Below, piece after piece: positions 1-55,988 of a DNA stretch of 55,988 nucleotides (position 1 is the first letter of the stretch; each line of letters begins with the position of its first letter). The stretch is from contig JAFDYI010000003.1 of assembly GCA_018267475.1 (NCBI GenBank), positions 451-56,438 of the forward strand. Direction: 5' to 3'. The notes under the pieces were generated by a model. It saw only the letters and a program-made list of their open reading frames with translations. It made no database searches and had not been told where the DNA came from. This DNA is from Bacteroidota bacterium. GTDB taxonomy: Bacteria; Bacteroidota; Bacteroidia; B-17B0; Aurantibacillaceae. A program made the position numbers and the translations under genes.

Positions 1-124
1 AAGCCGGGCAAATCACGGAGCCGAAGTGCCTAGTTTCTTTTTTAACAAGCCTTTGGTAACTACTTTTTTTACTTCAAGATACGGCATGGATATTTTTTGT
101 ACTTTTATAAAAAATGTATTGAAG

Positions 125-1342
125 ATGAACCGAATAAAAAAAGCAGGGTGTTTGGCTGTGCTCGCTTTATCAGCACAGGCGCAAACCCATATTGGAGAAG
201 GTATTTGGCGCGGAACGCTTACCCTTGATGAAAACAAAAAAATAGAAGTGCCTTTTACGTTTAATGTTTTTTATGCCGATGGGCAGCCCACCCTTACTGT
301 GTTTAACGCCGAAGAACGTATTGTGGTAGAAGAAGTAAACATACAAAACGATTCGTTATTTTTTAAAATGCCTGTGTTTGATAATGAATTTAGATGCCGG
401 CTGTTTCAAGGTTTAATGAAGGGCGTATGGATAAACCACTCTAAAAATTATTCGTTGCCTTTTACGGCCGTACAAGGGCAAACCCAACGTTTTAAAACAG
501 TAGAATTTGCCCGTAATGATTTTTCCGGGCGTTGGGCTACCACCTTTAATGCCGGCAAAGCCGATAGCAGCACCGCCATTGGCGTGTTTAGTCAGAACAA
601 ACAACTGCTTAGCGGTACTTTTTTAAGTGAAACGGGCGATTATCGCTACTTAGAAGGCGTGTCAGACGGGCGCAGCCTGTACCTGTCCAGCTTTGATGGC
701 GCCCACGCTTTTTTATTTGTAGCTACCTTAGATAAAGCCAATTCGGATATTATATATGGCGATTTTTATTCGGGGCACAACGGCCACGAAACTTTTAAAG
801 CCATAAAAAACCCCAACGCCCAACTGCGCGACCCCTATACCCTTACCCAAACCGTAAAAGGAAAACCCGTTGCTTTTTCTTTTAACAACACCGAGGGACA
901 AAAAATTTCTTTGACGGATGAACGGTACAAAAACAAACCCGTTATTATACAAATAATGGGAAGCTGGTGCCCCAACTGTATGGACGAAACTGCCTACCTG
1001 TCGCAACTATACAACCAATACCAACCCAAAGGTTTGGAAATTATAGCGCTTGCCTATGAGCGCACCAACGATATAGAGAAAGCAAAAAACAACGTAACAC
1101 ATCTAAAAAACAAATTTGGTTCGCAATACGAATTTTTAATTACCGGCCTTAGCGGCGCTGTAGAAGCTCAAAAAAGCCTTCCTTTTTTATCATCGGTAAG
1201 GGCTTTCCCTACCACTATTTATTTAAATAAAAAACACGAGGTAGAAAAAATTTACACCGGCTTTGACGGGCCGGCCACAGGAGAAAATTACAAAAAAATG
1301 CAAAACAATACCGAAAACCTCATCAACGAGTTGTTGAAATAG
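125..1342 (+). CDS. TlpA-like thiol-disulfide oxidoreductase, exported
   Basis: A 405-residue protein with an N-terminal signal peptide (basic MNRIKK start, hydrophobic core ending in SAQAQ). A beta-rich N-terminal part of about 230 residues is followed by a C-terminal thioredoxin domain of the TlpA/AhpC-TSA type. The redox motif is WCPNC with Cys282 and Cys285, preceded by a typical beta strand (VIIQIMGS) and followed by the DETAYL helix. It probably reduces or isomerises protein disulfides in the periplasm. The ATG at 125 is chosen because upstream in-frame codons (back to 26) encode no plausible signal peptide start. The partner is unknown. The next gene, surE, has its own promoter, so the two are probably separate units. 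The TlpA fold is secure; the substrate is not. Confidence 0.85.
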   Translation: MNRIKKAGCLAVLALSAQAQTHIGEGIWRGTLTLDENKKIEVPFTFNVFYADGQPTLTVFNAEERIVVEEVNIQNDSLFFKMPVFDNEFRCRLFQGLMKGVWINHSKNYSLPFTAVQGQTQRFKTVEFARNDFSGRWATTFNAGKADSSTAIGVFSQNKQLLSGTFLSETGDYRYLEGVSDGRSLYLSSFDGAHAFLFVATLDKANSDIIYGDFYSGHNGHETFKAIKNPNAQLRDPYTLTQTVKGKPVAFSFNNTEGQKISLTDERYKNKPVIIQIMGSWCPNCMDETAYLSQLYNQYQPKGLEIIALAYERTNDIEKAKNNVTHLKNKFGSQYEFLITGLSGAVEAQKSLPFLSSVRAFPTTIYLNKKHEVEKIYTGFDGPATGENYKKMQNNTENLINELLK

Positions 1343-1372
1343 TTGTTAATTTGCCTTACACTGCTACCTTTG
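1343..1372 (+). promoter_or_regulatory. Bacteroidota-type promoter of surE
   Basis: TTG at 1343-1345 and TACCTTTG at 1365-1372 are separated by 19 bases, matching the -33/-7 layout used by the primary sigma factor of Bacteroidota. The surE ATG lies only 8 bases after the box, so the leader would be a few bases or absent. Confidence 0.7.
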
Positions 1373-1380
1373 CCCTTGTT

Positions 1381-2154
1381 ATGCAAAAAAAACGAATTTT
1401 AGTTACAAACGATGATGGCATTACCGCACCGGGTATTTTAGCTCTTAGCAAAATAGCCAAACAGTTTGGCGAGGTGTATGTAGTAGCGCCCGACAAGCCC
1501 CAATCGGGTATGGGGCATGCCATAACCATTAACTCTACCCTGCGCTTGCGCAAAAGCCGGCACCACCAAGTAGATAACGAGTTTGTATGCAGCGGCACCC
1601 CGGTAGATTGCGTAAAAATAGCTTTGAACAAACTCATGCCGCACAAGCCCGACCTTATTTTATCGGGTATCAACCACGGCTCTAACTTATCCATCAATGT
1701 TATTTATTCAGGTACGATGAGTGCCGCCGTAGAAGGCGCCATTGAGGGCATACCCAGCATTGGTTTTTCGCTGTGCGACTATTCTATAGATGCCGATTTT
1801 TCTCAAGGCGAAGCGTTTATAAAAACCATTATTGAAAAGATATTAAATAAAAAACAAGCCGACAACCTTTGCCTTAATGTAAATATACCCAAGCTAAAAG
1901 CCGATGAGATACAAGGCATACAAGTGTGCCGAGGAGCTAAAAGCATTTGGATAGAAGATTTTGATGAGCGACAAGATCCCTACGGCACGCCCTACTATTG
2001 GCTTACCGGCACCCTCAAAAATTTTGAAGAACAACATACCGATACCGACTTGTATTACAACCAGAAAGGCTTTGTTACCCTGGTGCCCATTGGCTTTGAT
2101 ATGACCAAACACGAACAAATAACGACTCTTTCACCTGTTTTTTTAAATGAATAA
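1381..2154 (+). CDS. surE: 5'-nucleotidase SurE
   Basis: A 257-residue SurE. The N-terminus carries the family signature ILVTNDDGITAPG with the metal-binding Asp11-Asp12 pair. PQSGMGH and SGINHGSNL supply the other active-site residues, and IYSGTMSAAVEG follows. SurE is a metal-dependent nucleoside monophosphate phosphatase of the cytosol linked to stress survival. The ATG at 1381 is preferred over the in-frame TTG at 1351 because the residues before it are not family-like and because the promoter box lies between the two. It overlaps the next gene by 8 bases and begins the surE-membrane protein-lpxB-SpoIID unit. Confidence 0.95.
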   Translation: MQKKRILVTNDDGITAPGILALSKIAKQFGEVYVVAPDKPQSGMGHAITINSTLRLRKSRHHQVDNEFVCSGTPVDCVKIALNKLMPHKPDLILSGINHGSNLSINVIYSGTMSAAVEGAIEGIPSIGFSLCDYSIDADFSQGEAFIKTIIEKILNKKQADNLCLNVNIPKLKADEIQGIQVCRGAKSIWIEDFDERQDPYGTPYYWLTGTLKNFEEQHTDTDLYYNQKGFVTLVPIGFDMTKHEQITTLSPVFLNE

Positions 2155-2464
2155 AAAAAACCTAAATACTTTTTGGCTTGGCACGCTGGGTGGTTTGCTG
2201 CTGCCTTTTCTTTCTATTTTTTGTTACTGGCTTTACAGCTACAAATTCATGCACTTCTTTCCGCAGTTTTTTGATTTTTTGCTGTTAGGAAAAGTATTGT
2301 CGGCGGTACTTAGTCTTTGTTTAATCCCTAATTTGGGTTTGTTTTTTTTATTCATCAACCAAGAGTATTACAAAACCTCTTACGGAATTATTTTAGCCAC
2401 CTTTTTATACGGATTTACTATTGTTGTTTTAAAAACCTGGGTAGAACATAGTTGGAGCGCATAA
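2147..2464 (+). CDS. Small integral membrane protein between surE and lpxB
   Basis: A 105-residue protein with about three hydrophobic segments (roughly residues 8-30, 43-65 and 78-95) and few charged residues. I do not recognise a named family. The start overlaps the surE stop by 8 bases, and the stop is one base before the lpxB start, so it is very likely cotranslated with both. The position suggests an inner-membrane role near lipid A synthesis, but this is inference from context only. Confidence 0.75.
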   Translation: MNKKNLNTFWLGTLGGLLLPFLSIFCYWLYSYKFMHFFPQFFDFLLLGKVLSAVLSLCLIPNLGLFFLFINQEYYKTSYGIILATFLYGFTIVVLKTWVEHSWSA

Positions 2465-2465
2465 G

Positions 2466-3599
2466 ATGAACTACTACGTTATAGCAGGCGAAGCCTCAGG
2501 CGATTTGCATGGAGCCCATCTTTTAAAAGCCCTAAAGCAAGTAGATGCAACAGCGCGCTTTAGAGGTTGGGGTGGCGATTTAATGCAGGCTCAAGGGGCT
2601 GAGCTGGTAAAACATTACCAACAATTAGCCTTTATGGGTTTTGTAGAAGTGGCCATGCACCTGCGTACCATTTTAAAAAACATTAAATTTTGCAAACAAG
2701 ATATTTTAGCGCATAAACCCGATGCCCTTATTTTAATCGATTATCCCGGCTTTAACTTACGCATTGCCCAGTGGGCAAAACAACAACATATCAGAGTATT
2801 TTACTATATATCGCCTACGGTATGGGCTTGGAAAGAAAACCGAAGCCGCATTATAAAAAACAGCGTAGAGCGACTATACACCATCTTGCCTTTTGAAAAA
2901 AGTTTTTATGCCAAACGAGGCGTGGAAGTAGATTATTTCGGGCACCCATTATCCGATATTTTAAAAAAAGAACAAGCCCAAATAAGCAATCGCGAAACTT
3001 TTTTAAACAAACACCATTTATCTGAAAAACCCATCATAGCCGTGCTACCCGGTAGTAGAGTGCAAGAAATTAAAAAAATGCTTCCGGTTATGTTGCAGGT
3101 GATTCCTCATTTTCCGCAATATCAATTTGTGCTGGGGGGCACGCAAGCCCTACCTCGCGACTTGTATCAAAACACCATCAAAGGCCACAACATACATCTT
3201 ATTTTTAATGATACTTATGCTCTGATGCACCATGCCGAGTTAGGCATTATTAAATCGGGTACCTCATCGTTAGAAGCTGCTTTATTTAAGCTGCCCCATG
3301 TGGTTTGCTACACCGCCAACGCTTTATCTTATGCTATTGCCAAACAGGTAGTAAACAAAGAATTGAAATACATTTCTTTAGTGAACTTAATTTTAAATAA
3401 GCCGGTGGTGGCAGAGCTCATTCAGGGCGATTTTTCTTCCGAAAAGATGGTGTTAGAGTTAAAAAAAATGCAAGAAACAGATAAAAGTTATCAAATAAGC
3501 CATGATTATAACCTTTTAGAAAACTTGTTGCAAGATGAAAATATTTCCACTAAGATTGCAGCAGACATTACAACCCGCTTGCGTGAAAAACCTTGCTAA
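2466..3599 (+). CDS. lpxB: Lipid-A-disaccharide synthase LpxB
   Basis: A 377-residue glycosyltransferase family 19 enzyme. It condenses UDP-2,3-diacylglucosamine with lipid X to form the lipid A disaccharide at the inner face of the inner membrane. Family landmarks are AGEASGDLHGAHL at the N-terminus, YISPTVWAWKENR near residue 115, LPGSRVQEI near 195, and the nucleotide-sugar pocket KSGTSSLEAAL near 260. The length is normal. It confirms an LPS-bearing Gram-negative cell. It is the third gene of the surE unit, and its last codons overlap the following SpoIID-like gene. Confidence 0.96.
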   Translation: MNYYVIAGEASGDLHGAHLLKALKQVDATARFRGWGGDLMQAQGAELVKHYQQLAFMGFVEVAMHLRTILKNIKFCKQDILAHKPDALILIDYPGFNLRIAQWAKQQHIRVFYYISPTVWAWKENRSRIIKNSVERLYTILPFEKSFYAKRGVEVDYFGHPLSDILKKEQAQISNRETFLNKHHLSEKPIIAVLPGSRVQEIKKMLPVMLQVIPHFPQYQFVLGGTQALPRDLYQNTIKGHNIHLIFNDTYALMHHAELGIIKSGTSSLEAALFKLPHVVCYTANALSYAIAKQVVNKELKYISLVNLILNKPVVAELIQGDFSSEKMVLELKKMQETDKSYQISHDYNLLENLLQDENISTKIAADITTRLREKPC

Positions 3600-4827
3600 G
3601 ATATTTTTTGCCTGCATAGCTACCACCACTTTGGTAGGCGCCTCCGGTATTTTTTATACTAATAAAGAAAAAACGCGGGATAAAAAAACAAGCACCAAAA
3701 AAACAGAACGAAAGATATTTTCTACCAACGAGGTTATTTCTGTAAAAATTTTAAGCCAGTCAAAAATAAAAAGCCTGCTTTTTGCCCCTGAAAAAGGCTT
3801 GTATCAAATAATAGCTAACGGAAAAAACATTGCCAGTATAGACGCACAAAATGCTTTAAAAATATCGGTAGTAAACGACAGCCTTGAGCTGAAATTATTT
3901 GAAAAACCATTAGGGCGCTATCCCTTTGTAAAACTTCTTTCGTTTGATGAAGAGAAAGTATTTAAGCTAAAACTATTAAACCCCGATAGAAAAGGGCGTT
4001 TTTTTAGCGATAATCTAAGCCTTTCGTCCGAAAACGGTTTTCTGCGTTTAATAAACGAAAGTAAATTAGATAATTATATTGCCGGTGTTTCGGAAGCAGA
4101 GGCAGGTTCGCGCTCTTCGTTAGAGTTTTACAAAGTGCAATCTATCTTAGCCCGCACCTACGCGTTGGGGCACATCAATAAGCATCAAGCAGAAGGTTTT
4201 AATCTATGCGACCAAACACATTGTCAGGTGTTTTTTGGTCGCTCGGCCGAGTCAGATATTTTGCGAGCCGTAGCCGCCACAAAAGGAAAAGTAGTAGTAG
4301 ATGAAAACATGACACTGATAGATGCCGCTTTTCACTCTAACAGCGGTGGGCAAACGGTAAACTCAGAAGATGTATGGGGCAAAGCCATGCCTTATCTGCG
4401 TTCTGTAAAAGACAGTTTTAGCTTAAAAATGCCCAATGCCCGCTGGCAACGAAAAATGGCCGCCCAAGATTGGCTTTCGTATTTAAAAATAAAACACAAC
4501 TACCCGGTAGAAGACAGCTTAGCTCGTAAAACAGCTTTACACTTTTTGCAAGAAACCCGAAAAGCGAACTTAGAATTTTATGGGGTGCGCGTGCCGCTAA
4601 AAAGCGTGCGCAACGATTTGCAACTAAAATCTACTTTCTTTTCAATAGAAACACAGGGCGACAGCGTGGTGTTTTTGGGCAAAGGCTTTGGGCATGGTAT
4701 TGGTATGTGCCAAGAGGGGGCTATGCGCATGACAAAAATGGGATATAATTACAAAGATGTACTTCATTTTTATTACAAAAACGTACACTTGATAGATATA
4801 AAAGAGTTGAATTTTTTTAGAGAGTAA
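3583..4827 (+). CDS. SpoIID/LytB-domain protein, exported
   Basis: A 414-residue protein of the SpoIID/LytB family, whose Bacillus member is a peptidoglycan lytic transglycosylase acting on denuded glycan strands. Landmarks are ARTYALGHINKH, FNLCDQTHCQVFFG, AAFHSNSGGQT and the C-terminal GKGFGHGIGMCQEGAM. GTG at 3583 is chosen because it gives a clean signal sequence (KNLAKIFFACIATTTLVGASG). The longer reading from ATG 3535 would place 16 residues with no signal character in front and overlap lpxB by 65 bases instead of 17. It lies in the same unit as lpxB, so an envelope role is plausible. Bacteroidota do not sporulate by the Bacillus route, so the actual substrate is open. Confidence 0.85.
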   Translation: MKNLAKIFFACIATTTLVGASGIFYTNKEKTRDKKTSTKKTERKIFSTNEVISVKILSQSKIKSLLFAPEKGLYQIIANGKNIASIDAQNALKISVVNDSLELKLFEKPLGRYPFVKLLSFDEEKVFKLKLLNPDRKGRFFSDNLSLSSENGFLRLINESKLDNYIAGVSEAEAGSRSSLEFYKVQSILARTYALGHINKHQAEGFNLCDQTHCQVFFGRSAESDILRAVAATKGKVVVDENMTLIDAAFHSNSGGQTVNSEDVWGKAMPYLRSVKDSFSLKMPNARWQRKMAAQDWLSYLKIKHNYPVEDSLARKTALHFLQETRKANLEFYGVRVPLKSVRNDLQLKSTFFSIETQGDSVVFLGKGFGHGIGMCQEGAMRMTKMGYNYKDVLHFYYKNVHLIDIKELNFFRE

Positions 4828-4838
4828 CCGCCTTTGCG

Positions 4839-5795
4839 CTAAGCATGGCTTTTGGCTAAGGCTTCTATTATTTTTTCGGCTAATTCTACCCCTATGCGTT
4901 CTTGCGCCTCGTTGGTAGAGGCCCCTATGTGTGGGCTAAGCGATATTTGACTGTGTTGAAGCAACTGCGGGTTGGGCTGAGGTTCGTTTTCAAACACATC
5001 TAAGCACGCATGCGCTATTTTTTTTTCGTTTAATCCATTTAATAAAGCGGCCTCCTCTATCACGCCCCCGCGTGAAGTATTGATTAACACCACTCCTTTT
5101 TTCATTTTTTGAATTTCGTTGGCGGTAATAAGTTTGCCGCCGGGCACATGGGTGGTAATAACGTCGCTTTGAGTTAATACAACATCTAATTCTACTGTTT
5201 TTAGGGGTACTTGCACCAAGCCCGCCCCATGAATTTCTAATTTTAAAACGACCTCTTTTACAAAGGGATCAAAAGCCAATACTTTCATGCCGCATCCTAA
5301 GGCTATTTTAGCTACCTGCTGGCCAATGCGCCCAAAGCCGATAACACCTATTGTTTTTCCATGCAGCTCAGCACCTTTGGCGTATTTTTTTTTCAGCTCA
5401 TCAAACTTTTCATGTCCGCTGCCGGGCATTTGCCTGTTGCTATCGTACAAAAACCTAAAAACATTGAATAAATGAGCCATTACCAACTCCGCTACAGCAT
5501 TAGATGAGGCTGCCGGTGTATTAAGCACTTGCAAACCCTTACTTTTGGCGTATTCCACGTCTATATTATCCATGCCTACGCCGCCTCGGGCCACTACTTT
5601 TAGGTTGGGGCAGGCATCTATCAACTCTTTTCGCACCTTGGTAGCACTGCGTACGGTAAGGGCAACATAGCCTTTTTGGTTTATTTCCTGCGCCAGGTTT
5701 TCTTGTGCTACTTTTTCGGTAATTACTGTAAAACCAGCCTGTTCCAGCATTTTTTGTCCGGCTGCATCTATGCCATCGTTTGCTAAAATCTTCAT
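4839..5795 (-). CDS. D-3-phosphoglycerate dehydrogenase-type 2-hydroxyacid dehydrogenase
   Basis: A 318-residue D-isomer specific 2-hydroxyacid dehydrogenase. The NAD-binding loop is GFGRIG (Gly153-Gly158), and the catalytic residues Arg242 (NTSRGG), Glu269 (DVFENEP) and His289 (SPHIGAST) are all present. The substrate-side ARGGVGMDNID matches SerA-like enzymes. There is no C-terminal ACT domain, so this is the short form. The first step of serine synthesis is the most likely role, but other 2-hydroxyacids are possible. The start could also be ATG 5801, two codons upstream. It converges on the SpoIID-like gene with an 11-base gap. Confidence 0.88.
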   Translation of the reverse strand: MKILANDGIDAAGQKMLEQAGFTVITEKVAQENLAQEINQKGYVALTVRSATKVRKELIDACPNLKVVARGGVGMDNIDVEYAKSKGLQVLNTPAASSNAVAELVMAHLFNVFRFLYDSNRQMPGSGHEKFDELKKKYAKGAELHGKTIGVIGFGRIGQQVAKIALGCGMKVLAFDPFVKEVVLKLEIHGAGLVQVPLKTVELDVVLTQSDVITTHVPGGKLITANEIQKMKKGVVLINTSRGGVIEEAALLNGLNEKKIAHACLDVFENEPQPNPQLLQHSQISLSPHIGASTNEAQERIGVELAEKIIEALAKSHA

Positions 5796-5814
5796 ATCCA
5801 TATAAAAAGTGGTG

Positions 5815-5822
5815 CAAAGGTA
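5815..5822 (-). promoter_or_regulatory. TACCTTTG promoter box for the SerA-type gene
   Basis: On the minus strand TACCTTTG sits 14-20 bases before the two candidate ATG codons (5801 and 5795). This is an exact match to the Bacteroidota -7 consensus TAnnTTTG. No convincing -33 TTG at 17-23 bases was found. Confidence 0.55.
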
Positions 5823-5868
5823 TTTAAAAGCCAAAAAGCCTACTATTTTTTTTATTGCAAGAAAAGAC

Positions 5869-5876
5869 TATTTTTG
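5869..5876 (+). promoter_or_regulatory. TATTTTTG promoter box
   Basis: TATTTTTG matches TAnnTTTG and lies 19 bases before the ATG at 5895. It overlaps the in-frame TTG at 5874, which argues against that TTG as the start. It is arranged back to back with the minus-strand box at 5815-5822. Confidence 0.5.
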
Positions 5877-5894
5877 CAAGCCGATTTTAAAACC

Positions 5895-6614
5895 ATGTCA
5901 GAAGAAGTAATTGAAAAAACAAACAAAGGCGTTGATATTGAAGGACAATTTGACCGCCTAGAACTTTTTTATGAAGACCATAAAAAACAAATTACCATTA
6001 TAGGCGGAGCCATCTTAGCCGTAGTAGCTTTGTACTTGGCTTTTACCCTGTATTATGTGCCCACCCAAGATGAAGAAGCACAGAAAGAAGTTTTTTACGC
6101 CGAGCAGTATTTTGAAAAAGATTCGTTTAACTTAGCCCTTACCGGAGGCAACACCATTCGTTTAGCAGATGGCAGCGAAAAAACAATAAAAGGTTTTCAG
6201 GATATAGCCGATGAGTATAAATTTACTCCTACCGCCAATTTAGCACACTATTACGCCGGTATTTGTTTGCTGCGCACCGGCAAATACGAAGAGGCTATTG
6301 AAGAGTTGCAAGACTTTAGTACTTCAGATCCCCTGCTGGCCGCAGTAGCTATTGGCGCCATGGGCGATGCCAATATGGAACTAAAAAAGGTAAACGAAGC
6401 CGTAAATTACTACTTAAAAGCAGCCGATAGTAAAGCCAATGATTTTACTTCGCCTATTTACTTAAAAAAAGCCGGCTTTGCTTACGAAACGCAAGGTAAC
6501 TACACAGAGGCTATACGCATGTACGAACGCATACAAAAAGAATACCACAAAAGCACCGAAGCCCGCGATATTGAGAAATTTATTGCTCGCGCCAAAACCT
6601 TAGGGAACTTGTAG
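5895..6614 (+). CDS. Membrane-anchored tetratricopeptide-repeat protein (YfgM-like architecture)
   Basis: A 239-residue protein with a short cytoplasmic N-terminus, one membrane segment at about residues 30-53 (ITIIGGAILAVVALYLAF) and a periplasmic domain. That domain holds at least three TPR-like helix pairs: around AHYYAGICLLRTGKYEEAI, MGDANMELKKVNEAV, and the C-terminal YETQGNYTEAI. This matches the layout of YfgM/ancillary translocon TPR proteins, which help envelope protein folding near SecYEG. That role is by analogy only. ATG 5895 is chosen over TTG 5874 because of the promoter box in between. Confidence 0.8.
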   Translation: MSEEVIEKTNKGVDIEGQFDRLELFYEDHKKQITIIGGAILAVVALYLAFTLYYVPTQDEEAQKEVFYAEQYFEKDSFNLALTGGNTIRLADGSEKTIKGFQDIADEYKFTPTANLAHYYAGICLLRTGKYEEAIEELQDFSTSDPLLAAVAIGAMGDANMELKKVNEAVNYYLKAADSKANDFTSPIYLKKAGFAYETQGNYTEAIRMYERIQKEYHKSTEARDIEKFIARAKTLGNL

Positions 6615-6681
6615 GTTTCTTAAAAAGAACGTGCTTCCCATAAATTTTTCTTTAATACATTAAAAGTACTGCTATAATCCA

Positions 6682-6689
6682 TACTTTTG
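6682..6689 (+). promoter_or_regulatory. TACTTTTG promoter box of the porin gene
   Basis: An exact TAnnTTTG match 20 bases before the ATG at 6709. It is followed by AAAAAAGGAG, an A-rich leader with a GGAG that could act as a ribosome-binding site. Confidence 0.55.
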
Positions 6690-6708
6690 CAAAAAAGGAG
6701 TTTCTTTT

Positions 6709-8103
6709 ATGGCTGTTTCTTTCGGAAAAAAAATTGTTCCCCTGTTTTTATGCTACAGCCTAAGCGTTGCCGCACAAGATAGTACCAAAATAAACCACGC
6801 CACTGAAAACTACGCTACCTTTGATAGCACCCGCGCTCCCGCCTCGCCTTTACCTTCCGGCCCTTTCCCCTCTACCGATTGGTGCAATACCCCCATCATT
6901 GGTATTCCTACTGATGCGCCTGACTTCGCCTTGCAAAAACTATTGCACATGGCCAACAATAAAAGTCGGATAAAAATTTATGGATGGGTGGACCCCTCGT
7001 ACACCTGGAGTACCTCAAAAAGCACTACCGTGCCGGTATCGTACAACATCATTCCCAACTCCTTGCAACTAAGCCAAACGGTAATACGCATAGAACGGCA
7101 ACCCAACACCGTACAAACCGACCATATAGACTGGGGTTTCCGCTTAAGTAATGTGTATGGGCTCGACTACCGATATACCGTAGCAAAAGGCTGGTTTAGC
7201 AATCAATATTTCAAGCATAATAATTTATATGGATACGATTGCCCTGAAGCCTATTTTATGCTCTACTTTCCCAAAGTGGTAAAAGGCATGATATTAAAAA
7301 TAGGGCGGTACATTGCCCCTGCCGATATAGAAGCGCAACTTACTACCGATAATTATTTATATACCCACTCGGTTATGTTTTCGTATGATGCTTATACCTT
7401 TACCGGGCTGAATGCTACCATAAAACTTACTCGCCAAAGTCAGCTTATGTTAGGCATACAAGGTGGAAACGATAACGCCCCATGGACGAACTCGTTTAAC
7501 ATAAATGGACAAATTATGTACCGCTGGGTATCTAAAACCAACAACGACGGCCTGTGGTTTGGCATTTCTTCTTTAGGCCCCAACCCTACCTACAAGGTAA
7601 ACCACGACGATATACAACAAGTAAATGCCGTTTGGGGGCACAAGTTTGGGAAACGCCTGCACATGCAAACCGAAGCCTATTATATTTGGGAAAAAAATGC
7701 AGCACAGGGCGGCTCAGCTAGCAACGGCCCGGTGCGCTACGATGCAGGGGGTGGGCCCGGCCCTATCATGCCCGGCATTTCGCAGGCTATTGGCGCGGTT
7801 AACTATTTTCAAATCCTTACCTCTAAAAAAAGTTATCTCTGCATTCGCACCGATTACTTAAACGATATGAATGGCTGGAGAACGGGCTTTGCTACCAATT
7901 TTTGGAGCGAAACCATGGGTTTTATTTATCAATTTACCAATTGGCTGATGCTACGTCCCGAAATACGCTACGATCGTACTTTTGGCAGTTATGTAAACAA
8001 TCAATACTTTTCTACTCCCGTATATGCCTATGATGCCAACAACCCACATGGGGCTAAAAAAGACCAAGTTACTTTTTCGATGGATATGATTGTACGGTTT
8101 TAG
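6709..8103 (+). CDS. Putative outer-membrane beta-barrel porin (Bbp2/OmpL-like)
   Basis: A 464-residue protein with a signal peptide (VPLFLCYSLSVAAQ) and a long region of alternating aromatic and polar residues. It ends in MDMIVRF, with the terminal aromatic residue typical of outer-membrane barrels. The segment RIKIYGWVDPSYTWST near residue 83 and the repeated Y/W/G strands fit the beta-barrel porin-2 family of Bacteroidota. It is predicted to form a channel for small solutes; no specific substrate can be read from the sequence. It has its own promoter and stands alone. Confidence 0.82.
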   Translation: MAVSFGKKIVPLFLCYSLSVAAQDSTKINHATENYATFDSTRAPASPLPSGPFPSTDWCNTPIIGIPTDAPDFALQKLLHMANNKSRIKIYGWVDPSYTWSTSKSTTVPVSYNIIPNSLQLSQTVIRIERQPNTVQTDHIDWGFRLSNVYGLDYRYTVAKGWFSNQYFKHNNLYGYDCPEAYFMLYFPKVVKGMILKIGRYIAPADIEAQLTTDNYLYTHSVMFSYDAYTFTGLNATIKLTRQSQLMLGIQGGNDNAPWTNSFNINGQIMYRWVSKTNNDGLWFGISSLGPNPTYKVNHDDIQQVNAVWGHKFGKRLHMQTEAYYIWEKNAAQGGSASNGPVRYDAGGGPGPIMPGISQAIGAVNYFQILTSKKSYLCIRTDYLNDMNGWRTGFATNFWSETMGFIYQFTNWLMLRPEIRYDRTFGSYVNNQYFSTPVYAYDANNPHGAKKDQVTFSMDMIVRF

Positions 8104-8107
8104 CGAT

Positions 8108-8131
8108 AAAGCAGTTGCTTTACTTTTTTTT
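8108..8131 (+). terminator. Weak intrinsic terminator after the porin gene
   Basis: AAAGC (8108-8112) and GCTTT (8117-8121) can pair around AGTT and are followed by eight T residues (8124-8131). The stem is short. The T run doubles as lysine codons at the end of the convergent exonuclease gene. Confidence 0.4.
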
Positions 8132-8923
8132 GCTTCGCAGCATAATCTGGGTGATGATTTTTTTAGTGTAATGCGTAAAATCACCTTGCATCATCCAATG
8201 GTAATAATGAGGTTCTTTTTTAAATACCTCTTCTACCGATTTGTCTTTGTATTTCCCAAAATTAAATACCTCAATCCCTTTTTCATTCATACCAATCCTT
8301 CCTACCAAATCTATTATTTTAGTGTCGTTGGTGTTGGCTGCCAGCAAGCTTATATTATTTTGTATGGGGGTATGCGTTTTGCCCTGCTTGTCGGTTATTT
8401 CGGTGTGTTGGTATTTTTCTATCTGCGCGCAAAAAACTTCGTAAGTAGCGGTAATATCGGCTAAGGCATTATGAGCTTGGTTTAATGTTTTTCCACAATA
8501 AAACTTATAGGCAGCACTTAGGTTGCGAGGTTCCATCATATAAAAAATATGTTGGGCATCTATTAGGTGTCTGTTTTTTAAATCAAAATCAAATCCGGCG
8601 CGCATCAGTTCTTCTATTAACAAGGGGATATCAAATCGGGTTGAGTTGTAGCCTGCCAAATCAGCGTTGCCTATAAAATCCAATATTTGTGGAGCAACAG
8701 CGGCAAACAAAGGTGCATCTTGCACATCGGCATCGGTAATGCCATGAAATTTAGTGGTTTCGGCGGGTATGGGTACACCAGGGTTTACGCGCCAGGTTTT
8801 GCTTTCGGTATTTCCTCCGGGTAGCGCTTTTAATAAAGCTATATCAATAATTTTATCGGAAGCCGGGCTGGTTCCGGTGGTTTCTAAATCAATAAAAACA
8901 AGGGGCTTGATTAAATTTAGCAT
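8120..8923 (-). CDS. DnaQ-like 3'-5' exonuclease with ExoX-type C-terminal domain
   Basis: A 267-residue protein. Residues 8-165 form a DEDDh exonuclease domain with Asp12 and Glu14 (IDLETTG), Asp98 (STRFDIP), His151 and Asp156 (HNALAD). The C-terminal NFGKYKDKSVEEV through HYYHWMMQGDF is the small domain seen in exodeoxyribonuclease X-like proteins. It lacks the polymerase-binding tail of a true PolIII epsilon, so it is more likely a repair or degradation nuclease. It lies 20 bases after secA on the same strand and is probably cotranscribed with it. Confidence 0.87.
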   Translation of the reverse strand: MLNLIKPLVFIDLETTGTSPASDKIIDIALLKALPGGNTESKTWRVNPGVPIPAETTKFHGITDADVQDAPLFAAVAPQILDFIGNADLAGYNSTRFDIPLLIEELMRAGFDFDLKNRHLIDAQHIFYMMEPRNLSAAYKFYCGKTLNQAHNALADITATYEVFCAQIEKYQHTEITDKQGKTHTPIQNNISLLAANTNDTKIIDLVGRIGMNEKGIEVFNFGKYKDKSVEEVFKKEPHYYHWMMQGDFTHYTKKIITQIMLRSKKK

Positions 8924-8943
8924 ATTTTAATTTGCTTTAAGAG

Positions 8944-11900
8944 TTACAAGCCTTGCCCATGGCAGTTTTTGTATTTTTTTCCGCTTCCACAGGGGCAGGC
9001 ATCGTTACGGCCAATTTTTTGCTCGGCGCGCATCGGTTGTTGCTTGGGCTTGGCTTTAGGCTCATCGCTATTGCTTGCAGCCTCCGAACGACTTTCAACC
9101 AACTGCGGCTGCTTAGCTTGCTGTGCCGGGGCGTTAAACCGTACTTGCGGTGCTGCTTGCGGTTGGTTTTCTTGCTGAGGTAAAGAGCCTTTTATTAAAA
9201 ACGAAATAACCTCTTTATTTGTTTTTACAATCATATCGTTAAACAGATTAAACGACTCTAATTTGTATATAAGCAGCGGGTCTTTCTGCTCTAATGAAGC
9301 GTTTTGTACCGATTGTTTTAGGTCGTCTAACTCGCGCAAATGTTCTTTCCAGGCATCATCAATAGAAGTAAGGGTAGCTGTTTTTTCAAAAGTAAGCACC
9401 ATGTTGCGGCCCTGTGTGTCGTAGCATTTTTTTAGGTTGGCTAGCACCTGTATGCTGCGTATGCCATCAGTAAAGGGCGTTACGATATTTTCAAATTGAT
9501 TGTTGGGATTTAGATAGACATCGCTTACAACGGGCAGCACTTGTTGTGCAATAAAATGGCTTTTTTCTTTGTAGTGTTTATACGAGGCATCGAAGGTAAG
9601 TTGCGTTAGTTCTTCCACCGATTTTTTATTAAATTCTTCTTCGGTGTAAGGAGCTTCTATGCTTAATGTTTTTAAAAGGTCTAATTTTACCCCTTCGTAA
9701 TCTTTGTTGTCTTGATGCATGCGCACGATGTCTTCTCCTACGTCAAACATTACGTTGGCAATATCCAGGCTTAATTTATCACCAAAAAGGGCGTTTTTGC
9801 GGCGTTTGTACACCACGTCGCGCTGTTTATTCATTACGTCGTCGTACTCTATCAACCGTTTGCGGATACCAAAGTTATTTTCTTCTACTTTTTTCTGGGC
9901 GCGCTCAATCGATTTGGTAATCATGCTGTGCTGAATAACCTCTCCTTCTTTTAATCCCATTCTATCCATCATTTTGGCAATACGCTCGCTACCAAACAAG
10001 CGCATTAAATCATCTTCTAATGAAACAAAAAATTGCGAAGTACCGGGGTCTCCCTGCCTGCCTGCTCGCCCACGCAACTGCCTATCTACCCTGCGGCTTT
10101 CGTGGCGCTCGGTACCAATAATAGCCAAACCTCCGGCTTCTTTTACACCTTCGCCCAATTTAATATCGGTGCCGCGCCCTGCCATATTGGTAGCAATGGT
10201 TACGCTGCCCGCCATACCGGCTTCTGCTACAATTTGCGCTTCTTTTTGATGTTGTTTGGCGTTTAATACATTGTGTTTGATATTGCGCAACTTTAACATT
10301 CGGCTTAAAATTTCCGAGTTTTCTACCGAGGTAGTACCTACCAATACGGGGCGCTTGGCTTCTACTAATTTTACAATTTCGTCGATAACGGCACTGTATT
10401 TTTCTCGTTTGGTTTTATATACCAAGTCGTGTTCATCTTTTCTTGAGATGGGGCGGTTGGTAGGGATAACGACTACATCTAATTTGTAAATATCCCAAAA
10501 CTCTTGCGCTTCGGTTTCGGCAGTACCCGTCATGCCGGCTAGCTTGTGGTACATGCGGAAGTAGTTTTGCAGGGTAATGGTGGCGTAGGTTTGCGTGGCT
10601 GCTTCTATAGTAACGTTTTCTTTTGCTTCAATAGCTTGGTGCAAACCATCGCTGTAGCGGCGCCCCTCCATAATACGGCCGGTTTGTTCATCTACAATTT
10701 TTACTTGGTTATCCATCACCACATATTCATCGTCTTTATCAAAAAGGGTGTATGCTTTTAGTAATTGTTGTATGGTGTGAATGCGTTCGGATTTTACTGA
10801 AAACTCTTGCAATAAAATTTCTTTTTTTCGCATTTTCTGCTCGGCGTTGTCTTGCGATTTTTCAATATCGGCTATTTGTTCGCCTACGTTAGGAATGATA
10901 AAAAAGTGTGGATCTTCGCCCGAAGTGGTAATAAGGTCTATACCTTTCTCGGTCATATCTACTGAGTTGTTTTTTTCTTCTATCACAAAATACAATTCCT
11001 GATCTATTTTGTGCATTTCTTTTTGTTGGTCTTGCAGGTAGTAGTTTTCTGTTTTTTGCAAAAGAGCACGCACGCCTGTTTCGCTCAAAAATTTAATTAG
11101 AGCCGAGTTTTTAGGCAGGCCTCGGTAGGCGCGCAACAGCGGAATGCCGGCTTCTTTTTCTTTGCCTTCGGCAAATAATTTTTTGGCATCGGTAAGGCAG
11201 GTTTGCAAGTATTGTTTTTGCACATTTACTAATTTTTCTATGCGGGGTTTTAGTTGCATAAACTCGTGCTTATCTCCTTGTGGGGTAGGGCCTGAAATAA
11301 TAAGGGGTGTACGGGCATCGTCAATCAATACGGAGTCCACTTCATCTACAATGGCGTAATGGTGTTTGCGTTGTACCAAGCCATCTATATTGCTTACCAT
11401 GTTATCGCGCAGGTAATCAAACCCAAACTCGTTATTTGTTCCGTATGTAATATCGGCGTTGTAGGCAGCTACGCGTTGAGGTGAGTGGGGCTCGTATAGA
11501 TCAATGCAATCAACTGTTAATCCATGAAACTCAAACAAGGGGCCGTTCCATTCAGAGTCGCGGCGCGAGAGGTAGTTGTTTACCGTTACTATATGCAAGC
11601 CTTTTCCTGCCAAGGCATTTAAAAAAATAGGGAGCGTACCTACCAGTGTTTTTCCCTCTCCGGTAGCCATTTCCGATATTTTACCTTGGTGTAGCACAAT
11701 ACCCCCAATAAGCTGTACATCGTAATGCACCATGTTCCACACTACTTCGCCTCCGGCAGCTATCCATCGGTTTTTCCAAACAGCGTGTTCGCCGTTTATC
11801 TCTACGTTTTTAGCGTTTGGGTGGCGTGCTATGTAGTTTCTATCTATATCGTTGGCTTTTACTTTTATTTCTCCTAAGGAAAAGCGGCGAGCTGTTTCTT

Positions 11901-12246
11901 TGCATAAGGCAAAAGCTTCTGGCAACACCTCATTTAACACTTCTTCTGTTTTGGTATCTATCTCTTTCTCAAGTTCTTCTATCTCGGTATATAAAGCATC
12001 TTTGGCGTTTACATCCATATCGGGCTCTTGCTCAATGCGGTTTTTTATAGAAGTTATTTCTTCGTTTTCTTTTTGAGTAAAGGCTTGTATTTTTTTTCGC
12101 AACGCAACCGATTTTTCTCTCAGCTCTTCGGCAGATAAGGATTGCAGTGTAGGGAATACCTTATTTATGGCATCTACAAGGGGTTGTACGGATTCTACAT
12201 CTTTTTGAGACTTAGTACCGAATAATTTACTTAAAAATTTGAACAT
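8944..12246 (-). CDS. secA: Preprotein translocase ATPase SecA
   Basis: A 1100-residue SecA that drives protein export through SecYEG. Walker A is MATGEGKT at residues 193-200, and Walker B is [16 protein letters not shown]. Motor motifs [13 protein letters not shown] and [12 protein letters not shown] follow. The C-terminus has a linker and a SEC-C zinc motif [14 protein letters not shown] that binds zinc and SecB or ribosomes. The length fits Bacteroidota SecA, which carries insertions relative to the E. coli protein of about 900 residues. ATG 12246 opens with the usual [10 protein letters not shown]. Confidence 0.97.
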
Positions 12247-12267
12247 ACTTTTGTTTTAACAAGGGGG

Positions 12268-12275
12268 CGAAGGTA
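12268..12275 (-). promoter_or_regulatory. TACCTTCG promoter-like box of secA
   Basis: On the minus strand TACCTTCG differs from TAnnTTTG by one base and lies 21 bases before the secA ATG. A TTG occurs 24 bases further upstream, slightly beyond the usual spacing. Confidence 0.4.
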
Positions 12276-12355
12276 CAAAAATTATTCCCTACCCCGAAAC
12301 AAGGTTTTTAGCGGCTATTTTGACCGGTTTTTCGTTTCTATTACTCCTGCTGGCG

Positions 12356-12460
12356 TATCTTTGAGTGTTTTAGCAGTTATCGCTGCTGAAAAGCCTTATG
12401 GCAATTGGAATGACACCAGGCAGCAACCATTTTTAGGAACTTCATGAAACGGCCGTTTTT
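12356..12460 (+). ncRNA. Candidate small structured RNA in the secA upstream gap
   Basis: The 300-base gap 12247-12546 holds TATCTTTG at 12356-12363, an exact -7 box with no start codon close downstream. A 9-bp stem (12368-12376 with 12383-12391, loop TTATCG, one G-T pair) follows. Next come a GCC-TTAT-GGC hairpin (12393-12402) and a short AAAC-GGCC-GTTT stem (12447-12458) ending in T residues. No ORF explains the stretch. It could instead be a long leader of the gene at 12547. I did not match it to a known RNA family. Confidence 0.25.
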
Positions 12461-12546
12461 GTAGTGGGTATGTTCACAAAGTTATTAAAAAAAAAGTTCA
12501 AATACCTTTTAAAACACGCTTGCCTTAGCTACTTTTACTCTTTCTT

Positions 12547-15177
12547 GTGATAAAAAAGATATTTTTTACTTTATTGGTAATAGCTGCTGTGTGCTGCGGC
12601 GTTTGGGGTTATTGGTATCTCAAAGAATTGAAACGCCCCAAAACGAATCCTCTTAGCATCATGCCGGATACCTGCTTTGCCTTAATAGAAACAGAAGATA
12701 TTCAAGATTTAATCAAAAAAATAAATCAAGGAAACTTGATGTGGGAGGAGGGTTTAAAAACAGAAGAAGTACATGCTTTTAATCAACTGTTGCTTTATGT
12801 AGATTCGGTATATACCCAGTCTCATCAAACGGCTTATTTTGCAACACAAAACACCTACATTGCTTTGTACAAGCAAAAAAAAACAATACCCTTAGTGGCG
12901 TTTAATTTACTGGACATAAATACCAGCGATTTTTTTCTTTCTTTTTTAAAACAACATTTTTCGGCTAAAAAAAATCAAGAACAGATATATAACTGCCTGT
13001 ATAAAGAGCGTGTTTTTTATGCTTATGTGCGAGATGGGCTTGTAGCTTTATGCAGCGACCTTACTTTTTTGCAAGAGGCTTTAAAAAACACCAACACTGC
13101 GTTATCAAAAAACACTCTTTTTATGCAAGAGTACAACAACGAAGGAAAAGAAAATGATTTCAGTGTTTTTTTACATTTCCCTTACTTTTATAAACAGGCG
13201 TGGGATTCCTTTTTTGTTTCTGATTTAAAAAAGCACTTCTCTTACGGCTCTCAAAAAGAATCTTGGATTTTGGCTGACTTAGATATACAACCTACCGAAA
13301 TACAAGCGCAAGGTTTTTTTAGTAACGATAGCTCTACTTTTTACAACACCTTAAAAAAACAAGAAAACATTTATTTTAAAGATGTTACCGAAAATTTACC
13401 TTACAACACCAGTTTATTTCAAGCTATAAGCATTAAAAATTATGCAACGTTTTCTTTGCTTAGCAAAAACGAAAAAAACACCGAGGCATTAAAGCAATAT
13501 ACCGAAAAGTTAAGTGCTAATATCAATACCGAACTAGAAAAAATAGCCGGCGACTACATCAGCGAATTTATTGTGCATGGCAACGAAGGCGCAACTACCC
13601 TGGGTGTGGCACAATTAAGCGACGAGCCTTTAGCCTACTCTTTTTTAAAAACCATTAGCGATTCTTCTTTTCAAACGCAAGATAGCGTAACCGTGTTTTT
13701 CGACAAACAAAAGGCTTTATTTTCTGTATTGAGCGGTGGTTTTTTTCAAGGCGAATTTAGTTACATCACGTATGTTAATCGTACTTTTTTATTCGGGAAC
13801 AGCATACAGGCGTTAAGCGATTGCAAAAAAAATATATTAAAAAACAACACCTTACAAAGCAACGAACAAGTAATGGATTTTATTACAAAAAACAGTTCTG
13901 AAAAAGGCTCTTTTTTGTTTTTTAGCGAAGTGGCTAAGCAAAAAAATAACATAGAAAACAAGTTGTCGCAAACACTAAATAAATGGCAGCAGCAAAACCC
14001 CGATATAATAGGAAAATACGAATATGCTGCCGCTACCCTAGAAGGAATGAAAAACCTTTTATACTTTAAAGCCAGTACCCGCTTTGGTGCAGAAAACAAA
14101 TGGTATCAAAATACTCTTTGGGAAACAGCCGTAGATACCGATTTGTACTTAGCGCCTATACCGGTAAAAAATCATATAACCAACGAAACCGAATTGGTAT
14201 GCGCCGATAAAAAACACAACCTGTATCTACTTACCAACACCGGAAAAATACTTTGGAAAAAAAACATAGGAGAAGCTATCTTGGGTTCTGTTTATCAAGT
14301 AGATTATTTTGGAAATAATAAATTGCAACTTCTTTTCAATACCGCATCAGCCTTGTTTTTGATAGATAGAAATGGCAAAGAGGTAGCTGATTTTCCTGTA
14401 AAAATAAAGCAAGGGGCGGTAGACGGCCTCACCCTGTTTGATTATGATAAAAATAAAAAATACCGATTATGGGTTCCTCAAAAAAATGGCAGCACCGCAT
14501 GCTTAGCCATAAACGGAAAGCCGCTAATGGATTTTACCCCAGTAAAAAACACCGGGAAACCCATCAGGCTCACCTTGCAACAAAAAGATTATTTTGTTCT
14601 TATCGACTCAAGCGGAGCTATAAACGTGTGTAATCGAAAAGGAGAAAAACGTATATCAATCACTCATACCATACCCGACAATAGTAGCAACGCTATGATT
14701 ATAGAAGGCAAAACGCCGAATAACACGTACATTGCCTATTTCTATAAACAAGAAAAAAAACGAGGTAAAATTTTTCTGAATGATAAAACGGAAGAAATCC
14801 TTATACCTATTGAAAACACGATAGAATATGCTTTTTCAGACACCACACAACGTCCGTTTTCGCAAATATATTTAAGTAAAGGAACTTTGTCTGTTTTTGA
14901 TTTTTTTGAAAAAAAACAACAAGAAATAAAAATACCTTTTGAAATAAAAAACAGCGTAGGTTCTTTGTTAATTAAAAATAAACGTACCTATGTTGTTTTA
15001 GAAAAAGAAACGGGAACTTTGTTTTTGATAGACGCAGAAAGTAAAAAAATAACCAATGCCGGAATAAAACTGTCTGAGTTGCCTCATTTATATCCCCTCA
15101 TTAAAAGCCAAAGCCCGTATTTAATTGGGTTTTACGGCAATAAAATTTTCTGTATTAAGCTGTGTACGCCCTCCTGA
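12547..15177 (+). CDS. Large envelope protein of unknown function with propeller-like C-terminus
   Basis: An 876-residue protein starting with GTG. One N-terminal membrane segment (residues 4-22) anchors it, leaving the bulk outside the cytoplasm. Residues 35-520 are a lysine- and asparagine-rich region with PDTCFALIET near the start, reminiscent of Bacteroidota proteins with a DUF3352-like N-terminus. Residues 540-870 contain several blades of the type LYLLTNTGKILWKKNIG and LFLIDRNGKEVADFP, as in PQQ/WD-type beta propellers. No catalytic motif is evident. GTG 12547 is used because no ATG lies upstream of the signal anchor. A TACTTTTA box, one mismatch from consensus, precedes it by about 15 bases. 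Confidence 0.8.
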   Translation: MIKKIFFTLLVIAAVCCGVWGYWYLKELKRPKTNPLSIMPDTCFALIETEDIQDLIKKINQGNLMWEEGLKTEEVHAFNQLLLYVDSVYTQSHQTAYFATQNTYIALYKQKKTIPLVAFNLLDINTSDFFLSFLKQHFSAKKNQEQIYNCLYKERVFYAYVRDGLVALCSDLTFLQEALKNTNTALSKNTLFMQEYNNEGKENDFSVFLHFPYFYKQAWDSFFVSDLKKHFSYGSQKESWILADLDIQPTEIQAQGFFSNDSSTFYNTLKKQENIYFKDVTENLPYNTSLFQAISIKNYATFSLLSKNEKNTEALKQYTEKLSANINTELEKIAGDYISEFIVHGNEGATTLGVAQLSDEPLAYSFLKTISDSSFQTQDSVTVFFDKQKALFSVLSGGFFQGEFSYITYVNRTFLFGNSIQALSDCKKNILKNNTLQSNEQVMDFITKNSSEKGSFLFFSEVAKQKNNIENKLSQTLNKWQQQNPDIIGKYEYAAATLEGMKNLLYFKASTRFGAENKWYQNTLWETAVDTDLYLAPIPVKNHITNETELVCADKKHNLYLLTNTGKILWKKNIGEAILGSVYQVDYFGNNKLQLLFNTASALFLIDRNGKEVADFPVKIKQGAVDGLTLFDYDKNKKYRLWVPQKNGSTACLAINGKPLMDFTPVKNTGKPIRLTLQQKDYFVLIDSSGAINVCNRKGEKRISITHTIPDNSSNAMIIEGKTPNNTYIAYFYKQEKKRGKIFLNDKTEEILIPIENTIEYAFSDTTQRPFSQIYLSKGTLSVFDFFEKKQQEIKIPFEIKNSVGSLLIKNKRTYVVLEKETGTLFLIDAESKKITNAGIKLSELPHLYPLIKSQSPYLIGFYGNKIFCIKLCTPS

Positions 15178-15236
15178 CATTAGAACTGTTTGCTAGTAGC
15201 TAAAACGGCTAATTTAATCCGAAAAGGTCATTAGCT

Positions 15237-15267
15237 ATTTTTTCTAATGGCCGCCATTAGAAAAAAT
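15237..15267 (+). terminator. Strong bidirectional intrinsic terminator
   Basis: A perfect 14-bp stem (15237-15250 with 15254-15267, loop CCG) has T residues on one arm and A residues on the other, so it can stop transcription from either side. It follows the 876-residue gene by 60 bases and separates it from the transposase fragment. Confidence 0.75.
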
Positions 15268-15350
15268 GTGGATAAAACCAGATACAGTATTGAATTATGA
15301 TTGAAAAATAGTTGGTAAAATTTTTGGTAATAAAATCTTACATCATCGCA

Positions 15351-15608
15351 ATGGAACTAAAGTTATCATTTACGGATAAGGAAGTAACACTTTGGAGCGG
15401 TATTATATTGTTAAAAAAGATGTTGGACAGAATAGACTTTGATGCCCAATTTGATCAATTGCCGCTGCCTGCTCAGGGTTCTAATCGTGAGTACGATGCT
15501 AAGCAGTTGATAAAACAATTTATGACGGGTATATGGTGCGGTGTCAATCGGTTTGAGCATTGTGAAGTAACCCGTATAGATAGTAATAAGGCAGACCTGG
15601 GGCTTTAA
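15351..15608 (+). pseudogene. Truncated IS1380-type transposase (N-terminal fragment)
   Basis: Only about 85 residues remain. They match the start of IS1380-family DDE transposases in style: MELKLSFTDKEVTLWSG, then QLPLPAQGSNREYDAKQLI and WCGVNRFEHCEVTRID. A full transposase has over 400 residues, so the catalytic core is missing. The reading frame ends after DSNKADLGL, which no longer looks family-like, so the break lies near 15580. Directly downstream is the 3' half of a tRNA. I could not identify a terminal inverted repeat, so the element ends are undefined. Confidence 0.7.
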
Positions 15609-15614
15609 GCGAAT

Positions 15615-15656
15615 GGCAGGCCGCAAGACGTAGGGGTTCGAGTCCCCTTCAGGGTA
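15615..15656 (+). pseudogene. 3' half of a tRNA gene, Leu-like
   Basis: A T stem AGGGG (15632-15636), T loop TTCGAGT and CCCCT (15644-15648) form a perfect T arm. A 7-base acceptor strand TCAGGGT (15649-15655) and a discriminator A follow. Upstream, GGCCGCAAGACGT resembles the long variable arm of class II tRNAs, which suggests Leu. The 5' acceptor strand ACCCTGA, the D arm and a pairing anticodon stem were not found, because transposase-derived sequence replaces them. CTA occupies the place where CCA would be. Confidence 0.6.
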
Positions 15657-15687
15657 CTATCAAAAAAAATTATTTTGTACGCACTTG
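15651..15687 (+). repeat. Inverted repeat, copy A (tRNA end plus flank)
   Basis: AGGGTACTATC (15651-15661), an A/T-rich spacer and TTTTGTACGCACTTG (15673-15687) recur in reverse complement at 38669-38704. Both blocks are exact; only the spacer differs, with one base of length change. The copy begins inside the tRNA acceptor strand and runs through the stop codon and last five codons of the minus-strand gene 15670-17040. Confidence 0.85.
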
Positions 15688-17040
15688 AAATCTTTTTTGA
15701 ATATACACTCTGTTTTCAAAAAGAATCAACAAACAAATATATATAAGCAACCAACTAACGCGCGACTGAAACCTATCGCATACTACGGCTAAAGAAGCTG
15801 TTATAGCTGCGTTAAAAAAAATGGTTAACAACAGAACACACACTAGAAACTTTTTTTTTACATCAATCATTTTTTTTGAAAACAGAACTAAAAGCACTAA
15901 CACACCAATAATTAAGAAGGAATTATATATATGGTTAATGAAAGAAAAATCCAACCCTTGCCCCCATAAATTTATGTTTTGACGAGATTGTAAGTATTGG
16001 TTTTTTTCAAAAAAGAAATACTTATAAATAACGCTATACGGTGGGCTATCAGGCTCTTTATACCAAGTATCAATTAAACCCGAACCCATATCGTTTTGAA
16101 AAAGCTGTGTTGCAGTTGATGTAGCACAGTTGAATAAATACATCAATAAGTGCTTGGGGCTTTTAAAAATATCTTGTATAATTTTATGATACTCATTCTC
16201 TGTTTTTTGCCAACCTCCGCTTTTTGCCAAAGGGCTGCTGCTATCCCACATAAATACTCGACTGTTGGCAGGAAGTGAATCTTTGTAAGAACATAAACTG
16301 TAATTATTATCACTGCATTTATCATCTAAAAAAGATTTTAATACTCCGCTATCAAGCATTTTGCCCATTAAAAACACATGGCCACCTTGGTTTATTTTTC
16401 CGGTACGGGCTATGGCATAATTAGTAATGGAAATAATGAGTATAGATAATGCCAGTAACACAGTTGGCATAAAAAAATATATTTCAGTTTTTACCGATGA
16501 TAAAAACCGTGTTTTTGTTCCTATAAACAACGCCAATAATGTGAGGACAGAAATAAAAAAAATAGAAAAATGCATATCAATGGCAAACACCACGCAAACC
16601 GAGAAAATGATATATTGGTGTGTTTTCAAACTCTTTTTAAATAAAAGCAGACCCATACAAAGCAAGGCCATTGGAGTAAATATATCGGGCATAATTTGGC
16701 TGGTGTACCAACCTGCTCCTGTAAACCAACAAAGAAAAAGTAGTAGTAGTAGAAATTGAAGTCGTGAAATTTTCGAATAAAATAATTTAGAAAAATGCCA
16801 TAGTATATAGGTTAATAGTAATGACTGTATATAGATAACAAACCACAATGAAATCTTTAAACTGCATAGTCGGATAAATAAGCCATACATAATGGGGCGG
16901 TCGCACGGAATAACAAATTCCATACCACTCATAATGTAGGTGCCCGTATCAGAATAAACTAGAGGATACCCGTTGTAAAATGCAGGAATTATCAACACCA
17001 ATGCAGACAGCAAATAAAACAACCCTTTTTTCCACATCAT
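15670..17040 (-). CDS. Polytopic membrane protein, possibly GT-C-type glycosyltransferase-like
   Basis: A 456-residue protein with roughly ten hydrophobic segments. The segment NGYPLVYSDTGTYI in the first periplasmic loop resembles the first-loop acidic motif of GT-C glycosyltransferase-fold membrane proteins, but I cannot place it in a named family. ATG 17040 is chosen; a TTG at 17070 would also fit, immediately after the typA stop. The last five codons and the stop lie inside the inverted repeat at 15651-15687, so the natural C-terminus may have been lost or replaced. It lies downstream of typA on the same strand. Confidence 0.7.
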   Translation of the reverse strand: MMWKKGLFYLLSALVLIIPAFYNGYPLVYSDTGTYIMSGMEFVIPCDRPIMYGLFIRLCSLKISLWFVIYIQSLLLTYILWHFSKLFYSKISRLQFLLLLLFLCWFTGAGWYTSQIMPDIFTPMALLCMGLLLFKKSLKTHQYIIFSVCVVFAIDMHFSIFFISVLTLLALFIGTKTRFLSSVKTEIYFFMPTVLLALSILIISITNYAIARTGKINQGGHVFLMGKMLDSGVLKSFLDDKCSDNNYSLCSYKDSLPANSRVFMWDSSSPLAKSGGWQKTENEYHKIIQDIFKSPKHLLMYLFNCATSTATQLFQNDMGSGLIDTWYKEPDSPPYSVIYKYFFFEKNQYLQSRQNINLWGQGLDFSFINHIYNSFLIIGVLVLLVLFSKKMIDVKKKFLVCVLLLTIFFNAAITASLAVVCDRFQSRVSWLLIYICLLILFENRVYIQKRFQVRTK

Positions 17041-17071
17041 TTGATATCTGCTATTTAGTATGATACCCAAA

Positions 17072-18877
17072 CTACGCTTCTACTTTTTTAGAAACGCGTT
17101 TGCGTTCGTTTTCATCTAAAACAATTTTACGAAGGCGCAACGCGTTGGGGGTAATTTCTACATACTCATCAGAGGCAATGTACTCCATACATTCTTCTAA
17201 CGAAAACTTGATAGCCGGTATGATGCGCATTTTTTCATCGGTTCCTGATGCACGCATATTGGTTAATTTTTTTTCGCCGCATACGTTTATCACTAAATCA
17301 TCGGGACGAATGTGCTCGCCAATAACCATGCCGGGATAAACCTCTTCGCCCGGGTTGATAAAAAACTTGCCTCTATCTTGTAATTTATCAATACTGTAAG
17401 CAAAGGAAGTGCCTTTTTCTTTAGCAATTAAAACACCCGAAATACGCTGTGAAATGGCTCCTTTCCAGGGCTCGTACGATTTAAATCGGTGTGCCATAAT
17501 AGCCTCTCCGGCCGTTGCTGTTAAAATATTGTTTCGCAAACCGATAATACCGCGCGAGGGTATTTCAAATTCCATGTGTATCAAATCGCCTTTAGGTTGC
17601 ATCATCAACATATCGCCTTTGCGCTGCGAAACCAAATCGATAACGCGGCTTGATGTTTCCTCTGGCGTATCAATGGTTAATACCTCAACGGGTTCGTGTT
17701 TTACACCATCAATCTGTTTAATAATTACTTGCGGTTGCCCCACTTGCAGTTCATAACCTTCGCGGCGCATGGTTTCAATCAAAACCGACAAGTGAAGAAT
17801 GCCTCGCCCAAAAACAATATACGAATCGGGAGAGTTTGTTTCTTCTACACGCATGGCTAAGTTTTTTTCAAGCTCTTTAAATAGGCGGTCGCGCAAGTGG
17901 CGAGAGGTAACAAACTTACCGTCTTTTCCAAAGAAAGGGGAGGTGTTGATGGTAAACAACATGCTCATGGTAGGTTCATCAATAGAGATAACCGGTAAGC
18001 CTTCGGGTTTCTCATAATCAGCAACGGTATCGCCTATTTCAAAACCTTCTATGCCGGTAAAGGCACAAATATCGCCCGCTTGTACTTCGGTGGCTTTCGC
18101 TTTTCCTAAACCATCAAATACGTATAACTCTTTCACGCGAGATTTCACGATGCTTCCATCGCGTTTTACTACGGATACGGGCATGTTTTCCTTGATGGTA
18201 CCACGATATACGCGCCCAATGGCTATACGTCCAATAAACGACGAATAATCAAGCGAGGTAATTTGCAATTGCAGGGTGCCTTCGCGCTTGGGGGCTTCGG
18301 GCACGTTGGCTATAATGGTATCTAACAGGTAGGTAATATCTTGCGTAGGCGTTTTGTAGTCGGCGCCCATCCAGCCTTGTTTAGAAGAGCCATAAACGGT
18401 AGGGAAGTTTAGCTGCTCCTCGGTAGCTTCTAAGTTGAAAAATAAATCAAACACCATATCGTGCACTTCTTCGGGGCGGCAATTGGGTTTGTCCACTTTA
18501 TTTATTACCAGAATGGCTTTTTTTCCGGCTGATATGGCTTTTTGCAGCACAAAACGAGTTTGAGGCATGGGGCCTTCAAATGCATCTACCAGCAATACTA
18601 CGCCGTCTGCCATGTTGAGTACGCGCTCTACCTCGCCTCCAAAGTCGGCGTGGCCGGGGGTATCAATAATGTTTATTTTAGTATCTTTATATACTACCGA
18701 TACGTTTTTTGCCAAGATGGTAATACCGCGTTCGCGCTCTAAGTCGTTGTTATCTAAGATAAGCTCTCCGGTTTCTTGATTTTCGCGAAACAGTTTGCAG
18801 GTGTGTAAAATTTTATCTACTAAGGTTGTTTTTCCGTGGTCAACGTGGGCAATAATAGCTATGTTACGAATATTCAT
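17072..18877 (-). CDS. typA: Translational GTPase TypA/BipA
   Basis: A 601-residue ribosome-binding GTPase. The G1 motif is [10 protein letters not shown] (residues 10-19), G3 is [11 protein letters not shown], and G4 is INKVDKP. The effector segment [11 protein letters not shown] and the C-terminal BipA-specific part ([12 protein letters not shown] and [13 protein letters not shown]) are present. It acts in 50S subunit assembly and stress or cold adaptation. The length is standard and the start is clear. The polytopic membrane gene follows within 31 bases. Confidence 0.97.
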
Positions 18878-18902
18878 GTGTTACTTTTTTTAAAACAGAG
18901 CG

Positions 18903-18932
18903 CGAAGATACACTAATTACGTCAATTAGCAA
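18903..18932 (-). promoter_or_regulatory. Promoter of typA
   Basis: On the minus strand TTG (18930-18932), a 19-base spacer and TATCTTCG (18903-18910) form a good -33/-7 pair with one mismatch in the -7 box. The box lies 25 bases before the typA ATG. Confidence 0.6.
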
Positions 18933-18971
18933 TTCGTTTGTGCTTCTTTGTATGCTCTTGCCTAAGCAACC

Positions 18972-20267
18972 TTATTTTCCTTTGCGCATCAAATCTTCTA
19001 TATCATTAGCTTCTATGGGTATATTGGCCATAAGGTCTATAGGTGCTTTTTCTGTAATCAGCAGGTTGTTTTCTATGCGTACCCCTATATTTTCTTCGCG
19101 AATATAAATGCCGGGCTCGCAGGTAAATACCATTCCGGCTTCAAATTTTCTATAGCGGTTGCCCACATCGTGCACATCTAAACCTAAGTAGTGAGAGGTT
19201 CCGTGCATGAAATACTTTTTATACAAAGGGGCGGCAGGATCTTGTTTTTTTACTTCGTTGGCCTCTAATAAATGCAGTTTTATCAACTCGTCTTCCATTA
19301 GTTTGCCTACGGTATTTTGATATTCGCTCATTAAGGTGCCCGGTATCAGCATTTTGGTGGCGGCTTTCATTACGCGAAGCACGGCATTATACACTTCTTT
19401 TTGCCGTGAACTGTAAGTGCCGTTTACCGGTATGGTGCGTGTTAAATCCGAATTGTAGTTGGCGTACTCAGCAGCTACATCTAAGAGTAAAATGTCTCCC
19501 TCTTTGCATTGTTTGTTGTTTTCTATGTAGTGCAGCACGCATGAGTTGTAGCCGCTGGCAATAATGGGGGTATAGGCAAAGCCTTGGCTGCGGTTGCGAC
19601 TAAATTCATGAATAAACTCAGCTTCTATCTCATACTCCCAAACATTAGGCTTTATAAATGATAGAACCCTTCTAAAACCTTTTTCGGTAATGTTGCAGGC
19701 TTGTTGTATCAACTCTATTTCTGTTTTTTGTTTAATGGCGCGTAGTTGGTGCATCAAAGGGGCGGCGCGCTCGTAGCGGTGTAGGGGGTACTCGCTCATG
19801 CAGCTTTTTACAAAGCGGGCTTCTCGGGTTTCGGTTTCTATAACGGCGCGCACATGCTCGTTGGTGTTTAAATACACTTGCTCTGCCTCTGCCATCAGCG
19901 AACGAAAAACCGTTTTAAATTCGTGCAACCAATATATTTTGGTGATGCCGCTTACCTGCTGTGCTTCTTGCTTAGTTAATTTATGCCCTTCCCAAACGGC
20001 TATCGTTTCGTTGGTTTCTTTCAAAAAAAGCACTTCTGTATGTACGCCATCTTTTGCGGTGGGGTATAAAAGCAATATACTTTCTTCTTGGTCTATGCCG
20101 CTTAAGTAAAATAAGTCGGAGCTTTGCCTGAAGCGCAACGTGCCATCGGCATTGGTAGGCAACACATCGTTGGAATTAAAAACAGCCAACGAATTGGGCT
20201 TCAGTAAGGCTGCTAGGCGTTTGCGGTTTTCAATAAATAACTGCGAGTTTATGGGTGCGTATTTCAT
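18972..20267 (-). CDS. pepP: Xaa-Pro aminopeptidase (peptidase M24B)
   Basis: A 431-residue aminopeptidase P. Residues 5-140 are the AMP_N domain and 175-420 the pita-bread catalytic domain. All five metal ligands are visible: Asp263 (LLLDVAAE), Asp274 (SDLTRT), His359 (GTSHYLGLDVHD), Glu384 (TCEPGIY) and Glu399 (RIEN). It removes N-terminal residues that precede proline. It probably acts in the cytosol, as no signal peptide is present. The gene stands 95 bases before the typA promoter area and is likely a separate unit. Confidence 0.94.
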   Translation of the reverse strand: MKYAPINSQLFIENRKRLAALLKPNSLAVFNSNDVLPTNADGTLRFRQSSDLFYLSGIDQEESILLLYPTAKDGVHTEVLFLKETNETIAVWEGHKLTKQEAQQVSGITKIYWLHEFKTVFRSLMAEAEQVYLNTNEHVRAVIETETREARFVKSCMSEYPLHRYERAAPLMHQLRAIKQKTEIELIQQACNITEKGFRRVLSFIKPNVWEYEIEAEFIHEFSRNRSQGFAYTPIIASGYNSCVLHYIENNKQCKEGDILLLDVAAEYANYNSDLTRTIPVNGTYSSRQKEVYNAVLRVMKAATKMLIPGTLMSEYQNTVGKLMEDELIKLHLLEANEVKKQDPAAPLYKKYFMHGTSHYLGLDVHDVGNRYRKFEAGMVFTCEPGIYIREENIGVRIENNLLITEKAPIDLMANIPIEANDIEDLMRKGK

Positions 20268-20383
20268 GTGGTTTAATTATTTGTTTTTTTAATGATGATG
20301 CTTATAGCCTGCTCCCAAATTTTATGATTTTTGGTAATACGGTTTTATTTTTACAAAAGTATTCTTTTTTGGCATACCAAATT

Positions 20384-21151
20384 TTACAAAGAGATGCTAA
20401 GGCCATCGTAGGCGGGTTGTATCCACCCGGGTAGCTGGGCGCACACTTCTTTATGGGTTCCTAGTTGATGCGAGATGTGTGTAAAATAGGCTTTTTTGGG
20501 TTTTAATTCATGCATTAAATCAATAGCCTGCTGAAACGTAAAATGCGAAATATGAGTTTCCTTTCTAAGTGCATTTACTATAATAATTTCAGAGCCTTTT
20601 ATTTTTTGTTTTTCGGCATCAGAAATAAAATTAGCATCGGTGATGTATGTGATATCTCCTACTCTAAAGGCTTTTACCGGCATTTTGTAGTGCATTACCT
20701 GTATGGGTGTAAAAAGGGTATCGCGTATGCTAAAAGGGGAATCGTAAATGGTGTGCATATTTATTTGTGGAATACCGGGGTATTTTTCATCAGAAAAGAT
20801 ATAAGAAAACTCTTTTTTTATGGCGTCTTGCACTTCGGTGGTAGCGTATATATCCACCGGTTTTTTGTGTAAAAAATTAAAAGCGCGTATATCGTCTAAT
20901 CCGGCTATATGGTCTTTATGCGAATGGGTATAAAGAACGGCTTGTATGTTTTTTATTTTTTCGCGCAGCATTTGTTGTCTAAAATCGGGGCCGGTATCAA
21001 TTACAAAGGTATTTGTATTATGTTGTATTAACACCGAAGAGCGCAAGCGTTTGTCTTTTTCATCGTTTGATTGGCATACATAACAAGGGCAACCAATAAG
21101 GGGTACGCCTTGTGAGGTGCCGGTGCCCAAAAAAGTAAGTGTTACGCTCAT
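20384..21151 (-). CDS. Metallo-beta-lactamase-fold hydrolase (PhnP-like)
   Basis: A 255-residue MBL-fold protein. The signature THSHKDHIAG supplies His76, His78, Asp80 and His81. GTGTSQGVPLIG at the N-terminus and a Cys-rich CPCYVC (Cys21, 23, 26) match PhnP-like phosphodiesterases, in which such cysteines bind a structural zinc. DTGPDFRQQ and the late THISHQLG complete the site. It is probably a cyclic or nucleotide phosphodiesterase; the natural substrate is unknown. It has its own promoter box in the 20-base gap behind the outer-membrane protein gene. Confidence 0.85.
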   Translation of the reverse strand: MSVTLTFLGTGTSQGVPLIGCPCYVCQSNDEKDKRLRSSVLIQHNTNTFVIDTGPDFRQQMLREKIKNIQAVLYTHSHKDHIAGLDDIRAFNFLHKKPVDIYATTEVQDAIKKEFSYIFSDEKYPGIPQINMHTIYDSPFSIRDTLFTPIQVMHYKMPVKAFRVGDITYITDANFISDAEKQKIKGSEIIIVNALRKETHISHFTFQQAIDLMHELKPKKAYFTHISHQLGTHKEVCAQLPGWIQPAYDGLSISL

Positions 21152-21158
21152 GGTGTTG

Positions 21159-21166
21159 CAAAGATA
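21159..21166 (-). promoter_or_regulatory. TATCTTTG promoter box of the MBL-fold gene
   Basis: An exact minus-strand TAnnTTTG match lies 7 bases before the ATG at 21151, inside the 20-base gap after the gene at 21172-21912. The transcript would be nearly leaderless. Confidence 0.6.
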
Positions 21167-21171
21167 GCAAC

Positions 21172-21912
21172 TTAAGGCAAGCTAAAAATAGCGCCAAACG
21201 AGAAAAAATAATTGTAAGGAACCGCCACGTTGTTGTTGTACTGGTACCTGCAATAGCTTTGTAGTTTACATCGTTTAGATACTTCATAAGCGCCTAAAAT
21301 TTGAGCAAAAGGTTGGTTGTATAGATACGGATTAAAAACATCGTATGAGCCGTAAGTGGCCTCTACTTCTGCTTTTTTGTATAGGTATTTAAGCGATAGT
21401 TTAAATATGGGGTAGTTTTTTTGAGTGCCTGCGGCAGAGGGCATAAAATCGGGCTTATTGCTTTGGTGCGAAGAAAAAACATAACCTCCGGCGGCCAAAA
21501 CATGAAACGATTTGGAAAGAGGGTATTTGGCTTCTGCAATAAAAATGGCATTGGTTTTTCTGTAGGTAGGTGCCGGGTAGTAGGTAACATTGTCTGAGAG
21601 GCGTGTTAACACTCTAAATACATCGTAAAACCATTTGCTTTGCAATTCTATTTTGTAATGGCAGTACGAGGTAAAGGCCTGTTGCTTTTCGCCTAGGCGC
21701 GTACCGGCTTCTAAGCGCAGCCAATTGCATATTTTAAAATTACCTACTATGTTTTGGTCTGTACGCCACTCTTTTTGTGCATCTACAATTACGCGGGCAT
21801 ATACCAATAATTTTACTCTAGGGCTGTGTTCTTGGTGGGGTAGCGTATCGCTATGTTGCCCAAAAGCAGATAGGCCACTTAAAAACAATAAGGCAACAAA
21901 AACGTTTTTCAT
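21172..21912 (-). CDS. Outer-membrane beta-barrel-like protein, unknown function
   Basis: A 246-residue protein with a clear signal peptide (NVFVALLFLSGLSAFG, then QHSD). The mature part is rich in alternating aromatic residues (YCHYKIELQSKWFYDVFRVL, then YLYKKAEVEATYG) and the C-terminus is FSFGAIFSLP. This suggests a small barrel. Bacteroidota DUF2490-type proteins have a similar size and pattern, but I cannot confirm membership. The 3' end is 20 bases from the MBL-fold gene. Confidence 0.65.
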   Translation of the reverse strand: MKNVFVALLFLSGLSAFGQHSDTLPHQEHSPRVKLLVYARVIVDAQKEWRTDQNIVGNFKICNWLRLEAGTRLGEKQQAFTSYCHYKIELQSKWFYDVFRVLTRLSDNVTYYPAPTYRKTNAIFIAEAKYPLSKSFHVLAAGGYVFSSHQSNKPDFMPSAAGTQKNYPIFKLSLKYLYKKAEVEATYGSYDVFNPYLYNQPFAQILGAYEVSKRCKLQSYCRYQYNNNVAVPYNYFFSFGAIFSLP

Positions 21913-21940
21913 CAGGGGTTAAAAATAGTTAAAAAAGCGC

Positions 21941-21948
21941 TACCTTTG
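21941..21948 (+). promoter_or_regulatory. TACCTTTG promoter box of the 54-residue gene
   Basis: An exact TAnnTTTG match 17 bases before ATG 21966. It supports transcription of the short gene on the plus strand, divergent from the gene ending at 21912. Confidence 0.6.
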
Positions 21949-21965
21949 AGGGCAAATATTTTTTT

Positions 21966-22130
21966 ATGCGAATTTTTGGTGGACTTGGACTTATAGCGGC
22001 GTTCGTGCTTTGGGTTTTGTACAGGCTTTACAAAAAAGATTTAAAACAAAACAAACAAGCATTTTATGTTTATATGACTTTTGCTGCCGTATGGGTTCTG
22101 ATATACGGCTTTATGTTATTAGGCTCCTAA
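21966..22130 (+). CDS. 54-residue membrane protein
   Basis: A short ORF with a promoter box in front and a terminator at its end. It encodes two hydrophobic segments (about residues 3-20 and 33-52) separated by the basic, polar loop YKKDLKQNKQ, so a hairpin membrane protein with the loop in the cytoplasm is predicted. I do not recognise the family. The stop overlaps the convergent SGNH hydrolase gene by 4 bases. Confidence 0.65.
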   Translation: MRIFGGLGLIAAFVLWVLYRLYKKDLKQNKQAFYVYMTFAAVWVLIYGFMLLGS

Positions 22131-22147
22131 TAAGCCGTATTTTTTTT
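22103..22147 (+). terminator. Intrinsic terminator overlapping a stop codon
   Basis: ATACGGCTT (22103-22111) pairs with AAGCCGTAT (22132-22140), and seven more T residues follow. Inside, TTATTAGG (22116-22123) and CCTAATAA (22126-22133) form a competing hairpin. The signal lies over the last codons of the 54-residue gene. Confidence 0.7.
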
Positions 22148-23602
22148 CTTTTGTACAAAGCGATTGTAATCGCTCATGAGGGCGCTATACAGCAGCACGG
22201 CTATTTTTCGGGCACCGGCCGGCGAAAAGTGAATGTAATCGGTAGCCGCTATGCCTTGTTCTACCCAGCTAATCATGCTGTTGTGCCCCCCCATACAATC
22301 GTACATATCAAAAAAAGCACAATGGGTGTTAAATGCAGCTTGGCGTATGGCATCGCGCAGAGGCTCCAGCAAAGGGTAGGTACTGTAATTTTCCCCCTCT
22401 TTGATGCTCATATCGGAGGGGCCGATAACTAAAATGCTGGCCTGCGGAGCTATTTTTTTTATAGCTTGTATTTGCGCCTGCAAATAACCTCCAAAGTCGT
22501 GAGCCATTTTTTCGTTGAGTATATTGGGTAGGGTATTGCCACCAAACTGAAGGATAATAAATTTTGTATTTAAGTAATCGTAAAAAAGTTTTAGATGTTG
22601 CATATTCATCTGAGTAAAAAACGTACCCGAGCTGCCTCGCAAACCAAAATTATCAATCATGACACCACCTGTACCCTCTAAAGATAAGCCATATATATCC
22701 GGACTACCAGTTCCTTTAAACTTTAACTCAAAGGTATTGGGTGTTTGCGAAAGGGGTATTTTTAATATGTTGAAACTGCCTTTTTTTAGGGTGTCGGTTT
22801 TTTCTACGGTATTGTTTTCTATATATTGTATTTGGGTGTTGTTGTTTTTGTTGGCATAAAAAAGATGTATTTTTTGATATGACGCTATTGAGGCACCCGC
22901 ATTGGTATTGGTTTTTATTTTGAGCCAAGCATTTTTAAGAGATACCGTATCTTCATAAGCACCGTATCGGCAAAAACCGGCTGCTATACCATAATTGTTA
23001 TGCTTTACCCGAGTGTCTTTAGCAGTAAAAATAGTGTATCGGTCCCAGTTATCGCTCCATGTTTGTTTAATACCTACGCTCTGGGCTACGGGCATGGCAG
23101 CTAACCAACCTATACCCGAGCCTCCAAAATGACCTTGCAGTTTTTGGCGAAGGTAATCGGTAATGCGGTCGCCCTCTATTTGCGAGTCGCCGTAATGCAG
23201 TATCCGTATGCTTTCAGAAGCATCAACCGAAAGCTCGGCTAAGGCTTCAAAAAAAGCGTGCAAAGCATCTTTTGCCGAATCGGGATACTGAATAGTGGTA
23301 ATTAGTTTAATAGAAGGGTCGTTTATTTCGGCATAAGAAATTTCTTTTTTTTCTTTTTTATGAAGGCTATCGCTTGCTTGTATATCCGTTAGGCTATCCT
23401 GTTTTTCGGCTAAAGCTACTATGTTAGAAATATCAATTTTTGCTTCTGTTTTTTGAGAGAAGTACTTTTTTACGCTGGGGAATGTGATTTTTTGCCCCAA
23501 AAGCAAGCAGCCTTCTTCCGGAAAAAGAAATGAAACGCCGGCCAGCAGCAGCATGGTGCCTAACAAAAAAAGCAGTATAGCTCGTGGCTTTATTTCTTTC
23601 AT
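22127..23602 (-). CDS. SGNH/GDSL-family hydrolase, membrane-anchored
   Basis: A 491-residue protein. Residues 8-28 are a hydrophobic anchor and residues 30-110 a polar linker. The SGNH domain starts with HYGDSQIEGDR (nucleophile Ser140), includes FGGNT as the Gly/Asn block, and ends with DYIHFSPAG, the Asp-x-x-His block. Such proteins are O-acetylesterases or acetyltransferases acting on cell-wall or surface polysaccharides. No MBOAT partner is in the window, so the substrate is open. The domain call is good. Confidence 0.8.
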   Translation of the reverse strand: MKEIKPRAILLFLLGTMLLLAGVSFLFPEEGCLLLGQKITFPSVKKYFSQKTEAKIDISNIVALAEKQDSLTDIQASDSLHKKEKKEISYAEINDPSIKLITTIQYPDSAKDALHAFFEALAELSVDASESIRILHYGDSQIEGDRITDYLRQKLQGHFGGSGIGWLAAMPVAQSVGIKQTWSDNWDRYTIFTAKDTRVKHNNYGIAAGFCRYGAYEDTVSLKNAWLKIKTNTNAGASIASYQKIHLFYANKNNNTQIQYIENNTVEKTDTLKKGSFNILKIPLSQTPNTFELKFKGTGSPDIYGLSLEGTGGVMIDNFGLRGSSGTFFTQMNMQHLKLFYDYLNTKFIILQFGGNTLPNILNEKMAHDFGGYLQAQIQAIKKIAPQASILVIGPSDMSIKEGENYSTYPLLEPLRDAIRQAAFNTHCAFFDMYDCMGGHNSMISWVEQGIAATDYIHFSPAGARKIAVLLYSALMSDYNRFVQKKKNTAY

Positions 23603-23653
23603 CGTAGCAATATTAGTAAAAGCCTTTGATATGTATTTAAAAAAATGATTGAT

Positions 23654-23661
23654 TACCTTTG
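23654..23661 (+). promoter_or_regulatory. TACCTTTG promoter box of the ABC ATPase gene
   Basis: An exact TAnnTTTG match 20 bases before the TTG start at 23682. A TTG at 23626-23628 lies 25 bases upstream, slightly beyond normal spacing. Confidence 0.55.
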
Positions 23662-23681
23662 CCTGTTAAAAATTACCTTTT

Positions 23682-24311
23682 TTGGAACCAATACATATAC
23701 AAATAAACGGGCTAAGTAAAAAGTTTATACACGAGTGGGTTTTTAAAGAGATAAACCTTCTTATCTCTCCCAAGGAAAAGTGGGTGCTAATGGGCTCTAA
23801 CGGCTCAGGAAAATCAACGTTGATGCAGTGTATAGCCGGTTTTTTAATTCCCTCTAAGGGCGAAGTGCTTTGGAAAACCCAAACACAGCGCATAGAAGTA
23901 GAAAAAATATATCAATACCTTAGCGTGGCCTCACCTTATATGGAGTTAATAGAAGATTTTACTTTATACGAGAGTGTAGAGCACCAGCGCCGGTTTAAAC
24001 CTTTTATTCATTCTTATTCTGCCGAGGCCGTTATAGAGTTGATGCAATTGGAACAGGCTCAGCATAAGTTTATAAAAAATTTTTCATCTGGTATGAAGCA
24101 ACGCGTACGGTTGGGTATGGCCATCTTGGCTGATTGCCCGGTGCTGTTGTTAGATGAGCCTTGCAGCAATTTAGATGCAAAAGCCATTAGTTGGTACCAG
24201 CAGATGATAGAAAAATATGCGGCACAAAAAACGATATTGGTGTGCAGCAACGCCGTAGAAGCTGAGTATGTTTTTTGTACCAATAAAATAGAAATAGAGC
24301 AGTACAAATAG
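23682..24311 (+). CDS. Orphan ABC transporter ATP-binding protein
   Basis: A 209-residue ATPase of the CcmA/DrrA-like size class. Walker A GSNGSGKS is at 38-45, the signature is FSSGMKQRVRLG, and Walker B is LLLDEPCSNLD. It starts with TTG, since the first in-frame ATG (within GSNGSGKST) falls inside Walker A. It should energise a membrane export or import complex, but no permease gene is adjacent: the neighbours are an SGNH hydrolase and a convergent TlpA-like gene 2 bases away. CcmA (cytochrome c maturation) is a possibility because of the thioredoxin neighbour, but this is not established. Confidence 0.85.
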   Translation: MEPIHIQINGLSKKFIHEWVFKEINLLISPKEKWVLMGSNGSGKSTLMQCIAGFLIPSKGEVLWKTQTQRIEVEKIYQYLSVASPYMELIEDFTLYESVEHQRRFKPFIHSYSAEAVIELMQLEQAQHKFIKNFSSGMKQRVRLGMAILADCPVLLLDEPCSNLDAKAISWYQQMIEKYAAQKTILVCSNAVEAEYVFCTNKIEIEQYK

Positions 24312-24313
24312 CG

Positions 24314-25678
24314 TTATTTTTTTGTGAAAAATTCGTTCAGCTCTTGCATATCGGCAAGGTGTTTGGCTTTTATTTTTTTATTTTGGTCTATCACAAATAC
24401 CTCCGGTGTTCCGCTAATGCTGTATAATTGTATGTAGTTGGCTTTTAGTTCACTATCAATAAGGTGTGTGCCGGGTAGTTTTAATAACTTGAGTTTTTCT
24501 TTCCATTTTTCTTCATCGGGTAGCACACAAGCGGTAATTAAAGAAATTTCAGGATGTATTTTTAACCATGTTTTTATTTTTGGTAGCTCTTGTAAACAAT
24601 GGGCGCAATCGTAGCTCCAAAAAACCAATAGACTTGTTTTTTTTATTTGTTGGTGCAATTGTATTTCTTTCCCGGCGCTGTCGCTGGCTGTAAAATTAGG
24701 GCATACAGCTCCTATAAAAATTTTCTTTAGCGCTTCGGCCTTTTGGTAAATACCTTGCAGTTGGTCGGGCGTAAGCCACCAGCTTCTGTTTTTTTCGTAA
24801 TAATTTTCTACCAGATGAACAAAGATTTTGTCTTGCCCTTTTACAGACGAGCGCTCAAACGAATTGCCTAAGAAATACAAACTCCACTTAAAATTTTCTT
24901 TTGATGCCGAGGCTTGCTGTAAAATAGCATCGCAGCAAGAAATAACACTGTCGGTATTGGGAAAACCACATTCGTTTATATAACGAGTATAGTTGATATA
25001 CAGCACATTACTAAAGGCAAGTTTCGAATTAGCAAAGCGAATATTATCTAAAAAATGTTTTTTTAGCCAAGCGCCTTGCTCTTTTGTAGGTATGTTTTTA
25101 GGAACTGCTACCGCTATGCTGGCTTGCAGCAAGTCGGCCACTAAACTGTTGGGGTTGTTTTTTATGGTTTGTGTTTTTATCTGCTCTAACTGGCTTTGGT
25201 AGGCGCTTATTGTTTTCTTTAAAATTGAGATAGAGTCGGGGGTGGTGATTTTTTTACTCAGCTTTCGTTGCAACAGCTGCATTTGAAATTCATCAAACTT
25301 ATATCGTTTTAAAAAAGTGTAATAAGCCGTATTCTCTTTACTGTTTGTAAAAGAAAGGGTGTTCATAATATCGTTGGTATCAGCTTGTACCGAGAAATTA
25401 TTTTCTTCGGTTAGCAAAAACTCAAACGCTTTTTTATTGGATAGATAAAACAAAAACACACCCCCCGTAAGGGTGTCTGAGCTTTCAAAAACAGCCTCAC
25501 CTTCATTATTGGCGAGCGCAGTATCTTTTGGGTAGCGGTTTTCGCCGTATTGGTAATACATATATACCGGTTTATTTTTTACATTGCTTTTTAATGTAAT
25601 TTTGTACCCGTTTATTGCAAAAATTGGCATCACAAAAAAACTAAGCACGATGGTATTCAAATTTTTTCTGCTTCTCAT
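24314..25678 (-). CDS. TlpA-like thioredoxin-domain protein with DUF4369-like N-terminus
   Basis: A 454-residue exported protein. Residues 1-24 form a signal peptide. Residues 25-110 (ITLKSNVKNKPVYMYYQYG, then FLLTEENNFSV) resemble the small beta domain found before thioredoxin domains in Bacteroidota. A helical middle follows, and residues 325-454 are a TlpA-type domain with CAHC (Cys358, Cys361) in FWSYDCAHC. It is probably a periplasmic thiol-disulfide reductase. The 5' end overlaps the start of the divergent metallophosphoesterase gene by 29 bases. Confidence 0.85.
   Translation of the reverse strand: MRSRKNLNTIVLSFFVMPIFAINGYKITLKSNVKNKPVYMYYQYGENRYPKDTALANNEGEAVFESSDTLTGGVFLFYLSNKKAFEFLLTEENNFSVQADTNDIMNTLSFTNSKENTAYYTFLKRYKFDEFQMQLLQRKLSKKITTPDSISILKKTISAYQSQLEQIKTQTIKNNPNSLVADLLQASIAVAVPKNIPTKEQGAWLKKHFLDNIRFANSKLAFSNVLYINYTRYINECGFPNTDSVISCCDAILQQASASKENFKWSLYFLGNSFERSSVKGQDKIFVHLVENYYEKNRSWWLTPDQLQGIYQKAEALKKIFIGAVCPNFTASDSAGKEIQLHQQIKKTSLLVFWSYDCAHCLQELPKIKTWLKIHPEISLITACVLPDEEKWKEKLKLLKLPGTHLIDSELKANYIQLYSISGTPEVFVIDQNKKIKAKHLADMQELNEFFTKK
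25597..25604 (+). promoter_or_regulatory. TAATTTTG box upstream of the metallophosphoesterase gene
   Basis: An exact TAnnTTTG match 45 bases before ATG 25650. It lies inside the coding region of the divergent TlpA-like gene, so the two 5' ends overlap. Confidence 0.4.
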
Positions 25679-26909
25679 ATTTCTTTTAGTCGATTGGTAT
25701 TTTTTTTCGGGTGTTCAGGTTTTAATAAAAGACCTAACGCCGCCACGCAAAAGTACGATTCAAATAGCATACTGGGTGCTATCGGCGCTTACAATTTTTC
25801 TTTTAATCCTTACTTTTTCAGTAAAAGATGCGCATTTGCCTGTTTTTTTTAGGTCGGTGGTGGTATCGATACTTTTTGTTCTTTTTATTTCTAAATTTTT
25901 AGGCTGTCTTATTTTACTTATAGACGATATGATGCGTTTGTTTCGTTGGGGTTTTCAATACGCTGCCACCATACATACTCCCGAAAAACGGACAGGCATT
26001 TCGCGCTTGCAATTTTTTGGATATACGGCGGCAGGGCTTTTCTCTCTCTCGTTTGTCTCTCTTTTATATGGAGTAGTAAAAGGGGCTAAAAATTTTAAAA
26101 CACACCGGGTAAAACTTTCATTCAAAAACTTACCAAAGAGCTTTAGTGGATTAAAAATAGTGCAAATATCCGATATTCATACCGGTAGTTTTGCCGATAC
26201 CTCTTCTTTGCAACAGGCTTTTGATAAGGTAATGGAATTAAAACCAGATGTTATTTTTTTTACAGGAGATTTGGTGAACGATAAAGCCACCGAAACTGAA
26301 GGTTTTTTGCCCCTATACCAACAACTAAAGGCCCCCATGGGTGTGTACTCTATTTTAGGCAATCATGATTACGGCGACTATGCTCACTGGGAAAGCGGGC
26401 AAGCCAAGCGCGACAACTTAAATGCCCTGAAAAACATTCACGCGCAGGCGGGTTGGCGTTTGCTTATAAACGAGCATGTGGTGTTAGAAAAAAACAACGA
26501 GCAAATTGCCTTGTTAGGTATTGAAAATTGGGGCGGTAACTTGCACTTTCCTAAATACGGCCGTATGGATTTAGCGCACCGGGGCACCGAAAAATATCCT
26601 TTTAAAATACTACTCTCTCACGACCCCTCACACTGGGATAAGCAAGTAAAAGAATCGTATAAAGATATTGACCTTACCCTAAGCGGCCACACACACGGCG
26701 CCCAGTTTGGGGTAGAAATACCGGGCTATATAAAATGGAGTCCTTCTAAATATTTTTACAAACAATGGGCGGGCCTATACAACAAGGAAAATCAATTTCT
26801 ATATGTAAACCGGGGGCTTGGTTGCGTAGGCCGAGAACATGTGCCGGCATACAACGGCAGGTTGGGTATATGGCCCGAAATCACCTATATAGAGCTGCTA
26901 TCCGTTTGA
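25650..26909 (+). CDS. Membrane metallophosphoesterase (YkuE-like)
   Basis: A 419-residue protein with three or four hydrophobic segments in the first 140 residues, then a calcineurin-type phosphoesterase domain. The metal-binding motifs are in order: QISDIHTG, FFTGDLVND, LGNHDYGD, LSHDPSHW and LSGHTHGAQFG. Relatives such as YkuE hydrolyse UDP-2,3-diacylglucosamine or other envelope lipids; that specificity is not shown here. ATG 25650 is chosen because the longer reading from TTG 25584 begins inside the divergent gene and adds no family-like sequence. Confidence 0.88.
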   Translation: MVFKFFLLLIFLLVDWYFFSGVQVLIKDLTPPRKSTIQIAYWVLSALTIFLLILTFSVKDAHLPVFFRSVVVSILFVLFISKFLGCLILLIDDMMRLFRWGFQYAATIHTPEKRTGISRLQFFGYTAAGLFSLSFVSLLYGVVKGAKNFKTHRVKLSFKNLPKSFSGLKIVQISDIHTGSFADTSSLQQAFDKVMELKPDVIFFTGDLVNDKATETEGFLPLYQQLKAPMGVYSILGNHDYGDYAHWESGQAKRDNLNALKNIHAQAGWRLLINEHVVLEKNNEQIALLGIENWGGNLHFPKYGRMDLAHRGTEKYPFKILLSHDPSHWDKQVKESYKDIDLTLSGHTHGAQFGVEIPGYIKWSPSKYFYKQWAGLYNKENQFLYVNRGLGCVGREHVPAYNGRLGIWPEITYIELLSV

Positions 26910-26957
26910 CGTGGCTTATAGTAAAAAAAGAGAACACGGCACACGCTTCAAAAACAG

Positions 26958-26965
26958 TATCTTTG
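26958..26965 (+). promoter_or_regulatory. TATCTTTG promoter box of bshC
   Basis: An exact TAnnTTTG match ends 4 bases before the bshC ATG at 26970. With a usual start site 4-7 bases after the box, the mRNA would begin at or next to the start codon. Confidence 0.65.
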
Positions 26966-26969
26966 TTGC

Positions 26970-28562
26970 ATGTTATTAGAAAAAACAGGTATTCCTTTTA
27001 AAAAAAACACCTCTTTTACACCTCTTTTTTTAGATTATGTAAACGGAGCAGACCATCTGCGCCCTTTCTATGAACAAATGCCTACTCAAGAGGGTATCTT
27101 CTCTTTTGTAGCCCAAAACCCGTATCCCAATTTAGATAGAGTACTACTGCATAACGAATTGCTGAACCAAAATAAAAACGTACAGCTAAGCGATGCTTCA
27201 AAAAAAAATATAGATGTATTAAAAAATAAAAACACCTATACCGTTACCACCGGGCACCAACTTTGCTTAGCTACCGGTCCTTTGTATTTTATATACAAAA
27301 TACTTTCTTGCATTAACCTTTGCGAAATTTTAAATAAAAAAAACACCCATCAACATTTTGTTCCGGTATATTGGCTCGCTTCCGAAGATCACGACTTTGA
27401 GGAGATAAACCACCTGCATTTATTCGGTAAAAAAATAGTATGGCAAAGCAACCAAAAAGGCAAAGTAGGCTCTTTCTCTTTGCACGAGTTGCACAGCACC
27501 CTTGCCGAGATGCAGCAAGTATTAGGCACTACTAAACAAGCGCAAGAACTTTTTGATTTATTGCAGCACGCATACAGTCGGTCAAATTTAACAGAAGCTA
27601 CTCGTTATTTGGTAAACGAACTATTTGGCAACTATGGCTTAGTAATAGTAGATGGGGACAGCAACGTATTTAAACCACTTTTTATTCCTGAAATAAAAAA
27701 AGATGTGTTTGAAAACACTTCATACCAGCAGGTAAACAAAAGCACCTCGGCTTTACAACAGCATTTATACAACACACAGGTAAGTCCACGAGAAATCAAT
27801 GTTTTTTACACCGATACCCATATCCGTGAGCGCATAGTGCAAGAAGGTGGCACGTATAAAGTATTAAACACCCCGCTTGCTTTTTCAAAACAAGAAATGC
27901 AAAATTTGATAGAAGCAAGTCCCGAAAAAATCAGCCCTAATGTAGTGTTGCGCCCTTTGTATCAACAAAAAATACTGCCCAACGCGGTGTATGTAGGCGG
28001 CCCGGGCGAGCTGGCATACTGGCTGCAATACCAAGCCTTGTTTCAAGCCTACTCAATTCCCTTTCCTGTTTTAGTGCCCCGCAATTTTATTTTTTATCTT
28101 GAAAAAAATACAGCTCAAAAAATAGAAAAATTAGGATTGAAGCCGGAAGATTTTTTTGAAGAAAAAGACAAAATAATAAAAAAATATTTGTTGTTGCAGC
28201 AACCTTTTTCGCTACAAGAAACAAAAGAATTATTAAAAAAAGGATATAACCAACTAAAACAAGAAATAGGCGCTTTAGACAAAACACTGATAGCCGCTGC
28301 CGAAGCAGAAGAACAAAAAAACAGTAAAGGCATAGAAGCCTTAGAGCAAAAAGGAATAAAAGCACTTAAACAAAAAAACGAGCAGGCCATCAAGCAAATA
28401 GAAACGGTGTATGAACGCTTATTTCCGCAGCACATCCCACAAGAACGATATGGAAACTTTTTGCAATTAGCCCTCACCAATCCCTCTTTTATAGAAGATA
28501 TAAAAAACAACAGCAGTTCTTTTGTTTTAGAAAAAGAAGTGCTTCTTCTTTCTGAAAAATAA
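26970..28562 (+). CDS. bshC: Bacillithiol biosynthesis cysteine-adding enzyme BshC
   Basis: A 530-residue BshC, which joins cysteine to glucosaminyl-malate in the last step of bacillithiol synthesis in the cytosol. Family landmarks are TVTTGHQLCLATGPLYFIYKI near residue 95, FVPVYWLASEDHDFEEI near 130, YVGGPGELAYWLQY near 345, and a lysine-rich C-terminal coiled coil (about residues 400-480). The length is typical. The partners bshA and bshB are not in the window. Its presence says the cell uses bacillithiol as its low-molecular-weight thiol. Confidence 0.93.
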   Translation: MLLEKTGIPFKKNTSFTPLFLDYVNGADHLRPFYEQMPTQEGIFSFVAQNPYPNLDRVLLHNELLNQNKNVQLSDASKKNIDVLKNKNTYTVTTGHQLCLATGPLYFIYKILSCINLCEILNKKNTHQHFVPVYWLASEDHDFEEINHLHLFGKKIVWQSNQKGKVGSFSLHELHSTLAEMQQVLGTTKQAQELFDLLQHAYSRSNLTEATRYLVNELFGNYGLVIVDGDSNVFKPLFIPEIKKDVFENTSYQQVNKSTSALQQHLYNTQVSPREINVFYTDTHIRERIVQEGGTYKVLNTPLAFSKQEMQNLIEASPEKISPNVVLRPLYQQKILPNAVYVGGPGELAYWLQYQALFQAYSIPFPVLVPRNFIFYLEKNTAQKIEKLGLKPEDFFEEKDKIIKKYLLLQQPFSLQETKELLKKGYNQLKQEIGALDKTLIAAAEAEEQKNSKGIEALEQKGIKALKQKNEQAIKQIETVYERLFPQHIPQERYGNFLQLALTNPSFIEDIKNNSSSFVLEKEVLLLSEK

Positions 28563-28597
28563 ACCGTACCTTTACCCTATCTTTAAATTACAATACC

Positions 28598-29116
28598 ATG
28601 ATAAATAAAAAAATAGAAAAAGCCCTAAACCGCCAAGTAGTGTTAGAGGCAGAAGCCTCACAGTATTATTTAGCCATGGCCTCGTGGGCAGAAAACAACG
28701 GTTACAACGGCGTAGCAGCCTTTTTTTACCGCCATTCTGACGAAGAGCGCATACACATGCTAAAACTCATCAAGTATATTAACGAGCGCGGCGGCTGCGC
28801 CGAAATATCCGCTTTATCTAAACCCAGAGCCCATTTTTCTTCGTTAAACGATATTTTTCAAGACCTGCTAAAACAGGAAATAACCGTGTCCGGAGAAATA
28901 AACGATTTAATAGAAATTTGTTTAAAAGAAAAAGACTATACCACACATAACTTTTTGCAATGGTATGTAGCCGAACAAATTGAAGAAGAAGCGTTGGCGC
29001 GTACCATGTTGGATAAATTAAAACTCATTGGCTCAGATAAAGGTGGCTTGTATCTTTTTGACCGAGATTTAAGCACGTTTCAAGCGAGCCCTTCCGGCGA
29101 TGGCAACAAGGCTTAG
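28598..29116 (+). CDS. Non-heme ferritin
   Basis: A 172-residue iron-storage protein. Ferroxidase-centre residues Glu17 (LEAEAS), Glu50 and His53 (DEERIH) are in place. A further Glu lies in LKQEITVSGEI, and Gln/Glu lie in AEQIEEEAL. It oxidises Fe(II) and stores it inside a 24-subunit shell. No heme-binding Met of bacterioferritin is apparent. TATCTTTA, one mismatch from the promoter box, lies upstream. It follows bshC by 35 bases and precedes a small lipoprotein by 17. Confidence 0.94.
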   Translation: MINKKIEKALNRQVVLEAEASQYYLAMASWAENNGYNGVAAFFYRHSDEERIHMLKLIKYINERGGCAEISALSKPRAHFSSLNDIFQDLLKQEITVSGEINDLIEICLKEKDYTTHNFLQWYVAEQIEEEALARTMLDKLKLIGSDKGGLYLFDRDLSTFQASPSGDGNKA

Positions 29117-29133
29117 AAAAAAGAGTTAAAAAA

Positions 29134-29541
29134 ATGAAATTACATATTCGCCTGTTTGTTTGTTGTTTGGGAGTTTTTCTTACCGCATCTTCTTGCACCA
29201 AGGCAGGCAAGGGCGGCAACGCCACCGTAGTATGCTCGGTATGGAATACAGACAATAACAGCGCGCCCGTAAATGGGGTAACCGTATATGTTTCGTATGG
29301 GCAAAGCACGCCCCCCAGCGCCAACACATCGGGCTATGATGACCATCAGGTAGCTACGGCCACCAGCAACACGGTAGCTTTTTCGGGCTTGCAAAAAGGA
29401 ACGTATTATTTTATGGCTGTAGGTACGCAAACCGTTACCTCTACCCAGGGTACTGCTACCGTTCAGGTTTCGGGGGGTGCCCCTTATAGCTTAATGCACG
29501 GCAGCGGCATCAACAACGCTACTATCGGGGTTACGTATTAA
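29134..29541 (+). CDS. Small predicted lipoprotein
   Basis: A 135-residue protein with a type II signal peptide: MKLHIRLFVCCLGVFLTASSC, lipobox ASSC with the lipid-bearing Cys at about residue 21. The mature part is threonine- and serine-rich with alternating beta character (VNGVTVYVSYGQST, then VAFSGLQKGTYYFMAVG), like a single beta-sandwich domain. I see no catalytic motif and do not recognise the family. It is on the same strand as ferritin, 17 bases downstream, and may be cotranscribed. Confidence 0.7.
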   Translation: MKLHIRLFVCCLGVFLTASSCTKAGKGGNATVVCSVWNTDNNSAPVNGVTVYVSYGQSTPPSANTSGYDDHQVATATSNTVAFSGLQKGTYYFMAVGTQTVTSTQGTATVQVSGGAPYSLMHGSGINNATIGVTY

Positions 29542-29585
29542 ACGCTCTTTTTTCAAATTTTTATAAAATAATAAGGACAATCGTG

Positions 29586-29593
29586 TACCTTTG
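29586..29593 (+). promoter_or_regulatory. TACCTTTG promoter box of ychF
   Basis: An exact TAnnTTTG match 27 bases before the ychF ATG, in a 79-base gap after the lipoprotein gene. Confidence 0.6.
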
Positions 29594-29620
29594 CCGCCTA
29601 ATTTTTTAAGAGTATAAAGT

Positions 29621-30721
29621 ATGGCATTAAAATGCGGCATTGTAGGCTTGCCCAACGTAGGCAAATCCACCTTATTTAATTGTTTAAGCAACGCCAAAGC
29701 ACAGGCAGCAAATTTTCCGTTTTGCACTATAGACCCCAACGTAGGCACCATTACCGTGCCGGATGAGCGCCTTACCAAACTGTCGGAACTGGTAAAACCA
29801 CAAAACTTAGTGCCCACCACCGTAGAAATTGTAGATATTGCCGGCTTGGTAAAAGGAGCCAGCAAAGGAGAAGGCTTGGGAAATAAATTTTTGGGTAACA
29901 TCCGCGAGTGCCATGCTGTTTTACACGTGTTGCGCTGCTTTGATGACCCAAACGTAGTGCACGTAGATGGCTCTGTAAACCCGGTACGAGATAAAGAAAT
30001 TATTGATACCGAATTGCAATTAAAAGACTTGGAAAGCGTAGAACTAAAAAGCAAAAAATTTGAAAAATTAGCCAAAACAGGAACCGATAAAGAAGCCGTA
30101 AAAACATATAACGTGTTGCAAAAGGTAAAAACCGCTTTGGAAGGAGGACAATCGGCGCGAGCAGCAAAACTAGATGATACCGAGATGGAGTACGTAGCCG
30201 ACCTACATCTGCTTACCATAAAACCGGTACTGTACGTGTGCAATGTAGAAGAAACTGCTGCCAAAACAGGAAACGCCTATGTAGAGATGGTGCGCAAAGC
30301 CACTGAAGGTGAAAATGCAGAGCTACTTGTTATTACAGCACAAATGGAAAGCGAAATAGCCGCCTTAGAAAGCTATGAAGAAAAACAGTTGTTTTTAGCT
30401 GAAATGGGCTTAGAAGAACCCGGTGTAAATAAATTGATTAAAGCCGCTTACAGACTGCTAAACCTGCAAACCTATTTTACTGCCGGGGTAAAAGAAGTAC
30501 GCGCTTGGACTATCGACAAAGGTTGGAAAGCCCCGCAAGCAGCAGGCGTTATTCATACTGATTTTGAAAAAGGATTTATTAAAGCAGAGGTAATGAGCTA
30601 TGCCGATTTTGTAGGATTAGGATCCGAAGCCGCTTGCCGCGATGCCGGCAAACTACGCGTAGAGGGAAAAGAGTACATCGTGTCTGATGGAGACATTATG
30701 CACTTTAGATTTAATGTATAA
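29621..30721 (+). CDS. ychF: Redox-regulated ATPase YchF
   Basis: A 366-residue Obg-family P-loop protein. The P loop is GLPNVGKST (residues 9-17), G3 is DIAGLVKGASKGEG, and the G4 position is CNVEE rather than NKxD, which explains the ATP preference of this family. The C-terminal TGS domain (EVRAWTIDKGWKAPQAAGVIH onward) is complete. YchF binds ribosomes and modulates oxidative-stress responses. The length is standard. Confidence 0.96.
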   Translation: MALKCGIVGLPNVGKSTLFNCLSNAKAQAANFPFCTIDPNVGTITVPDERLTKLSELVKPQNLVPTTVEIVDIAGLVKGASKGEGLGNKFLGNIRECHAVLHVLRCFDDPNVVHVDGSVNPVRDKEIIDTELQLKDLESVELKSKKFEKLAKTGTDKEAVKTYNVLQKVKTALEGGQSARAAKLDDTEMEYVADLHLLTIKPVLYVCNVEETAAKTGNAYVEMVRKATEGENAELLVITAQMESEIAALESYEEKQLFLAEMGLEEPGVNKLIKAAYRLLNLQTYFTAGVKEVRAWTIDKGWKAPQAAGVIHTDFEKGFIKAEVMSYADFVGLGSEAACRDAGKLRVEGKEYIVSDGDIMHFRFNV

Positions 30722-30900
30722 ACCGATTTGAAATGACAATACCTTGAACGACCGAACGCATTTTAATGATAGATGGTTTTTCTGAAGGTTGTTAAAAATC
30801 AAATGGTATGAAAAAAGTCTAATTAAAAAATGCCTGTGCAAAGGTAGGAGCTCCAATACAAAAAAAATGGTGAAGCAGTAGTTAAAACAAATGTTTTTTA

Positions 30901-30908
30901 TATCTTTG
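30901..30908 (+). promoter_or_regulatory. TATCTTTG promoter box of ahcY
   Basis: An exact TAnnTTTG match 43 bases before the ahcY ATG, leaving an A-rich leader of about 40 bases. The rest of the 230-base gap 30722-30951 holds only a minus-strand TACCTTTG (30839-30846) with no gene assigned to it. No riboswitch fold was recognised. Confidence 0.6.
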
Positions 30909-30951
30909 CCTTCCCTTTAAAAAAGTATAATAACCTAAAAAATCATACAAC

Positions 30952-32271
30952 ATGTCAACAGCCACTGCACAAGCCTACCTTCCGTACAAAGTAAAAGATA
31001 TGAGCCTTGCCGAATGGGGGCGCAAAGAAATAAAATTAGCCGAAGAAGAAATGCCCGGCCTGATGGCGCTGCGCAAAGAATACGGAGCTAAAAAACCATT
31101 GAAAGGCGCGCGCATTGCCGGCTGCCTGCACATGACCATACAAACCGCCGTACTGATAGAAACCTTAGTGGAATTAGGCGCCGAAGTTACTTGGAGTTCC
31201 TGCAATATCTTTTCTACTCAAGACCACGCCGCCGCCGCCATTGCCGCCGCCGGCATACAAGTATATGCCTGGAAAGGCATGAATGCCGAAGAGTTTGACT
31301 GGTGCATAGAGCAAACCCTTTGGTTTGGCAAAGAACGCCAACCCCTAAACATGATTTTAGACGACGGGGGCGACCTTACCAACATGGTATTTGACAAATA
31401 CCCCGAGCTGGCTGCCGGCATTAAAGGACTGTCGGAAGAAACCACTACCGGCGTACACCGCCTGTATGAGCGCATGAAAAACGGCACCTTGCTGTTGCCC
31501 GCCATTAACGTAAACGACTCCGTTACCAAATCAAAATTTGATAATAAATACGGTTGCCGCGAAAGTTTGGTAGATGCCATTCGTCGTGCTACTGATATTA
31601 TGCTGGCCGGCAAAGTAGCCGTAGTGGCAGGGTATGGCGATGTGGGTAAAGGCTCTGCTCAATCGCTTTCATCACAAGGGGTGCGCGTTATTGTTACGGA
31701 AATAGATCCTATCTGCGCTTTGCAAGCTTGTATGGATGGCTACCAAGTAATGAAAATGGATAACGCCGCCAAAATAGCCGACATTTTAGTAACAACCACC
31801 GGCAATAAAGATATTATTGTAGATCGCCATTTTAAAGCCATGAAACACAATGCCATTGTGTGCAACATTGGGCACTTTGACACCGAGATAGATATGGCAT
31901 GGCTCAACAAAAATCACGGAAAAACAAAAGAAGAAATAAAACCACAAGTAGATAAATATACGGTTGATGGAAAAGATATTATTGTATTAGCCGAAGGCCG
32001 CTTGGTAAATTTAGGTTGCGCCACCGGGCACCCCAGCTTTGTAATGAGCAACTCGTTTACCAACCAAACGTTGGCTCAGCTGGAACTATGGACTAACACC
32101 GCCAGCTACGAGAAAAAAGTATATACTCTGCCTAAACATTTAGACGAAAAAGTGGCCATGTTGCACTTAGGCAAATTAGGTGCCGAGTTGGATACTTTAA
32201 ATGCAGAGCAAGCTAAATATATTGGCGTTCCGGTAAACGGCCCCTTTAAAGCAGAACATTATCGCTACTAA
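30952..32271 (+). CDS. ahcY: Adenosylhomocysteinase
   Basis: A 439-residue S-adenosylhomocysteine hydrolase, which regenerates homocysteine and adenosine from the product of SAM-dependent methylation. Substrate-binding [15 protein letters not shown] and [16 protein letters not shown] are in the N-terminal domain. The Rossmann loop [16 protein letters not shown] is near residue 222, and the C-terminal [14 protein letters not shown] and ending KAEHYRY are typical. It stands alone with its own promoter. Confidence 0.97.
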
Positions 32272-32337
32272 AAAAACAAATAGTGCTTTTTACTACGCGT
32301 ATAAATGAAAAAAAAGTCGTAGGTTTGAAGTGCTAAG

Positions 32338-34038
32338 ATGAAAATTTTTATTTCCGCAATAAGCTTGTTGGCATGGGTAGGGATAAGCTACGCACAAACG
32401 GCTGATAGTTCCGCAAAAAACGGATACCATGTTTTTTATTTTGATAACGGAAAAAAATCGTCGGAGGGTTCTATGCGTGATGGAAAAGCCGATGGCTATT
32501 GGAAAAACTACTACAAAACAGGGAGCCTAAAAAACGAAGGAAACCGAAAAAACTTTCAGTTAGAAGGGCTTTGGAAATTTTACAACGAAAAAGGGCAGCT
32601 AAGCAAAAGTTTTAACTACAGCGCAGGCAAAAAAAATGGATTTATCACGACCTATGATACCTCTGGTGCTGTTTTTTCGAAAGAAAACTATGTGAATGAT
32701 ATAAAACAAGACACCTCTTTTTTGTATTACAGAAGCGGCCTGCTAAAACAAAGCATTCCTTTTAAAAATGGCAAAGCCGACGGCATTTCCTACATCTACT
32801 CGCCCGACACCGTTATTACCAGCATCATTCACTACAAAATGGGTTATGTAGAGCGTCAAGAAAACATTAACCAAACCGATGAAAGCGGTAACAAACAAGG
32901 CGTTTGGAAAACCTTTTATAAAAACGGACAAATAGCTAAAGAAGAAAAATACAGAAACAACGAAATAGATGGCTATGTAAAAGAATACGATAAGCAAGGC
33001 AACCTAAAAGACTTAAAAAAATACGACAACGGAACCCCCATAACCAAAGCACCCGAACTGGCGAAGTTAGATGTGTTTAAAGCCTATTTTGAAGATGGGG
33101 GCGTGCGCTACGAAGGCGGTTATATTGATGGCGTACCCATGGGCACCCACTACCGTTTTCATCAAGCGCGGCGCTGCGACACGGTATTGGTGTTTGACGA
33201 TTCTTTACAAATCAACCAAAAACAATTTCATTGCTTCAATGTATCCGTACCCGACTCGGCTTTTGTATATCAAAACGGGTATCTGTTAGAGCGCGGCCCC
33301 GTGGACTCGTTGCGCCGCCGGCAAAAAGAATGGATAGAGTACAACATCAGCGGGGAGTTTCGCTCTAAAGGCACCTATGTGGACGATAAGCGCATTGGCA
33401 GTTGGGAGTTTTTTTATCCCAATCAAAAAATAGAACAAAAAGGTAAGTACGATAAAAAAGGCCGCCTACAAGGCACCTGGCTGTGGTATTATCCCAACGG
33501 CAACGTGCTGATGAAAGAGTACTACCAAAACGATAAGTTGGAAAATACCTACGAAGAATATACCGAAGATGGGAAACTGATTACCAAAGGCGAGTACTTA
33601 GACGGCGAAAAAGAAGGGAATTGGTTCTATCAAATTTTAAACTATAAAGAATACGGCGTGTACCACAACGGCATGCCCGATAGTATTTGGAAGGCCTATT
33701 ACGCTAAAGAAAACAAACTACGCTTTGAAGGTAACTTTCAAAATGGCGAGCCCGAAGGCAAGCATACCTACTATTACGATAATGGGCGCGTGCAAACCAT
33801 GGGCAAATACGTAGGAGGCGCAAAAGACGGTAACTGGGTTTATAACGATGAAAAAGGATTTCCTATACTAACCATTACCTACCGAAATGGAGAAGAAACG
33901 AAATGGGACGGGAAAGAAGTACCCACAGCCCCCGAAAATGGATTAAAAGTATTTCAGGATACTAAAAATAATAAAACACCCGACACCAAAAAACAACAAG
34001 GCAAAAACAATGAAACAACCACCGAAGAAAACAAATAA
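32338..34038 (+). CDS. Exported MORN-repeat protein
   Basis: A 566-residue protein with a signal peptide (SAISLLAWVGISYAQ) and at least ten repeats of about 23 residues of the MORN_2 type, for example GKADGYWKNYYKTGSL, KQGVWKTFYKNGQI, RLQGTWLWYYPNGNV and PEGKHTYYYDNGRV. Such repeats form extended beta structures and probably bind other proteins or lipids; the family also occurs in antitoxin-like proteins. The C-terminus is lysine- and asparagine-rich. It overlaps the following histidine kinase by 29 bases, so it may sense or scaffold for that system. Confidence 0.82.
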   Translation: MKIFISAISLLAWVGISYAQTADSSAKNGYHVFYFDNGKKSSEGSMRDGKADGYWKNYYKTGSLKNEGNRKNFQLEGLWKFYNEKGQLSKSFNYSAGKKNGFITTYDTSGAVFSKENYVNDIKQDTSFLYYRSGLLKQSIPFKNGKADGISYIYSPDTVITSIIHYKMGYVERQENINQTDESGNKQGVWKTFYKNGQIAKEEKYRNNEIDGYVKEYDKQGNLKDLKKYDNGTPITKAPELAKLDVFKAYFEDGGVRYEGGYIDGVPMGTHYRFHQARRCDTVLVFDDSLQINQKQFHCFNVSVPDSAFVYQNGYLLERGPVDSLRRRQKEWIEYNISGEFRSKGTYVDDKRIGSWEFFYPNQKIEQKGKYDKKGRLQGTWLWYYPNGNVLMKEYYQNDKLENTYEEYTEDGKLITKGEYLDGEKEGNWFYQILNYKEYGVYHNGMPDSIWKAYYAKENKLRFEGNFQNGEPEGKHTYYYDNGRVQTMGKYVGGAKDGNWVYNDEKGFPILTITYRNGEETKWDGKEVPTAPENGLKVFQDTKNNKTPDTKKQQGKNNETTTEENK

Positions 34039-36220
34039 TTCGGAAAACGCAGCTTGCCGAAACATTGTAGAAAACATGCCCATACCCTTAGTGGTTGTGG
34101 ATATGAAAGGCACCCCCATATTTGCCAACCAAGCAGCCCTAAAATTTGCCGGCATAAAAAACTTAGACAAAGCCAATATATACGACTTTGTAGAAGCACG
34201 TTTTTTGAAAAAAGTATTAGATAGAAAAAACAGTATTAAATCCGGACAAAAATTACCGCCCGTTAAAATTGATACACACGACAAAAAAAACAACCAAAGA
34301 ACCATAGAGATACACACGCAAGCCATTGAACACGAAGGCAAAAAAGCCATGCAAGTAATTTTTATAGATGTAACCAACCATAAATTGCTGCAAGAACAAA
34401 AAATAAAAACACAACTAGAAAAAGAAAAAAACCAGGCATTAAAAAGAAAGCAAGAAGAAATAGAAACCAAACACGGACATCTAGAAGCAGTGTTAAACTC
34501 AACCGAAGATACCGTTTTTGTAATGGATAAAAAATGCTGCCTTATAGAAGTAAACGAAGCCTTTAGAAACGATATACGAAGAAGCCGCCAAAAAGAAGTA
34601 CAAACCGGCGACTCCATACTGAAACTGCTACCTAAAGAACAAGGAAAAAAAATACAGAAAAGTTTTAAAAAAGCGTTACAAGGAGAAAGCGTTTTTGTTT
34701 CCGACTCGCTCATTACCATTAAGGGGCAAAAATATATGTACGAGGCCCAATACCGCCCCGTACGAGTAGAAGGAAAAATTATTGGCGTGGCTGTTTTTTC
34801 TAAAAATGTAACCGAAAAAGAAACATCGAAGCAAGAGCTTTTAAATAAAGAAACGCAACTATCTACCATTATCAATACTACAAACGATATTATTTTTTCA
34901 GTAAATAGAAATTGTGAAGTAATACAAAGCAATATCGTAATGCAAGAAATAGCTTTGTTGCGAAGCGGAAAAGAAATGCTGCCCGGCATGAATTTTTTAG
35001 ATTTTGTATCAAAAGAAAAACGAACCCAATTAAAAGAAACATATACTCAAGTATTAAGCGGACAGGCTGTTACCGCTATAGAAACGTATATACACCCAAA
35101 ATATAAAGACAACCGCATATACGAAGCCAACTACAACCCCATCACCAATCCTGATGGCAGCGTGGTGGGCATGTCGGTGTTTGCACGCGATATTACCGAA
35201 CAAAAAAAGAACGAAGAAAAAATAAAGCACGTACAACTACAGCTGGCTTCTATTATAAATAACTCTACCGATGTAGTAGTATCTATTGATAAAAACTACA
35301 GAATAGTGCAGTTTAATACATTATTATATCAAGTGGTAGAAGGCAATTATAAATTTCAGGTACAGGTTGGGGATAGCATTTTTAGAATCATAGAGCCAAA
35401 TTTGCATAGTGATATAAAAAATATATACGACCTTATTTTTGCAAAAGGAATTTCAAAAATAACAGTAGAAATGTTTCCGGTAAATAGCGTGATGCGCTAC
35501 TACGAAACCAACTACAACCCCATAAAAGAAAACGATGAAGTAATAGGAATTGCCATATTTTCGCGCGATATTACCCAAAAAATAATGGCTGAAAAAGAAC
35601 TAAAAGAAGCCTTGAAAGAAAAAGAAGTATTGCTAAAAGAGGTGCACCATCGGGTAAAAAACAACCTGCAAGTAATATCCAGTATTTTAAACCTACAAAC
35701 CAGCTATTTAAAAGACAAAAGTACGGTTAATCTGTTAAAAGAATGTCAAAACCGCATCAAAACCATGTCTTTTATACACGAAAGCTTGTATCAAACCAAA
35801 GACTTTTCGCAGATTAACTTTTCGGAATACATCACCCTTTTGGTTAAAAATTTATTTTATTCGTATGACGCGAATCAGCAAAAAATTAAAGCAAATTTTG
35901 ATATTGATAGTATTTTTCTTAATTTAGATACCTCAATTCCGTGCGGGCTCATCATAAACGAGTTAGTTTCTAACGCTTTTAAGTATGCTTTTGCCGATGG
36001 AAAAGAGGGTTTTATCTTTGTACAATTAAAGAAAATGAAAAACGGAAAAATAAGTATGATTGTAGCCGACAACGGCAAAGGCATTCCGGATACGGTTGAT
36101 TTTAAAAACACCGAATCGCTAGGTTTGCAATTAGTAAACATACTTACCCAACAAATAAACGGCGAAGTAACCCTAAACAAAACCAACGGAACTAAATTTG
36201 AAATAACCTTTAACCCTTAA
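34010..36220 (+). CDS. Four-PAS soluble sensor histidine kinase (HisKA_2 type)
   Basis: A 736-residue kinase without membrane segments. PAS domains lie at about residues 15-125, 157-272, 282-395 and 405-525; the last three share the Y-EA/T-NYNPI strand followed by a VxGxxxFxRDIT element. A coiled coil links PAS1 and PAS2. The HisKA_2 dimerisation domain has EVHHRVKNNLQ with the acceptor His at 546-547, and the ATPase domain has INELVSNAFKYAF, ADNGKGIP and LGLQLV. It presumably phosphorylates the LytTR regulator encoded 5 bases downstream. The signal could be redox, ligand or light; no cofactor residue can be assigned. Confidence 0.9.
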   Translation: MKQPPKKTNNSENAACRNIVENMPIPLVVVDMKGTPIFANQAALKFAGIKNLDKANIYDFVEARFLKKVLDRKNSIKSGQKLPPVKIDTHDKKNNQRTIEIHTQAIEHEGKKAMQVIFIDVTNHKLLQEQKIKTQLEKEKNQALKRKQEEIETKHGHLEAVLNSTEDTVFVMDKKCCLIEVNEAFRNDIRRSRQKEVQTGDSILKLLPKEQGKKIQKSFKKALQGESVFVSDSLITIKGQKYMYEAQYRPVRVEGKIIGVAVFSKNVTEKETSKQELLNKETQLSTIINTTNDIIFSVNRNCEVIQSNIVMQEIALLRSGKEMLPGMNFLDFVSKEKRTQLKETYTQVLSGQAVTAIETYIHPKYKDNRIYEANYNPITNPDGSVVGMSVFARDITEQKKNEEKIKHVQLQLASIINNSTDVVVSIDKNYRIVQFNTLLYQVVEGNYKFQVQVGDSIFRIIEPNLHSDIKNIYDLIFAKGISKITVEMFPVNSVMRYYETNYNPIKENDEVIGIAIFSRDITQKIMAEKELKEALKEKEVLLKEVHHRVKNNLQVISSILNLQTSYLKDKSTVNLLKECQNRIKTMSFIHESLYQTKDFSQINFSEYITLLVKNLFYSYDANQQKIKANFDIDSIFLNLDTSIPCGLIINELVSNAFKYAFADGKEGFIFVQLKKMKNGKISMIVADNGKGIPDTVDFKNTESLGLQLVNILTQQINGEVTLNKTNGTKFEITFNP

Positions 36221-36225
36221 ACCCT

Positions 36226-36984
36226 ATGTCAAACTCCATCAGTATTTTGGTAGTAGAAGACGAAAGCATCGTTTCTAAAGATATTCAAAACAGCCTGAAA
36301 AAAATAGGCTACAACGTAGTAGGCGCCTGCAACAATGCCAATGAAGCAATAGAACTGGCACGCGAGCACCACCCCGATTTGGTTTTGATGGATATTATGC
36401 TAAAAGGAAATCTTACCGGTATTGATGCCGCCGACCAAATAAAAGAGCTAAACATTCCTATTGTTTTTCTTACAGCTTATGCCGATGAGGCTACTTTGGC
36501 CAAAGCAAAAATTACAGAGCCTTATGGTTATATCTTAAAACCATTTAAAGAAAAAGATTTAAACATTTCGATAGAGATGGCCATACACCGTCATAAAAAA
36601 GTAAGCGAGCTAAAAAAGGAGCGCGATTTTTTATACTCTATCGTAGAAAACAAAGAGGGCTCGGCAAAAGACGTTATTTTTGTGAAATCAAATAATCGAT
36701 TAGTAAAAATAAACACCAAAGATATTTTCTTTATAGAGGCACTAAAAGATTATGTAACCATAAACACCGAACTGATGCGCTATACCATACACTCTACCAT
36801 GAAAGACATTGAGAAAAAAGTATCGCCCGGCGAATTTATGCGCGTGCACCGCTCGTTTATAGTACGCATAGATAAAATTGTAGCTATAGAAAATCAAAAT
36901 CTTATTTTAGAAAAAGATAAAAAACCCATTCCTATTGGCGGCTCTTATAAAGATGAATTGTTGCAACGCCTTAACATGGTGTAA
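36226..36984 (+). CDS. LytTR-family response regulator
   Basis: A 252-residue regulator. The receiver domain (residues 5-125) has acidic Glu11-Asp12, phospho-acceptor Asp56 (LVLMDIML), the switch FLTAYAD and the conserved Lys in GYILKPFKEK. The LytTR DNA-binding domain spans about 145-250 (VKINTKDIFFIEALKDYVTI, FMRVHRSFIV). It is the cognate partner of the upstream kinase, 5 bases away. Its targets are unknown. Confidence 0.93.
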   Translation: MSNSISILVVEDESIVSKDIQNSLKKIGYNVVGACNNANEAIELAREHHPDLVLMDIMLKGNLTGIDAADQIKELNIPIVFLTAYADEATLAKAKITEPYGYILKPFKEKDLNISIEMAIHRHKKVSELKKERDFLYSIVENKEGSAKDVIFVKSNNRLVKINTKDIFFIEALKDYVTINTELMRYTIHSTMKDIEKKVSPGEFMRVHRSFIVRIDKIVAIENQNLILEKDKKPIPIGGSYKDELLQRLNMV

Positions 36985-36993
36985 CCAAAAAAA

Positions 36994-38052
36994 CTAATCT
37001 TTTACGCGACTAAAACGCAAGGTCTTTAACATCCAGTTGGGAAGCGGTTTCTGAGGATTTCTTTTTCGTAAATCTAAGTACCAGCCTAATTTTTTTAGTA
37101 TCGGAATTTTAAATGTTTCTACAAATTCTATCAATGTGCCATCAGGGTCTTCTATATAACTAAAGTGCCCTGCGGCATCGCCCATTTCAAAATGAGTACC
37201 GCTATCTACTGTAAAAGGGGTGTTGGCTTGCTGGCAAGCCTTGCGCAAGGCGTCCATATTTTTTATGTCAAAACATAAATGAATAAAACCCAAATCGCCC
37301 CAAAATCGATTTTCAAAAATTTTGCGTGGTGTTTTATTTTCTATTTTTATTAGTTCAATATAGCTGGTGCCCAGCATGGTTGAAAAACTACCTTGGCGCC
37401 CTTTGCTGTGCGTAAGCAGTACGCGGTGGCATTTGCTTTTGCCAGAGGGCAAGGCTTCTAAATCGGAAAACACACTTTCTTCTTCGTGCAGCACTTTATC
37501 GTAACCCAAAATATCAGCATAAAATTTTTTTGATTTTTCTATATTGCTTACACCTAACACGGCCCCTATTACACCACCGGTTTCGTGCAAACTGCTATTA
37601 AACATCTCCTTGCTTTCTATCACTTCAAACATATTTCCAAAAACATCTTGACAATAAAAATGCTTTTGTCCGATAGGATTTTGACTTATTTCTCCTAAAA
37701 TTTTGATGCCTTTATTGTTAAATATTCCTAAAGTTTTAGAAATGTTTTCGGTTTTAATTTTGCCTATTAAAATGCCCAAATCGCCCAACTCTATATTAAA
37801 AGAACAGGGTTGAGGTACGCGACTGGTGTATTGCCAAATTTCTAAACCACCCCCGCCGCGCCCGCTAATAGCAAGGATAGCGTGCCTTTGGTGCGGTTTG
37901 TTACCGGTATATGGAAGCATTAAATTAGCTTCGGAGGCCTCGTTTAAAATAGGAATATCAATACCAAAATGCTTTCTATACCACCCAAAACCATCGTGCA
38001 CATTAGGCACACCCACCCCTAATTGCTGAATACCGGATATTATATATTCCAT
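36994..38052 (-). CDS. Two-domain VOC (glyoxalase/dioxygenase-like) protein
   Basis: A 352-residue protein with two vicinal-oxygen-chelate domains at about residues 5-145 and 158-330. Domain 1 begins GIQQLGVGVPNVHDGFGWYRKHFG; domain 2 has GAVLGVSNIEKSKKFYADILG and ends HFSYIEDPDGTLIEF, with a His and Glu in the usual metal positions. The layout resembles 4-hydroxyphenylpyruvate dioxygenase or catechol extradiol enzymes, but the reaction cannot be read off. It converges on the response regulator with a 9-base gap. Confidence 0.8.
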   Translation of the reverse strand: MEYIISGIQQLGVGVPNVHDGFGWYRKHFGIDIPILNEASEANLMLPYTGNKPHQRHAILAISGRGGGGLEIWQYTSRVPQPCSFNIELGDLGILIGKIKTENISKTLGIFNNKGIKILGEISQNPIGQKHFYCQDVFGNMFEVIESKEMFNSSLHETGGVIGAVLGVSNIEKSKKFYADILGYDKVLHEEESVFSDLEALPSGKSKCHRVLLTHSKGRQGSFSTMLGTSYIELIKIENKTPRKIFENRFWGDLGFIHLCFDIKNMDALRKACQQANTPFTVDSGTHFEMGDAAGHFSYIEDPDGTLIEFVETFKIPILKKLGWYLDLRKRNPQKPLPNWMLKTLRFSRVKD

Positions 38053-38087
38053 ATTTTTGTAATTTGGCGTAAAATTAAACGAAAAAA

Positions 38088-38648
38088 ATGAGTACTATGA
38101 TGAAAAAAAACAACGCAAAGTGGCCTTTAAAAATTTTTGCATGCTTTGTTTTGTTGTGCGGAAAAAATATACAAGCGCAAAGTAAGGTGTCTTTTGAAGA
38201 AGCACATAAGCGGCTTTTAGAAGATTATATTTTGTTTATTGATTCGGTGGAAAAAAAGCAAACCATTCAATCCGAATTTGATGTGCGGGCGCACAAGCAT
38301 TTATCGCGCATTGTGTTTACCGATGGGAAGTATGAATACCAGATTAAAAAAAACGTGCACGTATATAAAAGCGGTACACGCTATGAAAAAATAGAATGGA
38401 GCATTCGTGATTTCCGTCGTTTGTGGTTTCACAAAAAAATTTATCAAATAAAGCAAATAGGAAATAATTATCGGTTTATAGAAAAAGTAGATTTTGATTT
38501 TTCTAATCATTTAAAACCGGTACGGATTACAGCCAGTTATGATGATAATTATTTGTTGATACGCATTTTGCGCAGCAAAGGAAAAAAAGAAAGCGCTCAC
38601 TTGTTGGTAAAGCCGGTAAGCAGCATCCCTTTACTGCATCAGGATTAG
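38088..38648 (+). CDS. Exported hypothetical protein
   Basis: A 186-residue protein with a signal peptide (KIFACFVLLCGKNIQAQ). The mature part is basic and lysine-rich, with DVRAHKHLSRIVFTDGKYEYQI and a C-terminal beta-rich stretch. I do not recognise it. The start may be the second or third ATG (38097 or 38100), since MMKKNN is a more usual signal-peptide opening. It is divergent from the VOC gene across 35 bases. It is the last gene before the composition and strand change; copy B of the inverted repeat begins 21 bases downstream. Confidence 0.7.
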   Translation: MSTMMKKNNAKWPLKIFACFVLLCGKNIQAQSKVSFEEAHKRLLEDYILFIDSVEKKQTIQSEFDVRAHKHLSRIVFTDGKYEYQIKKNVHVYKSGTRYEKIEWSIRDFRRLWFHKKIYQIKQIGNNYRFIEKVDFDFSNHLKPVRITASYDDNYLLIRILRSKGKKESAHLLVKPVSSIPLLHQD

Positions 38649-38668
38649 TCCGCTTGAATTTTTAAATA

Positions 38669-38704
38669 CAAGTGCGTACAAAAAAATTTTGGTGATAGTA
38701 CCCT
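38669..38704 (-). repeat. Inverted repeat, copy B (region boundary)
   Basis: CAAGTGCGTACAAAA (38669-38683) and GATAGTACCCT (38694-38704) are the exact reverse complement of the two blocks of copy A at 15651-15687, in the same order and nearly the same spacing. No T arm is present here: the tRNA-like part of copy A stops matching beyond AGGGT. TACCCTA recurs at 38777-38783. The rest of the 196-base gap 38649-38844 holds no gene I can support. Confidence 0.85.
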
Positions 38705-38844
38705 ACGGATTGGATTTATCGAACTTTATTAATGATTTTCAAGCAATTAGAACGCTAATGGACATTCTCCCTCGGATACCCTAAGCGGCAAGGTTTCGAA
38801 CTTTTACTTTTAGGGACAAAATTAGAGCGTGCCAGAAATACAAA

Positions 38845-40005
38845 TTAGGGTCTGATCCTTAAAATGTAAATCGAAACACCAACCGCAACAATACCACTTA
38901 TTAAAAATGTTGCAGATGGATTAAAAGAGTACCACAACAAGCCGGCAATCGAACTTGCAAGCATAGTTGCAATACTTTGAAAGGCTGTATAAGTTCCTAT
39001 AGCTGTGGCTGTATTTTCCTTTTTGCAAATATTGGTGATCCATGCTTTAGCGATTCCTTCGGTTGCAGCTGCATATACTCCATATAAAAAAAACAAAGCA
39101 ATGAATATTATTTTGTTTTCGGTGTAAGCCATTCCTAAATAAACTACTGCAAATAAAACCAATCCTGAAATAAATATTTTTTTCATTCCGATTTGATCGG
39201 CTAAAATTCCTAATGGATATGAAAACAATGCGTAAATCAGATTATAGAATACATAAACACCAATAACGGTGGCATCATTATAGCCAGCCTCTTTGATTTT
39301 CAATAACAGAAACACATCGGAGCTATTGAACAAAGTAAATACCAATAAAGCACCTACCAATTTACGATAGGTTGCAGGGCTTTCTTTCCAATATCTAACA
39401 AAATCCAATAACCTTGTTTTCGTTTTTGGTTTCGTTTGTTCCTTCTGTTTTTCCTTTATGAAAAATGTAATTGCGATAGCAGTGATGCCCGGAAAGAAAG
39501 CAATAAAGAAAAGCGTTTTATAATCGTTTGGATAATATGCCAAATAAACCAAAGCCGCCAATGGCCCGATTACTGCGCCTAATGTATCCATTGAACGGTG
39601 AAAACCAAATACACGTCCTTTTGTCTGCGGAGTTGCTTCATCGGATAATAAGGCATCTCTTGCACCTGTTCTTACCCCCTTACCAAGTCGGTCAATGGTT
39701 CTCGAAAAGAAAATCCAAAGTGGGTATGTAAACAAAGCCATCATTGGTTTTGAGATTGCACTAAAAGCATATCCTATTTGAACGAATGGTAAACGCTTTC
39801 CTTTGTTGTCGCTTAAATTCCCGAAGTAGCCTTTACTTAAACCCGCTGTTGCTTCTGCAAAGCCTTCTAAAACTCCAATTAAGATAATGGAAAAACCTAT
39901 TGTCTTTAAATAGATCGGCATAACCGGATAAAGCATTTCACTTGCTACATCGGTAAATAAACTCACTAATGACAGTATCCAAATATTTCTTGTAATTATT
40001 TTCAC
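38845..40005 (-). CDS. MFS transporter (last gene of the metal operon)
   Basis: A 386-residue major facilitator with about 12 membrane segments. The motif-A-like loop after TM2 reads GNLSDNKGKRLPF, and SRTIDRLGKGVRTGARDALLSDEA is a well-conserved segment of a drug/metal-associated MFS subgroup. The start overlaps the end of the HMA-CDF gene by 4 bases, so it is translationally coupled to it. Substrate unknown; a metal complex or small-molecule export role is inferred from context. Confidence 0.85.
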   Translation of the reverse strand: MKIITRNIWILSLVSLFTDVASEMLYPVMPIYLKTIGFSIILIGVLEGFAEATAGLSKGYFGNLSDNKGKRLPFVQIGYAFSAISKPMMALFTYPLWIFFSRTIDRLGKGVRTGARDALLSDEATPQTKGRVFGFHRSMDTLGAVIGPLAALVYLAYYPNDYKTLFFIAFFPGITAIAITFFIKEKQKEQTKPKTKTRLLDFVRYWKESPATYRKLVGALLVFTLFNSSDVFLLLKIKEAGYNDATVIGVYVFYNLIYALFSYPLGILADQIGMKKIFISGLVLFAVVYLGMAYTENKIIFIALFFLYGVYAAATEGIAKAWITNICKKENTATAIGTYTAFQSIATMLASSIAGLLWYSFNPSATFLISGIVAVGVSIYILRIRP

Positions 40006-40817
40006 TTTGATAATTTTAATATTCTCAAGGCTCCGATTATTACGAAGCCAAATACAATAGTTCCTGTAATTAAATCAGGCCATTTGGAATTGAAAAAATA
40101 AACCATGATTCCGGCAGCAATAACGCCAATGTTTATTAACACATCATTACTTGTGAAAATTAAACTTGCCTGAATATGAGCTTCTTTACTTTTAGATTTT
40201 TGCAGTAATATTAAAGAAGTTGCATTTCCAATGAGTGCTAAACTGGAAATTACAACCATCGTTTGAAATACAGGAACTTCTTCATAACCCAAGAATCGTT
40301 TAATAACTTCAAGCAATCCTAAAATTGCTAGAAGAATCTGTAAATACCCGCTGATTTTGGCTATTTGTTTTTTCTTTGCAACTGCATGACCAATGGCATA
40401 TAGACTCAACGCATACACAATCGAATCTGCAAACATATCTAAGCTGTCTGCCACTAAACCCATTGATCTCGAAATAAAGCCGTAAGTAATTTCCAATACA
40501 AAGAAGAAGAAATTAATCACTAAAACACTCCATAATAATATTGTCTCGCTCTTTTCATTTGAAGAAATATTTTCTTCATTTTGAATTGAGGAGATAAGTT
40601 TTGAATCTAATTTTAATTCTTCAATACTCTTATTAATGATGTTTACATCTGCGTTATGAAACACGAATAATTTTCTCTTAGGAATATCAAATACAAGTTT
40701 TTCAATACCCTCAATGTCAGAAAGCTTCATGCGAATTAATTGCTCCTCGGAAGGGCAATCCATTTTGGTAATATTAAATTCTGATTTAAACACTTTCAAA
40801 TTTACTTTAATTTCCAT
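40002..40817 (-). CDS. CDF-type cation transporter with N-terminal HMA-like domain
   Basis: A 271-residue protein. Residues 10-75 look like a heavy-metal-associated fold with a single cysteine in ITKMDCPSEE (Cys21). Residues 92-268 are six membrane segments of the cation diffusion facilitator family, with Asp124, Asp127 and Asp131 in LVADSLDMFAD and Asp224 in TSNDVLINIG as candidate metal ligands. It ends right after TM6 and so lacks the usual cytoplasmic CDF C-terminal domain; the N-terminal domain may replace it. It probably exports a divalent or monovalent metal from the cytosol. It overlaps its neighbours by 16 and 4 bases. Confidence 0.85.
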   Translation of the reverse strand: MEIKVNLKVFKSEFNITKMDCPSEEQLIRMKLSDIEGIEKLVFDIPKRKLFVFHNADVNIINKSIEELKLDSKLISSIQNEENISSNEKSETILLWSVLVINFFFFVLEITYGFISRSMGLVADSLDMFADSIVYALSLYAIGHAVAKKKQIAKISGYLQILLAILGLLEVIKRFLGYEEVPVFQTMVVISSLALIGNATSLILLQKSKSKEAHIQASLIFTSNDVLINIGVIAAGIMVYFFNSKWPDLITGTIVFGFVIIGALRILKLSK

Positions 40818-43045
40818 CTGATTCCTATATACGTTTCTCTACCTCTTGTAGGCCCCCATACAGATGAAGTGTCAAAATATTTGCTAAACGGATCTTGCCA
40901 ACTTACAATCGGTCTTTTCTGTCTGAAATCAAAAATATTTTCACAACCCACATAAACATCAAATCGCTTCCATTTGTATGTTATTTGAGCATTTAAAAGT
41001 GTGTAAGGTTTTGAGTAATCCGCATGTTGATATTCTATTGGGTTGGTAGCCGTGTTTGGCAGCCTTTGTTTGTCATACCAATGAGCATTCACATCAAAAT
41101 ACCATTTGTCGTTTTTAGGGCGATAGGAAATTGTAGCCATTACACGATTTTTAGGATTGAATGGCAATAAATATTTTGAGCCACTAATCTCTCTGTAAAC
41201 ATCAAGGTAATTGTATGCGGTTCTAAATTCCAACACTTTAAAGAATTTAAAATTGGCTTCTATTTGTAAACCGTTTGAAATGGAAGCTCCTGTAAAGTTC
41301 TTTATAATTGCTTTTGTAGGATCGCTATCGTAATCTGGAAAGAACTGATTAAAGAATCGTGTTTGATAAAAATCCGCACTAAAATTTCCACTTACTTTTT
41401 CTTTATCAAATGTGTAAGTGTAGTTAAGCCCCCAATTCAATCCTTGTTCAGGCTTCAACTGTTCAGCAAAAACAATGTCTCTTGAGCTAACAAGAAGATT
41501 TATATTTTCGCTGAATAAATTTACCTGTCGCCATCCTGTTCCAATCGATCCTCTCACTGTATTGTTTTTATTGATGCTGTATTTAATCAAGGTACGTGGA
41601 GTAAATATAGAGCCGAACTTATTATGATTATCTAGTCTCGCACCAACAATCCAAACTACTTTGTCTTCGTTCCAATGAAAGGTATTCTCAGCAAAAACTC
41701 CAGGAACAACTTGTTTGGTATTATAAAGTCCTGCATAAGTTCTGTGTAAAGAAGTATCTGTGAAACTTACATTTTCATTCAAATCCTGATAACGGAAACT
41801 CACACCATATTTTAATAGATGTTGTTCTTTCCAAAGCCATTCGTGTTGCAGATTAGCGTATCCATTTAATTGCTCCGCATCGTATTTTACGGTTCCGAAA
41901 TATGAATTTTGTTTTTGGTAAAACCCTGAAGCAATAAAAACTAATACATGATCGTCATTAAAACGATAACCAGTTTTAGTATAAAGTTCGGGCTGACTAT
42001 AATTTACTGTTTGACCATAAACACTTGTACTTCCTTTTTCATTATTTGGATTGAAGAATGTTTGTCCGCCAATACGCTGCTCGTTTAAATAGCGAATACC
42101 AATGTGGGTAAACACACCTTTTTTATTTTCATTCCCATACTTCCATCGGTTGTAAGCCATGTATCGTGTAAGTAATGGAAGATCAAGAAAATTGTCCTTG
42201 TCCCTATCAAACTTGTTGGCAGGTTGTACAGTATGAAAAGTAAGTAGCGTACTCCATTTATTATTCTTACCTAATGAAGCAGAATAGTTTGCATTAAAAT
42301 GTTTCTCCATAAAATTATTGAGGTAAACATTAAATAATAACTTCTCAGCTTTGTCGGGCATTTTAGGAAGTACATTTATTTGTCCGCTAATACTTTCATA
42401 ACCTTGCAATACAGAATTAGCTCCTTTCGATACAAAGATGTTATCTACCAAAGTACCTGGAATACTGCTAATTCCATAGGTAAAGGATAAACCTTGAAAC
42501 ATAGGCATACCATCAAATAATAATTGATTGTAAACTCCTGATAAACCCAAAATCCTCAACTCCTTTGAGTTGGTTATCACGTTGGTTGTTTGAGGTTGAA
42601 CAGAGGCTTGTGTTTCAAAGCACCCAGCTAAATCACAACAAGCAGACTTGGTCAATTCCTTTTGAGTAATGACCTCTGTTTTGATTGGATTGATATTTGA
42701 AATATATGCTGTTCCCTGCTCGCCAACAACAGTTACCTCTTTAAGTTGCTTAACTCCTTTAAGTGTAACGCTTATGTAGGTTTGATCTGTTATAAGAACA
42801 GTATCTGAATCATAGCCAACGAAACTAAAAACTAATCGCTTGTCAGCAATGCTATCGGTCTTTATTTCAAATACGCCATTTTCATTGGCACTTGCACCAA
42901 TGGTCGTTCCTAACCAATGTATTGCTGCACCGGGTAAAATTTCTTTTTCATGTTCACCTTTGCCAAATACTTTTCCCTTCAGGGTTTGTCCCTGAATAGA
43001 AAGCACCATCCCTAAAAGGCAAAGGGTGGTTAGTAGGGCTTTCAT
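40802..43045 (-). CDS. TonB-dependent outer-membrane receptor with cysteine-bearing plug
   Basis: A 747-residue receptor. Residues 1-20 are a signal peptide and 21-97 a CarboxypepD-like domain. A plug from about 115 to 230 includes ELRILGLSGVYNQLLFDGMP and SGQINVLPKMP. A long barrel follows, ending IGIRWKLK. At the plug start, SACCDLAGCFET places Cys136, Cys137 and Cys142 together, which is unusual for receptors and suggests soft-metal binding. The operon mates (secreted HMA protein, HMA-CDF, MFS) support metal or metallophore traffic. Direction (uptake versus sensing) is not shown. Confidence 0.9.
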   Translation of the reverse strand: MKALLTTLCLLGMVLSIQGQTLKGKVFGKGEHEKEILPGAAIHWLGTTIGASANENGVFEIKTDSIADKRLVFSFVGYDSDTVLITDQTYISVTLKGVKQLKEVTVVGEQGTAYISNINPIKTEVITQKELTKSACCDLAGCFETQASVQPQTTNVITNSKELRILGLSGVYNQLLFDGMPMFQGLSFTYGISSIPGTLVDNIFVSKGANSVLQGYESISGQINVLPKMPDKAEKLLFNVYLNNFMEKHFNANYSASLGKNNKWSTLLTFHTVQPANKFDRDKDNFLDLPLLTRYMAYNRWKYGNENKKGVFTHIGIRYLNEQRIGGQTFFNPNNEKGSTSVYGQTVNYSQPELYTKTGYRFNDDHVLVFIASGFYQKQNSYFGTVKYDAEQLNGYANLQHEWLWKEQHLLKYGVSFRYQDLNENVSFTDTSLHRTYAGLYNTKQVVPGVFAENTFHWNEDKVVWIVGARLDNHNKFGSIFTPRTLIKYSINKNNTVRGSIGTGWRQVNLFSENINLLVSSRDIVFAEQLKPEQGLNWGLNYTYTFDKEKVSGNFSADFYQTRFFNQFFPDYDSDPTKAIIKNFTGASISNGLQIEANFKFFKVLEFRTAYNYLDVYREISGSKYLLPFNPKNRVMATISYRPKNDKWYFDVNAHWYDKQRLPNTATNPIEYQHADYSKPYTLLNAQITYKWKRFDVYVGCENIFDFRQKRPIVSWQDPFSKYFDTSSVWGPTRGRETYIGIRWKLK

Positions 43046-43392
43046 TTTTTTTCAGGTACAGCTTTAAATGTTTTTACCTTGTATGGTTTCTCTTCAGGGT
43101 TGTCGCAACTCGGTGCATTCTCAATAGCAGTTCTGATTTGTTTTTCAGTGATAATAGCTGTATGATATTTAACAGTAAAAATAACTGCTTCTGATTTTAC
43201 TTCAGAGTAAGTCACATCGTCAATGCCCTCTTCATTTACCAATTTCTTTTTTATGATTGGCAAATCCATTGTACAAGAGATTCCTTTTATTTTTATAGTT
43301 GCTGTTTTAAGTGTATCGTTTGCTTGGGCTTTAGCAGGATTTGTTGCACCTAAAGCAATAAATAGTGCGATGATTGAAATTATCGTTTTCAT
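43042..43392 (-). CDS. Secreted heavy-metal-associated (HMA) domain protein
   Basis: A 116-residue protein with a signal peptide (SIIALFIALGATNPAKAQ) and one HMA domain at about residues 30-100. The metal loop reads GISCTMD, so it keeps one Cys (Cys40) where classic HMA domains have CxxC. A second Cys lies in APSCDNPEE. It is likely a periplasmic metal chaperone. It overlaps the TonB receptor start by 4 bases and opens the HMA-TonB-CDF-MFS operon. Confidence 0.85.
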   Translation of the reverse strand: MKTIISIIALFIALGATNPAKAQANDTLKTATIKIKGISCTMDLPIIKKKLVNEEGIDDVTYSEVKSEAVIFTVKYHTAIITEKQIRTAIENAPSCDNPEEKPYKVKTFKAVPEKK

Positions 43393-43429
43393 TTTTTTAG
43401 TCTAATTGAATTAAATAATGATGACACCA

Positions 43430-43472
43430 TGCGTAACAAAACGCACAATGACATAAACCTTTACGGTTTATG
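43430..43472. terminator. Two adjacent hairpins between the Cys-rich gene and the HMA operon
   Basis: TGCGT (43430-43434) pairs with ACGCA (43441-43445). CATAAACC (43452-43459) pairs perfectly with GGTTTATG (43465-43472) around TTTAC. On the plus strand an A/T-rich tract follows; on the minus strand, the direction of the genes, no T run follows. They may act as an attenuator or an mRNA-end structure. Confidence 0.4.
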
Positions 43473-43494
43473 ATTTATTATTTTTAAAAAACAA

Positions 43495-43836
43495 TTAAGC
43501 TAGTTTAGGCGGTTGCCAAAAGTCAGGAGTATACTGAGAGATTGAATTCTCTATTCTTGAAATAAGTATTGCTTTTTGAATAACTGGTGGCTCAACACCA
43601 AAGAAGCCGCTTTTAACGGTAAAACCCAAGCAACAACCGCATGATTGAAAAGGATTGCAGTTTTGGTCTTTACAATCTCCGTCTTTCTTTTGAGTGTCTT
43701 TTGGCGCATCCTCTTCCTCATCACAACAAGATGAGCCACAACATTCCGAAACAGGCTTTTCAGAGGCTAATACAAACATTGGCTGTACGGTTAAAAGTAC
43801 AACTACGAATGTTAGTATATATGAAAGCCATTTCAT
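43495..43836 (-). CDS. Secreted cysteine-rich protein, putative metal binder
   Basis: A 113-residue protein with a signal peptide (residues 1-24). The mature part has two clusters: ECCGSSCCDEEED and DCKDQNCNPFQSCGCC. The C-terminus TPDFWQPPKLA recalls small secreted proteins encoded beside cation-efflux genes in Bacteroidota (DUF6660- or HYC_CC_PP-like), but the family is unconfirmed. Metal sequestration in the periplasm is a reasonable inference. A TACCTTTG promoter lies 7 bases before the ATG, so it is transcribed ahead of the HMA operon. The gap upstream (43852-44053) holds only an imperfect GGGGTA/TACCCC hairpin (43960-43985). Confidence 0.75.
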   Translation of the reverse strand: MKWLSYILTFVVVLLTVQPMFVLASEKPVSECCGSSCCDEEEDAPKDTQKKDGDCKDQNCNPFQSCGCCLGFTVKSGFFGVEPPVIQKAILISRIENSISQYTPDFWQPPKLA

Positions 43837-43843
43837 TGAATCA

Positions 43844-43851
43844 CAAAGGTA
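43844..43851 (-). promoter_or_regulatory. TACCTTTG promoter box of the Cys-rich gene
   Basis: An exact minus-strand TAnnTTTG match 7 bases before the ATG at 43836. It gives a nearly leaderless transcript. Confidence 0.6.
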
Positions 43852-44053
43852 TGAATTTAACTTAAATTATTTGATCTTTTCTGCACTAAAAAAGAAGAGT
43901 ATCATCCTCCTTTTACTATTCTTTGTCAATATACAGATTTGGCTGGGTAAGGAATACAAGGGGTATTTTAGTAAATTATTACCCCTATCGCCGTCCACTA
44001 TTCATTACTTTAATTCTTTCATTCCGCACCATTCTGTCCCTAGATAAATTGTT

Positions 44054-44371
44054 TTAGTTTTCAAACCATCCAAAAGTTCCGCCACAAAGCCAAGTGGCAT
44101 ATTTAAAACCAAATTCTTGCAGTTTCTCTGCTGCTTGTGTCGACCGTCCTCCGCCTTTTCCACAAGCCGTAATTACAAAATCACTTTTATCAAATAATTT
44201 ACTTGCCAATTCTATTTCTAAAATAGCAATATTAATTGCACCCGGTATATGAGATTCCTCATACTCTTCTTTGCTTCGCACATCAAGTATTTTAACTTGC
44301 TGCTGTTTAGTTTCTATTAAATGCTTTAACTCTTTAAGAGCAATGCAATTGTTCGGTTGTACACTCTCCAT
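44054..44371 (-). CDS. Rhodanese-like sulfurtransferase
   Basis: A 105-residue single rhodanese domain. The N-terminal DVRSKEEYEESHIPGAINI and the active loop TACGKGGGRS (Cys70) are intact. It carries persulfide sulfur or detoxifies thio-compounds in the cytosol; no signal peptide is present. The start overlaps the upstream MFS gene by 38 bases in another frame, which implies coupling. Confidence 0.9.
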   Translation of the reverse strand: MESVQPNNCIALKELKHLIETKQQQVKILDVRSKEEYEESHIPGAINIAILEIELASKLFDKSDFVITACGKGGGRSTQAAEKLQEFGFKYATWLCGGTFGWFEN

Positions 44372-45617
44372 TTTTTTTGTTTTTAAACCAATTCAAAAAC
44401 TTAATTGAATTATCATTTTTACACTTCATGCGGTAAAGAATAATAACTGATGACGCAACTGTTAATAAGCCGATTACAATTATTGAAGCGTTAATGCCTA
44501 ATGCATCCGCAATTATACCCGTTAAAATTGCGCCAATGGCGTAACCAGAATCTCTCCATAATCTGAATATTCCCAAACTTTTTGCCCTGTCGTGTGGATT
44601 AGTGTTCTCTGCAATTGTAGCAAGAAATGTTGGGTAAACCATTGCTGTTCCCCAGCCCAAAACAACCGAAAGAATAATGTAATGAGTCATTGTTTGAGCC
44701 CAAGGCATTATTAATAAAGCCAGTCCTTGTAAAAACATTCCGGTGAACAACAAATCCTTCTTACAAAAATGATCTGCCATCTTTCCTGTTACTAATTGTC
44801 CTAGTCCCCATACGGCAGGATAGGTTGCTGTTATGATCCCAATTTGTTCAATACTAAAATTCTTGTGAGCCAATAATATTGGAAATATTCCCCATACCAT
44901 TCCATCATTTAGATTATTGATCAACCCTGCCTGCGTTACTGACCCAAGATTTTTATCCTTCCATGTAGTATCCCAAAAAATATTTTTTAGTAAAGGAACA
45001 TTGCTTGATGTGCTTTCTTTGGCAACATGATGTTTAGTGTCTTTTATAAATAACCAACTTCCGAAAAACCCAAGCAATGATAAAGCTATTCCAATAAAAA
45101 ACGGGTACGGTCTAACCCCATATTGCCCGGCAACCCATCCAGTAAGAAAGGCTACAATTGCGACTGATAGATATCCTGCAAACTCATTTAATCCCATTGC
45201 GAAACCACGTTGCTTTTCTCCAACAAGATCAATCTTCATCACAACTGTGCTACTCCAAGTTAATCCCTGATTGATACCTAACAATATATTTACAGCAATG
45301 ATCCAATTCCAATTTGGTGCATACATTAAAATAAGAGGGACAGGAAGAGCAAATAGCCATCCAATAACAAGAAGATTTTTTCTACCAATTTTATTTGCAA
45401 GCGCACCTGTATAATAGTTTGTGATGGCTTTTACTAATCCAAATACAATTATAAAAGATAAAATTGCAGTTTTAGCTGCAATATGAAATTCTCCCTCTGC
45501 GATTTTTGGAAGTATTGATCTTTCAAGGCCAACCATACCCCCAACAAAGGCATTAATAATTACAAGCAGGGTAAACTGCTTCCAATTTTCTTTCAGACCA
45601 AGTTTTACGTTTTCCAT
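44334..45617 (-). CDS. MFS transporter coupled to rhodanese
   Basis: A 427-residue major facilitator with 12 predicted membrane segments. Landmarks are YTGALANKIGRKNLL after TM2, KIDLVGEKQRGFAMGLNEFAGY, and RAKSLGIFRLWRDSGYAIGA in the C-half. The tail ends KKNGECTTEQLHCS with two cysteines. The link with the downstream rhodanese and upstream Crp-like gene suggests sulfur-compound or metalloid/drug transport, without a specific substrate. Confidence 0.87.
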   Translation of the reverse strand: MENVKLGLKENWKQFTLLVIINAFVGGMVGLERSILPKIAEGEFHIAAKTAILSFIIVFGLVKAITNYYTGALANKIGRKNLLVIGWLFALPVPLILMYAPNWNWIIAVNILLGINQGLTWSSTVVMKIDLVGEKQRGFAMGLNEFAGYLSVAIVAFLTGWVAGQYGVRPYPFFIGIALSLLGFFGSWLFIKDTKHHVAKESTSSNVPLLKNIFWDTTWKDKNLGSVTQAGLINNLNDGMVWGIFPILLAHKNFSIEQIGIITATYPAVWGLGQLVTGKMADHFCKKDLLFTGMFLQGLALLIMPWAQTMTHYIILSVVLGWGTAMVYPTFLATIAENTNPHDRAKSLGIFRLWRDSGYAIGAILTGIIADALGINASIIVIGLLTVASSVIILYRMKCKNDNSIKFLNWFKNKKNGECTTEQLHCS

Positions 45618-45636
45618 TTCGGGTAAATTGATAATA

Positions 45637-45680
45637 CAAAATTACCCTGATGAAATCTGAAAACACTTTACATATGATAA
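45637..45680 (-). promoter_or_regulatory. Promoter and candidate Crp-type operator of the MFS-rhodanese unit
   Basis: On the minus strand TAATTTTG (45637-45644) is an exact -7 box 20 bases before the MFS start. The imperfect palindrome CTTTACATATGATAAG (45665-45680, six of eight pairs) lies at the -33 region, in the 67-base gap behind the Crp/Fnr-type gene. It would suit control by that regulator. Confidence 0.35.
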
Positions 45681-45684
45681 GAAA

Positions 45685-46248
45685 TTACTTTTGTCCTCGA
45701 ATTCGGCTAAGGCTTACAGGAGTGATGCCAAGATAGGATGCAATATACTTTAACGGAACTCGCTTAAGTACGTCCGGTGCTTCTTTTATTAAGGAATTAT
45801 AGCGTTCCTCTGCTGTGTGAAATTGTATGCTTTCAACTCTGTTAACTGTATCAACCAAAGCTGCTTCAAATATTTTCCTGAACAGACTTTCGATATCATG
45901 GTGCTTATCGTAGAGTTTAAAAAGTTCACTTGAATTAATAGCAATCAATTCTGAGTCCTCAAGCACCTGAATTGCTTTTTTAGAAGGTCTTCCGGTAAAT
46001 AAACTCTCAAACCTAACAACCATGTTGTTTTCAAAAGAAAAACTCTCGGTGATATCAATATCTTCTTTAAAATAATAGATTCTTGCTACCCCTTTTTTCA
46101 AAAAGTAAATTGTTTTGCACGTGTGACCGATTGATTGAAGTTCGTGATTCTTTTTAATTGCAATTACTTTACAAATTTCAGCAATAGCTTTCTCTGCCTC
46201 TTTAGAAAGCGAATTATATTTTTTGAAATAATGAAATAGAGAAGTCAT
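45685..46248 (-). CDS. Crp/Fnr-family transcription regulator
   Basis: A 187-residue regulator with a cyclic-nucleotide-type sensor fold at residues 10-120 (TIYFLKKGVARIYYF, then VVRFESLFTGRPS) and a C-terminal HTH. The HTH reads VPLKYIASYLGITPVSLSRIR, a common Bacteroidota Crp form. No iron-sulfur cysteine set is present. It likely controls the MFS-rhodanese unit directly downstream. Confidence 0.87.
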   Translation of the reverse strand: MTSLFHYFKKYNSLSKEAEKAIAEICKVIAIKKNHELQSIGHTCKTIYFLKKGVARIYYFKEDIDITESFSFENNMVVRFESLFTGRPSKKAIQVLEDSELIAINSSELFKLYDKHHDIESLFRKIFEAALVDTVNRVESIQFHTAEERYNSLIKEAPDVLKRVPLKYIASYLGITPVSLSRIRGQK

Positions 46249-46268
46249 TTAACATCATTAATAATTAA

Positions 46269-46622
46269 TTATTTCACCTTCTTCGTCTTCTTTTTACTTG
46301 CTTTTGCCAAAGAGTTAAATTCGATGCATAAATCCACCCAATATTCAAATGCCTTTTTGGTTTTCATTCCTTCATCACTAATAAAAACGTACCCTTTCAT
46401 TCTTTTTCCTGTAAAATCCATTGGTCGGCATCCTGTCTTTTCAAGAACAACTTCATCCATTGCCGGATTAATTCTGCACATCATTTCATCTTTAACTACG
46501 CCAATGCACATTTTCCCGTTAACCATAAAACAAACACCACCGAACATGTACTTTTCTTCAACTTTTGGTAAATCGACTAACGTTTCTCGTATGCGATCAA
46601 CTAATTTTTCATCAAATGCCAT
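46269..46622 (-). CDS. TfoX N-terminal domain protein
   Basis: A 117-residue protein of the TfoX/Sxy N-domain family: RIRETLVDLPKVEEKYMFGGVCFMV and the MCRINPAMDEVV block are typical, with the lysine-rich tail KASKKKTKKVK. In gammaproteobacteria such proteins affect competence; in Bacteroidota the role is not known. It is 20 bases upstream of the Crp-type gene on the same strand. Confidence 0.85.
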   Translation of the reverse strand: MAFDEKLVDRIRETLVDLPKVEEKYMFGGVCFMVNGKMCIGVVKDEMMCRINPAMDEVVLEKTGCRPMDFTGKRMKGYVFISDEGMKTKKAFEYWVDLCIEFNSLAKASKKKTKKVK

Positions 46623-46653
46623 GCGCTAATTTAATTCTTTTTACTTAATCGAA

Positions 46654-47277
46654 TCAAGCACAACAAGATTTTCCAGTTTCTTGAATAGGTGGACACGGAA
46701 CCGATCCATAGCTGCAATACACACAGCAATCTCCTTGCTTTGGTTTTAACTGAGCTTTGCAGTTCTCACATTCATAAAAATATTGACAGGCATCTGTAGG
46801 CATTGTTTCTTCTTTTTTATGTCCGCAGTTGGGGCATGTAATGGTTGACTGGAGAATTACACTTTTGTTTTTCATAAGATTAAATATTTTTGTTTCATAA
46901 TAATTCATCACTCCGGAAATCATTAATCCAATCATTCCAAGGTTAGTAAATTCATTACCCTCATAAGAACTAAAATAATTGTAGAATACCAATCCAACGG
47001 ATAAAGCAGCAATAATAATCGCAATTATCTTTCTATGATAAAGAAAAGAGAAGACGTTTCCAATAAATGCAAGAAATGAAAAGCCAAGGAAAACATACAT
47101 AGTAGAATTTCCAAATAACTCAAATGAACTATACCCAAGACTTGAGACTAATACTCCAAAGAGAGGAAAACAACAAGGTGAGGTGATTGCAGTTAATACA
47201 ATTCCTATTAACCCGATTTTTTCTATTGTTACCTTATTGTTCACAATTGTTTTTCTTATTCCTATCGGGAATTTCAC
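46654..47277 (-). CDS. MerC-type membrane protein fused to a GDCCVxC domain
   Basis: A 207-residue fusion. Residues 15-135 carry four membrane segments, with SPCCFPLFGVLVSSLG near residue 33 as in MerC mercury transporters. Residues 138-207 carry a zinc-ribbon-like domain: TCPNCGHKKEETMPTDACQ, then YECENCKAQL and GDCCVYCSYGSVPCPP, matching the GDCCVxC domain that in some relatives contains selenocysteine. Here all positions are cysteine. It probably moves or binds a soft metal. It overlaps the small membrane gene upstream by 44 bases. Confidence 0.85.
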   Translation of the reverse strand: MKFPIGIRKTIVNNKVTIEKIGLIGIVLTAITSPCCFPLFGVLVSSLGYSSFELFGNSTMYVFLGFSFLAFIGNVFSFLYHRKIIAIIIAALSVGLVFYNYFSSYEGNEFTNLGMIGLMISGVMNYYETKIFNLMKNKSVILQSTITCPNCGHKKEETMPTDACQYFYECENCKAQLKPKQGDCCVYCSYGSVPCPPIQETGKSCCA

Positions 47278-47443
47278 AATTACCCAAAAGTAAGCATTTG
47301 TTCATTAAGCCAAATATCAGGACAATTAAACCAACTACTCCCATTCCCCAAATGCCGTTAATAATCGCAGATATAATAATCACCACACCTAATGGTATTA
47401 AGGTTAACCTAAAGAATCCGTATTTTTCAATTATTTTAATCAT
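47234..47443 (-). CDS. Small membrane protein (YgaP/DUF2892-like)
   Basis: A 69-residue protein with two membrane segments (IPLGVVIIISAIINGIWG and VVGLIVLIFGLMNKCL) and a polar tail with cysteines (NKCLLLGNCE, NNCEQ). It recalls the small YgaP-type transmembrane domains found near thiol and metal genes, but the match is loose. ATG 47443 is chosen. A longer reading from 47506 would run into the peroxidase gene. It overlaps the MerC fusion by 44 bases. Confidence 0.6.
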   Translation of the reverse strand: MIKIIEKYGFFRLTLIPLGVVIIISAIINGIWGMGVVGLIVLIFGLMNKCLLLGNCEIPDRNKKNNCEQ

Positions 47444-47453
47444 GGTATTACTT

Positions 47454-48011
47454 TTAATATTTGTATCCGGTGCCTTTGTCTTGTTCAAGTTCAACACCAA
47501 GTCCAAGAACCATTCTGTTCACGAAGTTAAAATATGCTATAACTAAAATTGCATCAAGAATTGCTCGATCTTCTAATCCAAGTTCTTTCATTTTTGAAAT
47601 AAATGTTTCTGTAGGTAAACTTGGAAGTCTGGTTAATTGCCATGCCATATCGCATAATAGCATGTCAACACCAGTAATATCTAATTTGCTAAAATCCCTT
47701 TTCAATTGGTCTATCTTCTTTTGATCCTTCCAATAATGATTTAAGGCTTCAGCATGATGTATCTGACAATACTTGCAGTTGTTTGCTGCACTTACCACCA
47801 CAGCTATCATTTCACGCTGCGCCCTGCTTAGAGGTGATTTTGAGTACATGATGGACATATAAAAATCCATATGCTTAACAATAGAATCCGGGTTTAGGCT
47901 TTGTATTTTATGTACTTCAGCCAACTTTCCACGTTTGGCAACTAAGTCATCGTAAATGACTTTTAAATCGCCTTCCGCTTCATTATGTTCTATTACTTTA
48001 ATATGTGGCAT
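47454..48011 (-). CDS. AhpD/carboxymuconolactone decarboxylase-family peroxidase-like protein
   Basis: A 185-residue protein with the AhpD core. Redox Cys79 and Cys82 lie in NNCKYCQIHH with His86, following REMIAVVVSAA. Such proteins reduce peroxides or relay electrons from lipoamide. It is one base after the stop of the T9SS-tail gene and 10 bases before the YgaP-like gene, so it belongs to the run of thiol genes. Confidence 0.87.
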   Translation of the reverse strand: MPHIKVIEHNEAEGDLKVIYDDLVAKRGKLAEVHKIQSLNPDSIVKHMDFYMSIMYSKSPLSRAQREMIAVVVSAANNCKYCQIHHAEALNHYWKDQKKIDQLKRDFSKLDITGVDMLLCDMAWQLTRLPSLPTETFISKMKELGLEDRAILDAILVIAYFNFVNRMVLGLGVELEQDKGTGYKY

Positions 48012-48012
48012 A

Positions 48013-48624
48013 CTACTTCGTGATAATTAATTTTTCTTTTAAAACATTTCCTGAATCATCCGTTAGCGTAATGTAATATGATCCGTTATTCCAACTTGAT
48101 GTATCTAAAAATATTTCACTCTCAACTACGCCCTCTTTTTTATAAATGACATTTCCAATGCTATTTGTAACAGTTAAGGAAAATTGTTTATTGCGATCGT
48201 TGTTAAATTCAATCTTTGCTTGATTAATGGATGGATTAGGGTACACATAAAGTTTACCCGGCTCAGTATATTTAATTGTAATAGTTTTAACTTCTGTAAA
48301 CTGAGCATATCCAAGTCTTAACTTGTAATAATTAACTGAATTTAAAAGTGGGCTCTTATCTGTGAAATTATAAGGCGTTGCAGAACTGCTGCTGCCGCAA
48401 ACTCCACCAATATTTCCAATTTCTTCATAATTTATACTGTCCGAAGAATGCCAAACGGTCATGCCATTGCAAGTTGGGCCACTATCTATTGTCCAGTACA
48501 GCAAAATCTCTTTGTTGTTTGGGATCAAATAAAAATTTGACAAATTCACATGCTGTGCTTTAACAGAAATAAAACCGAAAAGCAGAAACATATTTATAAA
48601 TAGTATCCCAACACGTTTTCTCAT
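48013..48624 (-). CDS. Secreted protein with type IX sorting domain
   Basis: A 203-residue protein. A signal peptide (VGILFINMFLLFGFISVKAQ) is followed by a beta-sandwich part with several cysteines (GPTCNGM, GGVCGSS). The C-terminal 80 residues have the type A sorting-domain pattern: YVYPNPS, then VTNSIGNVIYK and NNGSYYITLTDDSGN, ending LIITK. Such proteins cross the outer membrane by the type IX system. ATG 48624 is preferred over the in-frame start at 48684, which lies inside the next gene and gives no signal peptide start. Confidence 0.85.
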   Translation of the reverse strand: MRKRVGILFINMFLLFGFISVKAQHVNLSNFYLIPNNKEILLYWTIDSGPTCNGMTVWHSSDSINYEEIGNIGGVCGSSSSATPYNFTDKSPLLNSVNYYKLRLGYAQFTEVKTITIKYTEPGKLYVYPNPSINQAKIEFNNDRNKQFSLTVTNSIGNVIYKKEGVVESEIFLDTSSWNNGSYYITLTDDSGNVLKEKLIITK

Positions 48625-48634
48625 TTTTTGCTTT

Positions 48635-48823
48635 TTATTTAATTGCTTTCCATGATGAATAAAGTGATACACCAAAAGGCACACAGTAAGTCAATACAAT
48701 CTTAAACAATAATTTTGTTGACCATTCGCCATTGAAAATAGCATCATAACTATTAATCAAGTTTAAAACTGTACCGATGAGCAATGCCACTTTTATGGCT
48801 GTAAAATAGTTTTCCTTTCGCAT
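48635..48823 (-). CDS. NrtS-like small membrane protein
   Basis: A 62-residue protein with two membrane segments. KVALLIGTVLNLINSYDAI and LTYCVPFGVSLYSSWKAI match the layout of the NrtS nitrate/nitrite transporter family (K-A-L-x-V-G-T-x-L, LTY-x-VP-x-x-VS). The start overlaps the thioredoxin-like gene by 31 bases. No nitrate or nitrite reductase is in the window, so nitrate transport here is by family resemblance only. Confidence 0.75.
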   Translation of the reverse strand: MRKENYFTAIKVALLIGTVLNLINSYDAIFNGEWSTKLLFKIVLTYCVPFGVSLYSSWKAIK

Positions 48824-49416
48824 TTTGCCATCAACTGTGTAAACTCATTTATTATTGTTTGTCCTTTATCTCGCGCATACCATAAATGCAATTCTTTTTC
48901 AAAATCTTCCCAAGTGATAGTATCCTTATTCTTTTTCCAATTCAACATTATTTCTTGTGCTGGAGTTGGTCGTGGCCCCCAAGTACATAACAATTCTCCT
49001 GTTTCATTACAAAGAATTAAAACCTTCGGAATAGCTTTCGCTCCATTTGATTGATATATATCAATCAAGTCGGGATAAGTATCTCTTGATATTATCTTAA
49101 GGTTATACTTGCCCTCTGAACTCATCGCAATTTTATTAATCACAGGGATTATTTGAGCGCAATCACCACACCACGCATCGCCAATTAAAAGCATATTCAC
49201 GGGGTGAGATTGAGACTTAAATTTATTGATAGCATCAGGACTTAATTGAACTGTTTTATCAAGTCGATTCATTCGCTGAACATTCAACTTGGTAAACTCA
49301 AGCAACTTATCGCTTTGAGTGTTACCTGTTGTTTTACCGCCTCCAATCAGGTTGTCTACTAATTCTCTGTACTCTGCGTAATTCAAGGCAGATTTAAATA
49401 TTTTATCTAATTCCAT
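48793..49416 (-). CDS. Thioredoxin-fold protein, WCGDC type
   Basis: A 207-residue cytosolic protein. A helical N-terminus (about 70 residues) is followed by a thioredoxin fold with WCGDC (Cys83, Cys86) and the cis-Pro in KAIPKVLIL. ATG 49416 is used rather than TTG 49437. The stop of the exported thioredoxin gene is one base upstream. It may pass electrons between the cytosolic pool and low-molecular-weight thiols; this is inference. Confidence 0.87.
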   Translation of the reverse strand: MELDKIFKSALNYAEYRELVDNLIGGGKTTGNTQSDKLLEFTKLNVQRMNRLDKTVQLSPDAINKFKSQSHPVNMLLIGDAWCGDCAQIIPVINKIAMSSEGKYNLKIISRDTYPDLIDIYQSNGAKAIPKVLILCNETGELLCTWGPRPTPAQEIMLNWKKNKDTITWEDFEKELHLWYARDKGQTIINEFTQLMAKCERKTILQP

Positions 49417-49417
49417 A

Positions 49418-49867
49418 TTATTTAGCTTTTGATACAACTTGTTCGCCCATTTCTAAAAACTCCTTTGATTTACGAAAGCCCATTGCTTTTCCTACGAATT
49501 TACCGTCAGGTTGTAAGTAGATTAATGTAGGATAAGCTTCTACGGAGTATTTTTCTGCTAATGCAGATCCATCTCCGGATTTTTCCATATCGATTGCAAT
49601 GCAAACAAAATGCTTATTGTAAAAATCTCCCACAGCTTTATCTGCAAAGGTTTTATTTTTCATCATTTTGCATGGCCCACACCAACTAGCATAGGCATCA
49701 AGAAAAATGTATTTATTTTCTTTTTTAGCTTTATCCAAAGCTTGTTGCCATGTTCCAGTAAAAAATTGGATTCCTCCTTCAACTTTTACTTCACTTTTTC
49801 TGTATTTAAATCCGGAAACAAAAAGAAGTATGGCAAGTGAAATTGCTGTAAATGCTATTGTCTTCAT
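49418..49867 (-). CDS. Exported thioredoxin-like protein, WCGPC type
   Basis: A 149-residue protein with an N-terminal signal or anchor (residues 2-20). DAYASWCGPCKMMKN carries Cys63 and Cys66, and EAYPTLIYL carries the cis-Pro. Fusion of a small N-terminal segment to a full thioredoxin domain is usual for periplasmic thiol reductases. The start overlaps the upstream 105-residue gene by 4 bases. Confidence 0.9.
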   Translation of the reverse strand: MKTIAFTAISLAILLFVSGFKYRKSEVKVEGGIQFFTGTWQQALDKAKKENKYIFLDAYASWCGPCKMMKNKTFADKAVGDFYNKHFVCIAIDMEKSGDGSALAEKYSVEAYPTLIYLQPDGKFVGKAMGFRKSKEFLEMGEQVVSKAK

Positions 49868-50181
49868 ATATTCTTTGATATTAGTTTAAATTTTACTTTT
49901 TGTTCATTCTGAATAATATTCACTTCTGCACAATGACTCAGGTAGGTATATTCATAATCAAGATTAAGATTGACGGTTTCTCCTGAAACTTGTTGGAAGA
50001 TTCCCGAACATTCCAATTTCCCTTCAGGACTATATCTTGCTATTATAAAGCCATTCCCTTTACTTTCTATATTAAACCACGATCCACAACCTTCACCGCT
50101 CAACCATTTAACACTTTCCGGCAAATGAATTGGTCTACTTGGACATGGTACGATTTTATGATATACTTCTGCTTGCTTCAT
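49864..50181 (-). CDS. Conserved small protein, unknown function
   Basis: A 105-residue protein without signal peptide, rich in beta strands. Notable residues are CPSRPIHLPESVKWLSGEGCGSW at the N-terminus and LSHCAEVNI near the end, giving three or four cysteines in a small domain. It overlaps the DUF6695-like gene start region by 26 bases and the thioredoxin gene by 4, so it is part of the same transcript. I do not recognise a family. Confidence 0.7.
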   Translation of the reverse strand: MKQAEVYHKIVPCPSRPIHLPESVKWLSGEGCGSWFNIESKGNGFIIARYSPEGKLECSGIFQQVSGETVNLNLDYEYTYLSHCAEVNIIQNEQKVKFKLISKNI

Positions 50182-50833
50182 TTGAGAATGGGATAGGAAT
50201 AAATTTTGGTTTCAGAACAGGTGAATTACATGTAACACCAATGATAGCATAAGTTGAGAGAGTTTTTACATTACCAATTGGTGTAGGACTTAATGTTTTT
50301 GGATAATTCAACACTAATTTATAATACCACTTTGGAGAACCACTTACAATTACAGTATTTACGAATCGGGAGCAGTTAGTTCCATTTGGTAAAAATGGCC
50401 CATAAGGAATTGGTGATGATAATTGCATTTGATTAGCTTTATCAAATGCTTTATTGAAGTCAACATCGCAATACGAAGCATGCAAGCTTCCACTGCCATG
50501 ACAAGATTCGTTTTTGTAAAGTTCCCATAATATCTGATTGTAATTTGTTAGTCTGCCATTTTTATCAAAAAACGCTTTGCTCTTTATTTCGAGATCATGG
50601 TCAGTATAAGCACTTCTAACTCGTCCATGTTGATAGGGTGCATGGTAGCGACCAAAATCGAAATAGTGGCAGTTTCCGGATTCCTTTTCAATTAGAACAA
50701 CTGCTGCATGCCCAACTTTGTAATAGTTAGATTTATTAATGCCGAACCATTTTAAAGGCTTGTCGTACCAAGCCCCGGCTTGTTTACATAAAGTTTCAGG
50801 CCATGCCAGTGCTATTGCTATTCCGTTATACAT
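50156..50833 (-). CDS. DUF6695-like protein
   Basis: A 225-residue protein resembling DUF6695, a family of unknown function in Bacteroidota. Visible features are GIAIALAWPETLCKQAGAWYDKP at the N-terminus, KVGHAAVVLIEKESGNCHYFDFGRYH with a His that could act with Cys like a cysteine peptidase/NlpC-type core, and NGTNCSRFVNTVIV. GHAAVVL-type and NCSRFV-type segments are reminiscent of papain-like folds, but catalysis is unproven. It overlaps the NRDE gene by 8 bases. Confidence 0.7.
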   Translation of the reverse strand: MYNGIAIALAWPETLCKQAGAWYDKPLKWFGINKSNYYKVGHAAVVLIEKESGNCHYFDFGRYHAPYQHGRVRSAYTDHDLEIKSKAFFDKNGRLTNYNQILWELYKNESCHGSGSLHASYCDVDFNKAFDKANQMQLSSPIPYGPFLPNGTNCSRFVNTVIVSGSPKWYYKLVLNYPKTLSPTPIGNVKTLSTYAIIGVTCNSPVLKPKFIPIPFSNEASRSIS

Positions 50834-51563
50834 GCACTACCTCCTTTTGTTTGAGTTTAACAGTATGCAATTTGTTTTGAATAATGTCGTGATAATTAAA
50901 TAGAGCTTTACCTTCATTAAAATGAATTTGCGAAATACTCAAAGTCATTAAATCACCTTCTCCCTTCATCAATAAATCTTCTGAACTTGCTAAACCGTGT
51001 TTTCTGTTGTGGAAATCCAGTATCATTGCATCAACAAAATCAGCATGTTTGTTAATCCATTGGTTAAATAATCCCTCTCTTTTTTGCTGTACTGTTGGAT
51101 TGTATAAAGTGGCTGAAGACCATATTTGAGGAGTGGCTGTATCTAATTTTTTTAAATGTTTATTTTCTCCATCCCAACGAAACTCGTCAAACGCCGTAAG
51201 ATCTCCGGAAGTGTAGTTTAATAACAGTAGCGTAAATGGTTCAACATTTTCTAAATCAATCATATTGTACAACTCATTTGCATCACTGTATTTAAAACTT
51301 TCTAAAAGTATCAATCCTCTGCTTCGAGCATAATTCTCCTTCTTTACATGATTTACAAAAGCACCATTTAACAAACACGCAGTCTTTCCATTTAAAGATG
51401 ATGCAATCCAGGTTCCTCCTGCCAATGCATCTTTAGGATAAACAAGTTGGATTCCACTATTCTCATATATATCTGGGCTAAATGTATCACGACTCGCCTT
51501 CTCATCTCTGCTTGAGGTGAAATAAAATCCTGATGGATTTGGTATGAATGTTACTGTGCACAT
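50826..51563 (-). CDS. NRDE/TANGO2-family protein
   Basis: A 245-residue protein of the NRDE family. The N-terminal MCTVTFIP puts Cys2 at the mature N-terminus as in Ntn-type hydrolases, and the name-giving N-R-D-E stretch is SSRDEK here. GGTWIASSLNGKTACLLNG and YARSRGLILLE are conserved blocks. The eukaryotic relative TANGO2 is tied to heme or acyl-CoA handling; the bacterial role is unknown. It overlaps DinB by 13 bases. Confidence 0.85.
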   Translation of the reverse strand: MCTVTFIPNPSGFYFTSSRDEKASRDTFSPDIYENSGIQLVYPKDALAGGTWIASSLNGKTACLLNGAFVNHVKKENYARSRGLILLESFKYSDANELYNMIDLENVEPFTLLLLNYTSGDLTAFDEFRWDGENKHLKKLDTATPQIWSSATLYNPTVQQKREGLFNQWINKHADFVDAMILDFHNRKHGLASSEDLLMKGEGDLMTLSISQIHFNEGKALFNYHDIIQNKLHTVKLKQKEVVHV

Positions 51564-52057
51564 ATTTTTATATGTCTGATGGTTGATGGTGCATAGCCGA
51601 ATGTGTTTTTTACTAGCGATGTCAATTGCATTTCTGTAATAGCCACTTTAATTAATGCCTGATGGTGAATGCTATGCTCAAGATTATAGGCAAGTTCTCT
51701 GTAAAAAGATGATTGAATTAAAGTTGGTTTCTGATCTTCTACAGTTGAGTAGTCCGCAACAAAGGTTACCGGAAAATCCGCTTTTATGTCAAGTAAGGCA
51801 TTGATAATATCATCAATGGTTTTTGATGCGAAATGCACGTCTGACTCCAATTTTAAATCACGCTGACGAGCATCATAGTTTACTTCTTTACTTTGCTCAC
51901 CTTTGAATAAGCATTGATAGAACTCTAAAATATGACGCACATGCTGACCAATTGAAGCATTGCTTAAAATTTCGAGTTGTCTATTGTACTGTTCCTGTGA
52001 TAAACCCTTTAAAAGATCATTTATCTCCACAAGGTTGTTGATGATGTGTCCGGTCAT
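51551..52057 (-). CDS. DinB-family four-helix protein
   Basis: A 168-residue DinB/BstA-like protein. The three metal-binding histidines are visible: His in SIGQHVRHIL, and HSIHHQALI near residue 130. In organisms with bacillithiol, members of this fold are thiol S-transferases. bshC is encoded in this window, so that role is plausible but untested. Confidence 0.85.
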   Translation of the reverse strand: MTGHIINNLVEINDLLKGLSQEQYNRQLEILSNASIGQHVRHILEFYQCLFKGEQSKEVNYDARQRDLKLESDVHFASKTIDDIINALLDIKADFPVTFVADYSTVEDQKPTLIQSSFYRELAYNLEHSIHHQALIKVAITEMQLTSLVKNTFGYAPSTIRHIKICAQ

Positions 52058-52076
52058 AATTTTATTATTTAATGGG

Positions 52077-52628
52077 TTAAGGCTTGATGATTTCAGTTAC
52101 TTCTGCCGAAGCCGATGGATCAAAGGCTTTTACTTCAACGTATTTAATATTCGGAACCCAAAAAGTTCCACCTTCAATTTTTACAAGAATATTATTTAGA
52201 ATAGTCAGTTTGTTATTGATATAGCCATATACATGGTATTTTTTATCCGTAGCGGATTTCAATAGATAGAATTGTTTTTTATGATAAGAAACAAATTCAA
52301 ATGAGAATGACTTTTTCTCTGCATCAATCATTTTAGACTGAACTCCATAAGCGTAATTTCTTTGAATGTATGTTAAAGGATCAATCTTTCCACCTTGTGC
52401 ATACTTTACCCAATAAACTTTAATAGGTTCTTTTTCATTCAGATTACCATCCTTATCTTCATTTAGCGTATAAACAATTGTATTGGCATTGATAGTGCGC
52501 TGAACATAAAAGAGAAGATTATCTACTCCTTCCGGTTTAGGGTATGTATTTATCTCATTAACGTTTGCTTTGTGTGTAAACGAAGCAGTGATGATTAATA
52601 CTCCCAATAAAATAAATATGTTTTTCAT
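52077..52628 (-). CDS. Exported DUF4833-like protein
   Basis: A 183-residue protein with a signal peptide (IFILLGVLIITASFTHKA). LLFYVQRTINANTIVYTLNED matches the DUF4833 start, and KVYWVKYAQGG with YVEVKAFDPSASAEV fits the rest. Its function is unknown. ATG 52628 (MKNIF) is used; ATG 52634 is two codons upstream. A 17-base palindrome lies in the 141-base gap before it. Confidence 0.75.
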   Translation of the reverse strand: MKNIFILLGVLIITASFTHKANVNEINTYPKPEGVDNLLFYVQRTINANTIVYTLNEDKDGNLNEKEPIKVYWVKYAQGGKIDPLTYIQRNYAYGVQSKMIDAEKKSFSFEFVSYHKKQFYLLKSATDKKYHVYGYINNKLTILNNILVKIEGGTFWVPNIKYVEVKAFDPSASAEVTEIIKP

Positions 52629-52741
52629 TTGCATGAGTGTTTAGAAAATGATAATTGCTTTACTTCTAAGGGGATAGTAGTAGATGAATTGAATTCCTTA
52701 CAGTAAAAAGGGAAATATTTTAACAGAAAAGGTAACTTATT

Positions 52742-52758
52742 GTATTTAAGTTAAATAC
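52742..52758. promoter_or_regulatory. 17-base palindrome between the CoaB-like and DUF4833 genes
   Basis: GTATTTAA, G, TTAAATAC is a perfect palindrome around one base. It is flanked by the outer arms GTAAC and GTTAC. It could be an operator or the stem of a transcript end. No T run follows on the minus strand, so a terminator is less likely. Confidence 0.35.
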
Positions 52759-52769
52759 AGTGGCAACTG

Positions 52770-53432
52770 TTACGTAAATAATTGCTGCAATTGCTCTTCT
52801 AATGAAGCAATTATATCACTGGCCACTTCCTTTTTAGATTTCAAAGGAAAATGTTCTATTGAGTTATCTCTAAAAAGAAGGCTGATTTTATTAGTGTCAA
52901 ATCCGAAGCCTTCCCCATTTTCGTTGGTGGTGTTCAGTACAATAAAATCCAAGTTCTTTTTTTGCATTTTCCCTTTACCATACTCAACAATATTATCGGT
53001 CTCCAAAGCAAAACCTATCGAAAGTTGATCTGCACGTTTTCCCTTGCCGAATTCATAAGCAATGTCCGGATTCTTTGTTAACTGAATGGTCATGGTTTCA
53101 TCATTCTTTTTGATTTTTGATGACTCCATTATCATTGGCCTATAATCGGCTACAGCAGCCGTAAAAATAGCAATGTCAACACTATCGAAATAGTGCTGAC
53201 ATGCTTGTAGCATTTCTAATGCAGTTGTAACCTGAACAATTTTAATTTGCGAAGAGTTACATTTTAAGTTTGTAGGGCCGGAAACAAGAATTACATCGGC
53301 TCCCTTATTGCTTAACTCTTCTGCAATTGCATAACCCATTTTACCGGACGATGCATTTGAGATGAATCTTACAGGGTCAATAAACTCTTTGGTTGGCCCT
53401 GCTGTAATTAATATCCGTTTCCCTCTTAACAT
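52770..53432 (-). CDS. Stand-alone CoaB-type phosphopantothenate-cysteine ligase domain
   Basis: A 220-residue protein equal to the C-terminal ligase half of CoaBC. ILITAGPTKEFIDPVRFISNASSGKMG opens the nucleotide fold, and FTAAVADYRP, LTKNPDIAYEFG and GFALETDN continue it; a lysine-rich KGKMQKKNLDFIVLN follows. The CoaC decarboxylase half is absent and not adjacent, so it may be an extra ligase copy. ATG 53432 is used; a TTG at 53444 would overlap YceI. It is one base after the YceI stop. Confidence 0.88.
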   Translation of the reverse strand: MLRGKRILITAGPTKEFIDPVRFISNASSGKMGYAIAEELSNKGADVILVSGPTNLKCNSSQIKIVQVTTALEMLQACQHYFDSVDIAIFTAAVADYRPMIMESSKIKKNDETMTIQLTKNPDIAYEFGKGKRADQLSIGFALETDNIVEYGKGKMQKKNLDFIVLNTTNENGEGFGFDTNKISLLFRDNSIEHFPLKSKKEVASDIIASLEEQLQQLFT

Positions 53433-53433
53433 T

Positions 53434-53991
53434 TTAGTATTCAATTTTCATTGTTACATCAATGGTCTTTGCAATGTTTTTTGAAGGTTTGCCCTTTTCA
53501 AAAGCGATTTTATAGTCAGCTAATACAATTTTAAGTTTTGTATCAACTGTAACTTGACCGCCTTTAACGGTTACTGTTCCTTTTTCATTCACAGGATTAG
53601 TAGTCTCTTTAATGGTCATCTCACCCGAAACGGTAGCATTATAAACTCCATCTTTAGAAAAGTTGATGTCTTTTAAATTGGTAATCTTCCCTTTAAATTT
53701 TGCCTTTGGAAATGCCTTTGTATCAAGGAATTTTTCGCTGTTAAAATGCTTTTGCATTAAAGCCTTTTTGAATTCAAAACTTTGCATTGGCACAGATACA
53801 ACCACATCGCCTGATTCCTTGCTTAAGGTGGCAGTTGACGCATAGTTTACTGCGCTAATATCTTCCGCGTCCGTGTGTGAGAAAATATCAATTTGACTTT
53901 TCTTGCTGATTAATTTATCATCAGTTTGTTTAAAACTGAATAAAGTAATTGTTCCAATTACTAAAGCGATAACTACTGCTACTTTTTTCAT
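53434..53991 (-). CDS. YceI-family periplasmic protein
   Basis: A 185-residue lipocalin-like protein with a signal peptide (VVIALVIGTITLFS). The YceI pattern is seen in VPMQSFEFKKALMQKHFNSEKFLDTKAFPKAKFKG and the final IDVTMKIEY. It binds isoprenoid or other lipids in the periplasm and is often induced by stress. It precedes the CoaB-like gene with a one-base gap. Confidence 0.92.
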   Translation of the reverse strand: MKKVAVVIALVIGTITLFSFKQTDDKLISKKSQIDIFSHTDAEDISAVNYASTATLSKESGDVVVSVPMQSFEFKKALMQKHFNSEKFLDTKAFPKAKFKGKITNLKDINFSKDGVYNATVSGEMTIKETTNPVNEKGTVTVKGGQVTVDTKLKIVLADYKIAFEKGKPSKNIAKTIDVTMKIEY

Positions 53992-54019
53992 ACTATTTGT
54001 TTTTTATATTAATTGATTG

Positions 54020-54505
54020 TTATTCTGTTACTACATCACATTTTTCGAGCAATACGTTTTCGTATAACTCTAAATCTTCGTCATACTTTGCTCCTGATCG
54101 AATGATTCCTTTTATCTTGGTTTGCTGACCTATTTGTAAGGTATTGGCATTGCTATTTGTTTCTGCCATAAACACACACTTAACACCGGCTTTGTCATTG
54201 GCTTCCTGCAACAAAATGGTAATTTGATTATTCATGTCCGTATCCTTTGATTTAACCGTTCCTTTAATGACAAATATTTTTGAATCGCCCTCATCACCCA
54301 AGTATTTAGCATTTGCTGCTTTTTCATCTTTAAGGTATTCATTAACGATACTTGTTGAACTAACAGAAAAATCTGCTTTTTGAGCCTGCACATCTATGTG
54401 GGGCATATTCCATAAGTAAAAAACAATTGCTCCACCTACCAATGCTCCGAAGAGGATAGTAAGTAAAACTATTTTTCTGATTTTCTTTTTTTTATCTACA
54501 GTCAT
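54020..54505 (-). CDS. Membrane-anchored OB-fold (tRNA_anti-like) protein
   Basis: A 161-residue protein with a basic N-terminus (DKKKKIRK), one membrane segment (residues 10-32) and an OB-like beta domain: KIFVIKGTVKSKDTDMNNQITILL and QIGQQTKIKGIIRSG. This is the layout of periplasmic tRNA_anti-like proteins of Bacteroidota. ATG 54505 is used; the residues before it, in frame from 54538, are not part of the fold. Confidence 0.78.
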   Translation of the reverse strand: MTVDKKKKIRKIVLLTILFGALVGGAIVFYLWNMPHIDVQAQKADFSVSSTSIVNEYLKDEKAANAKYLGDEGDSKIFVIKGTVKSKDTDMNNQITILLQEANDKAGVKCVFMAETNSNANTLQIGQQTKIKGIIRSGAKYDEDLELYENVLLEKCDVVTE

Positions 54506-54597
54506 AAGTGATTTGTTTTGGTTAGAGAAGTATATCATGAGGCAATTATTTAATTGACCTCATGATACAAGACTTAGGAGATACCTAAAGGCTTCGA

Positions 54598-54903
54598 TTA
54601 TTTCATCTTCTTGCACTCAGCAGTGCAAGTATGACCTTTTTCGCCACAAGCGTATACATGCCCGCTTGATGTGCAAGCATTTGTACAAACGTGATCTTTC
54701 ATAGCAGCAGCCTTGTTCTCTGCTTTTTTGCAATCCGCTGTACAAACATGGCCTTTTTCACCGCAACTGGAATGACTGTTTGTAGCAGTACTCTTGTTTG
54801 TTTCCGTTTTGGTAGTTGATTTAGTTTTGCTTGGAGCTGTTTGAGCGCTGGCTGCCAAAGAAATTCCTGCTACGATAGCAAGGGTGAAGATGATTTTTTT
54901 CAT
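54598..54903 (-). CDS. Secreted Cys/His-repeat protein
   Basis: A 101-residue protein with a signal peptide (IIFTLAIVAGISLAASAQ) and a threonine/lysine linker. The C-terminal part has three HxCTxxC units: HVCTADC, HVCTNAC and HTCTAEC, two of them within CGEKGH-CTA-CKK repeats. The pattern suggests metal binding in the periplasm or at the surface. No named family is claimed. It follows the sigma/anti-sigma pair and may be one of its targets. Confidence 0.75.
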   Translation of the reverse strand: MKKIIFTLAIVAGISLAASAQTAPSKTKSTTKTETNKSTATNSHSSCGEKGHVCTADCKKAENKAAAMKDHVCTNACTSSGHVYACGEKGHTCTAECKKMK

Positions 54904-54970
54904 TTTTAGATTTTTAATGGTTTATACTTGTTAGTAGTAAGCCATTTTAAAACCTTACACAAAAAATGAA

Positions 54971-55249
54971 TTATTTTTTAAGATTATCGTCTATCGCCTT
55001 CTGAATGCGTGTTTTAGAAGTATCTGCTAACTTCAAATTTGAAGGATTGGAGAATGATTGACGGTTAGATTTAAGAACATTCTCAATTATAAGGCTTTGT
55101 TTTTGGTAACCTGCACATTTATCGCACATGGCAAGATGCATTTTCAACTTCACACGATCCATAAAAGATAATGGTGCTGCATGACTTTTCTCTATCAAAA
55201 GAGTAGCTTTATTGCAGGATAACATAATTATGTTCATTAACTTTTTCAT
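54971..55249 (-). CDS. Zinc-type anti-sigma factor
   Basis: A 92-residue soluble protein with the ZAS motif: Cys12, then His38, Cys42 and Cys45 in MHLAMCDKC. There is no membrane segment, so it would bind a cytosolic sigma factor and could release it on thiol oxidation or metal stress. It is encoded 50 bases after the ECF sigma gene, as is common for such pairs. Confidence 0.85.
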   Translation of the reverse strand: MKKLMNIIMLSCNKATLLIEKSHAAPLSFMDRVKLKMHLAMCDKCAGYQKQSLIIENVLKSNRQSFSNPSNLKLADTSKTRIQKAIDDNLKK

Positions 55250-55299
55250 GTGTAGTGTTTTTAAATATTTTTGTCACATGGAATTACCATTTCATTTTT

Positions 55300-55884
55300 C
55301 TATGCTTTAAACCAGTTTTTTTCGAGGCAAGCCCTTAATTGTAACTTAGCCCGGTGAATGATCACCCAATAGTTAGTCGAAGTAATATTTAATTCCTTAC
55401 AAACTTTTTCAGTTTCCTCTTCCTCCACCAGTTTTAAAAGTATGAGTTGTTTCTGATTATCAGGAAGTTTGTCGATGCAAAAATTTAAAGCATTCGCTAA
55501 TTCTTTGTTCTCAATTCCGGTTAAATTCTCCACTCCCCATGAATGTGGAGCAGCGTTATCTTTCCAATCTCCATCCTCTGTAAAATAATTGTCGATGTAA
55601 GAATTATCTTCAAAAGAAAAACTTTGGTTGTTTACCTCATATTTAGTTGAAGCTTTGCGATAATGATCCGCTATTTTAAATTTCAATATAGAGAACAACC
55701 ATGTACGCTCACTACTATGCTCTTTAAAACTTTCCATTGCCTTTAACCCGGCAAGGAATGTTTCCTGTACTAAATCCTCCGCCAACTCCGTCTTCCCAGT
55801 TTTACTCATAGCATAGCCAAACAACTCATCAGCATATGTTGATGTCCAGTGATGAGGGTTGAGTATGTTTTTAGGTTTAGACAA
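55300..55884 (-). CDS. ECF-type sigma factor
   Basis: A 194-residue sigma-70 family ECF factor. Region 2 has YADELFGYAMSKTG, LAEDLVQETFLAGLKA and RTWLFSILKFKIADHYRK. Region 4 is at LPDNQKQLILLKLVEEEETEKVCKEL through NYWVIIHRAKLQLR. TTG 55884 is preferred because a TAAATTTG promoter box ends 8 bases before it; a longer TTG start at 55938 would place the box inside the gene. It most likely directs transcription of the genes around it with the anti-sigma protein. Confidence 0.88.
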   Translation of the reverse strand: MSKPKNILNPHHWTSTYADELFGYAMSKTGKTELAEDLVQETFLAGLKAMESFKEHSSERTWLFSILKFKIADHYRKASTKYEVNNQSFSFEDNSYIDNYFTEDGDWKDNAAPHSWGVENLTGIENKELANALNFCIDKLPDNQKQLILLKLVEEEETEKVCKELNITSTNYWVIIHRAKLQLRACLEKNWFKA

Positions 55885-55892
55885 TGTGAAGG

Positions 55893-55900
55893 CAAATTTA
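55893..55900 (-). promoter_or_regulatory. TAAATTTG promoter box of the ECF sigma gene
   Basis: An exact minus-strand TAnnTTTG match, 8 bases before the proposed TTG start. The last 50 bases of the window (55939-55988) hold no gene that can be supported. Confidence 0.4.
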
Positions 55901-55988
55901 AAGTTATTTCTATAAGGTTGTGATTTTATTAAAATCAATTAGCAGCGTCCTTTGGCTCATTATACGACACTATCCCCCAAAGTGTGTA

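Follow-up and report, generated by a model that had tools for sequence, protein, structure and literature searches.

The window analysed here, a 55,988-nucleotide stretch of a Bacteroidota genome (assembly GCA_018267475.1, contig JAFDYI010000003.1), encodes in close succession an MFS transporter, an HMA-CDF transporter, a TonB-dependent receptor with cysteines in its plug and a secreted HMA protein, raising the question of whether these genes form one metal path through the outer membrane, periplasm and inner membrane. The four reading frames are present as initially annotated, all on the minus strand and overlapping by 4, 16 and 4 bases, but the operon they were taken to constitute has five genes, the additional one encoding a Cys-rich protein outside the annotated stretch. 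We place the operon start at this gene because a promoter element and the boundary of a transferred block are found there (table 1). The locus is a real, conserved and mobile soft-metal operon, its core and its probable regulator are not as initially described, and its most informative gene is the arrest-peptide-like leader that heads it. On balance, we favor the view that this is a mobile operon for soft-metal uptake under nascent-chain metal control exerted via its own first gene.

Table 1. Features of the five-gene operon, in positions of the window
Feature	Coordinates	Strand	Basis
MFS transporter gene, cargo	38845..40005	-	Pfam MFS_1
HMA-CDF transporter gene without C-terminal domain, cargo	40002..40817	-	Pfam Cation_efflux
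TonB-dependent receptor gene, ACCDLAGC plug	40802..43045	-	Pfam CarbopepD_reg_2 and Plug
Plug cysteines C136, C137 and C142 of the receptor	42620..42640	-	Conservation
Exported HMA-fold protein gene, CxxD (C40, D43) and second invariant Cys C96	43042..43392	-	Profile, fold, conservation
Stem-loop-bearing intergenic region, leader to HMA gene	43393..43494	-	RNA fold
C-terminal WQPPKLA-stop of leader, proposed ribosome-arrest motif	43495..43518	-	PP-tail count, Cys-to-PP distance
Cys-rich exported leader gene, 113 aa, DUF6660-like, first gene of operon	43495..43836	-	Homologues in 57 loci
Bacteroidota -7 promoter element TACCTTTG, 7 nt before leader ATG	43844..43851	-	TAnnTTTG enrichment; sequence reading
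Transferred block of exactly five genes	38716..43863	.	89.5%-identical alignment to L034 1311-6459

Searching 84,980 species genomes with the ACCDLAGCFETQ receptor recovered 194 relatives, and 80 of their loci were read together with one plasmid (81 loci). Because the plug served as bait, the set is to some extent preselected for a conserved plug; receptors recovered by whole-protein search carry the same plug dyad, and its conservation there does not stem from the bait. An HMA gene lies upstream of the receptor in 67/81 loci and a Cys-rich gene beside it in 57/81, and no other gene is common in the vicinity. Flavobacterium granuli DSM 19729 (L064) is one of the carriers of the cassette. Among the receptor loci read, a CDF of the window family adjoins the receptor in the window, L046 and L115, and an MFS gene is present in L046, L107 and L114, with another MFS match in L060. 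In 296 genomes across the phylum, for which the best three receptor candidates per genome were scored, the window is the one case in which a listed MFS place adjoins a CDF or receptor place. Given how few receptor loci carry the CDF and MFS genes compared with the HMA and Cys-rich genes, the core of the operon is the leader, the HMA gene and the receptor gene, and the CDF and MFS genes are cargo. The neighborhood search, which had been proposed for the plug together with HMA and CDF genes, finds receptor and HMA together but the CDF and MFS genes mostly apart from the receptor. For these two genes this is an outcome that the initial account had named as refuting it. We reject the four-gene operon as a conserved unit, and a four-gene path across the envelope is not supported as a general system.

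Another known metal gene occurs near 15 of the 65 long loci compared with 2 of 40 control regions, which were arbitrary and not taxon-matched (p = 0.015), and most cassettes have no known metal or resistance gene nearby. The commonest known metal neighbor is an ATPase of the ZntA type (Zn/Cd/Pb), found at 8 loci. A ResA/TlpA-like thioredoxin gene, often placed between the HMA and receptor genes, was also observed near the receptor in L056 (7498-7989) and eight other loci, and possibly provides the thiol reductase for a relay between the two proteins.

The receptor is a TonB-dependent transporter according to its Pfam Plug match and the fold of its beta-barrel, and its AlphaFold model (pLDDT 86.5) matches Cir/BtuB/FepA. 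The three plug cysteines recorded at the outset are confirmed as C136, C137 and C142 within SACCDLAGCFET. C136 and C137 are conserved in 82/82 window-type receptors and in 26 receptors of a sister clade (26 loci), in which the plug reads CCNLSES and the HMA partner carries CxxC; C142 is conserved in 79/82 and is replaced by Ser in the sisters. C701 and H655 were gained in the window clade, and several Met and His residues of the sisters are absent from it. Membership of the receptor in the OprC group was rejected, the plug having no CxxxM and its cysteines being arranged otherwise.

Pfam found no HMA domain in the HMA protein of the window, and the NCBIfam matches to MerTP, CopZ and MerP are weak. 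A profile of its relatives matches the HMA domains of copper ATPases in the PDB, and its AlphaFold model (pLDDT 80) folds as an HMA protein with a copper-ion-binding HMA protein as the best Foldseek match; on these profile and model matches we assign it the HMA fold. C40 and C96 are invariant (68/68), and CxxC is absent, the position of its second Cys being an invariant Asp (CxxD in all 28 aligned HMA members). The description of a secreted HMA domain that keeps a single metal Cys missed the invariant C96. In all classifiable pairs, ACCDxxGC plugs occur with CxxD HMA proteins (68 to 0) and CCNLSES plugs with CxxC HMA proteins (28 to 0), counts that are inflated by relatedness given that each clade may stem from one ancestor. 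Two rows scored as CxxI (L007 and L111) are pattern artefacts from the same genome region type, in which the HMA protein reads GLTCKGD (CKGD).

The covariation of plug and HMA motif in these sequences fits proteins that may act as partners. Together with their tight co-occurrence, it supports the receptor-HMA link that had been proposed, and the soft-metal reading gains support alongside it. A more tentative extension, to which we give somewhat less than even weight, is a matched two-part code for metal uptake in Bacteroidota, in which plug Cys pattern and HMA motif would change together and set metal specificity, a DUF6660-like or HYC_CC_PP leader would sense the metal as a nascent chain and gate expression, and the CxxD version would pass from genus to genus as a mobile operon. 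The covariation makes metal specificity directly testable by part swapping.

A leader homologue accompanies the window-type receptor in 57 loci. The leader of the window (below 150 aa) shares its strand with the next gene, and leader sequences begin with a hydrophobic N-terminus that resembles a signal peptide. Two cysteine motifs, CC...C and CNPFxxCxxC, are conserved. All 57 leaders end in PP plus 2-7 residues, exactly three residues in 49 of them, compared with 5 of 787 other ORFs that have PP within their last 8 residues; a Trp in the tail is conserved besides PP. The distance from the cysteine of PFxxC to PP is 42-46 in each of the 56 leaders that have the motif. No Pfam or NCBIfam model, DUF6660 included, matched the window leader itself, and in a mixed alignment (A6) DUF6660 was matched by 11 of 31 proteins (best E 2e-6) and DUF2946 weakly by 2 of 31 (best E 0.007). 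We found no literature on DUF6660 or on the sister receptor.

The promoter motif TAnnTTTG shortly precedes the Cys-rich gene in 37/56 loci (shuffled mean 1.7), as opposed to 2/68 for the HMA gene and 2/82 for the receptor gene, and its position before the leader only identifies the leader as the first gene of the operon. In the window, as in many relatives, the element ends about 7 nt before the leader ATG (43837-43851), a distance so short that the leader gene may be transcribed with little or no 5' untranslated region. Upstream of the leader no operator palindrome recurs among the loci, the -7 element alone being enriched.

The region between leader and HMA gene has a predicted RNA fold with z = -4.2. 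Local hairpins occur in 46/49 homologous leader-HMA intergenics, usually starting 8-30 nt past the leader stop and ending about 30 nt short of the HMA start, which they do not cover, and these regions fold more stably than intergenics used as controls (p = 2e-4). Intergenics between HMA and receptor genes in the relatives are structured even more strongly (mean z -3.2), RNAalifold returned zero consensus pairs for the leader-HMA alignment, and for these two reasons we regard control of the downstream gene by this RNA structure as suggestive only. In the window, the HMA and receptor genes overlap where the relatives have a stem-loop intergenic, and Rfam matched no RNA family or riboswitch within the window.

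The closest described counterparts of the leader are CruR and CutF. CruR of Bordetella pertussis, which belongs to DUF2946, is encoded at the start of an operon for a TonB transporter, and copper relieves the ribosome arrest through which it acts; 45 residues separate its CXXC from RAPP, which lies three residues from the end (PMC9426467). CutF of Rhodobacter follows a related route with an intergenic stem-loop and a PP-type C-terminus (PMC9973294). The window operon resembles CruR-bfrG(CrtA)-bp2921 (PMC9426467, PMC12914433) in having a small exported Cys protein first, PP three residues from its C-terminus, a similar Cys-to-PP spacing, an intergenic region before the next gene and a TonB-dependent metal receptor thereafter. 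It differs in that the leader is DUF6660-like with WQPPK rather than RAPP, an HMA protein stands between leader and receptor, CDF and MFS proteins are the partners in place of PepSY, and the plug of the receptor contains a Cys dyad that we did not find described in the literature. With CutF of Rhodobacter capsulatus cutFOG (PMC9973294) the leader shares first-gene position, a signal-peptide-like N-terminus, a Cys motif, a PP-type C-terminus and an intergenic stem-loop; unlike here, the downstream cutFOG genes encode a multicopper oxidase and a chaperone, and the stem-loop masks the Shine-Dalgarno sequence, which the window-type hairpin usually stops well short of. Because first-gene position, Cys motif, PP tail and Cys-to-PP spacing are hallmarks of CruR and CutF, we read the leader as a putative arrest peptide, most likely a nascent-chain metal sensor of the CruR/CutF type.

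Leaders of this general kind are already known in Bacteroidota, as the CutF study counts many CutF-like proteins there, with TonB-like genes among their neighbors (PMC9973294). In the operon described here, a CruR/CutF-like leader precedes a TonB receptor and its matched HMA partner. Like the copper receptor OprC (PMC8610252), the window receptor is a TonB receptor with plug cysteines that putatively serve a soft metal. OprC uses a plug CxxxM and a barrel HxM, a site not recognized in the window receptor, whose Cys dyad is located nearer the start of the plug, between predicted helices 1 and 2. The nearest relative is a sister cassette of Bacteroidota consisting of an HYC_CC_PP protein, a CxxC HMA protein and a CCNLSESFETN receptor, with the same three-gene order in the neighborhoods read and the same plug dyad. 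It differs in the CxxC of its HMA protein and in a receptor with Ser142, Val701 and the extra Met and His residues, and it is far commoner, a receptor match being present in 69/87 family genomes, mostly in the wider sister clade.

From these features we predict that the receptor carries a thiophilic metal, free or chelated, inward over the outer membrane and that the paired periplasmic HMA protein would receive it by thiol exchange through C40, D43 and C96. The leader cysteines would bind metal while the C-terminal WQPPKxx is still inside the ribosome. Binding would alter the arrest on the leader, and this in turn would determine whether or not the downstream genes are expressed. Where present, the CDF may export surplus metal of the Cd/Pb/Zn class. 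If correct, this would provide a function for the uncharacterized DUF6660-like and HYC_CC_PP small-protein families and for the unannotated TonB receptors of one large clade. It would also mean that common metal-import operons of the Bacteroidota are headed by a gene for nascent-chain metal sensing.

The cargo CDF has the HMA-like N-terminus ascribed to it (Pfam E 3.5e-4, slightly under the curated cut-off), and the reported lack of a C-terminal domain also holds, its Cation_efflux match stopping at residue 268/271. Since the whole subfamily stops at the same point, the window CDF is not truncated. The family keeps the DxxxD of TM2 (D127xxxD131) and D225 of TM5, with Phe in place of the TM5 His of Zn CDFs. 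HMA-CDF proteins occur on 381 plasmids at E up to 1e-40, and relatives adjoin cadR in four of the plasmid neighborhoods read, from Acinetobacter, Enterobacter and Pseudomonas; no cadR was found beside HMA-CDF in the neighborhoods read from Moraxella, Pasteurella, Emticicia and Flammeovirga. The cadR-CDF-lspA cassette by ISPpu12 has a CDF of the same family, about 41% identical, but there it is a single transporter beside cadR, with an OprC-like receptor and a DUF2946 gene nearby on the opposite strand. On an Enterobacter IncHI2 plasmid (L217, 513-3288), an OprC-like receptor (GACPARM, CxxxM kept) and a DUF2946 gene were seen beside cadR and an HMA-CDF relative.

In 7 of 45 CDF loci, the HMA-CDF gene comes after a DUF6660-like leader and a quite different receptor (22-24% identical), and all seven leaders end in WxPP plus 3 residues, which suggests that the association between a leader-receptor operon and this CDF arose more than once. 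Leader, TonB receptor without plug cysteines and HMA-CDF constitute a second operon type, seen in Flavobacteriia (L148, L150, L152, L157, L158, L167 and L042). A general role of the MFS as a metal gene was rejected, none of the searched-for metal genes being near 16 chromosomal homologues; one plasmid copy in Hymenobacter abuts a heavy-metal P-type ATPase.

The operon has a close counterpart on a contig from a different genus of the same family (L034, the same contig as L046). Window positions 38716-43863 align with L034 1311-6459 in one uninterrupted nucleotide alignment of 89.5% identity with unrelated flanks. In the window these hold genes for a rhodanese and a second MFS protein, and in L034 ACR3, an arsC-like gene and ArsR genes. 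Cassette proteins are 79-97% identical between the two, compared with only 67% and 56% for two non-cassette proteins of the same genomes. Given these identities and flanks, the five-gene block was most likely transferred horizontally as one unit, as judged from sequence comparison. A plasmid origin of the receptor was rejected, matches being found in only 4 plasmid records, one of them with >50% identity.

These observations bear on three other accounts of the operon. The Cys-rich protein could be a stable secreted metal carrier or buffer whose WQPPK tail docks on the HMA protein or the receptor, leaving the core unchanged. The leader does look exported and Cys-rich, and the conservation of Trp as well as PP in the tail would suit a docking site. 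We nevertheless consider this unlikely, in view of the arrest-peptide pattern of first-gene position, near-leaderless promoter, a constant Cys-to-PP distance and PP right at the C-terminus; studied arrest peptides are moreover short-lived (PMC9973294, PMC9426467). It is less likely still that all five genes make up a resistance island for efflux or sequestration of a toxic metal along one envelope path. Plasmids of Enterobacter, Acinetobacter and Pseudomonas do carry HMA-CDF relatives next to cadR, and a 95% relative adjoins ACR3, arsC-like and ArsR genes. TonB receptors, however, import, nearly all cassettes are without an adjacent CDF or MFS gene, and most have no known resistance gene nearby.

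Uptake remains our favored reading, and the sequences point to two candidate metals, copper or one of the Zn/Cd/Pb class. The cassette may be a variant of the sister CCNLSES cassette, richer in Cys, that brings in copper for cuproenzymes, a serious contender that we nevertheless rate as falling a little short of an even chance. CruR and CutF both sense copper, OprC uses plug Cys for copper, and the sister receptors have several extra conserved Met and His residues; the window-type receptor, by comparison, is without these residues, and the second Cys of the HMA CxxC has become Asp. An Asp in the metal motif of an HMA domain counts for the Zn/Cd/Pb class and is unusual for Cu(I). The CadR-linked CDF and the ZntA-type ATPase neighbors (8 loci) point to the same class.

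Several other genes of the window may be mentioned. The rhodanese (44054-44371) and second MFS (44334-45617) genes are followed by a Crp-like regulator gene (45685-46248), and L037 has homologues of these genes, likewise ordered, next to a sister cassette. A gene for a MerC-domain protein (46654-47277) is located a few genes upstream of the operon, and homologues occur near several cassettes. Because BshC, an enzyme of bacillithiol synthesis, is encoded at 26970-28562, the host probably makes this thiol buffer, which is relevant to soft metals. The product of 50156-50833 strongly matches the Pfam family TseH-like (E 9e-50) and is unrelated to the operon.
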